A stretch of 46,267 nt of DNA from assembly GCA_017527675.1 (NCBI GenBank), contig JAFXPU010000009.1, positions 1 to 46,267 of the forward strand, in the 5' to 3' direction. Below, one piece after another: positions 1-46,267 of this stretch (position 1 is the stretch's first letter; each line of letters begins with the position of its first letter). Position numbers and translations under genes: made by a program. The notes below the pieces were generated by a model that saw nothing but the letters and a program-made list of their open reading frames with translations, ran no database searches and had not been told where the DNA came from. The stretch is from Bacilli bacterium (GTDB lineage Bacteria > Bacillota_I > Bacilli_A > RF39 > UBA660).

Positions 1-99
1 TATTCCAGCCCCTGCATTACAAACTGCGTTTCTTACTTCTTGTGTATTTGCTGTTGGTACTGTAACAAAAATTTTAACTCTATTAACTTCTATATTCAT
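1..99 (-). CDS. NIF3/YqfO-like domain protein, 3' part outside window
   Basis: Only the first 33 codons are present; the gene runs off the left edge. It starts MNIEVNRVKIFVTVP and continues through an AVCNAGAGI segment. This resembles the stand-alone YqfO-type ferredoxin-like domain found inside NIF3 family proteins, where a 'VPxxxxxxVRxAxxxAGAG' pattern is usual. An AGGAG lies 9 nt before the ATG at 99; another ATG at 108 abuts the AGGAG and is less likely. It follows the DUF1016 gene after 26 nt and is probably cotranscribed. Family assignment rests on a short stretch, and the function of such small proteins is not settled. Confidence 0.55.
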   Translation of the reverse strand, partial: MNIEVNRVKIFVTVPTANTQEVRNAVCNAGAGI

Positions 100-125
100 A
101 GTATTCATCTCCTAAATCAATTATA

Positions 126-1004
126 TCACACCAATTCATATTCTCTAGCAATTATTCTATCATCAGAACAATATTTTATGACATATTTATTATCTTGTTT
201 GCAAATGATAATACCTACTGTATCATTTTCCTCAATAGTTTTTATATTTTTATCAATATAATTCATATAAGTCATTATTTGTCCCGTGTGTTCTTTCTTT
301 AATTCTGTGACTTTTAATTCGACTACTACATAAATATTATAAAGTAATAAATCAACATAATTATATCTATTACCAAATTTAATTGGATATTCATTATCTA
401 TAAATGTAAATCCAACCCCAAGCTCTTTCAAAAAAGATGAAATGTCCTCAAGTATTAGTCTTTGCAATGTTTTTTCTGATATATATTCATAATTATTACT
501 GTTTTTAATTCTTACCGGATTAGGAATTAAATCATTTGGACTAAGAATTTCATTTTTATTTAATTTGTTTCTTGATTCAATAGGTATTCTTTTATATTCA
601 TTACTTTTAATTTTTTCTTGCAATTGTCTTTGAGTTAAATTATTATTTTTAGATATATTTATATAATATATTATTTCATCATAATCACTTATCGATAATA
701 ATAGTAAATAATGTGACCATGTTAATTGTGTCAACATTGTTGTCACTTTCTCATTGTTAAATACATTATAAAATTTCTTCATTCTAAATAAAGTTCTTCT
801 ATTATAATTTTTACCAACATCAATAACTAATTTTTTAGAATATTCTTCTATAATACTATCACCATATTTACCACCCGCTTCATTTAATAATTTACCTATC
901 TCAAAATACGTTATAACCTTATGTCTTTCTTTTGAATAATCTTTTACTCTTGAATATACTTCGTTATCTATTAATTTGTTCTTTATCTCGTTATAATAAT
1001 TCAT
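126..1004 (-). CDS. DUF1016 / YhcG-type PDDEXK nuclease-domain protein
   Basis: 292 aa. The N-terminal half fits the DUF1016 winged-helix domain (EIGKLLNEAGGKYGDSIIEE, then TLFRMKKFY, then QLTWSHYLLLLSI). The C-terminal half fits a PDDEXK nuclease fold: VDLLLYN supplies the Asp, VVVELKV the E-x-K, and HTGQIMTYMNYID the following helix. Relatives are often next to restriction-modification or defence genes; here none is adjacent. It begins 12 nt after the comEC stop behind AAGGAG and ends in TGA. In Bacillus the gene after comEC is normally holA, so this looks like an insertion into the comE operon. DNA cleavage is inferred from the fold only; the target is unknown. Confidence 0.8.
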   Translation of the reverse strand: MNYYNEIKNKLIDNEVYSRVKDYSKERHKVITYFEIGKLLNEAGGKYGDSIIEEYSKKLVIDVGKNYNRRTLFRMKKFYNVFNNEKVTTMLTQLTWSHYLLLLSISDYDEIIYYINISKNNNLTQRQLQEKIKSNEYKRIPIESRNKLNKNEILSPNDLIPNPVRIKNSNNYEYISEKTLQRLILEDISSFLKELGVGFTFIDNEYPIKFGNRYNYVDLLLYNIYVVVELKVTELKKEHTGQIMTYMNYIDKNIKTIEENDTVGIIICKQDNKYVIKYCSDDRIIAREYELV

Positions 1005-1015
1005 ATTACTCCTTT

Positions 1016-3063
1016 CTATGAACTACACGTCTCAATTTGTAATTTATTATTTCTAATCTTAAACATAATACTACCATCAATATCTGTCCTATATATTTTA
1101 GAATTTTCTAAATTATCTAATACTTCTTTATTTGGATGTCCAAATCTATTATTCTTACCAACACTAATAATAGAATATTTAGGATTAATCTCATCTATAA
1201 ATTCTTTACTACTACTTGTCCTACTACCATGATGCCCAACTTTTAATACATCAATATCTGGTAAATCATATTTATCTAATATTTCTTTTTCTGTAGTAAT
1301 AGATGCATCTCCCATAAACATAAATCTGTATCCATTAAGTTCTGTATAAATAACATTACTATTATCATTTTCATTATCATATTCTTTAGTTTGTAAGAAG
1401 TATAGTTTATTCTTATCTATATTCAATTCTTTAATACATGAATAATACTTAATTTTCTTTTTATCTAATACTTTAATTAGTTCTTTTTCTAGATCATTGT
1501 ATGGTCCACAATTAAAAATTACTTTTTCCACTTTAAAATTATTAACTAAGTTAATTGCTTCACCCATATGGTCAAAGTCCCCATGTGTCAATATCAAATA
1601 GTTCAATTGATGAATCCCAAGTGATTTTAAATATGGAATAGTTGTGTTTTTAGTATAACTAAAACTTGAATCAACTTTACCACCAGTATCAATCAAAATT
1701 GAACCTTTGTTACTTTGATAATTAATTAAAAGTGAATCTCCTTGCTGAACATCCAAAAATGTTAGTGATGTATAACTATTAAATAAATTTTGATTATAAT
1801 GTACTATTAAAAAAATTATAATAATTAATAAACATTTATTATTTTTTCTTCTTATTTTATAAACTGTTATAATTAAAAGCAAATAATATAACAATATTAC
1901 TTTAATATTCATATATGGCATTATTACTTTAAATAAATTAATATAAGAACAGAATAAAGATATTTTTTCAATTAATGACATCAAAAAAAATGTAATAAAA
2001 TCTAAAAAAGGTAAAACAGCTGTTAATAAAGTTAATGGAAAAATTATTATTGATATAACAGGTACAAAAAAGATATTTAAAAATGGACTAATTAAATTTA
2101 ATTCAAAGGAAGCATTTATTGAAACCGGTATACCAACTAAAAATGATATTAAACTAGTTATGAATATTTTAAGAAAGTAATTTTTGTAATTATTAATTAT
2201 ATCCCCAAAACTAATTAAAGCAAAAGAAATAATATAACTATATAAAAAAGCATTATTATAAACATTGTAAGGATTTATAATAAGCATTAAACAAGTAAAA
2301 ACAACATACACTTTTTTAATATTAAGATTAATTTTAAATATTTTTTTAAATGTTAGAAAGAAAAAAAGAAATGACGCACGTACAATGGATTTAGAAAAAG
2401 CAGTTAAAAATAAATAGAATACTAAAAATAAAGAACATATTAAATATGCTTTTTTTTCTTTAATTATCTTAGTTAAAATAAATAATATAATACAGGTTAA
2501 TAAAGATACATGCATACCGGATAAAGCAAATAAATGACTAATACCATTCTTATTATAACTAGAAGCTACATTTTCTTTTATTTCATCATTCATACCCAAA
2601 ATAAAAGTCAATAAATAACTATTACTTTTAAATTTAGAAAAATAATTAATAAGATTTCTTTTTATATAGTAAATAAAAGAAACCTTTTTTTTAATAACTT
2701 TTATATTAGATGGTTTTAAAATATAATGAATATTAATACTATATAAATAATTTCTATAGCAAAATAAATGTGGAGTAGTATTCTTATTTGGAATGCTTAG
2801 TAAACCCTGTACTTTAACATAATCACCTATCTTCAGATTAGAAGGTATATCATCTTTATAAAAATTAATTAAAACATCATTAACAACAATTGATAATTTA
2901 TCATTTTTTTTTTAATATCTTTAATATAACCTTCAATACATGTATCATTAATACCATATTTGGAATTATATTTATTGTTATTAATGTAATTATAAACATA
3001 AAAAAAAGTAAAAAGCATAACTAATAAATAGCTATACTTCAATATAATTTTTAACTTTTTCAT
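1016..3063 (-). CDS. comEC: ComEC DNA-uptake channel, interrupted by a frameshift in an A10 run
   Basis: ComEC forms the inner-membrane channel that brings single-stranded DNA into competent cells. The start MKKLKIILKYSYLL at 3063 overlaps the end of comEA. The frame stays open for about 50 codons, meets ten A residues (2904-2913), and then stops at 2869. Moving into the other frame at the A run keeps reading open without a stop to 1016, giving about 682 aa in total (B. subtilis ComEC is somewhat longer). The downstream part holds the competence domain (SHLFALSGMHVSL), several membrane helices and a metallo-beta-lactamase-like C-terminus (LTHGDFDHMG, VGHHGS). The shift may be sequencing error, slippage or phase variation. 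A TTG at 2611 could restart only the C-terminal part. Confidence 0.85.
2904..2913 (-). repeat. A10 homopolymer at the comEC frameshift
   Basis: Ten T on the plus strand read as ten A in comEC (ATT, A10, TGATAAA). One inserted base, or the loss of two, would join the two open frames. Such a run is a classic site for slipped-strand mutation, polymerase slippage and read errors. Confidence 0.8.
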
Positions 3064-3718
3064 ATAAACTAGCTCCAATACCTGTTACATTTTGAATATC
3101 CTCTATTTTTTCAAATTTATTTGAATTACGATACTCAATTATTGCTAAAGCTTTACTTTCACCAATACCAGGCAATGTTAATAATTGTTCTAGCGTACAG
3201 GTATTAATATTAACTAAATTATTTGCCAAAGATGTATTGTTATTTTCCTTATCTTGATTATTACTATTATTATTTATACAAGCATCATTTGTTATTTTAG
3301 GACAGTCACATTCTTTTTCAACATACTTAGTTACTACTTCAATTCTATTTGATTTTTCTATTTCTTGATTGGTATATATTTTAACTACCATTTGATCAGC
3401 TAATATTTTACTTTGATTAATATAATCCGTATTAGCATCTTCAACTAAACCACCAGCAAGTGTAATTAAGTCAATTACCCTACTACCTTCTTTTAAAGAA
3501 TATACACCTGGAGTAACAACAGCACCTTTAATTTCAACAACAATATTTTTGATCACCTCTTCTTTTTGAACTTTTGTTTTTTCTTTTTTAGTAACTATAG
3601 TAGTATCACTTGCAGAAACTCTATCCTTATTATTTAACATAAAAGCAATAGTGCTAATAATAACTAACATAAACATAAGTAAAAAAAATTTATATTTTTT
3701 TATAATATTAATAATCAT
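3032..3718 (-). CDS. comEA: ComEA DNA receptor for transformation
   Basis: About 228 aa. A membrane anchor lies near residues 7-28 (FFLLMFMLVIISTIAFML). It is followed by a SLBB-like domain (VEIKGAVVTPGVYSLKEG), an Asn-rich linker and a C-terminal helix-hairpin-helix pair (VNINTCTLEQLLTLPGIGES, then FEKIEDIQNVTGIG). This is the normal ComEA layout: the HhH part binds double-stranded DNA outside the membrane and hands it to ComEC. The ATG at 3718 has AGGAGG 8 nt upstream; a GTG at 3727 lies inside that site and is rejected. It leads the comEA-comEC operon, whose second gene overlaps it by about 32 nt. Confidence 0.93.
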   Translation of the reverse strand: MIINIIKKYKFFLLMFMLVIISTIAFMLNNKDRVSASDTTIVTKKEKTKVQKEEVIKNIVVEIKGAVVTPGVYSLKEGSRVIDLITLAGGLVEDANTDYINQSKILADQMVVKIYTNQEIEKSNRIEVVTKYVEKECDCPKITNDACINNNSNNQDKENNNTSLANNLVNINTCTLEQLLTLPGIGESKALAIIEYRNSNKFEKIEDIQNVTGIGASLYEKVKNYIEV

Positions 3719-3779
3719 ATTAATCACCTCCTACTTATATTATTATTGTTTTTTTGACGATTTCCTTTTTTTTGCAAAA

Positions 3780-3808
3780 AAAAATTAAAGATTTAATCTT
3801 TAATTTTT
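3780..3808 (-). terminator. Terminator after the large pilin-like gene
   Basis: A 13-bp A/T-rich inverted repeat (AAAAATTAAAGAT, loop TTA, then its complement) is followed on the minus strand by a T run. It covers the stop codon of the pilin-like gene and separates it from comEA. Confidence 0.75.
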
Positions 3809-5789
3809 AATCACTTATAAATTTAATAATTACTTTACCATTTCCTGATTGTGCACCAGTTGTAGCATTTACATTAGTAAATAGATAAGAATTATTTTTA
3901 CAATTTGAATAATCGCTGCTTTCATTTGTTGATACACATGATGAACCACCAGCACCTGATAATAATTCAAATACTTCAGCAGCTCCACCAGCGCCACCAT
4001 AGAAGCCACCGCCGCCACCAGCAGCAGCCATACCGTCGCCACCTTCACCTATTTTTCCAGAGTAGCCTGTCCAGCCACCTACATATTCATTAAAGTGAAC
4101 TGTAGCACCGTATTCACCACCAGCAGTTTGTGTACCGCCTTGAGCATATCTAGCTACACAAGTTTTAGGATTGCTTGGTGAGAAATCACTAGTATATGAA
4201 CATGACATTTCTTCAGACATTTTACCTTGCTCACCATAAATACAGTAATCACAACTATCTCTGCCAACTGAACCAGCTTGAACACCATTTACATCACCAC
4301 CAGCACCACCAGCAACACCGAAATTAGATCCGCCGCCGCCGCCACCAGCTGTAATAATTCTATTTGCATAAGCAGTACCACCTACACGAATGTCAGATGC
4401 ACCACCACCGCCATAGGTACCAGTTCCACCACCATTATAACCGCCTTGGTTAGTAGTTCCTTGTCCACCTACATAGATATTTAAATTTGTATTTCTATTA
4501 AATCTTACTCGACCAGTAATTTTAGCACCCTTACCACCAGCACCTGTGCCGCCACCACCTTGAGCTCCATCTACCTCAACTTCATATGTTCCAGAACATG
4601 GAACTTTGAATGTATATTTATCAGCAGTTTCAAATGTCCATATTTGATTTGCTGGGTAATTACACATATTAACTTTTATTTCAGTTCCAATTGTTGTTTC
4701 ACTACTTGTATTACCAGCTTTATCGGTAATTGTTCCAGCAGGAATAACAATACTTAATTTACCTGATTGAGTCATATTTTTAAGAGTTAATGTATATTCA
4801 ACACCATTACTCATGTTTTTAACTGGTGATAATGATTTAGTGACTGAACTTGATACATCAGTGTTACCAATTTTAATAACAATATTATTTAGACTTAAAG
4901 AACTAGATTGATAGTTTTCATCTGTTCCTCTAAATGTTATTGTAACAGTATGTTCTTGATATGCATAATTGATATTTTCAAGTTCACTATTCATGCTATT
5001 ATTATCATTTGTCTTTTGATAGAAAGTCCATGTTGGTTTATTATTATCAAAACGATATGGGCCAAAACGATGATATGTTTCATTTCCTATTTTAACAAGT
5101 ACACCACCCATAGTAGATGTATTTGTTTGACCATCTATTACATTTGCTAAACGTTTAATAAATACATAATATGTACCTGTTTTATCTGCTCCAATTGTTT
5201 GAGCAGTACCATTTGTATAATTTGTCCATGCACCATTTTTTAAACTATTTGATGAACTAGATAAATAATATTGAAATGATTGACCTGTAGTAGATGATAA
5301 ATTATCATAAGTTATATTTAAAGCAAAAGATTTTCTATAATCATTAAATGTTGTTGCATTAATAGTTGGAGCTAAAACATTTGGTGCATAATCAGTACAT
5401 TGACCACCTAATGTAGAAGCATCATCAACAACTGTAAATTCAAATGATGAGCCAACTTTAGTAACTAAAATATTTATCATACTATCATCTAAAAGTTCAC
5501 CTGTTCTTGGATCTTTTATATCTAAATCAACAGCACCGTCATTTTTTAATTCAGTTAAAGTAATATAACATTCATTGACATTTGTTGGTAATTTAGTAAT
5601 ATTATCTTCATCAGTAAACCAATCTTTAGCAGATAATTCAATGTTATTTAATGTATTACTATATAATTTACTTTTACTACTTTTTAAAGTATTACTAATT
5701 ACTGGTGTAATTAATAATGCCAAAAGAGCAATAATTACTATTACACCTATTAATTCAACTAAAGTAAACCCCTTACTCTTATTATTCAT
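3807..5789 (-). CDS. Very large pilin-like protein with Ig-like and glycine-rich domains
   Basis: About 660 aa. The N-terminus has a type IV prepilin signal (KGFTLVELIG, residues about 6-15) and a hydrophobic helix. A pseudopilin-like region containing KDPRTGE follows, also present in the short pilin at 41129. The middle (about 140-385) is beta-rich and ends in a bacterial Ig-like unit with TDKAGNTSS. The last 270 residues form a glycine-rich domain (GAGGKGAKITG, GGGGASDIRVGG, AGGGGGG, NGKVIIKF) like the ALK/LTK-type glycine-rich family, with several Cys. The ATG at 5789 has AGGTGAT; an upstream GTG/ATG-type extension is unlikely. Assembly into a surface fibre or a role near DNA uptake is inference. 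Glycine codons make this gene locally GC-richer. Confidence 0.8.
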   Translation of the reverse strand: MNNKSKGFTLVELIGVIVIIALLALLITPVISNTLKSSKSKLYSNTLNNIELSAKDWFTDEDNITKLPTNVNECYITLTELKNDGAVDLDIKDPRTGELLDDSMINILVTKVGSSFEFTVVDDASTLGGQCTDYAPNVLAPTINATTFNDYRKSFALNITYDNLSSTTGQSFQYYLSSSSNSLKNGAWTNYTNGTAQTIGADKTGTYYVFIKRLANVIDGQTNTSTMGGVLVKIGNETYHRFGPYRFDNNKPTWTFYQKTNDNNSMNSELENINYAYQEHTVTITFRGTDENYQSSSLSLNNIVIKIGNTDVSSSVTKSLSPVKNMSNGVEYTLTLKNMTQSGKLSIVIPAGTITDKAGNTSSETTIGTEIKVNMCNYPANQIWTFETADKYTFKVPCSGTYEVEVDGAQGGGGTGAGGKGAKITGRVRFNRNTNLNIYVGGQGTTNQGGYNGGGTGTYGGGGASDIRVGGTAYANRIITAGGGGGGSNFGVAGGAGGDVNGVQAGSVGRDSCDYCIYGEQGKMSEEMSCSYTSDFSPSNPKTCVARYAQGGTQTAGGEYGATVHFNEYVGGWTGYSGKIGEGGDGMAAAGGGGGFYGGAGGAAEVFELLSGAGGSSCVSTNESSDYSNCKNNSYLFTNVNATTGAQSGNGKVIIKFISD

Positions 5790-5823
5790 ATCATCACCTA
5801 TTATAAGTATAACATATATAGAC

Positions 5824-5853
5824 AAAAAAAACTATAAATTTTATAGTTTTTTT
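5824..5853 (-). terminator. Terminator of the gatCAB-asnS operon
   Basis: An inverted repeat ACTATAAA/TTTATAGT flanked by A and T runs overlaps the asnS stop and gives a hairpin with a T tract on the minus strand. Confidence 0.8.
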
Positions 5854-7222
5854 AATATTCACAATTGCCTGGAGTACGTGGATATGGAATAACATCACGA
5901 ATGTTTTCAACACCTGTTAAATAGATAAGTAATCTTTCAAATCCCATACCAAAACCTGAATGAACACATCCTCCATATTTTCTTAAATTCAAATACCACT
6001 CAGTTTCAGGTACACCCATTTCTTTCATACGTTTAACAAGCTTATCATAGTCTTCTTCACGTTGTGAACCACCACATAATTCACCTGCTCCTGGGACTTC
6101 TAAGTCAACAGCAGCAACAGTTTCATTATCTGGGTTCAATTTCATATAGAATGCTTTAATATCTTTTGGCCAATCTGTAATAAATACTGGACCATTAAAG
6201 TATTCTGTAATATATTTTTCATGTTCTTTAGCAATATCTTCACCTTGAATTGGTTCAAATTCCCATTTAACAGGAGCTTTTTGTAGGATATCTATTACAT
6301 CATGATGAGATATACGTGTAAAGTTACTGTTAATTAATTTAGTTAATTTTTCTTTTAAACCATTTTCAACAAACTTATCAAAGAAATCCATCTCATCAGG
6401 ACAATTATCTAAAACATATTTAACAACATATTTTAACATATCTTCCATAACGTCCATATCTTGTTTTAAATCACAAAAGGCCATTTCTGGTTCCATCATC
6501 CAAAATTCATTTGCATGTGTTTTAGTATTAGAGTTTTCAGCTCTAAATGTTGGTCCAAATGTATAAGTCTTTTTATAAGCCATAGCAAAAGTTTCAGCTT
6601 CTAGTTGACCTGATACAGTTAGGTTAGCTCTTTTACCAAAAAAATCCTTTGTATAATCAACCTTACCAGATGATGCAACTTTATCTAAATCAAGTGTTGT
6701 AACTTGAAACATTTCCCCTGCTCCTTCACAATCACTAGTTGTAAAAAGTGGAGCATGGAAATATACAAAACCATGATCTTGAAAATATTTATGAATAGCG
6801 TAAGCTGTTACACTTCTAACTCTGAATACCGCTTGAAATAAGTTTGTACGAGGACGAAGGTATGCTTGTTCTCTTAAAAATTCACGAGTTGGACGGCCTT
6901 TTGATTGAAGTGGATAATCTTCAGGACAATCTCCTTCTAAAACAATATCTTTTACTTTAATTTCATAGTCTTGTCCAGCACCTTCTGATTCAATTAATGT
7001 ACCAGTTACTGTAATAGCACAACCAATATGTAATTTAGCTATTTCTTCAAAATTTGCTAAATCTGATGTATAAACAAGTTGAATATGTTTAAAACAAGTA
7101 CCATCAGAAAAATCTATAAAGCCAAAATCTTTTTGTTTACGGTGATTTCTAATCCAACCTTGTAATTTTACTTCACTTCCTAGTAGTTCTTGGCTTTTTT
7201 CATATAATTCTTTTAAATCCAT
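5852..7222 (-). CDS. asnS: Asparaginyl-tRNA synthetase
   Basis: About 456 aa class IIb synthetase charging tRNA-Asn. An N-terminal OB-fold (VKLQGWIRNHRKQKDFGFID) is followed by class II motifs: LREQAYLRPRTN and FVYFHAPLFT (motif 1), FGPTFRAENSNT (motif 2) and GMGFERLLIYLTG (motif 3). The motifs GEMFQVTTLDL, DFFGKRANLTVSG and ENIRDVIPYPRTPG match AsnRS rather than AspRS. The ATG at 7222 follows an AGGTGA that overlaps the gatB stop; a GTG at 7231 is less likely. It is the last gene of the T-box/tRNA-Asn/gatCAB transcript, so enzyme, amidotransferase and tRNA share one control region. Confidence 0.96.
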   Translation of the reverse strand: MDLKELYEKSQELLGSEVKLQGWIRNHRKQKDFGFIDFSDGTCFKHIQLVYTSDLANFEEIAKLHIGCAITVTGTLIESEGAGQDYEIKVKDIVLEGDCPEDYPLQSKGRPTREFLREQAYLRPRTNLFQAVFRVRSVTAYAIHKYFQDHGFVYFHAPLFTTSDCEGAGEMFQVTTLDLDKVASSGKVDYTKDFFGKRANLTVSGQLEAETFAMAYKKTYTFGPTFRAENSNTKTHANEFWMMEPEMAFCDLKQDMDVMEDMLKYVVKYVLDNCPDEMDFFDKFVENGLKEKLTKLINSNFTRISHHDVIDILQKAPVKWEFEPIQGEDIAKEHEKYITEYFNGPVFITDWPKDIKAFYMKLNPDNETVAAVDLEVPGAGELCGGSQREEDYDKLVKRMKEMGVPETEWYLNLRKYGGCVHSGFGMGFERLLIYLTGVENIRDVIPYPRTPGNCEY

Positions 7223-7231
7223 ATTTATCAC

Positions 7232-8689
7232 CTATCTTTTATCTATTTCTTCTTTTATTATTTTAGCAGTCAAACTTGGATTTGCTTGACCACGAGTTGC
7301 CTTCATTATTTGACCTACAAAGAAATCAAAAACATTTCTTCCTTTGCGGTACTCCTCAATTAATTCTAAATGTTCTTCAATTGCTTTAATAGCAAGTTCA
7401 CGAATTAAATTATCATCACCAATTTGTTCCATACCAAGTGATTTAACAACCTCATTTGGATCTTTTTTATCTTCTAAAACGTGTGTTAATACTTCCTTAC
7501 TTTGTTTAGAAGATATTTTACCATCATCAACTAATTTCATTAAATCAAATAGCATTTTTGGTGTTAAATAAATATCTTTTATTTCTAATTCGTTTTTATT
7601 TAAATATCCCAAAATAGTACTTGTTAACCAATTGGCTGTTTTTTTAGGATCACTTCCTAATGTAAGTGTCTCTTCATAAAAATTGGAAATATCCTTTTCT
7701 TTTACCAAAATTGAAGCATCATATTCAGATAAACCAAATTGATTCATATATTTATTTTTTCTTTCAATTGGCATTTCAGGAATAGTAGCACGTATTTCAT
7801 CTAACCATTCACCTGTTATTTTAAATTTAGGAATATTTGGTTCAACAAAATATTTATAATCTATAGCATTTGCTTTATTACGCATATAAATAGTTGTCAT
7901 TGTATCTTCATCAAAACGTCTCGTTTGTTGTTCCATCTTATCATATTCACCAGATTCTTTTAGAGCAATTTGACGATCTATTTCGTAATTAATTGCATCA
8001 CGAACACCACCAAATGAGTTGACGTTTTTAATTTCTACTTTTGTACCCCAATTATCAGGATTAGATATATCCTTATCTTTATCACAAATAGAAACATTTA
8101 CATCACATCTAATTTGTCCTTTTTTAGAATCAGCATCTGAAATATCAGCATATTGATAAATAGCACGCATAGCTTCCAAGAAAGCAACAGCCTCTTCTGC
8201 TGAATGCATATCTGGTTCTGTTACTAGTTCTAAAAGTGGAACACCAGCACGATTATAATCTAGAGTTGAGAATGTTGGATAGTGATCTTGTGATGCTGAA
8301 TCTTCTTCAAGGTGAATATTGTTAATTCTAACTCTTTTTGTTTCACCTTTAAATTCATAATCAAGATAACCATATATACCAACTGGAGCTGGTTTAGTTT
8401 CCTGAGTTATCTGATATCCTTTTGGTAAGTCAGGATAATAATAATTTTTTCTTTCAAAATACATGTATTCTGGTTGTTTACAATTTAAAATCATACTAGC
8501 TTTTAATGCTAATCTAACGGCTTCTTTATTAACAACTGGAAGTGTACCTGGAAATGCAAGATCTACTGGTCTAATAAAACTATTTGCTTCATCAGAATAA
8601 CCATTTTTAGCACTAGAAAATACTTTTGAATTTGTTTTAGACATTTCACAGTGCATTTCTAAACCTATCATTACTTGATAATTATCCAT
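7232..8689 (-). CDS. gatB: Asp-tRNA(Asn)/Glu-tRNA(Gln) amidotransferase subunit B
   Basis: About 485 aa, normal length. GatB binds the misacylated tRNA and activates it with ATP. Characteristic GatB stretches are VMIGLEMHCEM, FYPDLPKGYQITQ-like YYYPDLPKGYQITQ, HLEEDSA, DYNRAGVPLLELVTEPDMHS and the C-terminal YqeY-like tail (GQIMKATRGQANP). The ATG at 8689 has AGGAGG; the start overlaps the gatA stop by 8 nt. As AsnRS is encoded next door, the complex probably serves mainly to make Gln-tRNA(Gln), which assumes the organism lacks GlnRS. Confidence 0.97.
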   Translation of the reverse strand: MDNYQVMIGLEMHCEMSKTNSKVFSSAKNGYSDEANSFIRPVDLAFPGTLPVVNKEAVRLALKASMILNCKQPEYMYFERKNYYYPDLPKGYQITQETKPAPVGIYGYLDYEFKGETKRVRINNIHLEEDSASQDHYPTFSTLDYNRAGVPLLELVTEPDMHSAEEAVAFLEAMRAIYQYADISDADSKKGQIRCDVNVSICDKDKDISNPDNWGTKVEIKNVNSFGGVRDAINYEIDRQIALKESGEYDKMEQQTRRFDEDTMTTIYMRNKANAIDYKYFVEPNIPKFKITGEWLDEIRATIPEMPIERKNKYMNQFGLSEYDASILVKEKDISNFYEETLTLGSDPKKTANWLTSTILGYLNKNELEIKDIYLTPKMLFDLMKLVDDGKISSKQSKEVLTHVLEDKKDPNEVVKSLGMEQIGDDNLIRELAIKAIEEHLELIEEYRKGRNVFDFFVGQIMKATRGQANPSLTAKIIKEEIDKR

Positions 8690-10142
8690 TATTAACACCT
8701 CCTGCTACTTGTCCTTTATAATTCATTTTAGACTCCAAAGCATAAGCTAAGTTTAAAACAGTTTGGTCATTATAACAATTACCAGTAATATTTATTCCTA
8801 CTGGTAGATTATTTACAAAACCATCAGGAATTGTAATTGATGGAAAACCACCAAAGTTACCAATTTGTAAATGTTCTTCAAGTATTTGCGTATTATTGTC
8901 TAGTTGATCTTTTGAATTTTCAATTAATTTAGCAGGACCTGATCCAACTGGTAAAACAACAGCATCATAGTCTTTAAATAAATTTTTCCAAGCATCTACA
9001 AGTAATCTTCTTACTCTTTGAGCATTATGGAAATATCTATCTTTATTTTCTGCTTGTAAAACATAGGAACCAATTACAAATCTTCTTTTAATAAGCGGAG
9101 AAAATCCTTTAGTACGATATTCCTTCATCATATCAATATAATTATCAGCTTTTGCACGTGGTCCAAATATTATACCTGTTAAGTTAGACATATTTGATGT
9201 TGCTTCAGCACAAGAAATAACAACATAAACTGATGCTAAAGCATTAAGTAAAGTGTGATCTACTGATACTTCAGTTACTTCTACACCTAATTCTTTATAT
9301 TTATTAATTATATTATGGAAATTTGCTAAATGCTCTTTTAATTCATCGCTAGCATTTGGATAATTATCTAAATTACAGATTTCTTTAATGTAACATACTT
9401 TTTTACCCTTTACATCATCAGTTAAATTATCATATAGATGAATATCACTTGAATCCCATGATGTCATATCATTTTCATCAATACCCTTCATAGCATCGGT
9501 AACAATAGCTGCATCTTCAACTGTTCTAGTTAAACAACCACAATGATCTAGGCTTGAAGCAAATGGGAATAATCCATAACGTGAAATCATACCATATGTT
9601 GGTTTATAACCTACAATGCCACAATAAGCAGCTGGTTTACGAATAGAATCACCGGTATCTGATCCTGTTGCATATGGATAAACACCAGCTGCAACTGCAC
9701 AAGCAGAACCAGCTGATGAACCAGCACATATACGTTTATTATCCCATGGATTTAAAACAATACCTGTATGACCAGTTGTACCAGTACCACCCATTCCAAA
9801 TTCATCCATAACAGTTTTAGAAGTTAAAATTGCTCCTTTGTTTTCAAGATTTTTTATAGCTGTAGCTGTAAAAAATGGAACATAATCCTTTAAGGTATTT
9901 GATGAACCTGTAGATAAAATATCTTTTGTACTATAGTTATCCTTACAAGTATATGGGATACCTGAAAGCAATGAGTCATTTACATCAGTTGGTTTAACAC
10001 TATCTAAAATAGTAACAAAAGCATTACATTCATCTTGTAATTTATGAGAATTTTTAATAGCATCATCAATTAATTCTTGGCAAGTTATCTCACCATTAAT
10101 TAACATATCATGTAATTCTTTTATACTTTTACTACCTAACAT
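8682..10142 (-). CDS. gatA: Asp-tRNA(Asn)/Glu-tRNA(Gln) amidotransferase subunit A
   Basis: 486 aa amidase-signature subunit that releases ammonia from glutamine. The catalytic Ser-cis-Ser-Lys set is visible: Lys in YTCKDNY, the cis-Ser in GSSAGSACAVAAG and the nucleophile Ser in TGSDTGDSIRKPAAYCG. In many GatA proteins the last motif reads DTGGS; here it is DTGDS, a variant that leaves the Ser intact. The start codon overlaps the gatC stop (TAATG), indicating translational coupling. Confidence 0.97.
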   Translation of the reverse strand: MLGSKSIKELHDMLINGEITCQELIDDAIKNSHKLQDECNAFVTILDSVKPTDVNDSLLSGIPYTCKDNYSTKDILSTGSSNTLKDYVPFFTATAIKNLENKGAILTSKTVMDEFGMGGTGTTGHTGIVLNPWDNKRICAGSSAGSACAVAAGVYPYATGSDTGDSIRKPAAYCGIVGYKPTYGMISRYGLFPFASSLDHCGCLTRTVEDAAIVTDAMKGIDENDMTSWDSSDIHLYDNLTDDVKGKKVCYIKEICNLDNYPNASDELKEHLANFHNIINKYKELGVEVTEVSVDHTLLNALASVYVVISCAEATSNMSNLTGIIFGPRAKADNYIDMMKEYRTKGFSPLIKRRFVIGSYVLQAENKDRYFHNAQRVRRLLVDAWKNLFKDYDAVVLPVGSGPAKLIENSKDQLDNNTQILEEHLQIGNFGGFPSITIPDGFVNNLPVGINITGNCYNDQTVLNLAYALESKMNYKGQVAGGVNNG

Positions 10143-10438
10143 TATCCCACCACCTTTGGAACTTTGATTTCTGTATCAATATAATCATCACAGTTCTTTA
10201 AAGCATCATCAATACTTATTGATTCCTCAGCTTTATCTTCACGAAGTTCACAAACAAAATCATCTAAGCAATGAGTCATTGGTTCAACTTCACTAATGTT
10301 TGGAATTGTATTGATAATATCAATATTTTGATCAATATAAGCAAATTCATCTAATACCATTTGGTTTTCTTCATCAGTTAAACCAATTAATAATTTATCT
10401 GCTAAATCATCAACTATTTCTTTTGTAAATTTTTCCAT
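10142..10438 (-). CDS. gatC: Asp-tRNA(Asn)/Glu-tRNA(Gln) amidotransferase subunit C
   Basis: 98 aa, the usual size for GatC, which wraps around and stabilises GatA-GatB. The helical N-terminus (DDLADKLLIGLTDEENQMVL), the SEVEPMTH hinge and the Asp/Glu-rich C-terminus are typical. AAGGTGAT precedes the ATG. It is first in the gatC-gatA-gatB-asnS series and follows a hairpin terminator that separates it from the tRNA genes, so its expression depends on read-through or a promoter not recognised here. Confidence 0.93.
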   Translation of the reverse strand: MEKFTKEIVDDLADKLLIGLTDEENQMVLDEFAYIDQNIDIINTIPNISEVEPMTHCLDDFVCELREDKAEESISIDDALKNCDDYIDTEIKVPKVVG

Positions 10439-10456
10439 AATATCACCTTTCTTTAT

Positions 10457-10485
10457 ATAAAAAAATAAGTCCTAATAAGGACTTA
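10457..10485 (-). terminator. Intrinsic terminator/attenuator between the tRNA-Asn pair and gatC
   Basis: The perfect inverted repeat TAAGTCCT/AGGACTTA with a 4-nt loop is followed on the minus strand by seven T. It sits 15 nt after the second tRNA and 20 nt before gatC, so it can cut transcription between the RNA genes and the protein genes. Confidence 0.82.
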
Positions 10486-10499
10486 CTATAAACAAAAAA

Positions 10500-10575
10500 T
10501 GGCGCCTGATGTAGGACTCGGACCTACGACCTGCCGGTTAACAGCCGGATGCTCTACCAACTGAGCTAATCAGGC
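10500..10575 (-). tRNA. tRNA-Asn(GTT), second of two copies
   Basis: 76 nt including an encoded CCA. Acceptor stem GCCTGAT/ATCAGGC, discriminator G, D stem GCTC/GAGC, anticodon loop CTGTTAA with anticodon GTT, T stem GTAGG/CCTAC. The T loop reads TCCGAGT, so position 55 is C instead of the nearly universal T. Pair 27-43 is a T/C mismatch. It differs from the other copy only in the acceptor stem. Confidence 0.95.
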
Positions 10576-10585
10576 AAACAAAGAA

Positions 10586-10661
10586 TGGCGCTCAATGTAG
10601 GACTCGGACCTACGACCTGCCGGTTAACAGCCGGATGCTCTACCAACTGAGCTAATTGAGC
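10586..10661 (-). tRNA. tRNA-Asn(GTT), first of two copies
   Basis: 76 nt with encoded CCA. Acceptor stem GCTCAAT/ATTGAGC, discriminator G, anticodon GTT. From the D arm to the T arm it is identical to the copy 10 nt downstream, including the C55 T loop; the acceptor stems differ with both strands changed together. It is the first gene after the T-box leader. Confidence 0.95.
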
Positions 10662-10681
10662 ATATTTGGCATTTTTGTTTC

Positions 10682-10927
10682 CGTCCTTATTGGGACGAAA
10701 CATTTCCGCGGTGCCACCCAACTTGCCATATAACTATGGCCACTTTATCGATTTCAAAAAAAATCGTGTAATTTGATAACGGGTTACCACCGATTAAACT
10801 TACTCATTTCTTTTCAGTCTAACAACTAGTGAGTGTTCTTCATAATACATCCATTTATTAGCTTCCACCATACCTAACTCGCTTGAAACTTCATATACTA
10901 TTACTTTTCTCACGTCAAAACGCTTAT
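10682..10927 (-). promoter_or_regulatory. T-box riboswitch with Asn (AAC) specifier
   Basis: The leader of about 245 nt carries the T-box sequence GGGTGGCACCGCGG (10706-10719). The antiterminator pairs TTGGG with CCCAA and GCG with CGT around the bulge TGGCACC. The variable base in TGGC is C, complementary to the discriminator G of the two tRNA-Asn genes downstream. Stem I shows AGCGAG, the distal ATGGTGGAAGC loop and the specifier context GAA-G-AAC-ACT, which places the Asn codon AAC at 10835-10837. The competing hairpin CGTCC/GGACG (10682-10697) is not followed by a T run but by an A-rich stretch, so it is not a standard terminator. The first gene after it is a tRNA. Confidence 0.93.
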
Positions 10928-10933
10928 ATACCA

Positions 10934-10962
10934 ATTATATATAAAAGGTTATTGTTTGTCAA
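10934..10962 (-). promoter_or_regulatory. Strong sigma-A promoter of the T-box/tRNA-Asn/gatCAB/asnS operon
   Basis: Perfect consensus: TTGACA (10957-10962), 17-bp spacer, TATAAT (10934-10939). It lies between the RNase J terminator and the T-box leader. Confidence 0.9.
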
Positions 10963-10978
10963 GAGAAAATTTTCGGTA

Positions 10979-11007
10979 AATAAGTAGGATTTTACATCCT
11001 ACTTATT
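10979..11007 (-). terminator. Hairpin at the end of the RNase J-like gene
   Basis: A 12-bp inverted repeat AATAAGTAGGAT/ATCCTACTTATT with a 5-nt loop overlaps the stop codon. The T tract after it is short, so termination is probable rather than certain. Confidence 0.6.
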
Positions 11008-12643
11008 ATACCTCTTGAACATTAACAATTATCATTGGTTTTGAACTAGTTTGTTCATAGAAAAATTTTCCCAATCTATCTCTAATACCAACTTTTACTT
11101 TATTAAAATCAACATATTGTGGTGTTGTTGATTCCTCGATAACATCATGACATTTTTCTAAGGCTTCATTTATTAAATCAGTATTATCTTTAACATAAAT
11201 AAATCCACGAGTTAATATTTCTGGACCAGCTAAGATTTTTTTAGTTTCTTTATCCAAAGTAACTGTAATAAAAACAATTCCATTAGAACCTAAAAGTTCA
11301 CGGTCTTTTAAAACTAAATCACCAATATCTCCTGATTGTTTTCCATCAACTAATATTTCATCAGTTTTAACTACTTCACCATTATCATATGCTTTACCAT
11401 CAACAATTTCCACAACTTGACCATTTAATTTTAAGAAAACATTATCTTCACTCATACCTAAACGATATGCTAAATTTGCATTTTCAACTTGTTGACGATA
11501 TTCACCAGAAACTGGAAAATAATATTTTGGATTTAACATATTAATCATCATCATAATATCTTCAGCTGATGAATGAAGTGAACGGGCTTTTAAAACAACT
11601 GTTTCAATTCCTATTTTAGCTAAATCATCACGTACCTTAGTAGCTTTAACTTCTTGTGAATCATAAATTGGTGATGCCAATACTACTAAATCATCTGATG
11701 TTAATGTTAAAAATTTATCAAATCCTTTAATAGCTCGTTGCATATTTTGGAATGAGGCTTCCCTTTCATTAGACATTAAAATTATAATATTCTCATCATT
11801 AATATGGTGAATATTTTTAATTCTATCCTTATCAAAATTTAAAAATCCTAATTCAATTGCACGATAAATAATATTTTCAAGTCTTTTGCCCATTATTACG
11901 ATTGAACGATGAGTTTTAGATATAACATCTAATATTTCTTGAATTCTAAATATTTGGGCTTGCATAATTGTAAAAATAATACGTTTATCATGTTTATTGA
12001 TAATTTCTTTTACCATATTGGTTGCACGATGGGATGGAGATGTAAATGAAGCTTTTGGAGCATATATTGACTCATTTAATAAACAAAGAACACCTTGTTT
12101 ACCAACATAAGCAATTTTACCCATATCTGTACTATATAAACCAGTCATAGCTGGATCAAAAATATAATTACCAGTAAATACTATAGCTCCATCTTCTGTA
12201 TTTAAAACATACATAACAGAATCTGGTATAGAGTGTGATACACGAATTGGAAAAATACTATTTTTACCAAAATTTATTTTTTGGTGTACTTTTATTTCGT
12301 GTAAATTATCAAAACTCATATTTTCTTCTTCTAAGTCTTGTTTAATGATTTCACATGAAAATTTGGTTGCATATACCTTTACATCTGGAATATCACAAAT
12401 TACATCACAAACAGAACCTATTTCATTATCATGACCATGAGTAATAAAAATACCTTTTATACGATCCTTATTAGCAATTAAATAATCATAATTTGGTAAC
12501 ATGTAATCAATACCTAATGATTGATCATCCGCATATTTTAAGCCTGCTTCAAAGACAAAGATATCTTTATCGACTTCAACAACATACATGTTTTTACCAA
12601 CTTCATTTAGTCCACCTAAGGCAAACATTTTAATTTTACTCAT
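11006..12643 (-). CDS. RNase J-like beta-CASP protein with degenerate active site
   Basis: 545 aa, full RNase J length, with metallo-beta-lactamase, beta-CASP (HSSAEDIMMMINMLNPKYYF) and C-terminal domains. RNase J enzymes process and degrade mRNA 5' ends. The signature normally HxHxDH reads HGHDNE here (residues 69-74), losing the Asp and the third His. Further changes from the usual pattern are FTGNYIFD where GDF is usual and PVSGEYR where PVHGEYR is usual. The His in SHSIPDS remains. This resembles the RNase J2 situation, where a weak or inactive subunit pairs with active RNase J1. A catalytic J1 would have to be encoded elsewhere. RBS GGAGG precedes the ATG. Confidence 0.88.
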   Translation of the reverse strand: MSKIKMFALGGLNEVGKNMYVVEVDKDIFVFEAGLKYADDQSLGIDYMLPNYDYLIANKDRIKGIFITHGHDNEIGSVCDVICDIPDVKVYATKFSCEIIKQDLEEENMSFDNLHEIKVHQKINFGKNSIFPIRVSHSIPDSVMYVLNTEDGAIVFTGNYIFDPAMTGLYSTDMGKIAYVGKQGVLCLLNESIYAPKASFTSPSHRATNMVKEIINKHDKRIIFTIMQAQIFRIQEILDVISKTHRSIVIMGKRLENIIYRAIELGFLNFDKDRIKNIHHINDENIIILMSNEREASFQNMQRAIKGFDKFLTLTSDDLVVLASPIYDSQEVKATKVRDDLAKIGIETVVLKARSLHSSAEDIMMMINMLNPKYYFPVSGEYRQQVENANLAYRLGMSEDNVFLKLNGQVVEIVDGKAYDNGEVVKTDEILVDGKQSGDIGDLVLKDRELLGSNGIVFITVTLDKETKKILAGPEILTRGFIYVKDNTDLINEALEKCHDVIEESTTPQYVDFNKVKVGIRDRLGKFFYEQTSSKPMIIVNVQEV

Positions 12644-12682
12644 TTTATTTCCTCCTTTCTTTTAAAATTTTTTGACTTAAAT

Positions 12683-12711
12683 ATTATAGCAAACTAGATA
12701 AAATTAGTCTA
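12683..12711 (-). promoter_or_regulatory. Possible promoter of the RNase J-like gene
   Basis: TAGACT, 17 bp, TATAAT. The -10 is perfect and the -35 is a 4/6 match. It overlaps an AAACTAGA/TCTAGTTT hairpin at the end of trmR that could instead act as a weak terminator. Confidence 0.45.
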
Positions 12712-13299
12712 GTTTTTCTTTTTGGATACAGATATACCATCACCATCTTTATAAAAAACTGTATCAAATTCCTCATTATTCTTCAAAAATTCAATATAAT
12801 TTCTTATTTTTCCTACTAATTGTTTAGTATTACGGTTATGCGTTAATGATAAATCATCAACCATACCATGAAATGATAAATTATCTGTAATAATAACTCC
12901 ATTAGTAGTTAAATTATGTTTATATTTTTCAAAGAATTTAATGTATTGACTTTTAGCTGCATCAATAAAAATTAAATCAAATGTATCATCTAATTCATAT
13001 TCCAAAGCATCAACATTTTTAATTATTATTTGATTATTAAGGTTAAATTCATTTATATTTTTAATTGCTTCATTATATCTTTCAACATCTCTTTCTAATG
13101 TATGCACCTTGATATTCTTATCAAGTAATGCAAAAGAGATAGCTGAATAACCAACAGCTGATCCAATTTCTAAAATAGTTTTTATATTATTATCAGTAAT
13201 ATACTTTTTTATAAAGGCAATACCCCCATCTTGGATAATGGGGATATTGTTTTTTCTTGCCTTATTTTTTAAATTAGTTATATTCATACCAAAGACCAT
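12709..13299 (-). CDS. trmR: TrmR-like tRNA 5-hydroxyuridine methyltransferase (YrrM family)
   Basis: About 196 aa class I SAM-dependent O-methyltransferase: the SAM site ILEIGSAVGYSAI, acidic LERD, the metal/substrate Asp in FIDAAKSQY and ITDNL. In B. subtilis TrmR methylates 5-hydroxyuridine at tRNA position 34 and the gene follows mltG, as here. The start is uncertain: ATG at 13299 or 13287, both inside the mltG reading frame and both without a good ribosome binding site, suggesting coupling to mltG. Family members also include small-molecule O-methyltransferases, but the gene order favours TrmR. Confidence 0.85.
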   Translation of the reverse strand: MVFGMNITNLKNKARKNNIPIIQDGGIAFIKKYITDNNIKTILEIGSAVGYSAISFALLDKNIKVHTLERDVERYNEAIKNINEFNLNNQIIIKNVDALEYELDDTFDLIFIDAAKSQYIKFFEKYKHNLTTNGVIITDNLSFHGMVDDLSLTHNRNTKQLVGKIRNYIEFLKNNEEFDTVFYKDGDGISVSKKKN

Positions 13300-14347
13300 T
13301 GCTCTTTAGATATTGAATCATTGAATTATGTTCTTGTAAGGTTTTTGTAAAATGAATTTTACCTGTTTTATCTGATACAAAGTAGAAATAATCATGTATT
13401 TCTGGTTCCAAAGCAGCATCAATTGATGAAATTGATGGATTAGCAATAGGACCTACCGGTAATTTACCTGCCATACTTGAATGACGTGTATTATATGGAT
13501 TTGGATCATTTATCTCTGTTGTATATAAATCACGCTCATGCAAATCTAAACCAACACCATAATATGTTGTAACATCACTTCCAAGTGACATACCAGTATC
13601 TAAACGATTTTTAAATACTCCAGCTACTCCTTTACGATCTGCTTGACGAGATTCTACTTCAATAATTGATGCAAGTGTTACTACTTCATGAACTGAATAA
13701 CCACTCTTTTTAATTTTATCTTTATATGGTTCTAATTGTTTTTCTTCTTCATCAAGTAATCTTTTAATAATAGTTTTTAAATCTGCTTCTTTATCAAATT
13801 CATATGTATTTGGATATAAATACCCTTCTAATGAATAGAAAATATCTTTATTTTTAATTTCATCAGTTAAGAACCAATATTCTTTTATTAATTCATCAAT
13901 ATATTTTTCATCAGCTAATAGGTTATATAATTCTTCTGGTTGATATCCAAAGTTTTCATAAATTACATTGGCAAAATAACGCATGTTTTTACCTTCTTTG
14001 AAAGTAACTTTGATATATTCTTTACGTTCAACACCCTTACCAAATTCTTCCATTAGTTGTTTAACACTCATAGATTCACTTAAGTGATATTCTCCGGCCT
14101 CTAATGCTTTGGCTGGCGGATTAAGTTTTAAATAAATTTTATAACCTAATTTTGATTTAATTAAATTGTCCTTCTTTAATTCATCAGCTATTGAATAGTA
14201 GTTTTGACCACTTTCAACATAAAAACTTTTTAATGTTGTATCATTACTAACGGCTTTTATACTATTTAAATAACTTTTTAATCCCCAAAAAAGAATAGCA
14301 GCAACAGCAATTACAAATGCAATTATTATTATTAAATATTTTCTCAT
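13274..14347 (-). CDS. mltG: MltG endolytic murein transglycosylase
   Basis: 357 aa. One N-terminal membrane helix (residues 4-24) precedes a LysM-like region (VESGQNYYSIADEL) and the YceG catalytic domain. VTLASIIEVES contains the catalytic Glu; SLGSDVTTYYG, YNTRHSSMAGKLPVGPIANP and YFVSDKTGKIHFTKTLQEHN are typical of the family. MltG cuts nascent glycan strands at the membrane. Start ATG with GGAG; a terminator lies between it and the upstream DUF1292 gene, so it probably has its own promoter. Confidence 0.95.
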   Translation of the reverse strand: MRKYLIIIIAFVIAVAAILFWGLKSYLNSIKAVSNDTTLKSFYVESGQNYYSIADELKKDNLIKSKLGYKIYLKLNPPAKALEAGEYHLSESMSVKQLMEEFGKGVERKEYIKVTFKEGKNMRYFANVIYENFGYQPEELYNLLADEKYIDELIKEYWFLTDEIKNKDIFYSLEGYLYPNTYEFDKEADLKTIIKRLLDEEEKQLEPYKDKIKKSGYSVHEVVTLASIIEVESRQADRKGVAGVFKNRLDTGMSLGSDVTTYYGVGLDLHERDLYTTEINDPNPYNTRHSSMAGKLPVGPIANPSISSIDAALEPEIHDYFYFVSDKTGKIHFTKTLQEHNSMIQYLKSNGLWYEYN

Positions 14348-14361
14348 ACACTACTCCTAAC

Positions 14362-14388
14362 AAAAAAGAGTATATTTACTCTTTTTTT
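14362..14388 (-). terminator. Terminator after DUF1292
   Basis: AAAAAAGAGTA/TACTCTTTTTT with a 4-nt loop, followed by T on the minus strand. Confidence 0.8.
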
Positions 14389-14401
14389 GATTATATTCTT
14401 A

Positions 14402-14677
14402 TTATTGTTCTTCTTTATTCTCGTTTTGTAACTCTTCTAAAATTGTTTCAATTATTTTCCATTCTTTTTCTGTTTCAATTGGTAATAATTTAGTCTCATC
14501 CTCATCAGGATTATAAATTGAAGCATATACTTTAGTATTTCCTTCATCATCTAATGAATTATCAGTATATACGATATAATTTTTCTTAGTTTCATCTGAT
14601 TCAAATGTAAATAATGCTTCACATTCTACTTCTTTTCCCTCATCATTTAGTACTTTAAATGTCATCTTTTCTTCCAT
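14402..14677 (-). CDS. DUF1292 (YrzB-like) protein
   Basis: 91 aa, acidic. Matches DUF1292: VECEALFTFESDETKKNYIVYTD in the middle and YASIYNPDEDETKLLPIETEKEWKIIE at the C-terminus (read as two stretches). Function is not known. In Bacillus yrzB follows yrrK (ruvX) and yrzL (ireB), the same order as here. The start lies inside the end of ruvX (23-nt overlap) behind GAGGGAT. Confidence 0.9.
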   Translation of the reverse strand: MEEKMTFKVLNDEGKEVECEALFTFESDETKKNYIVYTDNSLDDEGNTKVYASIYNPDEDETKLLPIETEKEWKIIETILEELQNENKEEQ

Positions 14678-15107
14678 ATTCTATCCCTCTTTCTTTTTCT
14701 TTATCTAAATATGTTTGTAAAATAATATTGGCAGCTAGTGAATCAATTTTTTTCTTTCTTTTTTTTCTTGATACATCTGCCTCAATCATATAGTTTGTCG
14801 CCTCAACTGTTGATAATCTCTCATCTTGCATAACTACTTCGATATGCAATTCATTTTTAAGTTTTTCCATAAATTCCATGGTAACTAAGGCACGCGGACC
14901 TATTGTATTATTCATATTCTTAGGTAATCCTAAAACTATCTTATTAACGTCATTTTCTTTAATGATTTCTTTTAATTGAGGTATAAGTTCATCATAATTG
15001 CTATCAGAGAACCTAATGGTATCATAGAGTGTAGCAATTGTGTGGGTTGTATCAGAAAGTGATATCCCAAGTGTCCTTGTACCTAAGTCTAAACCCATAT
15101 AACGCAT
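14655..15107 (-). CDS. ruvX: YqgF/RuvX family RNase H-like nuclease
   Basis: 150 aa, typical length. The RNase H-like fold is seen in MGLDLGTRTLGISLSD (first Asp), VLGLPKNMNN, ALVTMEFMEKL and QDERLSTVEA (Asp-Glu) with KKIDSLAANIILQTYL near the end. Members act in pre-16S rRNA 5' processing and are called putative Holliday junction resolvases. The ATG overlaps the ireB stop by 1 nt (TAATG). Confidence 0.95.
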   Translation of the reverse strand: MRYMGLDLGTRTLGISLSDTTHTIATLYDTIRFSDSNYDELIPQLKEIIKENDVNKIVLGLPKNMNNTIGPRALVTMEFMEKLKNELHIEVVMQDERLSTVEATNYMIEADVSRKKRKKKIDSLAANIILQTYLDKEKERGIEYGRKDDI

Positions 15108-15346
15108 TATTTAATAAATTGTGATACTAAAACTTCTAATATTTTAGTTCTTTCAAATTTTAATATCTTATTTCTAGCCTCTTTATGAGATGAAATATAA
15201 CCTGGATCACCACTCATCAAATAACCAACTATTTGATTAATTGGATTATAACCACGTTCTTCTAGTATTTCGATAACCTCTTTTAGAGTTTCAGCAATAA
15301 GTGCATTATTAAAATCTGAAGCTTGATATACCTTTGTTTCTTCCAT
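15107..15346 (-). CDS. ireB: IreB family regulatory phosphoprotein (YrzL)
   Basis: 79 aa, standard size. QASDFNNALIAETLKEVIE, NPINQIVGYLMSGDPGYI and SSHKEARNKILKFERTKILE are IreB/DUF965 signatures. In Enterococcus IreB is phosphorylated by the kinase IreK and restrains cephalosporin resistance. GAGGGTGAT precedes the ATG. It heads the ireB-ruvX-DUF1292 operon. Confidence 0.93.
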   Translation of the reverse strand: MEETKVYQASDFNNALIAETLKEVIEILEERGYNPINQIVGYLMSGDPGYISSHKEARNKILKFERTKILEVLVSQFIK

Positions 15347-15406
15347 CTAATCACCCTCGATTATAATACAATATAATTTTAACATAATAATTTATATTTG
15401 TAAAGC

Positions 15407-16759
15407 CTAGTTTTCGCGAACTAAGGCTTTGTAAGTATTACCCTTCTCCATAAAGTTTTTAAAATACTCATATGAGGCAGCTGCTGGTGATAACAAACAT
15501 ATTTTATCTTTTTCTGTTACACCTTTTGCAAGTTTAACTGCTTCATCTAGTGTTTCAGCATAATAAACATTTACATTTTTATTTTTTATCTTTTTGCCTA
15601 TTTTATAACCAGTTGTAGGCATACATATTAAGTTTGCTACGTGACCTGCATCTAAATAATCAATTAATTCTTGGTAATTTATTCCCCTATCCATACCACC
15701 AAAGATTAGGGTATTAACATTTTTTAAAGCCTCAATACCATTAATTGTCGCATTAGGAATAGTAGCAATAGCATCGTTGTAATAAATGATACCATTATAA
15801 GTTCCAACGTGCTCTAATCGATGTTCAAGTGGTTTAAACTCATTAACAGATTTAATTGCTTTATGCATATTTAATTCCATTATTTTAGCAATTGTTAAAA
15901 CAATCATAATATTTCTTAAATTATGTTCACCAATTAAATTTCTTTTATCTTCGGAATTATATAATTCTTGATTATCTAAATAGGCCATACCTTTATATAA
16001 ATAGGCTGTTTGTAAATTAATGTTTTTATTATGTAATTGAACACGATATTTATGAGCTTTATATCTTTCATCAATATAACTATTTAATGGTTCAATATCA
16101 CTTGAGTATATTGCATAATCATGTTCATTTTGATATTTAAAAATATTTAGTTTATTTTCATGATAATGTTTTACTGTACCACTATGATCTAGATGTTCTT
16201 CAAATAGATTAATTATTACAGCAATATGTGGAGAAATATCTGTAAATTCTAATTGTAAGGCTGACATTTCAACAACAATGATTGTTTTATCTGTAAACGA
16301 TTCTATTTCATCAAATATTGGTGTACCAATATTACCAAGTAAACGGACATCTTTTCCTTGGTCTTCTAATATTTTATACATTAAACTAACAACGGTACTT
16401 TTGCCTTTAGTACCAGTAACACCAATAGTTTGATCACGGTAGTATTTAAGCATTAATTCAAGTTCAGAAGTTATCTTTAAACTTGAAGTATCAATATCTT
16501 TTAAAATAACACCTGGGCTTTTGATTATTAAATCAAAATCCTCAAGATTTTTTAAATAGTTTTCCCCAACAATAAATGATAAATTTGCATCGTTTTCAAG
16601 CATTTCTTTATTTTTTTCATACACATCATTCTTATCAATGATAGTAAGGGGCATATTGGAGTATTTACGAATAAAATGATATGTTGATATTCCCTCCATA
16701 CCAAAGCCTAAAATAGCAACATTTTTACCCTTTATATCATCAATTATTTTTTTAAACAT
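15407..16759 (-). CDS. MurD-family ligase, probably the L-glutamate-adding MurD2 type
   Basis: 450 aa Mur ligase adding glutamate to UDP-MurNAc-L-Ala. N-terminal Rossmann domain (VAILGFGMEGIST), ATP loop GTKGKST (116-122), EMSALQLE (164-171), HLDHSG (189-194), the Lys to be carbamylated in ENKLNIFKY, GEHN (277) and HRLEHVG (313). The segment usually NDSKATN in MurD is NDAIATIPNA here (328-337). It starts 2 nt after a MurL-like epimerase gene. In Xanthomonas, MurD2 attaches L-Glu and MurL then inverts it; the pairing and the altered motif suggest the same here. A canonical D-Glu ligase is not excluded. Confidence 0.85.
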   Translation of the reverse strand: MFKKIIDDIKGKNVAILGFGMEGISTYHFIRKYSNMPLTIIDKNDVYEKNKEMLENDANLSFIVGENYLKNLEDFDLIIKSPGVILKDIDTSSLKITSELELMLKYYRDQTIGVTGTKGKSTVVSLMYKILEDQGKDVRLLGNIGTPIFDEIESFTDKTIIVVEMSALQLEFTDISPHIAVIINLFEEHLDHSGTVKHYHENKLNIFKYQNEHDYAIYSSDIEPLNSYIDERYKAHKYRVQLHNKNINLQTAYLYKGMAYLDNQELYNSEDKRNLIGEHNLRNIMIVLTIAKIMELNMHKAIKSVNEFKPLEHRLEHVGTYNGIIYYNDAIATIPNATINGIEALKNVNTLIFGGMDRGINYQELIDYLDAGHVANLICMPTTGYKIGKKIKNKNVNVYYAETLDEAVKLAKGVTEKDKICLLSPAAASYEYFKNFMEKGNTYKALVREN

Positions 16760-16761
16760 AA

Positions 16762-18090
16762 TTAATCTAACTCCTTTTTAAGTAAAGTAAGAAAAACATC
16801 ATCAAGATTATTTTCATCATTAAACTGATGTTCAAAATCATGATCTAATTCAAGTGGATAATGATTTTTATAATAATCTAATAGATATGGTAAGCTATCA
16901 CCTAATTTATTAATTGTTTTACTAATAGCATATCTTACCTCTGAATATGTTCCAACACATTCAAATGGTTTTGTATCAGCATAACCAGCAAGTTCAATAA
17001 ATGTATCTAATAATTCTTTTTTGTTAAACAAATCTTCACCAAAAATATCTACTAAATCATCTTTATATAAAAATGGACTTAATATTGTATAAACAAATAA
17101 ACATTTTGGGCAATCATTACACCATATCCATGGTACACTTTTAGAACCTACATTACAACTTTTGAAAGCTTTATGATATTTTTTATATTTAGAAAATAAC
17201 ATTCCTATTTGATATTCAGTTAAAGGTCTTAGAAGACTGAAATACTTAATATCAATATTAAAATATTTTTTAGTATATTCATTAAAATCATTTTCAAATT
17301 CATAAGTTTTGGAATATTGATGATTTATTTTTGTACCAATAACTGTAGCTTCATTAGCTGATGCTTCATTAGATAATACGATGTATTTGCGGTTATTTAA
17401 ATAAGCACACAAATAAGTAATAAATGCAACAAGTGATGAAAATGGTGTATGACCATTTAAAAAGCCTTGTTTATTTAGTTCTAACATATTCTTATCTAGT
17501 GTTCTTTTAACTTTCATATAATCATTATATCCAGCTATTTTAACACATTCTTCATGTGGTCCTTTAGGATTAATGGCAAAGCAATAATTATCTTGACCAG
17601 CTAATACTTCTAAAGTAACATTAGAATCTTTTCCCCCACCAATAGGAATTAAATTTCCATATCCTTCATAATCAGTTAATACTTCTTTATCGGGTTCATG
17701 TTTTATAGCAAATTCAAGTAATTCATCTTCTTCAATATGTATATCGTTAACATACATAAACTCACCTAAGCCATAATAGAATAGTTTTCTAAACCATTTT
17801 TGTTGTTCAGCATCTAAATAGCCAGCTTCAATAATTACTTCTGGACTACATGTAAGTTTAAAATAACTAATTAATTCTATCATTCCAATATTAAAAATTA
17901 TTCTATGGGCTATATCACTATTAATATCATTTTTTATATCTTTTTTATTTATTGTTAAAGTAGGATTAAATGTTGCTAATGTTGGTATTTCAAAATTAAA
18001 TGTAATTGTATAATCCTCTTCATTTTCTTTAATATTGTAACTATGATAAATAATTGATTTATATTTTGTACGTAATTCATTAAACGTCAT
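16762..18090 (-). CDS. murL: MurL-like UDP-MurNAc-L-Ala-L-Glu epimerase
   Basis: 442 aa. MurL uses ATP to epimerise the terminal L-Glu of UDP-MurNAc-L-Ala-L-Glu. I recognise the family by a PP-loop GGGKDS (151-156) preceded by LIPI, LNGHTPFSS (211), VLSNEASANE (238), NHQYSK (256), YFSLLRPLTE (283), a Cys-rich WCNDCPKCLF (323-332) and KPFECVGTYSE. This is not the tRNA-thiolation or asparagine synthase pattern. It directly precedes the MurD-family gene. Glutamate racemase would then be unnecessary for wall synthesis. The assignment is from memory of motif patterns, not a search. RBS AGGTGAT. Confidence 0.82.
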   Translation of the reverse strand: MTFNELRTKYKSIIYHSYNIKENEEDYTITFNFEIPTLATFNPTLTINKKDIKNDINSDIAHRIIFNIGMIELISYFKLTCSPEVIIEAGYLDAEQQKWFRKLFYYGLGEFMYVNDIHIEEDELLEFAIKHEPDKEVLTDYEGYGNLIPIGGGKDSNVTLEVLAGQDNYCFAINPKGPHEECVKIAGYNDYMKVKRTLDKNMLELNKQGFLNGHTPFSSLVAFITYLCAYLNNRKYIVLSNEASANEATVIGTKINHQYSKTYEFENDFNEYTKKYFNIDIKYFSLLRPLTEYQIGMLFSKYKKYHKAFKSCNVGSKSVPWIWCNDCPKCLFVYTILSPFLYKDDLVDIFGEDLFNKKELLDTFIELAGYADTKPFECVGTYSEVRYAISKTINKLGDSLPYLLDYYKNHYPLELDHDFEHQFNDENNLDDVFLTLLKKELD

Positions 18091-18115
18091 ATAATCACCT
18101 ATATAAATTATATCA

Positions 18116-18144
18116 AAAAAAAATAGACAATAGTCTATTTTTTA
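18116..18144 (-). terminator. Terminator after pbpB
   Basis: AATAGAC/GTCTATT hairpin flanked by A and T runs, on the minus strand between pbpB and murL. Confidence 0.75.
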
Positions 18145-20334
18145 TTCATTTTCTTCTTCTTTTTCTTCTTTATTGACATTATTTAAATCAATTCTTTCAA
18201 CAAGATCAAAACTAATTTCATTTTTTGGATCAATTGGACTATTTTCTATAACAGATTGTCTAACTACGTAACCAAAACCATTAAAATGATATTTCATGCC
18301 AGTTAGTTTAGCATAAGCTATAACTTCGTTGCGTGACCAACCAAACATATTTGGTATTATAAAGTTTGAACTATCTGTTAATAAGAATGTTTTATCATTA
18401 GTAGCAATCTTGGTACCCTTCTTAGGATATTGATTAATAATTGTTGAACCATCACCAATAACATAAACTGAAATTCCTTGATCTTCTAAAGCTGATTTGG
18501 TTATGGAAATATTAGTATTTTTATAATCTTCCAATTCAATAATGTTTATATCACTTTCAATTGGACGTTCAGCATACATATTACGGTACTTAGAAATATT
18601 TTTAACAAGTTCTTTTACTCCTTCTGATAAAACTCTTGATGATCTTGAATATGGCTTTTTAATAGCAGCATAAATAATTATTTCAGGATCATTATAAGGC
18701 CACATACCAGCAAAAGATGTTAAATAGTTACCTTCACCTTCTAGATAACGTCCATTTTCATATATTTGAGCTGTACCAGTTTTACCAATAATATCGTAAC
18801 CTTCAAGATAATATGGATGACCTGTTGCCCATTCATCAGTTACTGTATTGTACATTAATTCACGTACCTTAGCAGCGGTTGCTGGAGCAATTACTTGTTT
18901 AGCGTTCGATTTAGTATCTGTTATAATTTCATTACCCTTAGAATCTACCATTTTAGAAATAATATGTGGTTTTACCATATAACCATTATTAGCAATCATT
19001 GACATAGCTTGTAAATGTTGAACAGCGGTTGTTGATATACCTTGACCAAATGAAGTAGTTAAAGCATCAATTTCAACATCTTCATTATAATCAATATTTC
19101 CTTTTGTTTCACCACTTAATTCAACACCTGTTTTAGCACCAAAACCATATTTTTTTAAGCATGCTTTTAAGTCTCCTTTATTTAAAAAATTACGTACAAC
19201 ATTTAAAGCACCTATATTAGATGAATATTCAAAACCTACATCATAGCTAATAGTACCCCAACCAACATCATTCCAGTCATGAATAGTATTTGGACCGGTT
19301 GTATAACTACCAGATAAGAAACCTTCATCGCCACGATATGTACCTTTATCAATAGCACACATATAAGTATATATTTTCATAGTTGAACCAGGTTCATATT
19401 CATAAGAGATAATTGGATTTTGATATGTCATATCCTCTGGTAAACTATTTGGATCAAATGTTGGTGATGTTGCTGAAGCTAAAATTGCTCCAGTTTTAGC
19501 ATCCATAATGGTTATTAACATCCATTCTGGACCATAAGTCTCAGTAATATTGGCAACAACATCTTCAGCAAATCTTTGAATACTTGAATCAATAGTTAAA
19601 TAAATATCGTAGCCATTTACAGCATCTACTCTTCTTTCCATCGTATCTGGAATTTTAAAATTAGATGGATCTTTTTGATACATTAAATAACCATCTTTAC
19701 CACTTAATAATTCATCATATTCAGCTTCAACGCCAAGTTCTCCATTAATAACATCGTTTTCTCCTTTACGGGCATAGCCAACAATATAAGAAGCAAATGT
19801 ACCATTAGGATAATACCTTTTAGTTGATTCTTCAAAATCTAAACCTGGTAAATCCAATGCTTCTATTTCTTGCTTTTTTAATTCTGTTAATTTAGAGCCA
19901 TAGTTTCCAAAGTAAACCTGATAAGCACCATCTGTATCATATTTTAAAAGTCTTTCTAATAAATATTCTTCTGGTGCATCTAAAACCGGAGCTAAAGCAG
20001 CTGCTGTTTTATGAGGGTCTACAACATGTTGCGGATTATCCGGATCTGTTGTACGGTTTGGATTTAAATAAGCAATTAATTTGTATGAAGTTACATTTTG
20101 AGCAAGTACCAAATTATTACTATCATATATTGTTCCACGTTTAGCATATAGTATTTTTTCAACCGTCATACGATCGTCAGCATACCCTCTTAAGTTTCTA
20201 CCATATACTTTGCTTGATAAAGATAAATAGCCATATTGGCCAATTAAAACCAAAAATAAAACAAGAAAAAGTAATAATACAATTCTTGGAAATTTCCATT
20301 TTTTACTTAAAACTGTATTCTTTTCTTGTTTCAT
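18142..20334 (-). CDS. pbpB: Class B penicillin-binding protein (PBP2B/SpoVD/FtsI type) with PASTA domains
   Basis: About 730 aa. A short cytoplasmic tail and one membrane helix (about 17-37) precede the dimerisation domain (KRGTIYDSNNLVLAQN) and transpeptidase domain: GSTMK with the active Ser near 317, SSN near 372 and GKTGTAQ near 515. Two PASTA-like repeats follow (NTNISITKSALEDQG... and FIIPNMFGWSRNEVIAYAK). It crosslinks septal peptidoglycan. The ATG at 20334 follows AGGTGAT; the GTG at 20343 lies in that site. The gene sits in the mraZ-rsmH-ftsL-pbpB order typical of the division cluster. Vegetative and sporulation versions cannot be told apart here. Confidence 0.95.
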   Translation of the reverse strand: MKQEKNTVLSKKWKFPRIVLLLFLVLFLVLIGQYGYLSLSSKVYGRNLRGYADDRMTVEKILYAKRGTIYDSNNLVLAQNVTSYKLIAYLNPNRTTDPDNPQHVVDPHKTAAALAPVLDAPEEYLLERLLKYDTDGAYQVYFGNYGSKLTELKKQEIEALDLPGLDFEESTKRYYPNGTFASYIVGYARKGENDVINGELGVEAEYDELLSGKDGYLMYQKDPSNFKIPDTMERRVDAVNGYDIYLTIDSSIQRFAEDVVANITETYGPEWMLITIMDAKTGAILASATSPTFDPNSLPEDMTYQNPIISYEYEPGSTMKIYTYMCAIDKGTYRGDEGFLSGSYTTGPNTIHDWNDVGWGTISYDVGFEYSSNIGALNVVRNFLNKGDLKACLKKYGFGAKTGVELSGETKGNIDYNEDVEIDALTTSFGQGISTTAVQHLQAMSMIANNGYMVKPHIISKMVDSKGNEIITDTKSNAKQVIAPATAAKVRELMYNTVTDEWATGHPYYLEGYDIIGKTGTAQIYENGRYLEGEGNYLTSFAGMWPYNDPEIIIYAAIKKPYSRSSRVLSEGVKELVKNISKYRNMYAERPIESDINIIELEDYKNTNISITKSALEDQGISVYVIGDGSTIINQYPKKGTKIATNDKTFLLTDSSNFIIPNMFGWSRNEVIAYAKLTGMKYHFNGFGYVVRQSVIENSPIDPKNEISFDLVERIDLNNVNKEEKEEENE

Positions 20335-20380
20335 CTTTATCACCTATTTAATTATATCATAATGGGCTTATTTTTAAAAG

Positions 20381-20686
20381 TTATTGTTCATTTATTACAT
20401 AGATGTTTTCATTATTATATGCAAGGCCCATTTCCTTAATAATACCATTTACATTTTCATATGATGTTAATTCACTTACTTGCATTGCAAGTGATTCATT
20501 TTTCTTCTCTTGAGTTTCAATTTTATAATTTATTTTTTCAATATTCATTTTTAAATTACTAACTTTAGTTCCAACAAATATTTCAACAACTATAATGGCA
20601 ATAAAACATACCAAACCAGTTAAATATATTGTTTTTTCAATTGGAACTAATCTAATTGTTCTTTTTCTTCTCATTTTCATTGGCAT
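20381..20686 (-). CDS. ftsL: FtsL-like cell division protein
   Basis: 101 aa with a basic N-terminus (MKMRRKRTIR), one membrane helix (about 19-39) and a coiled coil (KVSNLKMNIEKINYKIETQE) ending in ENVNGIIKEMGLAY. Sequence identity in FtsL is always low; the call rests on size, topology and its place between rsmH and a class B PBP. GGTGATAAT before the ATG overlaps the rsmH stop. Confidence 0.85.
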   Translation of the reverse strand: MPMKMRRKRTIRLVPIEKTIYLTGLVCFIAIIVVEIFVGTKVSNLKMNIEKINYKIETQEKKNESLAMQVSELTSYENVNGIIKEMGLAYNNENIYVINEQ

Positions 20687-20690
20687 ATTA

Positions 20691-21599
20691 TCACCATACT
20701 CTTTCTATTACTCGCAACTTCGCGCTCCTAGCACGCGGATTGTTTTCTAACTCTTCTTTTGTTGGTTCCAAAGTTTTTACTACTTTGTATTTTGGTTGAT
20801 ATTCCAAAGGTATAATTGGCATATTTTTTAATTCTGGTTTAACCTCGGAAACACTTTTGAATATTTCTTTACAAATTTTATCTTCTAATGAATGAAATGT
20901 TATAACACAAATACGTCCACCAATATTTAGAAGATCTAAAGCATCATTTAAGCTTTTTTTAAAACATTCAAGTTCATTATTTACTTCTATACGGATAGCT
21001 TGAAATGTTTTACGGGCTGGATGTTTTTCACGACGATAAGCAAAAGGTACCGATTCCTTTACAACTTCAGTTAATTCTAAAGTTGTTTTTATTGGTCTTG
21101 AATTAACAATCCCCTTTGCGATACTTTTAGCATATTTTTCTTCGCCATATTTATAAATTATTTCTGAAAGTTTTGCTTCACTGTATTCATTTACAACTTC
21201 ATAAGCAGATAATTTTTGTTCTTGATTCATACGCATATCTAATTTTGCATCTTGATGAAAACTAAATCCACGATCTGCTTGATCAAGTTGAGGACTAGAT
21301 ACACCTAAATCATATAAAACGCCATCAACACCCGTTATATTACGTTTAGCTAACTCCTCTTTCAAATGAGAGAAGTTAGCATAAATTATTTCATAATTGG
21401 AAGCAATTGCATTTAATTTACTCTTACTAAATTCAATTGCTTCTTTATCTTGATCGAAGGCGAACAGAAAACCATTTTTTACTCTTTTAAGAATTTCGCT
21501 ACTATGACCTGCATAACCAAGTGTACAATCTACAATTTTTTTATCTGAACTTAAGTTTAGATAATCAATACTCTCTTGTAGTAAAACACTGATATGCAT
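20691..21599 (-). CDS. rsmH: 16S rRNA (cytosine-1402 N4)-methyltransferase
   Basis: 302 aa, slightly under the usual 310. MHISVLLQESIDYL, the SAM motif DCTLGYAGHSSEIL, DGVLYDLGVSSPQLD, DRGFSFHQDAKLDMRM, RKTFQAIRIEVNNEL and the C-terminal NPRARSAKLRVIERVW are diagnostic. It ends TGG TGA TAA, a tandem stop. The start is 9 nt after the mraZ stop with AGGAGG between. Confidence 0.97.
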   Translation of the reverse strand: MHISVLLQESIDYLNLSSDKKIVDCTLGYAGHSSEILKRVKNGFLFAFDQDKEAIEFSKSKLNAIASNYEIIYANFSHLKEELAKRNITGVDGVLYDLGVSSPQLDQADRGFSFHQDAKLDMRMNQEQKLSAYEVVNEYSEAKLSEIIYKYGEEKYAKSIAKGIVNSRPIKTTLELTEVVKESVPFAYRREKHPARKTFQAIRIEVNNELECFKKSLNDALDLLNIGGRICVITFHSLEDKICKEIFKSVSEVKPELKNMPIIPLEYQPKYKVVKTLEPTKEELENNPRARSAKLRVIERVW

Positions 21600-21608
21600 A
21601 TTAGCCTC

Positions 21609-22043
21609 CTAACTATTTACGCTTGTGGTAAATAAATTATCTGCGATTTCTGATAAATTAGATTCGTTATCACTAATGAATTTATCCCAAGATTCACGAC
21701 TCCAAATTTCAAGTCTTTCATCAACACCGATAATAATACATTCTTTAGTTAAGTTTCCAAATTGAACAAGTGGTCCTGGAATATTAATACGTCCTTGTTT
21801 ATCAAGTTCGCAAATAGTAGCCCCGGATAAAAATATTCTCATGAAGTAGCGGCGGTCTTTAGTATCAGGTAACTCTTTATATTTACTGATGATTTTATCC
21901 CATTCACTTTTAGGATATACAAATAAGCATCCTTCAAGACCTCTAGTAACTATGAAGTTCTCGCCTAAATCATCACGTAATTTAGTAGGAACTATAAGTC
22001 GACCTTTAGCATCAATTGAATGATGATACTCACCCATAAACAT
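21609..22043 (-). CDS. mraZ: MraZ transcriptional regulator of the division cluster
   Basis: About 144 aa with two SpoVT/AbrB-like swapped hairpins: GEYHHSIDAKGRLIVPTKLR and ATICELDKQGRINIPGPL. MraZ forms a ring that binds repeats in its own promoter and controls the dcw operon. The ATG at 22043 has GGGGGTGAT; upstream in-frame codons are unlikely. The four 10-bp boxes directly before the gene are the expected autoregulatory site. Confidence 0.96.
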   Translation of the reverse strand: MFMGEYHHSIDAKGRLIVPTKLRDDLGENFIVTRGLEGCLFVYPKSEWDKIISKYKELPDTKDRRYFMRIFLSGATICELDKQGRINIPGPLVQFGNLTKECIIIGVDERLEIWSRESWDKFISDNESNLSEIADNLFTTSVNS

Positions 22044-22052
22044 AATTATCAC

Positions 22053-22092
22053 CCCCACTTTTAACCACTTTCATCCACCATGTACCACTATT
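22053..22092 (-). promoter_or_regulatory. MraZ operator: four tandem 10-bp GTGG boxes
   Basis: Reading the minus strand the boxes are AATAGTGGTA, CATGGTGGAT, GAAAGTGGTT and AAAAGTGGGG, one per helical turn. The last two match the AAAGTG(G/T) with 3-nt spacing described for Mollicutes MraZ sites. They start at the -10 and run to the ribosome binding site, so bound MraZ would cover the transcription start. A further AAAGTGT (22118-22124) overlaps the -35. Confidence 0.8.
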
Positions 22093-22118
22093 ATAACCCA
22101 TATTTATTCATTTGTAAA
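22090..22118 (-). promoter_or_regulatory. Sigma-A promoter of the mraZ-rsmH-ftsL-pbpB operon
   Basis: TTTACA (22113-22118), 17-bp spacer, TATAAT (22090-22095). Confidence 0.85.
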
Positions 22119-22177
22119 CACTTTTTTAGAAAAAAAACGAACTTTTTTAACATTTCTTTTTCCTTGAAAATCAACAA

Positions 22178-22199
22178 AAAAAGAGGTATACCTCTTTTT
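22178..22199 (-). terminator. Terminator after the tiny membrane peptide genes
   Basis: Perfect palindrome AAAAAGAGGTATACCTCTTTTT touching the stop of the second peptide. It could act in both directions. Confidence 0.7.
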
Positions 22200-22326
22200 A
22201 TGAAAATAAACAAGTTCCAATGATTATAGCAAGTAATATATATAGTACTAAAATGATTACATATGACATAGAATTTGTTGGTGGACATGGTTTAACATTT
22301 GTCCCTTTTGCTTCATTACAAGACAT
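22198..22326 (-). CDS. Tiny membrane peptide, YjcZ-like (42 aa)
   Basis: 42 aa: MSCNEAKGTNVKPCPPTN, then a single hydrophobic helix containing YVIILVLYILLAIIIG and a short CLFS end. AGGAGG is 5 nt before the ATG. The helix resembles the tiny YjcZ-family spore membrane proteins (pattern FxLIVVLFILLIIIG). It follows a second such peptide after 11 nt and ends in a terminator. The two Cys near the start and the CPP are distinctive. Expression during sporulation is inferred from the family. Confidence 0.65.
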   Translation of the reverse strand: MSCNEAKGTNVKPCPPTNSMSYVIILVLYILLAIIIGTCLFS

Positions 22327-22337
22327 ATTTTACCTCC

Positions 22338-22424
22338 TTAAATATAAGCTCCAAGTATTATTATTAATAATATGAATAATACAAGCACAATAGCAGCAGA
22401 AGATATTCCTGAATTACAACACAT
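22338..22424 (-). CDS. Tiny membrane peptide, YjcZ family (28 aa)
   Basis: 28 aa: MCCNSGISSA, then a hydrophobic helix IVLVLFILLIIILGAYI. This is the YjcZ/tiny-TM sporulation pattern. GGAGG lies 8 nt before the ATG; an ATG in another frame just upstream stops after five codons. It is first of a two-gene unit. Confidence 0.72.
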   Translation of the reverse strand: MCCNSGISSAAIVLVLFILLIIILGAYI

Positions 22425-22494
22425 AAAACATTCCTCCTTTTTTTGTCTTTTCAAAAATATTGTATGAAAAATATTTAAAGATGTGCTATGGTTA

Positions 22495-22523
22495 TTGAAT
22501 TTTAATTAAATATTTGTTATTAT
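22495..22523 (+). promoter_or_regulatory. Sigma-A promoter of the PrsA-like gene
   Basis: TTGAAT, 17 bp, TATTAT, about 58 nt before the start codon. Confidence 0.65.
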
Positions 22524-22581
22524 GGTTAAGGATGATTATAAACATCTAGGTATTATTTATACATAAGGAAGGAAGAAAAAA

Positions 22582-23544
22582 ATGAAGAAAAAAATATTAA
22601 TTGTGTCATTAGGATTATTATTAGTTCTAACAACTGCTTGTGGTAAAAATCCTAAATTAAAAAATGGTGAAGAAGTTGCTATTAAAGTAAGTGGTTACAA
22701 GGTATCTGCTGATAAACTTTATAAAGAATTAAAAGCAAAATATGGTTACAATGTAGCTATCAATATGATTGATGAATATATTGCTAATAAAGAAATTAAG
22801 GATTCTGATAAAATTGATGAATATGTTAATAGTACAATTGATTACTATACATCATATGCTGAATCTTCAAGTATGACATTAGAAGATTTCTTAGCATATA
22901 ATGGTATTGATTCTGTTGATGAATTTAAAAAAACATTAAAAAATCAGCGTAAATTAGAATTAGCTGTTAATAAACAAATTGGAACTACTATTACAGATGA
23001 AGAAATTGAAAACTACTACAATAATAGTTATTCAGAAAAATTAACTGTTAAACATATCTTAATCAAATTTGATGAAGATGAAGATGATTATGATGAAGCA
23101 TATAATACTGCTTTAAAAGTTATTGGAAAATTAAAAGAAGTTGATGCTAAAGATTTAACAAAAACCTTTGATGATCTTGCTTTAGAATATTCTGCTGATA
23201 GTACATATAACACTGGTGGATTAATTGAAAACTTTATGTCAGGTGAAGTTGTTCCAGAATTCTGGGAAGCATCTAAAAACTTAAAAGCCAATGAATTTAC
23301 AGACACTCCAGTTAAGACAACTTATGGATATCATATAATTTTAAAAGTTAGTGAAACTAAAAAACAAGAATTAAAAGATGCTAAAGAAGAAATTAAAGAT
23401 AAAATAGTTGAACAAAAAGTTCAACAAGATAGTTTATTACAAAGCACTGCTTTAGTTGAATTACGCAAAAAATATAAATTAGCAATTTATGATACTGATA
23501 TTGAAAAAGGATATAATAAATTCAAAGAATCAATCGAAAAATAA
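22582..23544 (+). CDS. prsA: PrsA-like foldase lipoprotein with parvulin domain
   Basis: 320 aa. Lipoprotein signal with lipobox LTTAC (Cys20), then an N-terminal helical chaperone region, a parvulin peptidyl-prolyl isomerase domain (VKHILIKFDEDEDDYDEA through TPVKTTYGYHIILKV, about 150-265) and a C-terminal helix returning to the chaperone domain. PrsA helps fold proteins exported across the membrane, including PBPs. Strong RBS AAGGAAGGAAG. It is a single-gene unit on the plus strand between its own promoter and a shared terminator. Confidence 0.93.
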   Translation: MKKKILIVSLGLLLVLTTACGKNPKLKNGEEVAIKVSGYKVSADKLYKELKAKYGYNVAINMIDEYIANKEIKDSDKIDEYVNSTIDYYTSYAESSSMTLEDFLAYNGIDSVDEFKKTLKNQRKLELAVNKQIGTTITDEEIENYYNNSYSEKLTVKHILIKFDEDEDDYDEAYNTALKVIGKLKEVDAKDLTKTFDDLALEYSADSTYNTGGLIENFMSGEVVPEFWEASKNLKANEFTDTPVKTTYGYHIILKVSETKKQELKDAKEEIKDKIVEQKVQQDSLLQSTALVELRKKYKLAIYDTDIEKGYNKFKESIEK

Positions 23545-23580
23545 AAAAAGAACCTTTAAGTTAAACTTAAAGGTTTTTAT
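23545..23580. terminator. Bidirectional terminator between prsA (+) and recX (-)
   Basis: AACCTTTAAGTT and AACTTAAAGGTT form a hairpin with A run on the left and T run on the right, fitting both converging genes. Confidence 0.85.
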
Positions 23581-24337
23581 TTACAACATTATTTATATCT
23601 TCTATAATATATCCTTTTTGATATAATTTTTGTTTTATAACCGTTGCTAATTTTTTAGAATCATATTTACTTGCATATTTTTTATAGATTTTTTGATATT
23701 CTTTCTCTATTAATTCTTCTTCATTTAATGATATAAAATTATTTTCAAATATTTCATCAATCATTGATAAATCATAACCTAAATTAATAAATTCCTGCTC
23801 TATTTTGCGTTTTAATTCTCCTTTAGCATATTTAGTATTATGGCTTATTTTTTTAGTAATTAGCTTTTCTAATTTAGTATATACATCATCATAATTAATG
23901 CTTGATATAATACTATCTATAATGTCACTATCTATTTTATGACTTTCTAAATCTCTTTTTATTTTATATGGACCATCGTGATATAAATTCATGCGATCAT
24001 AGGCATAAGCTTTAGCATAAACTTCATCATTAAGTAAGTTTAAATCAGTTAATTTATCTATAATAAACTTTTTATCATTAGTATTTAATTCATATTTGTT
24101 AATATATTTATTTATTTCTTTTTTACTACGCATTTTAGTACTTATATATTTAATCGTTTTATTTAAAATATCGTATTTATAATTTTCTTTAACTAAATTA
24201 TTTAATAGTTCATCATCTATTTCTTTTTTATATAATAGATTATATTTAATAATTACATCATCAGCAAGTACAACGTTAGAATCACCTATTAATTTATAAA
24301 AACCATTTTTTTGCTTTTTAATTGATTTAATCTGCAT
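23567..24337 (-). CDS. recX: RecX regulator of RecA
   Basis: 256 aa, like Bacillus RecX. Three-helix repeats are visible: MRSKKEINKYINKYELN, KFIIDKLTDLNLLNDEVYAKAYAYDR and GPYKIKRDLESHKID, then the C-terminal QEFINLGYDLSMIDEIF and KLATVIKQKLYQKGY. RecX modulates RecA filaments. RBS GGTGAT before the ATG. Next upstream gene is the GGDEF sensor; a hairpin lies between. Confidence 0.9.
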   Translation of the reverse strand: MQIKSIKKQKNGFYKLIGDSNVVLADDVIIKYNLLYKKEIDDELLNNLVKENYKYDILNKTIKYISTKMRSKKEINKYINKYELNTNDKKFIIDKLTDLNLLNDEVYAKAYAYDRMNLYHDGPYKIKRDLESHKIDSDIIDSIISSINYDDVYTKLEKLITKKISHNTKYAKGELKRKIEQEFINLGYDLSMIDEIFENNFISLNEEELIEKEYQKIYKKYASKYDSKKLATVIKQKLYQKGYIIEDINNVVNKNL

Positions 24338-24361
24338 AGTATCACCATCTAAATTATATCA

Positions 24362-24402
24362 CAAAAAAGAGAATAATTAGTTACCTAAATTATTCTCTTT
24401 AT
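24362..24402 (-). terminator. Terminator after the GGDEF sensor gene
   Basis: A 13-bp inverted repeat AAAGAGAATAATT/AATTATTCTCTTT spans the stop codon; T-rich sequence follows on the minus strand. Confidence 0.7.
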
Positions 24403-26488
24403 TTTCATCTTGGAATTCTTTATTAGTTTTAACATCTAATGTTGCTTCATTAATAGCATCATCAACTGTCTTAATACCATCATTAATCATACTATAACCT
24501 GTTACAGCCCCATAACCATGTGATAATTCTTTTAATTCTTTATTTAATTTTCTTAAATATGCAACAGTTTGTTTTTCATCATATTCAAGCATATAAATTA
24601 AGAATTCAGAACCATCTGTTCTAATTATTTCTGTGTTAGGTAATTGAGTTCTAATTAAAATATTAGCAGCTTCAAGAATAACTTTATCCCCTTCTTCATA
24701 CCCAAAATTATTATTAATTTCAGACAAATCATTAATATTAACAATAATGATTGATTGAGGATAAATAGATGTATTATCCCATTTTTCAATACTATCATTT
24801 AGATATAAACGATTCTTTAATGATGTTAATTGATCAATATATTTTAATTTATCATTTTTAGATAAAGTATGTTTTGTTTTCTCTTTAAATACTTTAACTA
24901 ATTTTCTAAAGTGTCCGAGTAATTCTAATATTAAAATTAATGATAATAGAGTAACTAAAATTAATAAAATATTACTACTCTTTTTAACATGATAGATACT
25001 TGGATAACTAGAAATAATTATTTTATTTACTGAATTATATTCCAAATAGAAATTAAATAAATTAAAGAATGTTAAATCTTCACTATTAACTGCATAACTA
25101 TAATTACTAGTTAAAGCATATTGATATACAATTTTATAGTTTACTAATGAGTTTCTCTTATAGTATTCATAATTTTCTAAATCAATAGCAATAATTGAAT
25201 CATTATCTATATTTTCCAATAACTTGTCTAGACTATTATATGTCTTAACTTTAATACCATTATCAGTTAATGTTTTAGCAATTTTACTATTTTTAACAAC
25301 ACTTATACTTTTATTTCCTAAATCAGAAAAGTTGTTAATAATAATTGGATTTTTAACATTAGCCAAAACAACTACATTAGAATTAATAACTTTATTTGTT
25401 TCTAAATAATCATTTTTAAATTTGTAATTACCATTTAAGAACATTAAATCTATTTTATTTTTATCAAAGGCATTTACTAAATCCGAATAACTTAAGTAAG
25501 CGTCTTTATAATCCATATCAACATTGGCAAATGTAGCAAAAGACTTAATTATTTGATAATTAATACCATTTAGTTTTTTATTATTAATTAAATCATAAGC
25601 ACCATTTTTTACAAATCCATAAACATATTTCTTCTCTTGTAAAGCATTCTTTTCTATTTCAGTAATATTATTGTAATTAAAATATTCACTTAATAAATGA
25701 TTATTATACGCATCTTCAAAATGTTTATTACTCCATCTTTGATAATATTTTTTAACAATACTATTTAAAGTACCATCACCATTTACAGTTAAAACAATTT
25801 TTTTAGTTAAATTAGGTAAATGATAATTAATATATAAGCCATGCTCAAAAAGCATACTTAATGTATAACTACGAAGAGTAATAAATCCATCAATCTTATC
25901 ATCAGTTACTGAAGCATCAACTTCTTCAGTTTCTTCTAAATCATCATTTTTAACAATAGCTGGAGCATATTCATCAAGTAAATCATTTAAGGATTCATAT
26001 TCAACAAATTCAATCGATGAATCATTTATATATTTAGTTATGAGATTTTTTTCATCTTTGATAACACCAATACGAAGATTACTTAAACTATTAATAGCAT
26101 CTTGTTTTTTACTTAAAAATACATAATTATCTTCATAGATTAATACTTGGTTTTTAGCTACTTTGTCAACTATTTCGAATGCATACTCATAATTAGTTTT
26201 TTTATCAAGTGTTTTATAAGGAATAGCATTAATCTTTAATTCAGTTTCATCTGTAAAACTATCTAAGTAATCAAAGAAAATACCTTTTCCAATATAACTA
26301 AAAACATCTAGATTAGCAGGAATATAAAAGTCAACTACATTATTTTTATTTTTCTCTAACCATTGTTGTTCACTTAAAGAAAATTTAGTATTGGCATCTT
26401 CATTTTGGTTATTGTAGTAATACCAAGCAAAAATACCACCACCAATTATAATTAAGCATAATAATAAATATATTATTTTCTTTTTCAT
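24377..26488 (-). CDS. Membrane sensor: two solute-binding-like domains and a degenerate GGDEF domain
   Basis: 703 aa. N-terminal membrane anchor (4-22), two periplasmic-binding (SBP_bac_3-like) modules outside the cell (about 45-260 and 285-500; GINYQIIKSFATFANV, FNLFNFYLEYNS), a second membrane helix (ILLILVTLLSLILILELL, about 508-527) and a cytoplasmic GGDEF domain (about 545-695; YIDQLTSLKNRLYLND). The active loop GGDEF reads DGSEF, and the first metal-binding site usually DxDxFK reads NINDLSE. So diguanylate cyclase activity is unlikely; it may bind nucleotide or signal by another route. The ligand is unknown. Upstream is a small membrane-anchored protein, probably cotranscribed. Confidence 0.85.
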   Translation of the reverse strand: MKKKIIYLLLCLIIIGGGIFAWYYYNNQNEDANTKFSLSEQQWLEKNKNNVVDFYIPANLDVFSYIGKGIFFDYLDSFTDETELKINAIPYKTLDKKTNYEYAFEIVDKVAKNQVLIYEDNYVFLSKKQDAINSLSNLRIGVIKDEKNLITKYINDSSIEFVEYESLNDLLDEYAPAIVKNDDLEETEEVDASVTDDKIDGFITLRSYTLSMLFEHGLYINYHLPNLTKKIVLTVNGDGTLNSIVKKYYQRWSNKHFEDAYNNHLLSEYFNYNNITEIEKNALQEKKYVYGFVKNGAYDLINNKKLNGINYQIIKSFATFANVDMDYKDAYLSYSDLVNAFDKNKIDLMFLNGNYKFKNDYLETNKVINSNVVVLANVKNPIIINNFSDLGNKSISVVKNSKIAKTLTDNGIKVKTYNSLDKLLENIDNDSIIAIDLENYEYYKRNSLVNYKIVYQYALTSNYSYAVNSEDLTFFNLFNFYLEYNSVNKIIISSYPSIYHVKKSSNILLILVTLLSLILILELLGHFRKLVKVFKEKTKHTLSKNDKLKYIDQLTSLKNRLYLNDSIEKWDNTSIYPQSIIIVNINDLSEINNNFGYEEGDKVILEAANILIRTQLPNTEIIRTDGSEFLIYMLEYDEKQTVAYLRKLNKELKELSHGYGAVTGYSMINDGIKTVDDAINEATLDVKTNKEFQDENKENNLGN

Positions 26489-26498
26489 TTTTCACCTA

Positions 26499-26981
26499 CT
26501 ACCATACAAAGAAATCGTTTGATTCACCATTAATAACTTTATGATGAGTACCAATACGAGGATATGTTTCATTTTCTTTGTTACTATTTGTAATATAGAA
26601 TTCTATATCATAATTATCCTTTATATCTTTTGGAATAACCTCAAGTAGTTTTTTACTCATTTCCTCTACAGTCTCATCAGGCATATCACCTTTTAAATTA
26701 ATAATAATATCTATTAAGCGGCATTTAACATCAATCTTTTTAAATTCTACTAATTCATACTCTTTAAATACACCTTTAATAGCATCTTTAGTATCATTTT
26801 TTACAGGTATTTTAGCAACAGCATCACATCTATCACCATAAACACTTTGCTTAGATGATGGAGTTAAATAATTAACCACCTTTTTAATTGCTACAAATAT
26901 TATAATAAAAACAACAAGTACTACCACAATGGCAATAACTTTCTTTTTATGTTTTTTTAAAAAATCAAGAACATTATCCAT
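26499..26981 (-). CDS. Membrane-anchored protein of unknown function
   Basis: About 160 aa, not recognised. A basic N-terminus (KKHKKK) precedes one membrane helix (about 15-35), then a soluble alpha/beta region with two Cys (GDRCDAVAK and VKCRLIDIIINLKGD). The Cys could form a disulphide outside the cell. The region 85-130 (KCRLIDIIINLKGDMPDETV) alternates like a small ferredoxin-like fold. The ATG at 26981 has GAGGTG; GTG at 26987 is inside the leader. It lies 10 nt before the GGDEF sensor and likely forms an operon with it. Confidence 0.75.
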   Translation of the reverse strand: MDNVLDFLKKHKKKVIAIVVVLVVFIIIFVAIKKVVNYLTPSSKQSVYGDRCDAVAKIPVKNDTKDAIKGVFKEYELVEFKKIDVKCRLIDIIINLKGDMPDETVEEMSKKLLEVIPKDIKDNYDIEFYITNSNKENETYPRIGTHHKVINGESNDFFVW

Positions 26982-27042
26982 ATTCACACCTCATGATTTA
27001 TTATACTATAAATATATGTTTTAGTAAACTTTATAATAAAAA

Positions 27043-27064
27043 AATCTACACAAGTAGATCTTTT
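27043..27064 (-). terminator. Terminator after the YtxH-like gene
   Basis: GATCTAC/GTAGATT hairpin with a T run on the minus strand. Confidence 0.7.
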
Positions 27065-27072
27065 ATTTACTA

Positions 27073-27480
27073 TTATTTAGCTTCTTTTGTTTCTTTTTTT
27101 TCTAGTTTATTTAAAACACCTTTTGTTAATTCGATGCTTTTGTTGCGAAATGCATCAGCAGTTTTTTCCATATATGGAGTTCCCTTTTCTTTTACATAAG
27201 CAACTAATTCGCTAGATAAATCAGATATTTTTTTAGCTTGTTTTTTAGCAATTGCTACAACTTTTTCTTTATCTAAAGCTTTAATTTCTTCTTTAATTTC
27301 TACTAATTTTTTTTCAATATTTTCTTTTACTTCCTTAGCATCTAATTCTTTTGCTTTGTCAATTAATTCTTTTGCTTTATTCTTTAAATCCTCACGTGTT
27401 TCTTTACCACTTTTTGGTGCAAATAATACACCTAAACCTGCTCCTACAGCTAATCCTGTTAAAAATCCTTTTTTACTCAT
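27073..27480 (-). CDS. YtxH domain protein
   Basis: 135 aa. The N-terminus KKGFLTGLAVGAGLGVLFAPKSGKETREDL is the YtxH glycine-zipper membrane segment and APKSGKETR motif (read as two stretches of under 20). The rest is a long Lys/Glu-rich amphipathic helix. YtxH proteins are envelope-associated and stress-linked in Bacillus; function unclear. The start at 27480 overlaps the DUF948 stop by 8 nt. Confidence 0.88.
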   Translation of the reverse strand: MSKKGFLTGLAVGAGLGVLFAPKSGKETREDLKNKAKELIDKAKELDAKEVKENIEKKLVEIKEEIKALDKEKVVAIAKKQAKKISDLSSELVAYVKEKGTPYMEKTADAFRNKSIELTKGVLNKLEKKETKEAK

Positions 27481-27760
27481 CGTCATCATTTCCTCTTTTC
27501 CTTTTAAATAATAAATTTATAAAATTACCAATACCATTAATAATTTTATCACTAATTGAATTTGCAAAATCAGCAGTTGTATCTATAAAATCAAAAACGC
27601 CATCAATCTTATGCATTTTTTGATCTACATCATTAATAACATTATCAACTTTCTTTAATGTTTTAATTAATTTAACAATTAAACAAATAATTGTAATAAT
27701 CAAAGCAATTAAAGCAATATACAAAACTACATTTAAAGCATCATCTAAAACTATAGTCAT
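27473..27760 (-). CDS. DUF948 membrane protein
   Basis: 95 aa. One N-terminal membrane helix (about 9-31) and a helical region KTLKKVDNVINDVDQKMHKI typical of DUF948, ending in a charged RKRGNDDDE tail. DUF948 and YtxH genes are neighbours in Bacillus as well. ATG overlaps the stop of the upstream gene (TAATG). Confidence 0.85.
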   Translation of the reverse strand: MTIVLDDALNVVLYIALIALIITIICLIVKLIKTLKKVDNVINDVDQKMHKIDGVFDFIDTTADFANSISDKIINGIGNFINLLFKRKRGNDDDE

Positions 27761-28575
27761 TATTTATCTTCTCCTTCATCAACCATTTCATCAATCAAAT
27801 TAAATAAATCCTGATTGCCAACGTTTCTATTTCTACTTTCACGAGATAACTCATTAATTGAATTTTGTTTTCTCATCAACAGACTATCAAGTTCTTTAGT
27901 TAAATCCATTGTTATTTCCTCTGGATTAGAACTTTTTTTAACTTTTTTATCTTCATCTTCAAATACCAAAGCATCGTTTTTATGTTCTAATTCATCAAAT
28001 AAATCAACATCTTCTCTTTTAGTTTTCTTATCATATAATGCTTGATCCTTTAATTGTTCTTCTAAAGTACCATATGCTTTATTTCTTATTGTATCAATTG
28101 TTACACTAGTTTTTGGCTTAATTGGAGTTGTGTCTTTACGTTCAACAATATCTTCCTTATGATAATTCTTATCTAAGATACCATATACTGGTGAAATAAT
28201 TGGAGTTGGCTTAAATATTTTTTCTTTTGGTTCTTCTTTTTTCTCTTTAGTAGCATTTGAACCATACATTCTAGCTAACTCTTCTTTTGAGAAAAATTCA
28301 TCACTATGATTAGTTGAAGTAACTTGAGTATGACGAGGTTTTGCTAAATCTTCAAAATCACGATCATTAAAGAATACTGCTTTTTTAGTATTATCTGGTT
28401 GAACTGGTTTTACTTCCTCAACAACTTCTTCTTTTTCTTCTATAACTGGTTTAACAGATGGTGATTCAATAGCTACATGAGTAACTTCTTTTTTTATCTC
28501 ATCTACTTTTACTTCTTCTTCTGGTTCTTCAACTTCTTCAGTAAACATATTCTTTACTTTATCAAATAATCCCAC
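27760..28575 (-). CDS. Acidic, mostly disordered protein of unknown function
   Basis: About 271 aa, rich in Glu, Lys, Asp and Val. An N-terminal amphipathic MGLFDKVKNMF could touch the membrane. The only clearly structured-looking stretch is a central FKPTPIISPVYGILDKNY (about 130-147), which looks like a conserved linear motif; further helical pieces occur at the C-terminus (TKELDSLLMRKQNSINELS). A GTG at 28575 has AAAGG at good distance, while the ATG at 28584 abuts it. Linked to DUF948/YtxH by a 1-nt overlap. Function unknown; a scaffold for division or envelope proteins is a guess. Confidence 0.72.
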   Translation of the reverse strand: MGLFDKVKNMFTEEVEEPEEEVKVDEIKKEVTHVAIESPSVKPVIEEKEEVVEEVKPVQPDNTKKAVFFNDRDFEDLAKPRHTQVTSTNHSDEFFSKEELARMYGSNATKEKKEEPKEKIFKPTPIISPVYGILDKNYHKEDIVERKDTTPIKPKTSVTIDTIRNKAYGTLEEQLKDQALYDKKTKREDVDLFDELEHKNDALVFEDEDKKVKKSSNPEEITMDLTKELDSLLMRKQNSINELSRESRNRNVGNQDLFNLIDEMVDEGEDK

Positions 28576-28589
28576 TCTAATCATCCTTT

Positions 28590-29153
28590 CTATTTATCAA
28601 ATAATTCATATCTTTCTTCACGAGATGAAAAATAATCATCATTTAGCATAAGTTCAATAATATCATAATTATACTTAACTGTTGATAAAATATATGCTGA
28701 ATTCATTATTGTATAATTAATATCTTCCTTATCAACCAAGGCTTCAATTTTAGCATAATTATAAACAAATTCAATTAAATACTTACCATTTTTTTTAGTT
28801 ATATTAATCATACCATTACTTTTAAAACCATCTTCAGTGCTTATAACACGTGAATAGTAAGGATTTTTTACCTCATCTAAGGTCATTTCTTTTTTATTAT
28901 AATAACTTATGGCATCAATATATAAATAGTAATAGTTCCCATTAGAATATAAAACTTCGTTTAATTCATTAGTATCAACATACATAACACCTTTTGGAAC
29001 ATAATACTTATAACCTTTACCTACTCGATTAAATAGTTTATTTTCTTTTGTTAATACAACATCTATAATTGTATCAATATTGGTTGTATCAATTCTAACT
29101 ACTGTACAACCAGTCAAAATTAGTAACAATATGAAAATAAATATTTTTTTCAT
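28590..29153 (-). CDS. Lipoprotein of unknown function
   Basis: 187 aa. Signal peptide with lipobox LTGC (Cys16). The mature part contains many Tyr and Asn with mixed beta structure (KGYKYYVPKGVMYVD, YYYLYIDAISYYNKK) and no recognised catalytic motif. GAGGTG precedes the ATG. It is the first gene of the lipoprotein-disordered protein-DUF948-YtxH set; a TATAAT with weak -35 lies about 20 nt upstream. Confidence 0.75.
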   Translation of the reverse strand: MKKIFIFILLLILTGCTVVRIDTTNIDTIIDVVLTKENKLFNRVGKGYKYYVPKGVMYVDTNELNEVLYSNGNYYYLYIDAISYYNKKEMTLDEVKNPYYSRVISTEDGFKSNGMINITKKNGKYLIEFVYNYAKIEALVDKEDINYTIMNSAYILSTVKYNYDIIELMLNDDYFSSREERYELFDK

Positions 29154-29235
29154 ATTACACCTCTTTCAAACATTATATCAAATTATTATTATTATTTCTA
29201 TTTTTTTGAAAATTGATTGTCAAGAGTCCGTAAAA

Positions 29236-29865
29236 CTACTTCTTAACTTCTACCTTATAAATTGGATTACCTTTAGCACTAAATTTCTTTTCATATTCTG
29301 TTTCAACATTATCAGGGCAATCATCATTATGTAAATCTAGGGATATATCTTCTATTTTATAATTATTTAAAACAAATTCCTTTAAGGAGAATTCAAATAA
29401 ACCACGATTATCAGTTTTTTGAATTATATGATTATCACCCCTAAAAATATTTTCATATCTCTTTAAAAATTCAGTGGAAGTTAATCTTCTTTTATAGTGT
29501 CTTTCTTTTGGCCATGGATCTGAAAAATTTAGATATAAAGTATCTACTTCATGTGCAAATATTTTATCTATATTAGTTGCATCCATCATAATTATTTTTA
29601 AATTTGGTATATCCATATTCTCAATCTTACCAATTAATTTATATAAAACAGATGCATATTTTTCCACACCAATAAAATTAATATCAGGATATTTTAAAGC
29701 CATACCAATAATAAAATCCCCTTTTCCCGTACCAATTTCTAGATGAATTGGATTATTATTTTTAAATACACTTTTAAAATTTCCTTTTAAGTTTTCATAA
29801 TCTTTTAAAACATAAGCAGAACTATTAACATATTCGTCTGCCCCTTTAATATTTCTTAATCTCAT
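29236..29865 (-). CDS. trmB: tRNA (guanine46-N7)-methyltransferase
   Basis: 209 aa. HLEIGTGKGDFIIGMA (SAM site), FIGVEKYASVLYKL, LYLNFSDPWPKERHYKRRL and KTDNRGLFEFSL are TrmB signatures. The long upstream in-frame extension is rejected: ATG at 29865 begins MRLRNIKGADEYV and has GAGG 6 nt upstream, giving the usual family length. Confidence 0.96.
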   Translation of the reverse strand: MRLRNIKGADEYVNSSAYVLKDYENLKGNFKSVFKNNNPIHLEIGTGKGDFIIGMALKYPDINFIGVEKYASVLYKLIGKIENMDIPNLKIIMMDATNIDKIFAHEVDTLYLNFSDPWPKERHYKRRLTSTEFLKRYENIFRGDNHIIQKTDNRGLFEFSLKEFVLNNYKIEDISLDLHNDDCPDNVETEYEKKFSAKGNPIYKVEVKK

Positions 29866-29909
29866 ATATACCTCTTCAACATTAATATTATAACATATTT
29901 TTAAAAAAG

Positions 29910-29937
29910 AACATATTAATATTAATTGCATATACTT
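29910..29937 (+). promoter_or_regulatory. Possible sigma-K-like promoter of the coat-like peptide
   Basis: AACA, 15 bp, CATATACTT resembles the mother-cell pattern mACm-16-CATAnnnTA. Match is short; low confidence. Confidence 0.3.
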
Positions 29938-29959
29938 TTATTGAAAGGATGATTTTTTT

Positions 29960-30202
29960 ATGCGTAAAGAAAGAAACTGTGGTGCTTATCCAATGTATCA
30001 AGGAGGTATGATGCCTATGATGCCAACACCAGCTCCAATTGGACCATATATGCCACAAACAAATAATTATGATATGCAATTAAATAATATACAAGAACAA
30101 ATAAATAATTTAGATGCTCGTGTTACTAAACTTGAAAATGGCAAGATAAATACAACAACTTATAATAATAAATATAATGATTCTAATTACTATATGTTAT
30201 AA
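29960..30202 (+). CDS. Small Met/Pro/Tyr-rich coiled-coil protein, possibly a spore coat component
   Basis: 80 aa, not recognised by family. The first half is rich in Met, Pro, Gly and Tyr (CGAYPMYQGGMMPMMPTP); the second has a heptad-like coiled coil (LNNIQEQINNLDARVTKLE) and an Asn/Tyr tail. Such composition is common in spore coat proteins. It is 38 nt before sspI on the same strand and has RBS AAAGGATGA. Coat role is inference from composition and neighbours. Confidence 0.65.
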   Translation: MRKERNCGAYPMYQGGMMPMMPTPAPIGPYMPQTNNYDMQLNNIQEQINNLDARVTKLENGKINTTTYNNKYNDSNYYML

Positions 30203-30218
30203 TTTATTAATTTCAAGA

Positions 30219-30225
30219 CATAATA
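30219..30225 (+). promoter_or_regulatory. Possible sigma-G -10 element of sspI
   Basis: CATAATA, 5 nt before the AGGTGA of sspI, the same spacing as the CATAATA of the spoVAC promoter. No convincing -35 is seen (TGTTAT nearby). Confidence 0.4.
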
Positions 30226-30240
30226 CTTTTAGGTGATTAA

Positions 30241-30444
30241 ATGAATATTAATATTCGTAAAAGTATTATGAGTAATTTTAAAGATACTAATAAAAATGAT
30301 ATCTTTGAATCAATTGAAAATGCTATTAATGATCAAGAAGAAGTAACTTTACCAGGTTTAGGGGTGTTTTTTGAGTTACTATGGCTAAATAGCAGTAAAA
30401 AGAAAAAAGAAGAAATAATTGATATTATTTCTTCTTCACTTTAA
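30241..30444 (+). CDS. sspI: Small acid-soluble spore protein SspI
   Basis: 67 aa. NINIRKSIMSNFKDTNKNDI, ESIENAINDQEEVTLPGLGV and FFELLWLNSSKKKKEEII align along the whole length with Bacillus SspI, a minor forespore protein (LPGLGV-F-E-W core). AGGTGAT precedes the ATG. It is direct evidence that the organism forms endospores. Expression in the forespore under sigma-G is expected from the family. Confidence 0.93.
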   Translation: MNINIRKSIMSNFKDTNKNDIFESIENAINDQEEVTLPGLGVFFELLWLNSSKKKKEEIIDIISSSL

Positions 30445-30471
30445 AACTAAATAGAAATATTTAGTTTTTTT
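30443..30471. terminator. Bidirectional terminator between sspI (+) and glyS (-)
   Basis: AAAACTAAATA/TATTTAGTTTT hairpin with T run on both strands, between converging genes. Confidence 0.85.
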
Positions 30472-30472
30472 A

Positions 30473-31837
30473 TTAGAATCTAATTTTTTCTTCAATATAG
30501 TTTTTAACTTCATCAAGTGGTAAAGTTATTTGTTCCATAGTATCTCTATCTCTTATTGTTACTGTATTATTATTTAGTGTTTCATCATCAACAGTTAAAC
30601 AAAATGGTGTACCAATAACATCTTCTCTTCTATAACGTTTACCAATATTTGCTGTTTCATCATATGTACACATAAAGTATTTTGAAAGTTCAGTATATAT
30701 TTCCTGTGCTTTTTCACTATGATTCTTTTTAATTAATGGTAGTATTGCAACTTTATATGGTGCAATAGCTGGAATAAAATGCATAACTTCACGTGTAGAA
30801 CCATCTTCTAATGTTTGTTCCTCATATGCTTCACAAAGTAATGCTAAAGTTAAGCGATCAGCACCAATTGAATATTCAATAACTGTTGGAATATATTTTT
30901 CATTAGTATCTGGATCTAAATATTCCATTGGTTTACCAGAAAATTCTGAATGACGAGATAAATCCCATGTTCCCCTATGATGAATACCATTTAGTTCTTC
31001 CCAGCCAATTGGAAATTTATATTGAATATCACAAGCAGCTTTAGCATAATGAGCTAATTTATCATGATCATGATATCTTAATTTATCAGCAGGAAGTCCC
31101 ATATCTTCAACAAATTCTAAGGCTCTTTTTTTGTAATCAGCATAAATATCCATAGAATCAGTATCTTTACAGAATTTTTGTAATTCCATTTGTTCAAATT
31201 CAATTGTTCTAAATAAGAAGTTACCTGGGGTAATTTCATTTCTAAAACTTTTACCTATTTGTGCAATAGCAAAAGGTATTTTAGCTCTTGTAGTTCTCCA
31301 AACATTTAAGAAGTTAACATATTCACCTTGACATGTTTCTGGGCGAAGATAAACAGTATCTTTTTCTCCTTCTACTGTTCCACGACTTGTTTCAAACATT
31401 AATTTAAATTGTTTAATTTCAGACCAGTCAAAACCACCACAGTTTGGACATGTAATATGATTATCAGCAATATATTTTTCCATTTCTTCATTAGTCATAC
31501 CTTCAGCTGCTACTTCACCATTGGAAAATTCCTCAATCATATTATCTGCTCTAAATCTTTGTTTACATTTCTTACAATCCATTTTAGGATCTGAAAATGA
31601 ACCAACATGTCCAGATGCTTCCCAAGTTCTTGGATTCATTAAGATTGCAGCATCAACACCATATGTTTTAGGATCTTCTTGAACAAATCTTTTCCACCAG
31701 CATTTTTTAACGTTGTTTTTAAGTTCAACTCCTACTGGACCAAAATCCCAAGTATTAGCAAAACCATTATATATTTCACTTCCTTGAAATACAAATCCAT
31801 ATTGTTTACATAATGTAACTATTTTTTCCATTTCCAT
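30473..31837 (-). CDS. glyS: Glycyl-tRNA synthetase, single-chain type
   Basis: 454 aa, the dimeric one-chain GlyRS of class IIa. KIVTLCKQYGFVFQGSEIYNG (first 20 seen as KIVTLCKQYGFVFQGSEIYN), WDFGPVGVELK, a zinc-like CKKCKQRF and CPNCGGFDW pair, FRNEITPGNFLFRTIEFEQME and the anticodon-binding C-terminus (VAILPLIKKN). Length and motifs match the Bacteria/Archaea-type enzyme rather than the alpha2beta2 GlyQ/GlyS form. RBS GGAGG. Expression is set by the short T-box leader upstream. Confidence 0.96.
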   Translation of the reverse strand: MEMEKIVTLCKQYGFVFQGSEIYNGFANTWDFGPVGVELKNNVKKCWWKRFVQEDPKTYGVDAAILMNPRTWEASGHVGSFSDPKMDCKKCKQRFRADNMIEEFSNGEVAAEGMTNEEMEKYIADNHITCPNCGGFDWSEIKQFKLMFETSRGTVEGEKDTVYLRPETCQGEYVNFLNVWRTTRAKIPFAIAQIGKSFRNEITPGNFLFRTIEFEQMELQKFCKDTDSMDIYADYKKRALEFVEDMGLPADKLRYHDHDKLAHYAKAACDIQYKFPIGWEELNGIHHRGTWDLSRHSEFSGKPMEYLDPDTNEKYIPTVIEYSIGADRLTLALLCEAYEEQTLEDGSTREVMHFIPAIAPYKVAILPLIKKNHSEKAQEIYTELSKYFMCTYDETANIGKRYRREDVIGTPFCLTVDDETLNNNTVTIRDRDTMEQITLPLDEVKNYIEEKIRF

Positions 31838-31860
31838 AAATTATTCCTCCTTAAAAAAAT

Positions 31861-31978
31861 AAAAACTTCTAGTACATGTAAGGGTCCAAACTAGGACGGT
31901 TCCACCTTACTTATTCTAGAAGAATCACTCTTTTCATATTACTCCGGCTTTCCACACCATCATCGCATTTATAATTAC
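31861..31978 (-). promoter_or_regulatory. Very short T-box riboswitch of glyS
   Basis: T-box core: helix GTAAGG/CCTTAC, 7-nt bulge TGGAACC (31898-31904), helix GTCC/GGAC. TGGA pairs with a U discriminator, as expected for tRNA-Gly. The terminator pair CTTCTAG (31916-31922) / CTAGAAG (31866-31872) is followed by a T-rich tract. From the predicted start to the core there are only about 70 nt, far less than the usual stem I plus stem III. A candidate short stem ATTAT/GTAAT encloses GGA just before its 3' strand, which could be the Gly specifier. Confidence 0.8.
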
Positions 31979-31984
31979 ATATTA

Positions 31985-32013
31985 ATTTTAATATAAAGAT
32001 TATGATTTGTCAA
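31985..32013 (-). promoter_or_regulatory. Sigma-A promoter of glyS
   Basis: TTGACA (32008-32013), 17 bp, TAAAAT (31985-31990). Confidence 0.85.
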
Positions 32014-32442
32014 TTATCTACTTCTACCAGTTGTAAAATCATGATCATAATCATCAGAAGCAAAGATACTATTTAAATGATCCTTCATTGATGTAATTCT
32101 TGCTTTTGTTTCATTTAAATTATCAATTTCCTCTTGAATAGTCTTCTCATCTTCAAATTGAATTTCAGGTACTTCAGTACTATCTAAAATTTGGTCAACC
32201 TCACTTACTTCTTCAACTAGTTTTTCGTCTTCTTTTTCATCAAATAAATCTTCATCTAATTCTATACTATCAAGCAATTTATTGATTGCTTCAGCTTCAT
32301 CAGTCATAGTACGCATTTCATCCTGATAACTATATTCTTCATCTGAATCATAACCATATCTAATCCTAGTTTCATTTTCTCTAATCCATTCGCCATCAAT
32401 TGATCTTCTATTATTTCTTGCCCTTGTTTCTAAAGTACTCAT
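32014..32442 (-). CDS. Acidic protein of unknown function
   Basis: 142 aa, strongly acidic, no membrane segment and no recognised domain. The N-terminus has RARNNRRSIDGEW; the middle is Glu/Asp-rich; the C-terminal third (EEIDNLNETKARITSMKDHL) could be a coiled coil. AGGAGG before the ATG supports expression. It follows the membrane protein at 32451 after 8 nt and is last before the glyS promoter. Confidence 0.65.
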   Translation of the reverse strand: MSTLETRARNNRRSIDGEWIRENETRIRYGYDSDEEYSYQDEMRTMTDEAEAINKLLDSIELDEDLFDEKEDEKLVEEVSEVDQILDSTEVPEIQFEDEKTIQEEIDNLNETKARITSMKDHLNSIFASDDYDHDFTTGRSR

Positions 32443-32450
32443 AAATCCTC

Positions 32451-33122
32451 CTATTTTTCAACTATTGGTATTAGTACTGTATCTATCTTATCGTGAAAGA
32501 CATCTACTAAAACATATAGTTCTTGATTACTACCAATATATATTTCAAAACCATTTTCACGCATATTATTATTAGTATCACCTAAATACATATCAAATAG
32601 TTCTTGAGTATAATTATATTTTTTTAAATATAACTCACATGATAATAATATTTTATTATAAATATCATCATAATTCAAATTTAAATATGTAAGCACATCT
32701 TGACTATTCATTAATTTACTAGTTTTTAAACTAATATTATATATTTTATATTCTATTTTATTTTCATACTCCTTAGTATAAATAATAGATAATAAATCAT
32801 TATTAATACTATATAAATAACTAGCTTGTTTAACATTTTCTAAATTTTCTTTAGTATTTTCATCATTTATTTTTTTTATTAATTTACTATTAATATTAAT
32901 ATATGGAATAAGTATTTGTTTATTATCTTTTTTATATGCATATACCCATGGATAATCTTCTTTTATTTTAGATGCTTTTTCGTTTATTATCTTATTTACT
33001 ATTTCAGCATTTCTAAATGATATATTAACATTATTCGATAAAAACATCATTCCTAAAATAGTTAAAATAATAATTAATAAAATAACTATATATACCCATA
33101 TCTTAATCCATAACTTCTTCAT
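32451..33122 (-). CDS. Membrane-anchored extracytoplasmic protein, possibly DUF3298-like
   Basis: 223 aa. One N-terminal membrane helix (about 9-29) and a soluble outer part with repeated beta strands. The last third (LTYLNLNYDDIYNKILLS, FEIYIGSNQELYVLVDV) is reminiscent of the RsiV-type DUF3298 fold but without a motif I can rely on. It sits 7 nt after recO and probably shares its transcript. Function not recognised. Confidence 0.65.
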   Translation of the reverse strand: MKKLWIKIWVYIVILLIIILTILGMMFLSNNVNISFRNAEIVNKIINEKASKIKEDYPWVYAYKKDNKQILIPYININSKLIKKINDENTKENLENVKQASYLYSINNDLLSIIYTKEYENKIEYKIYNISLKTSKLMNSQDVLTYLNLNYDDIYNKILLSCELYLKKYNYTQELFDMYLGDTNNNMRENGFEIYIGSNQELYVLVDVFHDKIDTVLIPIVEK

Positions 33123-33129
33123 ACTACTC

Positions 33130-33858
33130 CTAATTAATCATACTATTTAAAAATTTCTTACTTTTTAAATACATTCCTGTATAGCGTTCATAATATAAAT
33201 CTAAAAAATTATTTATCTCTTCTTTATATTGTTTTTTAACATTTAAAGTATCTATTTTATCAATATCAACATAATAATACATACGAATTAATTTAATAGA
33301 AGCATCACTAATAATTGGTTCATTAGTATGACAAGATGCACATAAATAACCACCAGTATCAGCAGATAAGGTCACTATATTAGTTTGCTTACCACATGAA
33401 CTACATCTATCTATAACTGGTAATACACCTAAATACTCTAGATATTTTAATTCAATTATATTAGTAATAACTAAAGGATCAAAACCAGAATTAATCTTTT
33501 TTAAACCAGAAATTAAAATATCATAAATATTATTATTTTCACTTTCCTTATAAACTTGTTTAGCTAATTCAACAAGATAAGTTGCAAAACTAATTAAAGT
33601 AATATCCTTTAAAATATTTTTAAAATTATCTTTAATATTTACTTCTTTTAGCAAAGATAATTTATCCTCTTTATAATAAATGGTAAATACACCATAAGAA
33701 AGTTTAGTAGTGGTACTTCTTAAAGGGCTTTTTAAAGACTTAGCTCCTTTAGCCATAATACCAATAATACCATATTCCTTAGTAAATACATTTATTATTT
33801 TTGAACTTTCTTTAAAATCCTGTTCAGATATTACTATACCTTCAACATCAGTTAACAT
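33130..33858 (-). CDS. recO: DNA repair protein RecO
   Basis: 242 aa. OB-fold N-terminus (VEGIVISEQDFKESSKIINV, TKEYGIIGIMAKGAKSLKSP), helical middle and a zinc site CSSCGKQ...CASCH. RecO loads RecA on SSB-coated DNA with RecR. It lies downstream of era and yqzL, as in Bacillus, with a DUF1653 gene between (1-nt gap). Confidence 0.95.
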   Translation of the reverse strand: MLTDVEGIVISEQDFKESSKIINVFTKEYGIIGIMAKGAKSLKSPLRSTTTKLSYGVFTIYYKEDKLSLLKEVNIKDNFKNILKDITLISFATYLVELAKQVYKESENNNIYDILISGLKKINSGFDPLVITNIIELKYLEYLGVLPVIDRCSSCGKQTNIVTLSADTGGYLCASCHTNEPIISDASIKLIRMYYYVDIDKIDTLNVKKQYKEEINNFLDLYYERYTGMYLKSKKFLNSMIN

Positions 33859-33859
33859 T

Positions 33860-34102
33860 TTACTCTCCTAAATTATCAGATATCGGTTCAAATTTATATA
33901 CTTGCATAACATCTGGATACTTTTCTTTATCAACCTTCTCATTAAATAAATCAAGTGGTCTTACCCATACTGTATGTTTGTTACCTAATTGTTCATAAAC
34001 AACTACTTCATTATTAGTAACTGAATCAACAGCTATATATAATACTCTATAGTAATTACCACTAAAATGTCTATAAGTTTTTCCTATCTCGATATCTCTC
34101 AT
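33860..34102 (-). CDS. DUF1653 protein
   Basis: 80 aa. GKTYRHFSGNYYRVLYIAVD, VVVYEQLGNKHTVWVRPLDL and FNEKV match DUF1653 over the whole length. It is a small SH3-like beta protein of unknown function. ATG at 34102 is used because the ATG at 34111 abuts the AAGGG. Its start lies within the yqzL coding region. Confidence 0.88.
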   Translation of the reverse strand: MRDIEIGKTYRHFSGNYYRVLYIAVDSVTNNEVVVYEQLGNKHTVWVRPLDLFNEKVDKEKYPDVMQVYKFEPISDNLGE

Positions 34103-34190
34103 TTTTATCATCCCTTATTAATTCTTTATATTTTATATAATATTCAATTTTTCCTGTTTCTCTAAATAAAGACCAAAGTAATTCCTTCAT
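34071..34190 (-). CDS. yqzL: YqzL-like small protein
   Basis: 39 aa: MKELLWSLFRETGKIEYY then IKYKELIRDDKNERYR. The 'W-x-F-x-x-TG-x-I-x-x-Y-x-x-YKEL' pattern is that of YqzL, which lies between era and recO in Bacillus, as here. AAGGAG precedes the ATG. The gene overlaps the DUF1653 start by 32 nt. Its ribosome binding site lies in the loop of a hairpin (34190-34222). Function is unknown. Confidence 0.82.
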   Translation of the reverse strand: MKELLWSLFRETGKIEYYIKYKELIRDDKNERYRDRKNL

Positions 34191-34222
34191 TTACCCATCT
34201 CCTTAAAAACATTATGGGTAAA
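34190..34222 (-). promoter_or_regulatory. Hairpin enclosing the yqzL ribosome binding site
   Basis: On the minus strand TTTACCCAT and ATGGGTAAA form a 9-bp perfect stem with a 15-nt loop that contains AAGGAG; the start codon follows the stem directly. On the plus strand the same repeat is followed by eight T and looks like a terminator, but no plus-strand gene precedes it. Confidence 0.55.
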
Positions 34223-34233
34223 TTTTTTTTATT

Positions 34234-35121
34234 TTATTCTAAAAAATCATTAAAACCAAAAGAATTTAAATATTGTTCTTTATCACGCCATTTTTTTACA
34301 GTTTTAACATTTAAATTTAAATAAATTTTTTTATTTAGTAATTTTTCTAAATCAATTCTTGCTTGCGTTCCAATCTTTTTAATTAAAGAACCTCCAGAAC
34401 CAATAATTATTTTTTTTAGTGAATCACGATCAACAATAATATTAACATAAATATTATAACTTGTTTTACCTACTTCAACTGCTTCAGTCACACATGTAAC
34501 AGAATGTGGTACTTCCTCATCTGTTAGATTAAATACCTTTTCACGAACTATTTCAGCAATCATAAAATCAAGTGATCTATCAGTAATATCAGATGCACCA
34601 TAATACATTATTTCATCTTTTAAATAAGTTTTTAAGGTTTTAATTAATTCTGTTGTATTTTTACCTTTTAAAGCTGATAATGGAACTATTTCAGCAAATG
34701 AATATAAATCTTTATATTCAATTATTTTTTGCATTATTTGTTCATTATTCAATTTATCAATTTTATTTAAAACTAAAATAACAGGCACAGATACATCATG
34801 AAGTTTATCAATAATGAATTTATCTCCACCACCTAATTCTTCAGATGCATCAACAAGTAAAAGAATTATATCAGCATCATTAATACCATAAAAAGCTTGT
34901 TTATTTAAAACATTACCAAGTTTATTATTAGGTTTATGAATACCTGGTGTATCAATAAAAACTATTTGACTTTCTTCATCATTATAAATACCTTTAATAA
35001 TATTTCTTGTTGTTTGAGGTTTATTTGACGTAATAGCAACTTTTTTACCAACTATTTCATTTACTAATGTTGATTTACCAGCATTTGGTCTTCCAATTAA
35101 ACTTACAAAACCTGATTTCAT
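34234..35121 (-). CDS. era: GTPase Era
   Basis: 295 aa. G1 GRPNAGKST, G3 DTPGIHKP, G4 NKID, G5 SALKG, then a C-terminal KH domain (KKIIIGSGGSLIKKIG). Era binds the 3' end of 16S rRNA and is needed for 30S maturation. Its ATG overlaps the cdd stop (ATGA), and ybeY and dgkA lie upstream, the usual order. Confidence 0.97.
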   Translation of the reverse strand: MKSGFVSLIGRPNAGKSTLVNEIVGKKVAITSNKPQTTRNIIKGIYNDEESQIVFIDTPGIHKPNNKLGNVLNKQAFYGINDADIILLLVDASEELGGGDKFIIDKLHDVSVPVILVLNKIDKLNNEQIMQKIIEYKDLYSFAEIVPLSALKGKNTTELIKTLKTYLKDEIMYYGASDITDRSLDFMIAEIVREKVFNLTDEEVPHSVTCVTEAVEVGKTSYNIYVNIIVDRDSLKKIIIGSGGSLIKKIGTQARIDLEKLLNKKIYLNLNVKTVKKWRDKEQYLNSFGFNDFLE

Positions 35122-35507
35122 TTTAAATCATCCTCATTAAAAGGAAATGGACATAATGTTGATACTTTATAGCCCTTAAATTCACCTGTAATACTATGGC
35201 AATAAATCATTGCATCATCCTCAAAAAATTCAGATATTACTTGACGACATAAAAAACAACATGTTGAAATAGTTTTTGAATCAGCACATAAAACATGTAA
35301 TTCTTTAAAATCTCCTTTGCGGTACCCTTCTGATACAGCTTTTAAAATAGCTACACGTTCAGCACAAATAGTTGCTCCATAAGAAGCGTTTTCTACATTA
35401 ACACCTTCATAATGCTTGCCATCTTTCATAATAACTATAGCAGCTACATGAAAATTTGAATATGGTGCATAAGCTTTAGAAGCTATTTCTATTAATTTAT
35501 CTTTCAT
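35118..35507 (-). CDS. cdd: Cytidine deaminase
   Basis: 129 aa homotetrameric type. VNVENASYGATICAERVA contains the zinc-binding Cys and the catalytic Glu; the second site, usually PCGACRQ, reads TCCFLCRQ, keeping the C-x2-C spacing. It converts cytidine and deoxycytidine to uridine forms. The last codon overlaps the era start (ATGA), showing TGA acts as a stop. Confidence 0.92.
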   Translation of the reverse strand: MKDKLIEIASKAYAPYSNFHVAAIVIMKDGKHYEGVNVENASYGATICAERVAILKAVSEGYRKGDFKELHVLCADSKTISTCCFLCRQVISEFFEDDAMIYCHSITGEFKGYKVSTLCPFPFNEDDLK

Positions 35508-35544
35508 AATTCACCTTTTTCTTTCCTTAGTAAAACCAAAAAAT

Positions 35545-35563
35545 TTGCATTAGAATAATGCAA
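35545..35563 (-). terminator. Hairpin at the end of dgkA
   Basis: TTGCATT/AATGCAA with a 5-nt loop and a T run on the minus strand, spanning the dgkA stop. Confidence 0.65.
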
Positions 35564-35966
35564 TAATTTTTGGAATAAATATAATACAATTTAGAATAAA
35601 CAATGTTGAAGATAATACAAAAGTAGCACCTGAACCAGAATCTTTAGCTATCTTTATAGCTTTATTATATTCAGGGCATACTAAATCGCATAATGCTTCA
35701 ATACCAGTATTTAGCATTTCGACTGCTGTAATAGTAGCAAGTAAAATTATAAAAGCTAATATTTGAGTATAAGTAGCTTTTAAAGTTAATACTAATACAA
35801 GTTCAAATATTATTGAAAATATAACTCTTTTAGAACTTGCTTCATGAAACACATAATTAAATATACCAGCTAGTGAATACATGCAAGTATCATAGAAAGC
35901 TTTAATACCTAATTTTTGTTTTCTTGGCCCTTTAAAATTTTTCTTATCTTTTGATTCCGGCTTCAT
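35550..35966 (-). CDS. dgkA: DgkA-family undecaprenol/diacylglycerol kinase
   Basis: 138 aa with a basic N-terminus and three membrane helices. VEMLNTGIEALCDLV holds the conserved Glu and Asn; KIAKDSGSGATFVLS takes the place of the usual KDAAAGAVLL. In Gram-positives this enzyme mainly phosphorylates undecaprenol for wall synthesis. It overlaps ybeY by 23 nt and is followed by a terminator. Confidence 0.92.
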   Translation of the reverse strand: MKPESKDKKNFKGPRKQKLGIKAFYDTCMYSLAGIFNYVFHEASSKRVIFSIIFELVLVLTLKATYTQILAFIILLATITAVEMLNTGIEALCDLVCPEYNKAIKIAKDSGSGATFVLSSTLFILNCIIFIPKIIALF

Positions 35967-36390
35967 TTAAAATCAACTCCTGTAATGCAAACATCTTTTC
36001 TTCATCTTCTTTTTTCATATGATCATATCCAAGGAGATGAAGTAATCCATGGATTGCTAAAAATGATATTTCTCTTTTTAAACTATGTTGATATTCTTCT
36101 GCTTGTTTCTTAGCAGTATCTAAAGAAATATATATATCACCTAATACTTTAAAATCTGTTTTAATAAAACTTTGATCATCTTCTAAAGCAAATGATATAA
36201 CATCTGTTGGTCTATCTATGCCCCTATATTCTTTATTTAAATTATGAATATAAGTATCATCAACAAATATTATATTAAATATTACTTTTTTAAGTTTTAA
36301 ATATTTTAAAGCAAAATCAATAAATTCATTTAAATTATTAATTTCTTCTATGTTTTCTTTTGTATTATTAATTATTTCAAATTCATTCAT
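35944..36390 (-). CDS. ybeY: YbeY endoribonuclease / rRNA maturation factor
   Basis: 148 aa. The zinc site HGLLHLLGYDH near residue 114 is complete; NKEYRGIDRPTDVISFAL and LGDIYISLD are typical. YbeY acts in 16S 3' end maturation and ribosome quality control. Gene order ybeY-dgkA-cdd-era is the Bacillus order. Confidence 0.97.
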   Translation of the reverse strand: MNEFEIINNTKENIEEINNLNEFIDFALKYLKLKKVIFNIIFVDDTYIHNLNKEYRGIDRPTDVISFALEDDQSFIKTDFKVLGDIYISLDTAKKQAEEYQHSLKREISFLAIHGLLHLLGYDHMKKEDEEKMFALQELILNEAGIKR

Positions 36391-36440
36391 TCTTTATACC
36401 TCATATTAATTATAGTATAAATAGATTTTTTTAGCAAGAA

Positions 36441-36461
36441 AAAAAGCCTTTAAGGCTTATT
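36441..36461 (-). terminator. Terminator after the ADP-ribosylglycohydrolase gene
   Basis: AAGCCT/AGGCTT hairpin followed by seven T on the minus strand; the gene's TAA lies in it. Confidence 0.75.
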
Positions 36462-37221
36462 TATAAACTTTTGTTAACACTTTTACATATTGATTAGGTA
36501 AATTACTTATTGCATCCTCCTTTTCATTATCATTCATACCATATATACTTTCAGCAATTGAACCAACTATACAACAATTTGTATCTGTATCTCCACCCAT
36601 TAATAAAGTTTTTCTAATAGCATCTTCAAAGGAATTAGAAGTATAAATTACATATAAACAATTACCTAATGTATCTTTACAAGTTTTATTAAATTTTAAA
36701 AATGGTTTATATTTGATAAGTAAATTCAATTTACTAAATACCTCTTCTTTAGATAAACCATTTCTAAAATAATATATCATTAAAGCTATAATAGTAGCCG
36801 AATCAATGGCTTCTTTAGAATTATGTGTAGGAATGGTTGCTAATGTAGCATTACGAATAACATCTTCTTCACTATCAAATAAATAACCAACTGGTGATAT
36901 TCACATCATTGCTCCATTACCTATACTATCATTTTTACCATTGCCTTGTGCCCATTTTATAGTATTGGGTGAAAATGTATTAGCAAAATATGGTTTAAAA
37001 TCAGGATGATATTCAAGGTTGTTTAAGATGTAATCACGCAGTGTCTTTTCATAATCTTTTTTATTTATAATAGCATCAGCAATGGCTATAGTTTCGATGG
37101 TATCATCGCTATAAAAAGAAGATGGTGTAATTAATTTCTCTGGATTAATACTCTTTATTTCTTTTAATTGATCAAATTCATATAAACTACCAGTCTTATC
37201 ACCATAAATAGCACCTAACAT
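36457..37221 (-). pseudogene. ADP-ribosylglycohydrolase family gene interrupted by one in-frame TGA
   Basis: Read as one frame this encodes about 254 aa with a complete family pattern. MLGAIYGDKTGSLYEFDQ and YSDDTIETIAIADAI (Asp pair) come first, then SIGNGAMM, a TGA at 36901-36903, ISPVGYLFDSEEDVI, ATIPTHNSKEAIDSA and, near the end, MGGDTDTNCCIVGSIAES. At the TGA position relatives have Arg (GNGxxMRxSP), so a CGA or AGA codon has become TGA. No frameshift is present; both halves keep the metal-binding Asp residues. These enzymes remove ADP-ribose from proteins or small molecules. Either a fresh nonsense mutation, an assembly error, or read-through. GGTGGTGAT precedes the ATG. Confidence 0.9.
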
Positions 37222-37272
37222 AATATCACCACCAATTTAGATTATTATATCACATTAATTTCTAGATAAAAA

Positions 37273-37292
37273 AATCAATCATTTCTGATTGA
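37273..37292 (-). terminator. Terminator after the VanZ-like gene
   Basis: ATCAATCA/TGATTGAT hairpin with a seven-T tract on the minus strand. Confidence 0.75.
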
Positions 37293-37904
37293 TTAGTAGT
37301 TAACAATTCGTATTGCTAAGAATACAAATAAGATAATTGCAATAACTGTAATTGTATTGTATACAAGTGGCTTTCCAAAGAATCTTGGAAATGCTGATTT
37401 AATTTTATGAATTAATAAATAAATATAGAAACCAGCACAACCACCAATAATATTTAGAATAATATCATCTATATCAAATACACGACCTATTGCTAATTGA
37501 GTAGATTCAATTGTTAAAGAAACAATAGTTACAAATATAGATATATATCTTAATTTATATACTTTTAATATATAAGCTGAATAAAAACCAAGTGGCATAA
37601 ACATGAAAAGATTTCCTAAAACATTTTTAACAAACAGGCGTGACATTAAATCATATCTAAACATTTCTTTAAAAGGTATTAAATTAAAGGATGTTGGAAA
37701 TGTTACTAAATCGTCTGGGAATGTAACAACATAGAACAAGCACATTATATAAACTACAAAGGAAAACATTATTAATTCATGATATAAATAAAAATCAACT
37801 TTATTTTTTATAATATACCAAATTCTCAATGTGACAATTATAACTGCAGTTATAACTATCGATGGCCATATAGAATCAAATAGCCATAAAATGTTTGCCT
37901 TCAT
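37293..37904 (-). CDS. VanZ family membrane protein
   Basis: 203 aa with about six membrane helices. SFNLIPFKEMF, VLGNLFMFMPLGFY, ESTQLAIGRVFDIDDIILN and NIIGGCAGFYIY are VanZ-like signatures. VanZ proteins raise tolerance to some glycopeptides, but most family members have no known role. It starts 7 nt after the yqfD stop, so it may be cotranscribed with the sporulation genes. Confidence 0.88.
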   Translation of the reverse strand: MKANILWLFDSIWPSIVITAVIIVTLRIWYIIKNKVDFYLYHELIMFSFVVYIMCLFYVVTFPDDLVTFPTSFNLIPFKEMFRYDLMSRLFVKNVLGNLFMFMPLGFYSAYILKVYKLRYISIFVTIVSLTIESTQLAIGRVFDIDDIILNIIGGCAGFYIYLLIHKIKSAFPRFFGKPLVYNTITVIAIILFVFLAIRIVNY

Positions 37905-37911
37905 ATTATCC

Positions 37912-39033
37912 CTACCTTGCTTGTAATTTTCCTATTTCTTCTTTAACACTTACAAATAATGTTAAATTTAAACCATCTTTATTTTTTTCTTTATCTAAAA
38001 TAAAGTAATCTAATATTTGTTCATTATCTTTAAGTCTACTTTTTATTTTATCCAAACATAAATTAGTAGCTAATTCTTCTTCTGAAGATTTAGTATCAAT
38101 AATTACTTCTGTTATCTTTTCTTTATTAAAAGATATTGGAAATAAATTATTCTTTATCTTTGGTATTGTTAATACTATTTTATCATTAAATTTTGTTTTC
38201 TCAAACAAAAATTTAAAAGAAAAAAAATTTAGACTATAAGTGTTTACACTATTATTAGTTACAATCTTATTTTGATAATTTGAAGGAAGGTTAATATTTA
38301 CTTTATACCATGTTTCCCCATAAACATGTCCTTTTGCACTGATATTACCTTTAATTTCATCATTTAAAAGCACATCACTAGTAACAATGGTATCTCCTTT
38401 TTTTACATATTCATTTATATTTTTAACAATCTGACCATGCGTAATATCTAAAGCAAGAATATATGCATCTTTTGTAGCAACAATATCATAAATGGTATTA
38501 TCATCTTTTTGCTTATTTTCTAATCTTTTTTCATATCTAATTAAATAAGTTGTTCCCCTTCTTTCAATTTCTAACCATTCAAATAGTTTAGGATATTTCT
38601 TTATAATATTCTTTTTTATTTTACTAATATCTTTATAATTTTTAACAAATTTGTATTTAGATATACCATTTATTTTTAATTCTTTAATAATTAATTTTTT
38701 CATTTCCTGATCATTGGTGATAACTTTAATATTAAAAGTTAATCTTGTTAAAAAGAAAATTAAAATAAAAGCTAAAATTAATATTAAAAGATAATATTTA
38801 TTTTTCATTATTTTGTTGCGGTACTTAATTGGTCCTAGATAATCAATTATATAAATATCATAATAGGTTTTATACTTAATTAAATCATTATAGGATTTAT
38901 AATCTATAACTAGATAAGCACAATCATCATTTTTTTTAAACACCTCATAAATATTTATTTTTTTATTATTTAATTTAATAATAAAACGATTAATATTCTT
39001 ACCTATTACTTTTATTTTTATTTTATTATTCAT
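37912..39033 (-). CDS. yqfD: Sporulation protein YqfD
   Basis: 373 aa. An N-terminal region with YDIYIIDYLGPIKYRNK, a membrane helix (YLLILILAFILIFFLTRL, about 83-100) and a large outer domain (YPKLFEWLEIERRGTTYLIR, DAYILALDITHGQIVKNINE, VKKGDTIVTSDVL). These match YqfD, needed for efficient sporulation and linked to the SpoIIIAH/SpoIIQ-type export process by family resemblance. It follows a yqfC-like gene as in Bacillus. Confidence 0.9.
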   Translation of the reverse strand: MNNKIKIKVIGKNINRFIIKLNNKKINIYEVFKKNDDCAYLVIDYKSYNDLIKYKTYYDIYIIDYLGPIKYRNKIMKNKYYLLILILAFILIFFLTRLTFNIKVITNDQEMKKLIIKELKINGISKYKFVKNYKDISKIKKNIIKKYPKLFEWLEIERRGTTYLIRYEKRLENKQKDDNTIYDIVATKDAYILALDITHGQIVKNINEYVKKGDTIVTSDVLLNDEIKGNISAKGHVYGETWYKVNINLPSNYQNKIVTNNSVNTYSLNFFSFKFLFEKTKFNDKIVLTIPKIKNNLFPISFNKEKITEVIIDTKSSEEELATNLCLDKIKSRLKDNEQILDYFILDKEKNKDGLNLTLFVSVKEEIGKLQAR

Positions 39034-39036
39034 AGA

Positions 39037-39258
39037 TCACCTAAATTCTATTTTATTAATAACACCACTTACTAATATTTCATTATCTAATAATTTAAGT
39101 AATTTTAGATTATTACCTATTACTAAAATAGTTTTATCATCTACTAAAAAAGATATTTTAGTATCTTCTAAAATAATTATTTTTGTATAATTGATAACAT
39201 TTAAAAAATTATTTTTAATTGTTAAGGAAAAGTTATTATCTTCTAAAAATTCTTTGAT
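39037..39258 (-). CDS. yqfC: YqfC-like sporulation protein with probable AUC start
   Basis: 73 aa in a frame that contains no ATG, GTG or TTG at all. Reading from ATC at 39258 gives KEFLEDNNFSLTIKNNF, then VINYTKIIILEDTKISFLV and a C-terminal LVSGVINKIEF, the YqfC pattern (YISIENHK... ILISGxIxxIEF). An AGGTGAT lies 3-4 nt upstream of ATC, the same arrangement as in front of asnS and others here. It is 3 nt before yqfD and ends in TGA. So either AUC initiates, or an ATG was recently lost. Confidence 0.72.
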   Translation of the reverse strand: MKEFLEDNNFSLTIKNNFLNVINYTKIIILEDTKISFLVDDKTILVIGNNLKLLKLLDNEILVSGVINKIEFR

Positions 39259-39285
39259 ATTATCACCTATTTAATTATATAAAAA

Positions 39286-39306
39286 AAAGACTAAAATATT
39301 AGTCTT
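39286..39306 (-). terminator. Terminator after spoVAE
   Basis: AAAGACTAA/TTAGTCTTT with a 3-nt loop and eight T on the minus strand, spanning the spoVAE stop. Confidence 0.8.
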
Positions 39307-39649
39307 TAGCTTTAAAAATAAGAGAAAATACAAAGGAAAAAATAATAGCAGCTACTATGCCAGATGAGGTTAAATCAAACATACCCATAAATAAAGAAAA
39401 GATACCATCATCTTTAATATTAGCAAATGCTCCATGAGAAAGTAAGTGACCAAATGAAGTAATTGGCACTAAGGCTCCACCACCAGCCCATTTAACTACT
39501 TTATCATAAATACTAAAGTTATCTAAAAATGAACCAATAACAACAAATAAAGATGTAATATGTCCTGGTGTAAGTTTGGTATTATCTAAAATAATTTGAC
39601 CAATTAAACATATTAAACCTGCAAATATAAATGCATTAAGATAAATCAT
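39299..39649 (-). CDS. spoVAE: Stage V sporulation protein AE (SpoVAE/AEb)
   Basis: 116 aa membrane protein with about four helices. GQIILDNTKLTPGHITSLFV, GGGALVPITSFGHLLSHGA and GIVAAIIFSFVFSLIF match SpoVAEb. With SpoVAC and SpoVAD it forms the channel that moves dipicolinic acid into the forespore and out during germination. It overlaps spoVAD by 14 nt. Confidence 0.94.
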   Translation of the reverse strand: MIYLNAFIFAGLICLIGQIILDNTKLTPGHITSLFVVIGSFLDNFSIYDKVVKWAGGGALVPITSFGHLLSHGAFANIKDDGIFSLFMGMFDLTSSGIVAAIIFSFVFSLIFKAKD

Positions 39650-40634
39650 CTATAACCTCCAAACTAATGGCATGAGCAATACTTGGAATTGATAGTTTTT
39701 GATTTAGCATAGTTGTTGAAAATAAAGCACCAGTAGCCACAAGTAATATTCTTTTAAATTCCCCTTTTTTTATTTTAGGAAAGATATAACTATAGAAAAC
39801 AAGTGGTAAGCAAGCAGGTCCAGAACCACCAGCATGAACAGGTTGATTAACTAAATCATATATCATACAAGCCGAATCTTGATAATTATTTAAGTTTATA
39901 TGATATTCTACTTGCATATATTCTTTTAATATTTCTTGACCATATTTACCTAAATCACCAGTTAATATTAAATCATAGTAATCAACTTCTCTTTTGGTCT
40001 CTTTTAAATGCTCATAAATGGTTTTAGCAGCTGCTGGAGCCATAGCTGCACCTACGTTGTTGGGATCCGTTATACCTAAATCAATAACTGTACCAATAGT
40101 TGCTGATTCAACTTTTAAACCTAATTTATTGGAACTTAAATAAGCAGCACCAGCTCCAGTTGTTGTAAATGTTGTTGTTTTCTTTTTTGGTCCACCATAT
40201 TCTATGGGCTGTCTAAATTGCTTTTCCGATGCATTATTATGTGAAGATGCTGTTACAATAGCATTTTTTATTTGCTTAGCATCAAGCATATTACTTGCCA
40301 TAATAAGGCCTAATACGCTTGTTGAACATGCTGAGTAAATACCAATTAAAGGTATACCGATAGATTCTGCTGCATAATTAGTTGCTACAATTTGATTTAA
40401 TAAATCTCCTGATATATGAACATCTATTTTATCTTTAGTTTTATTAATTTTACTCAAAAGCAAATCTACACTTTCAGCAATTATTTTACTTTCTGCTTGT
40501 TCAAATGTTGGCATATCAAAATAAAAATTATGATAAACCCTATCATAAAATTGAGAAAGTGGTCCTTTAGCTTCATATGGTCCAGCAATTGTAGCAACTT
40601 CATTTAGATAAACATTATGATAATAAAATGTCAT
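39636..40634 (-). CDS. spoVAD: Stage V sporulation protein AD
   Basis: 332 aa thiolase-like fold that binds dipicolinic acid. GPYEAKGPLSQFYDRVYH, GIYSACSTSVLGLIMAS, THNNASE-like SSHNNASEKQFRQP, TGDLGKYGQE and HAGGSGPACLPLVFYSYI are SpoVAD signatures. The ATG overlaps the spoVAC stop (ATGA). Confidence 0.96.
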   Translation of the reverse strand: MTFYYHNVYLNEVATIAGPYEAKGPLSQFYDRVYHNFYFDMPTFEQAESKIIAESVDLLLSKINKTKDKIDVHISGDLLNQIVATNYAAESIGIPLIGIYSACSTSVLGLIMASNMLDAKQIKNAIVTASSHNNASEKQFRQPIEYGGPKKKTTTFTTTGAGAAYLSSNKLGLKVESATIGTVIDLGITDPNNVGAAMAPAAAKTIYEHLKETKREVDYYDLILTGDLGKYGQEILKEYMQVEYHINLNNYQDSACMIYDLVNQPVHAGGSGPACLPLVFYSYIFPKIKKGEFKRILLVATGALFSTTMLNQKLSIPSIAHAISLEVIDDLS

Positions 40635-41077
40635 GCCATACCCCCTGAAATAAGATACCTAATAAGGCCAAAAAAATAAGAACTAACAACACCATAAACA
40701 ATTACTGAACCAGCTAATTTAAACATATTAGAACCTATACCAGTAACAAGACCTTCTTTTTTGTAATCAATTGAAGCACTCATCATAGAATGAGCAAATC
40801 CAGTTATTGGAATAATCAAACCACATTTAGCATGTTCTACTAATTTATCAAAAAAACCTAAAGATGTTAATAAACAACTTATAAATATTAAAGTAATAAT
40901 CATTAAAGCTGAAGAATAATTTTGACTTAAGGAAAAAGTATTTTTATAAAAATCTATTAAAAATTGACCAATTATACCCATAAAGCCACCTACTAAAAAA
41001 GCCACTAAACCATTTAGTAATCTATTTTCTTTAGGGCAATGTTTTTTAACTAATATTTGATACTTCTTTTTATCCAT
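40631..41077 (-). CDS. spoVAC: Stage V sporulation protein AC
   Basis: 148 aa. HCPKENRLLNGLVAFLVGGF, GFFDKLVEHAKCGLIIPITG and FAHSMMSASIDYKKEG are SpoVAC motifs; about four membrane helices. SpoVAC acts as a mechanosensitive channel in the spore membrane. It is first in the spoVAC-D-E operon behind a sigma-G-like promoter and has AGGAGG. Confidence 0.95.
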   Translation of the reverse strand: MDKKKYQILVKKHCPKENRLLNGLVAFLVGGFMGIIGQFLIDFYKNTFSLSQNYSSALMIITLIFISCLLTSLGFFDKLVEHAKCGLIIPITGFAHSMMSASIDYKKEGLVTGIGSNMFKLAGSVIVYGVVSSYFFGLIRYLISGGMA

Positions 41078-41095
41078 AAAAAAGCCTCCTAACCA

Positions 41096-41126
41096 TATTA
41101 TGGTTAAAAGGTTTTTAGTTTATACA
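41096..41126 (-). promoter_or_regulatory. Sigma-G-like promoter of spoVAC-D-E
   Basis: TGTATA (41121-41126), 18-bp spacer, CATAATA (41096-41102). The spoVA operon of Bacillus is sigma-G dependent. The expected start falls almost on the AGGAGG, so the transcript leader is very short. The -10 is in a TAACCATA/TATGGTTA inverted repeat. Confidence 0.65.
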
Positions 41127-41128
41127 AA

Positions 41129-41497
41129 TTAAGAACAATTTTCCATATATTTAAATTCATTTTGTTTATATGTTGCATCATAAGTTATTTTAACATAACC
41201 AGTTATTTGTTTGGTTTTCTTTTCACGTGGATCTTTTAGGCTATCTTTAGTTACATAACCTTCTGATTCTAATTTTGAAATGTTTAAACAATATGGCACA
41301 TTAGTTCCAACAAATTCATAGTTATCCAATGCCCATTTTTCTGCGGCCTTTTCAATATAATCAATATTTTGTTTATATATATTTTCACGTGAATTACTAA
41401 CTACTTTAAATATTATTGTTGTTGTAACAATAGCTAAAATAGAAAGTATAACTATAACAGCAAGTAACTCCACTAACGTAAATCCTTTTTTATTCAT
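41129..41497 (-). CDS. Type IV pilin-like protein
   Basis: 122 aa. Prepilin signal KKGFTLVELLAVIVIL with Glu at the usual fifth position after the cleavage site, one hydrophobic helix and a small head domain with two Cys (YCLNISKLESEGYV and the C-terminal ENCS), probably a disulphide. The KDPR motif and the region before it are shared with the first part of the large pilin-like protein at 3807, so the two are related. It starts inside the end of the upstream 41490 gene (8-nt overlap). Confidence 0.85.
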   Translation of the reverse strand: MNKKGFTLVELLAVIVILSILAIVTTTIIFKVVSNSRENIYKQNIDYIEKAAEKWALDNYEFVGTNVPYCLNISKLESEGYVTKDSLKDPREKKTKQITGYVKITYDATYKQNEFKYMENCS

Positions 41498-42209
41498 TTA
41501 TATCACCATCATCTTCTTCTAAACAATCTTTATATTTTTCTACCCTACTTCTGTGACTATCTGGCTTTTTTTCGTTTAAATATGGTTTTAAAAGTTCCAT
41601 TTGAGCCATAGCTTCACTAAGTTTTTGACTGATAGTTGAAACATTACTATTTAGTTTAATATAATAATCATTTATATTACTTATAACACCAAATGTTTGA
41701 CTTTTAACAATAACATAAATATTATTTAAAAGTCTTAATGAATCTTCTTTAGAGATATTAGGTTTAGTATTTAGAATTCTAGTTGTTATTCTTTTAGCAA
41801 ATATTTCATTTACATTACTAATAAATTTATCTTCTAATAAGTATGATTCTTTTAAATCTCCTAAATAAGCTAAAATGTTTTTACATCTATCACGATCTGA
41901 TACTTCTGAATCCATAAAAATATCTTCTATTTTAGTATAGTTTATTATTTCATTTTCATACTTGGTATTATAATTCATAATAACTTTATTGAAATCTAAT
42001 TGAATACCATCTGAAATAATTGATACATCAATGTTAATATTATATTTTTCTTTTATTAACATTGTTATTTTACGTGATAAGTCAAAAGCATAATTTTCTA
42101 TTTGAATGCTTTTTTCTTTTTCATAATGTTTTATTTCACTATTAACTACAGATAAGTACTTATCCATTAAAGAATTAAACTTATCTTCCATTCTTTTTAC
42201 ATCATTCAT
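41490..42209 (-). CDS. Helical cytoplasmic protein of unknown function
   Basis: About 239 aa, no membrane segment, predicted mostly helical (VKRMEDKFNSLMDKYLSVVN, SNVSTISQKLSEAMAQMELL). No family recognised. The C-terminus is hydrophilic and acidic. RBS AGGTGAT lies before ATGATG. It is translationally coupled to the pilin-like gene, so a role with that pilin is possible but not shown. Confidence 0.65.
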   Translation of the reverse strand: MNDVKRMEDKFNSLMDKYLSVVNSEIKHYEKEKSIQIENYAFDLSRKITMLIKEKYNINIDVSIISDGIQLDFNKVIMNYNTKYENEIINYTKIEDIFMDSEVSDRDRCKNILAYLGDLKESYLLEDKFISNVNEIFAKRITTRILNTKPNISKEDSLRLLNNIYVIVKSQTFGVISNINDYYIKLNSNVSTISQKLSEAMAQMELLKPYLNEKKPDSHRSRVEKYKDCLEEDDGDINE

Positions 42210-42270
42210 CATATCACCTATAATCTAAAATTAATTATAACACGGATTTAATAATAAGTAAATTAAGAAT

Positions 42271-42298
42271 AAAAAAAAGCAAATTATTTTGCTTTTTT
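42271..42298 (-). terminator. Terminator of the aquaporin gene
   Basis: AAAAAGCAAA/TTTGCTTTTT hairpin with T run on the minus strand. Confidence 0.8.
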
Positions 42299-43015
42299 AA
42301 CTATTTTTTTAGCAGGAGTTTTAGTTTCAACTTTTACTTCTACTTCTTCTGGAACTTTTATAAATTTATAAACTAGAGCAGCTAAGATTGCTCCAATAAA
42401 TGGTCCTACAATGAATACCCAAACTTGTTCTATAGCTTTACCACCCATAAATATTGCTGGTGCTAGTGAACGAGCTGGATTAACTGATGTACCAGTTAAT
42501 TTGATTCCTAATAAATGTACAAATGCTAAAGTTAAACCAATAACAATTGGAGCAACGCTTGATTTTTTAGAATCTGCTGTAACACCAAGTACAGCAAATA
42601 CAAATACAAATGTTAAAACGATTTCTGTAACTAAAGCACAAAGTAATCCAATTCCAATTGCAGATGCATCACCAAATCCATTTTGTCCTAAACCAACAAA
42701 TTCTAAAGCACCTAAATTAGAATCTTTAATAATGTACATTAATAATAATGAACCTAATGTAGCTCCTATTAATTGAGATACTAAATAACCAATAGCATCT
42801 TTTAAACTAATTCTTTTATCAATTAACATTGATAAAGTAATAGCTGGATTAACATGGCATCCAGATACTGGTCCTATTACATAAGCAAGTGCTACAATAG
42901 CAAGACCAAATGCTAATGATGTAGCAACAATATCAGCATTAGTGAATACTGCAACACCACATCCGAATAATACTAAAACAAAAGTTCCAATAATTTCTGA
43001 TAAATATTTTTTCAT
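42284..43015 (-). CDS. MIP family channel (aquaporin type)
   Basis: 243 aa with six membrane helices and two half-helices. The first NPA box is HVNPAITLSM (Asn56), the second TSVNPARSLAPAIF; NPARS with no extra loop insertions is closer to water-selective AqpZ than to GlpF. GTFVLVLFGCGVAVF and GPFIGAILAALVYKF fit. The C-terminus carries a Lys/Glu-rich tail not usual in the family. It stands alone between its own promoter and terminator. Confidence 0.92.
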   Translation of the reverse strand: MKKYLSEIIGTFVLVLFGCGVAVFTNADIVATSLAFGLAIVALAYVIGPVSGCHVNPAITLSMLIDKRISLKDAIGYLVSQLIGATLGSLLLMYIIKDSNLGALEFVGLGQNGFGDASAIGIGLLCALVTEIVLTFVFVFAVLGVTADSKKSSVAPIVIGLTLAFVHLLGIKLTGTSVNPARSLAPAIFMGGKAIEQVWVFIVGPFIGAILAALVYKFIKVPEEVEVKVETKTPAKKIVKKAK

Positions 43016-43033
43016 ATTTCTACCTCCATCTTA

Positions 43034-43062
43034 ATTTTAGTATAACCAATTTCTTTTGTCAA
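43034..43062 (-). promoter_or_regulatory. Sigma-A promoter of the aquaporin gene
   Basis: TTGACA (43057-43062), 17 bp, TAAAAT (43034-43039). Confidence 0.8.
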
Positions 43063-43084
43063 CTATTTGATACTTGGTTTACAA

Positions 43085-43114
43085 AAAAGAAAGTAAATCA
43101 ATTACTTTCTTTAT
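43085..43114 (-). terminator. Terminator of topA
   Basis: AAAGAAAGTAA/TTACTTTCTTT with a short loop spans the topA TGA; T run follows on the minus strand. Confidence 0.75.
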
Positions 43115-45131
43115 AATCACAACTAGAACATTTAATTTGTCCTTTTTTCTCTGTTAACATTTCTCCACATTCAGGACATTTATCCCCTGTTGGCTTATCC
43201 CAATAAGCAGTCTTACATTTTGGATAATTATTGCATCCATAGAATACTTTACCTTTTTTACTATGTTTTTCAACAATTTGGCCACCACAATTTGGGCAAA
43301 CACATACTTCAGTAATTTTTGTTTCATCTTGTTTAATATATTTGCACTTTGGATAATTAGAACATGCTACAAATTCACCATAACGGCCTTTTCTAATTAC
43401 TAATGGATTACCACATTTAGGACAATCCTCACCAGTTTCTTGAACCTCTTTTTTAGGCATTTTTTCAAAAGCATCTTTTAAGCTATCCTCAAAATCATTA
43501 TAAAATGATTTTAAGACTTTAACATGGTCAGATTTTCCTTCAGCTATTTTATCCAAATCTGTTTCCATATTTGCTGTATATTCAACATTTATTAAATGAC
43601 TAAATCCAGCTTGTAAGCTATCAGTTATTTCAACACCAATCTCAGTAGGAACAAATTTCTTATCAACTAAATTAGTATAACCACGTTTCTTTAAAATATC
43701 CATGGTTGTTGCATATGTTGATGGACGACCTATACCTAATTCTTCCATGGTTTGAATTAATTTAGCCTCTGTATAACGTGCAGGTGGTTTTGTAAAATGT
43801 TGTTCTTTTTCAATATCACTAGCTACAATAACATTTGATTTATATGTATCAAGTGGTGGTAATTTAGTATCTTTAGTATCTTCATAATCAGCATAAATTT
43901 TTAAATAACCATCAAAAGTAATAATTTGTCCAGTCGCTTTAAATTGATAATTATTATTATCTAATACAACTGTTGTATTTAAAGTTTTAGCAGGACTCAT
44001 TAAAGAAGCTAGTGCACGAACATAAATAAGGTTATATAGTTTGTATTCATCATTAGTTAAGTATTTTTTAACTGATTCTGGTGTTCTTAAAATACTTGTT
44101 GGTCGAATAGCTTCATGAGCATCTTGAACATTTTCAGTCTTTTTAGATGTTTTAACAAAGCCTATATATTCTTTACCATATTTATCTTCAATATATTTAT
44201 AACAACTAGAAACAAACTCATTAGATAAACGAATAGAATCAGTTCTCATATAACTAATTAATCCGACAGTATCATCACCTAAATCAATACCTTCATATAG
44301 TTTTTGAGCTATTTGCATTGTTTTTTTAGCATTAAAATTTAATTTATTGGATGCATCTTGTTGTAAAGTACTAGTAATATATGGAAATTTAGATTGTTTT
44401 TGTTTTTCTGTCTTTTTAACATCTTCTATTTTAAAAGAGTTTGATAATTTAGCTAATATATCATTAGCCTCAGCTTCTGATTTAATTTCAATATCTTTAT
44501 GATTATAATTAAATAATTCTGCTTCAAAGTCATTAAAAATGGCTTTAATTGTATAATATTCTTCTTGTTTGAAAGCTTCTATTTCTCTTTCACGATCAAC
44601 AATTAATTTTAAAGCAACTGATTGAACACGTCCTGCTGATGTACCCGTTGTTTTAGAACGGATTAATTTAGATAATCTAAAACCAATTATTCTATCTAAT
44701 ATACGACGTGTTTCTTGACTATTAACTAAGTTTTTATCAATCTTTCTTACATGTTTAAATGCTTCTTGAACTGCACTTTTAGTTATTTCATTAAAAACAA
44801 CACGATCAGAGTTTTTATCATCTAAACCCAAAACATCATATAAATGCCAAGATATAGCTTCCCCTTCACGGTCAGGGTCGGTTGCAAGATAAACATGTTT
44901 TGCATCTTTACAATCTTTTTTAAGATCACGAATAACATTAGCTTTACCTTTCATAGCAATATAATCAGGTTTAAAATCATCATCAATATCTACACCTAAA
45001 CCATATTTGCCCTTAGTAGATAAATCCCTAACATGACCTTTAGATGAAACTACTTTGTAGTCAGTTCCTAAGTATTTTTCAATTGGTTTAGTCTTACTTG
45101 GTGATTCCACTATTACTAAATTCTTAGACAT
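43098..45131 (-). CDS. topA: DNA topoisomerase I
   Basis: About 677 aa type IA enzyme. TOPRIM domain (LVIVESPSKTKPIEKYLG, YLATDPDREGEAISWHL), active-site Tyr in GLISYMRTDSIRLS, GIGRPSTYATT, then three C-terminal zinc ribbons: CPKCG/CSNYPKC, CPNCG/CNNYPKC and CPECG/CSSC. It relaxes negative supercoils. ATG at 45131 has AAGG nine nt upstream; the ATG at 45140 abuts it. It ends in TGA. Confidence 0.96.
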   Translation of the reverse strand: MSKNLVIVESPSKTKPIEKYLGTDYKVVSSKGHVRDLSTKGKYGLGVDIDDDFKPDYIAMKGKANVIRDLKKDCKDAKHVYLATDPDREGEAISWHLYDVLGLDDKNSDRVVFNEITKSAVQEAFKHVRKIDKNLVNSQETRRILDRIIGFRLSKLIRSKTTGTSAGRVQSVALKLIVDREREIEAFKQEEYYTIKAIFNDFEAELFNYNHKDIEIKSEAEANDILAKLSNSFKIEDVKKTEKQKQSKFPYITSTLQQDASNKLNFNAKKTMQIAQKLYEGIDLGDDTVGLISYMRTDSIRLSNEFVSSCYKYIEDKYGKEYIGFVKTSKKTENVQDAHEAIRPTSILRTPESVKKYLTNDEYKLYNLIYVRALASLMSPAKTLNTTVVLDNNNYQFKATGQIITFDGYLKIYADYEDTKDTKLPPLDTYKSNVIVASDIEKEQHFTKPPARYTEAKLIQTMEELGIGRPSTYATTMDILKKRGYTNLVDKKFVPTEIGVEITDSLQAGFSHLINVEYTANMETDLDKIAEGKSDHVKVLKSFYNDFEDSLKDAFEKMPKKEVQETGEDCPKCGNPLVIRKGRYGEFVACSNYPKCKYIKQDETKITEVCVCPNCGGQIVEKHSKKGKVFYGCNNYPKCKTAYWDKPTGDKCPECGEMLTEKKGQIKCSSCDYKESN

Positions 45132-45159
45132 ATTCCACATCCTTTTTTCCTATTCAATA

Positions 45160-45188
45160 TATATACACTATAAAAAATCTTTTGTCAA
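45160..45188 (-). promoter_or_regulatory. Sigma-A promoter of topA
   Basis: TTGACA (45183-45188), 17 bp, TATATA (45160-45165). Confidence 0.75.
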
Positions 45189-45279
45189 CACATTAAAATA
45201 TAAACTTTTTTTACTGTTACTAAATTATATATGCATATTTTTATTAATTATGAAAAAAATACATTTAGGTGATTAGATA

Positions 45280-45438
45280 ATGCAAGAAACTCAAAAAATA
45301 AAATGTAATGTTTATAGTTGTAAATTTTGTAACTGTGATTATAATCAGTGTATGTTAAACGAAATTAAAATAGTTAACAACTCAAATAACATGAAAAAAG
45401 AAGATACAATGTGTACAAATTATAAAAAAGAATCATAA
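45280..45438 (+). CDS. DUF1540 small Cys-rich protein
   Basis: 52 aa. Cys pattern CNVYSCKFCNCDYNQC, then MLNEIKIVN, and CTNY near the end: the C-x4-C...C...I-x-V...TxC-x-x-F/Y layout of DUF1540, a small metal- or disulphide-stabilised domain common in Clostridia and Bacilli. AGGTGATTAGAT precedes the ATG. Function unknown; some members are sporulation-associated. Divergent from topA. Confidence 0.8.
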   Translation: MQETQKIKCNVYSCKFCNCDYNQCMLNEIKIVNNSNNMKKEDTMCTNYKKES

Positions 45439-45441
45439 TAT

Positions 45442-45470
45442 TTGAATTACTCCGATATATGTGATAAAAT
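45442..45470 (+). promoter_or_regulatory. Sigma-A promoter of the 45493 lipoprotein
   Basis: TTGAAT, 17 bp, TAAAAT, 22 nt before the start codon. Confidence 0.65.
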
Positions 45471-45492
45471 GTAATGGAAAGGAGTAAGTTAA

Positions 45493-46122
45493 ATGAAGAA
45501 AGTTAAATACTTATTGCTAGTTTTTATGGCACTTGTAGTTTTAACTGGATGCGAAATTAATGTTAATAACGATAAAAAAGATTCTGAAACTGAAGTAGTT
45601 GAAAAGGACACTAAAGATGATACAGAGAAAGATAATAAGAAAGACAATAAAAAGGATGATACTTTAGAAGGTGTTGTTTCATTTGATAAAATTGAATCTG
45701 CTTATGACAAAATCGAAGACAATTCTGAGGAAACTTTAGTTTGTGAATTAAGTGAAGCTGGTCAAGATTTTGAAATGACAGTTGGATTCAAAAAAGACGA
45801 AATCAATACAATGGGTGTTGAAATGGTTATGAATCTAAAAGATTATGGGATTACTGCTGATCAATTCGAACAAGTTGCTGATTTAACTGGAGATCAATTG
45901 TTAGAAGCAATGGGATTAAACAAAGGAGCAAAAGGAATTGCTGCAGCAATCAAAACTGATAAAGATGATTTATCAATGACTATTAAAATCGTTATTAACT
46001 TTAAAGAAGCTGATCCAGAAGTAGTTGACACATTAGGAATTAATTTTTCTGAAGAAGATTTAAAACATTCTTATAAAGAAATTAAAGAAGAAGCAATTGC
46101 TCAAGGCTATAATTGTAGATAA
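45493..46122 (+). CDS. Lipoprotein of unknown function
   Basis: 209 aa. Signal peptide with lipobox LTGC (Cys20), a long Lys/Asp/Glu-rich linker (about 24-58) and a compact domain from about 60 to the end. That domain (KKDEINTMGVEMVMNLKDYG, VVDTLGINFSEEDL) and the final Cys with Cys near 91 (ETLVCELSE) recall small DUF1307/YehR-like lipoproteins, but the match is weak. Strong RBS AAAGGAG. Followed by a terminator at 46186. Confidence 0.78.
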   Translation: MKKVKYLLLVFMALVVLTGCEINVNNDKKDSETEVVEKDTKDDTEKDNKKDNKKDDTLEGVVSFDKIESAYDKIEDNSEETLVCELSEAGQDFEMTVGFKKDEINTMGVEMVMNLKDYGITADQFEQVADLTGDQLLEAMGLNKGAKGIAAAIKTDKDDLSMTIKIVINFKEADPEVVDTLGINFSEEDLKHSYKEIKEEAIAQGYNCR

Positions 46123-46185
46123 TAAAAAGGGTTCTTTGTCAAATAGTGTTGGTAGACAACAAATACGATAAATGAATTGATATTG

Positions 46186-46211
46186 AAGAGTGATTTTTAT
46201 CACTCTTTTAT
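46186..46211 (+). terminator. Terminator after the 45493 lipoprotein
   Basis: AAGAGTGAT/ATCACTCTT with a 4-nt loop, then T-rich sequence. Confidence 0.8.
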
Positions 46212-46267
46212 AATGCCTTTAATTAAAAATATTCTAGATATAAAATGATCAAATTTTCTATAACCAA

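Follow-up and report, generated by a model that had tools for sequence, protein, structure and literature searches.

A class I T-box leader with an expression platform apparently split by two tRNA-Asn genes

Class I transcriptional T-box riboswitches (RF00230; PMC7778990) combine a stem I, a specifier, a UGGN bulge, an antiterminator and a competing hairpin, with uncharged tRNA as the ON signal. An early survey found no T-boxes before amidotransferase genes (PMC2494555). T-box control of gatCAB was described for Clostridium acetobutylicum in a 2013 study (summarised in PMC4052509); a first-pass annotation of the DNA analysed here had also remarked that such T-boxes are known in Clostridium. 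As far as that summary goes, an Asn T-box precedes a transamidation operon and no tRNA genes are mentioned between leader and operon. Among the open-access papers searched, we found none that reported a T-box preceding tRNA genes or having its terminator beyond them. Here, we describe an Asn T-box leader from a Bacilli bacterium, located in a 46,267-nucleotide stretch of DNA (hereafter the window), which likewise precedes a transamidation operon and possesses all of the class I parts listed above, and for which the same ON logic is expected. Unlike in class I T-boxes, its competing hairpin is no terminator; the terminator lies about 200 nt further on, after two tRNA genes, and appears to be joined to the T-box by a long-range helix. 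Covariation in about 35 relatives suggests that the switch reaches across the tRNAs and controls only the enzyme genes downstream. The aptamer is thus that of an ordinary class I T-box, whereas the expression platform differs and appears to be a new variant of T-box platform.

The locus is read on the (-) strand in the order promoter, T-box, two tRNA-Asn(GTT) genes and gatC-gatA-gatB-asnS, and consists of the following features (coordinates in the window).

10934..10962, (-): promoter TTGACA-17-TATAAT, 12/12 match to the sigma-70-type consensus, transcript start at about 10927
10688..10927, (-): T-box leader from stem I to antiterminator (RF00230, 120.1 bits)
10713..10721, (-): segment 1, UUGGG plus the T-box UGGC (10716-10713), from the sequence and Rfam alignment
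10690..10697, (-): segment 2, CGUCCCAA, from the sequence and Rfam alignment
10676..10702, (-): competing hairpin UGUUUCGUCC-CAAUAA-GGACGGAAACA, segments 2:3, without U-tract, from the sequence and the minimum free energy (MFE) fold
10683..10691, (-): segment 3, AAUAAGGAC, loop and 3' arm of the competing hairpin, from covariation in 36 loci
10586..10661, (-): tRNA-Asn(GTT) gene 1 (ARAGORN, Rfam RF00005)
10500..10575, (-): tRNA-Asn(GTT) gene 2 (ARAGORN, Rfam RF00005)
10474..10482, (-): segment 4, GUCCUUAUU, 5' arm and loop of the distal terminator, from covariation
10459..10487, (-): distal intrinsic terminator AGUAAGUCCUUAUUAGGACUUAUU with U-tract (UUUUU), segments 4:5, from the terminator scan
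10142..10438, (-): gatC (TIGR00135, above cut-off)
8682..10142, (-): gatA (TIGR00132, 438.6 bits, E 2.6e-131; best match, under the curated cut-off of 481)
7232..8698, (-): gatB (TIGR00133, above cut-off)
5852..7231, (-): asnS (TIGR00457, above cut-off)

Segment 1 is the 5' side of the antiterminator and pairs with the 3' end of the tRNA, including its discriminator G; segment 2 serves both as the 3' side of the antiterminator and as the 5' arm of the competing hairpin. Both tRNA genes have discriminator G and an encoded CCA. No second promoter for the tRNAs or gatC was found in the window, including the interval from 10662 to 10681 directly before the tRNAs, which supports the co-transcription of the two tRNAs with gatCAB and asnS that the first-pass annotation had proposed. 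In the 1.13 Mb genome assembly (88.6% complete) no further tRNA-Asn genes were seen and no glnS match exceeded the cut-off; therefore, GatCAB probably serves Gln-tRNA(Gln) and AsnS serves Asn. Downstream of asnS, the window also encodes a large protein (3807-5825, (-)) whose N-terminus resembles type IV pilin/ComGC and whose C-terminal part is rich in Gly.

The T-box at 10688-10927 (-) is real and Asn-specific. RF00230 matches end to end over 10927-10688 (-) with 120.1 bits (E 3.7e-26; gathering threshold 93), and the T-boxes of relatives score 113-152 bits. All of the parts attributed to the leader at first reading are present, including the helices UUGGG/CCCAA and GCG/CGU. The specifier context GAA-G-AAC-AC presents the Asn codon AAC, in keeping with the asnS and tRNA-Asn genes downstream, and almost all relatives in which the specifier loop is readable have AAC as well; UGGC (10716-10713) is complementary to the discriminator G, as had been noted, and to the CCA of both window tRNAs. 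A U-tracted terminator competing with the antiterminator is a trait of most transcriptional T-boxes and not of the aptamer, and translational T-boxes likewise lack it; in the window the hairpin that directly competes with the antiterminator is present and its U-tract is absent. A two-codon Asn/Glu T-box was considered and rejected as a conserved feature: GAAC in the window contains overlapping GAA and AAC, but most relatives have UAAC or AAAC, so that, in comparison with the two-codon case of C. acetobutylicum (as summarised in PMC4052509), only the Asn codon is conserved among them.

The competing hairpin (10702-10676) is predicted in the MFE fold of the window RNA, is followed by AAAATGCC without a U-tract and was not called by the terminator scan. 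On the (-) strand, the interval from T-box to tRNAs yielded no intrinsic terminator, and the distal terminator, called at 10487-10464, 3' of the second tRNA, is the only terminator-like site on that strand between 10000 and 11200. The genome contains nine other T-boxes, of which eight were read in the sense direction (the ninth, L007, lies on the other strand and was left out of this comparison); all eight carry 7-10 T's right after the hairpin, and the window T-box is therefore exceptional within its own genome. In six of these T-boxes (L001, L003, L004, L005, L008 and L010) the 5' arm of the terminator apparently lies upstream of the T-box bulge, as in AAGTATTATG...CATAATACTT-TTTTTT of L003, which would place the antiterminator inside the terminator; in L009 the pairing partner of the terminator arm is the T-box sequence itself.

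These observations bear on the simplest reading of the locus, in which attenuation at the T-box takes place before the tRNAs and uncharged tRNA-Asn increases the production of tRNA-Asn as well as of gatCAB-asnS, the positive loop claimed in the first-pass annotation. The T-box does lie directly upstream of the tRNAs with no promoter between them, no other tRNA-Asn genes were seen in the genome, and about 20 relatives have exactly the layout required, with a U-tracted T-box terminator predicted directly before 1-5 tRNA-Asn genes. However, in the window AAAATGCC stands where the U-tract should be and the terminator lies beyond the tRNAs, which leaves the positive loop unsupported here and makes this reading improbable. 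Because the only terminator comes after both tRNAs, T-box control of the window's own tRNAs is unlikely, and only gatCAB-asnS should respond.

The link between the T-box and the distal terminator is provided by segment 3, AAUAAGGAC, which is the exact complement of segment 4, GUCCUUAUU, about 200 nt distant and on the far side of both tRNAs. The pairing was assessed in 36 loci of the window's layout (35 unique), with the T-box hairpin as the sole anchor for segment 3 and the AAG of the terminator arm as the sole anchor for segment 4. Mean contiguous pairing was 6.20 bp against 4.54 bp (sd 0.19) with swapped partners (p<=5e-5, 20,000 shuffles), and columns 4, 5 and 6 exceeded column shuffles (p=0.0002, 0.0002 and 0.0012, respectively), although the loci are related by descent and these permutation p-values are therefore optimistic. 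Columns 1-4 are paired in 35/35 and column 5 in 33/35; the covarying pair types are C-G/U-A in column 4, U-A/G-C/C-G/G-U in column 5 and A-U/U-A/C-G/U-G in column 6. Slid registers gave 1.1-3.0 pairs of six, compared with 5.63 in the true register. On a tree built from aptamer and tRNA only, excluding segments 3 and 4, positions 2 and 4-7 showed four double and 20 one-sided pair-keeping changes, with ten breaks and 14 restorations, against 0-1 double and 6-8 one-sided pair-keeping changes in slid registers. Partner swaps within genera still reduced contiguous pairing (p=0.017); within-genus covariation of column pairs did not reach significance (pooled p=0.064), because members of a genus differ little from one another. 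In one genus (g48), position 4 of segment 3 is an A that does not pair with the C of segment 2 but pairs with the U of segment 4; the T-box hairpin has thus lost a pair that is retained in the long-range helix. In 27/36 transcripts no site pairs better with segment 4 than segment 3 does, another site being better in 9/36, and the 3:4 helix is short, at 4-5 bp, in roughly one third of the loci, mostly in g48.

The similarity of the arms might instead have been inherited if the distal terminator originated as a copy of the T-box hairpin and merely sets a fixed level of readthrough into the operon. GTCC..GGAC is common to both hairpins and some of the covariation spread follows clades, but covariation also occurs at loop positions 5-6, which neither hairpin needs, double changes arose after divergence, and g48 loses the 2:3 pair while keeping 3:4; we therefore regard a copied terminator as unlikely. 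That the 3:4 helix, which does covary and enclose the tRNAs, is a processing stalk of the kind that brackets rRNA genes, with the T-box a non-switching relic, is very unlikely, given that the helix is too short to be a typical RNase III substrate and uses exactly the arms of the T-box hairpin and the terminator, that the whole T-box is kept, including specifier and UGGC, and that relatives with U-tracted T-boxes do not have the helix.

We favour, with a probability of roughly three in four, an Asn T-box whose expression platform is split by the two tRNA-Asn genes and operates as a relay of five segments. The parts, the absent U-tract, the terminator position and the 3:4 covariation can be read from the sequence; from these we infer the response to tRNA, the termination efficiencies and a pairing of segments 3 and 4 ahead of RNase P cutting. 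Binding of uncharged tRNA-Asn would lead segments 1 and 2 to form the antiterminator and leave segment 3 free; free segment 3 would reach over both tRNA genes, pair with the nascent segment 4 and block the distal terminator (4:5), so that segment 5 would remain single and gatCAB-asnS would be transcribed. With charged tRNA, segments 2 and 3 would form the U-less hairpin, segment 4 would pair with segment 5 and transcription would end after the tRNAs. The tRNA-Asn genes would be transcribed in both states, and only the enzymes would respond. Such a constitutive supply fits these genes being the only source of tRNA-Asn found. In the window the 3:4 duplex (-11.3 kcal/mol) and the 4:5 terminator (-11.2 kcal/mol) are alike in energy, and folds of the window RNA, both unconstrained and with the antiterminator constrained, favour the distal terminator, so that the switch would have to be kinetic. 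A kinetic decision between 3:4 and 4:5 is plausible because their energies are alike and segment 4 can meet segment 3 before segment 5 is made. A point against the relay is that RNase P cleavage could sever segment 3 before segment 4 is made.

Relatives were collected by a pattern search (T-box core, a 55-85 nt gap and an Asn anticodon loop) combined with gatA searches, which yielded 58 distinct loci with a T-box ahead of 1-5 tRNA-Asn genes. In the sample this layout is confined to the window's bacterial family, in which 25/386 genomes match, and is near universal in some genera (12/12, 13/16, 6/7 and 5/6). The placing of cognate tRNAs inside the controlled unit, initially considered unusual, is not unique to this genome and recurs across the family. 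Two pattern matches in other families of the class were rejected as T-boxes before protein genes, not tRNAs, and a plasmid collection gave tRNA-like matches only.

Two classes were distinguished by a run of five T's in the T-box-tRNA interval, as the automatic terminator scan misses bulged terminators. Class A (about 20 loci, mostly UGGU) has a canonical U-tracted terminator between T-box and tRNAs. Class B (the window and 35 loci, mostly UGGC) has no U-tract at the T-box and a terminator after the last tRNA, with arms of the type AAGUCC/AAGUCU/AAGCCU. Class B loci contain at most two tRNA-Asn genes and class A loci up to five, which fits a constitutive tRNA supply in the former. On the tree, class B forms one large clade and, separately, genus g94 (L046, L055) within the class A clade; L144 is an intermediate with both terminators. 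In the class A loci that possess a second terminator (L016, L054, L110), its arms are unrelated and none of them is complementary; UGGC replaces UGGU in class A loci L084 and L122.

It seems to us somewhat better than an even bet that functional RNA genes can interrupt a riboswitch platform, the decision being relayed across constitutively made copies of the ligand tRNA to a remote terminator, and that in sister lineages the T-box gates what are apparently the only tRNA-Asn genes, in positive feedback. If so, the control exerted by a riboswitch can extend to a terminator about 200 nt downstream, with folded RNA genes embedded in between, and control of the synthetase and amidotransferase is separated from the supply of the sensed tRNA, whereas close relatives couple them. 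With both designs occurring naturally in one family, pairs of them could then be used to test feedback on the ligand of a riboswitch. Annotation in which T-box leaders are cut at the first U-tract would hide or misjudge the split layout; TBDB, for example, trimmed extended sequences from some sources to end in a five-U run (PMC7778990).

The coupled design is predicted for five class A loci (L090, L098, L114, L184 and L189), which share the Asn specifier and the tRNA and gat genes with the window but have a canonical terminator before the tRNAs, mostly none after them, and mostly UGGU; in all five the U-tracted T-box terminator stands directly before 3-4 tRNA-Asn genes. In the genome of L189 (G235) the tRNA-Asn genes after this terminator are the only ones found, which would make a true positive loop on the ligand. 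In two loci (L059, L062) a pair of tandem T-boxes flanks 4-5 tRNA-Asn genes, the first T-box with a terminator before the tRNAs and the second following the tRNAs; the second T-box was confirmed by Rfam in L059, after four tRNAs, and recognized by eye in the sequence of L062. In L016 a promoter-like TTGACA..TAAAAT lies between T-box and tRNA, with an unrelated terminator after the tRNA. In genus g174 (L072) the same split leader is followed, after the terminator, by asnS alone instead of gatC, with no gatCAB.
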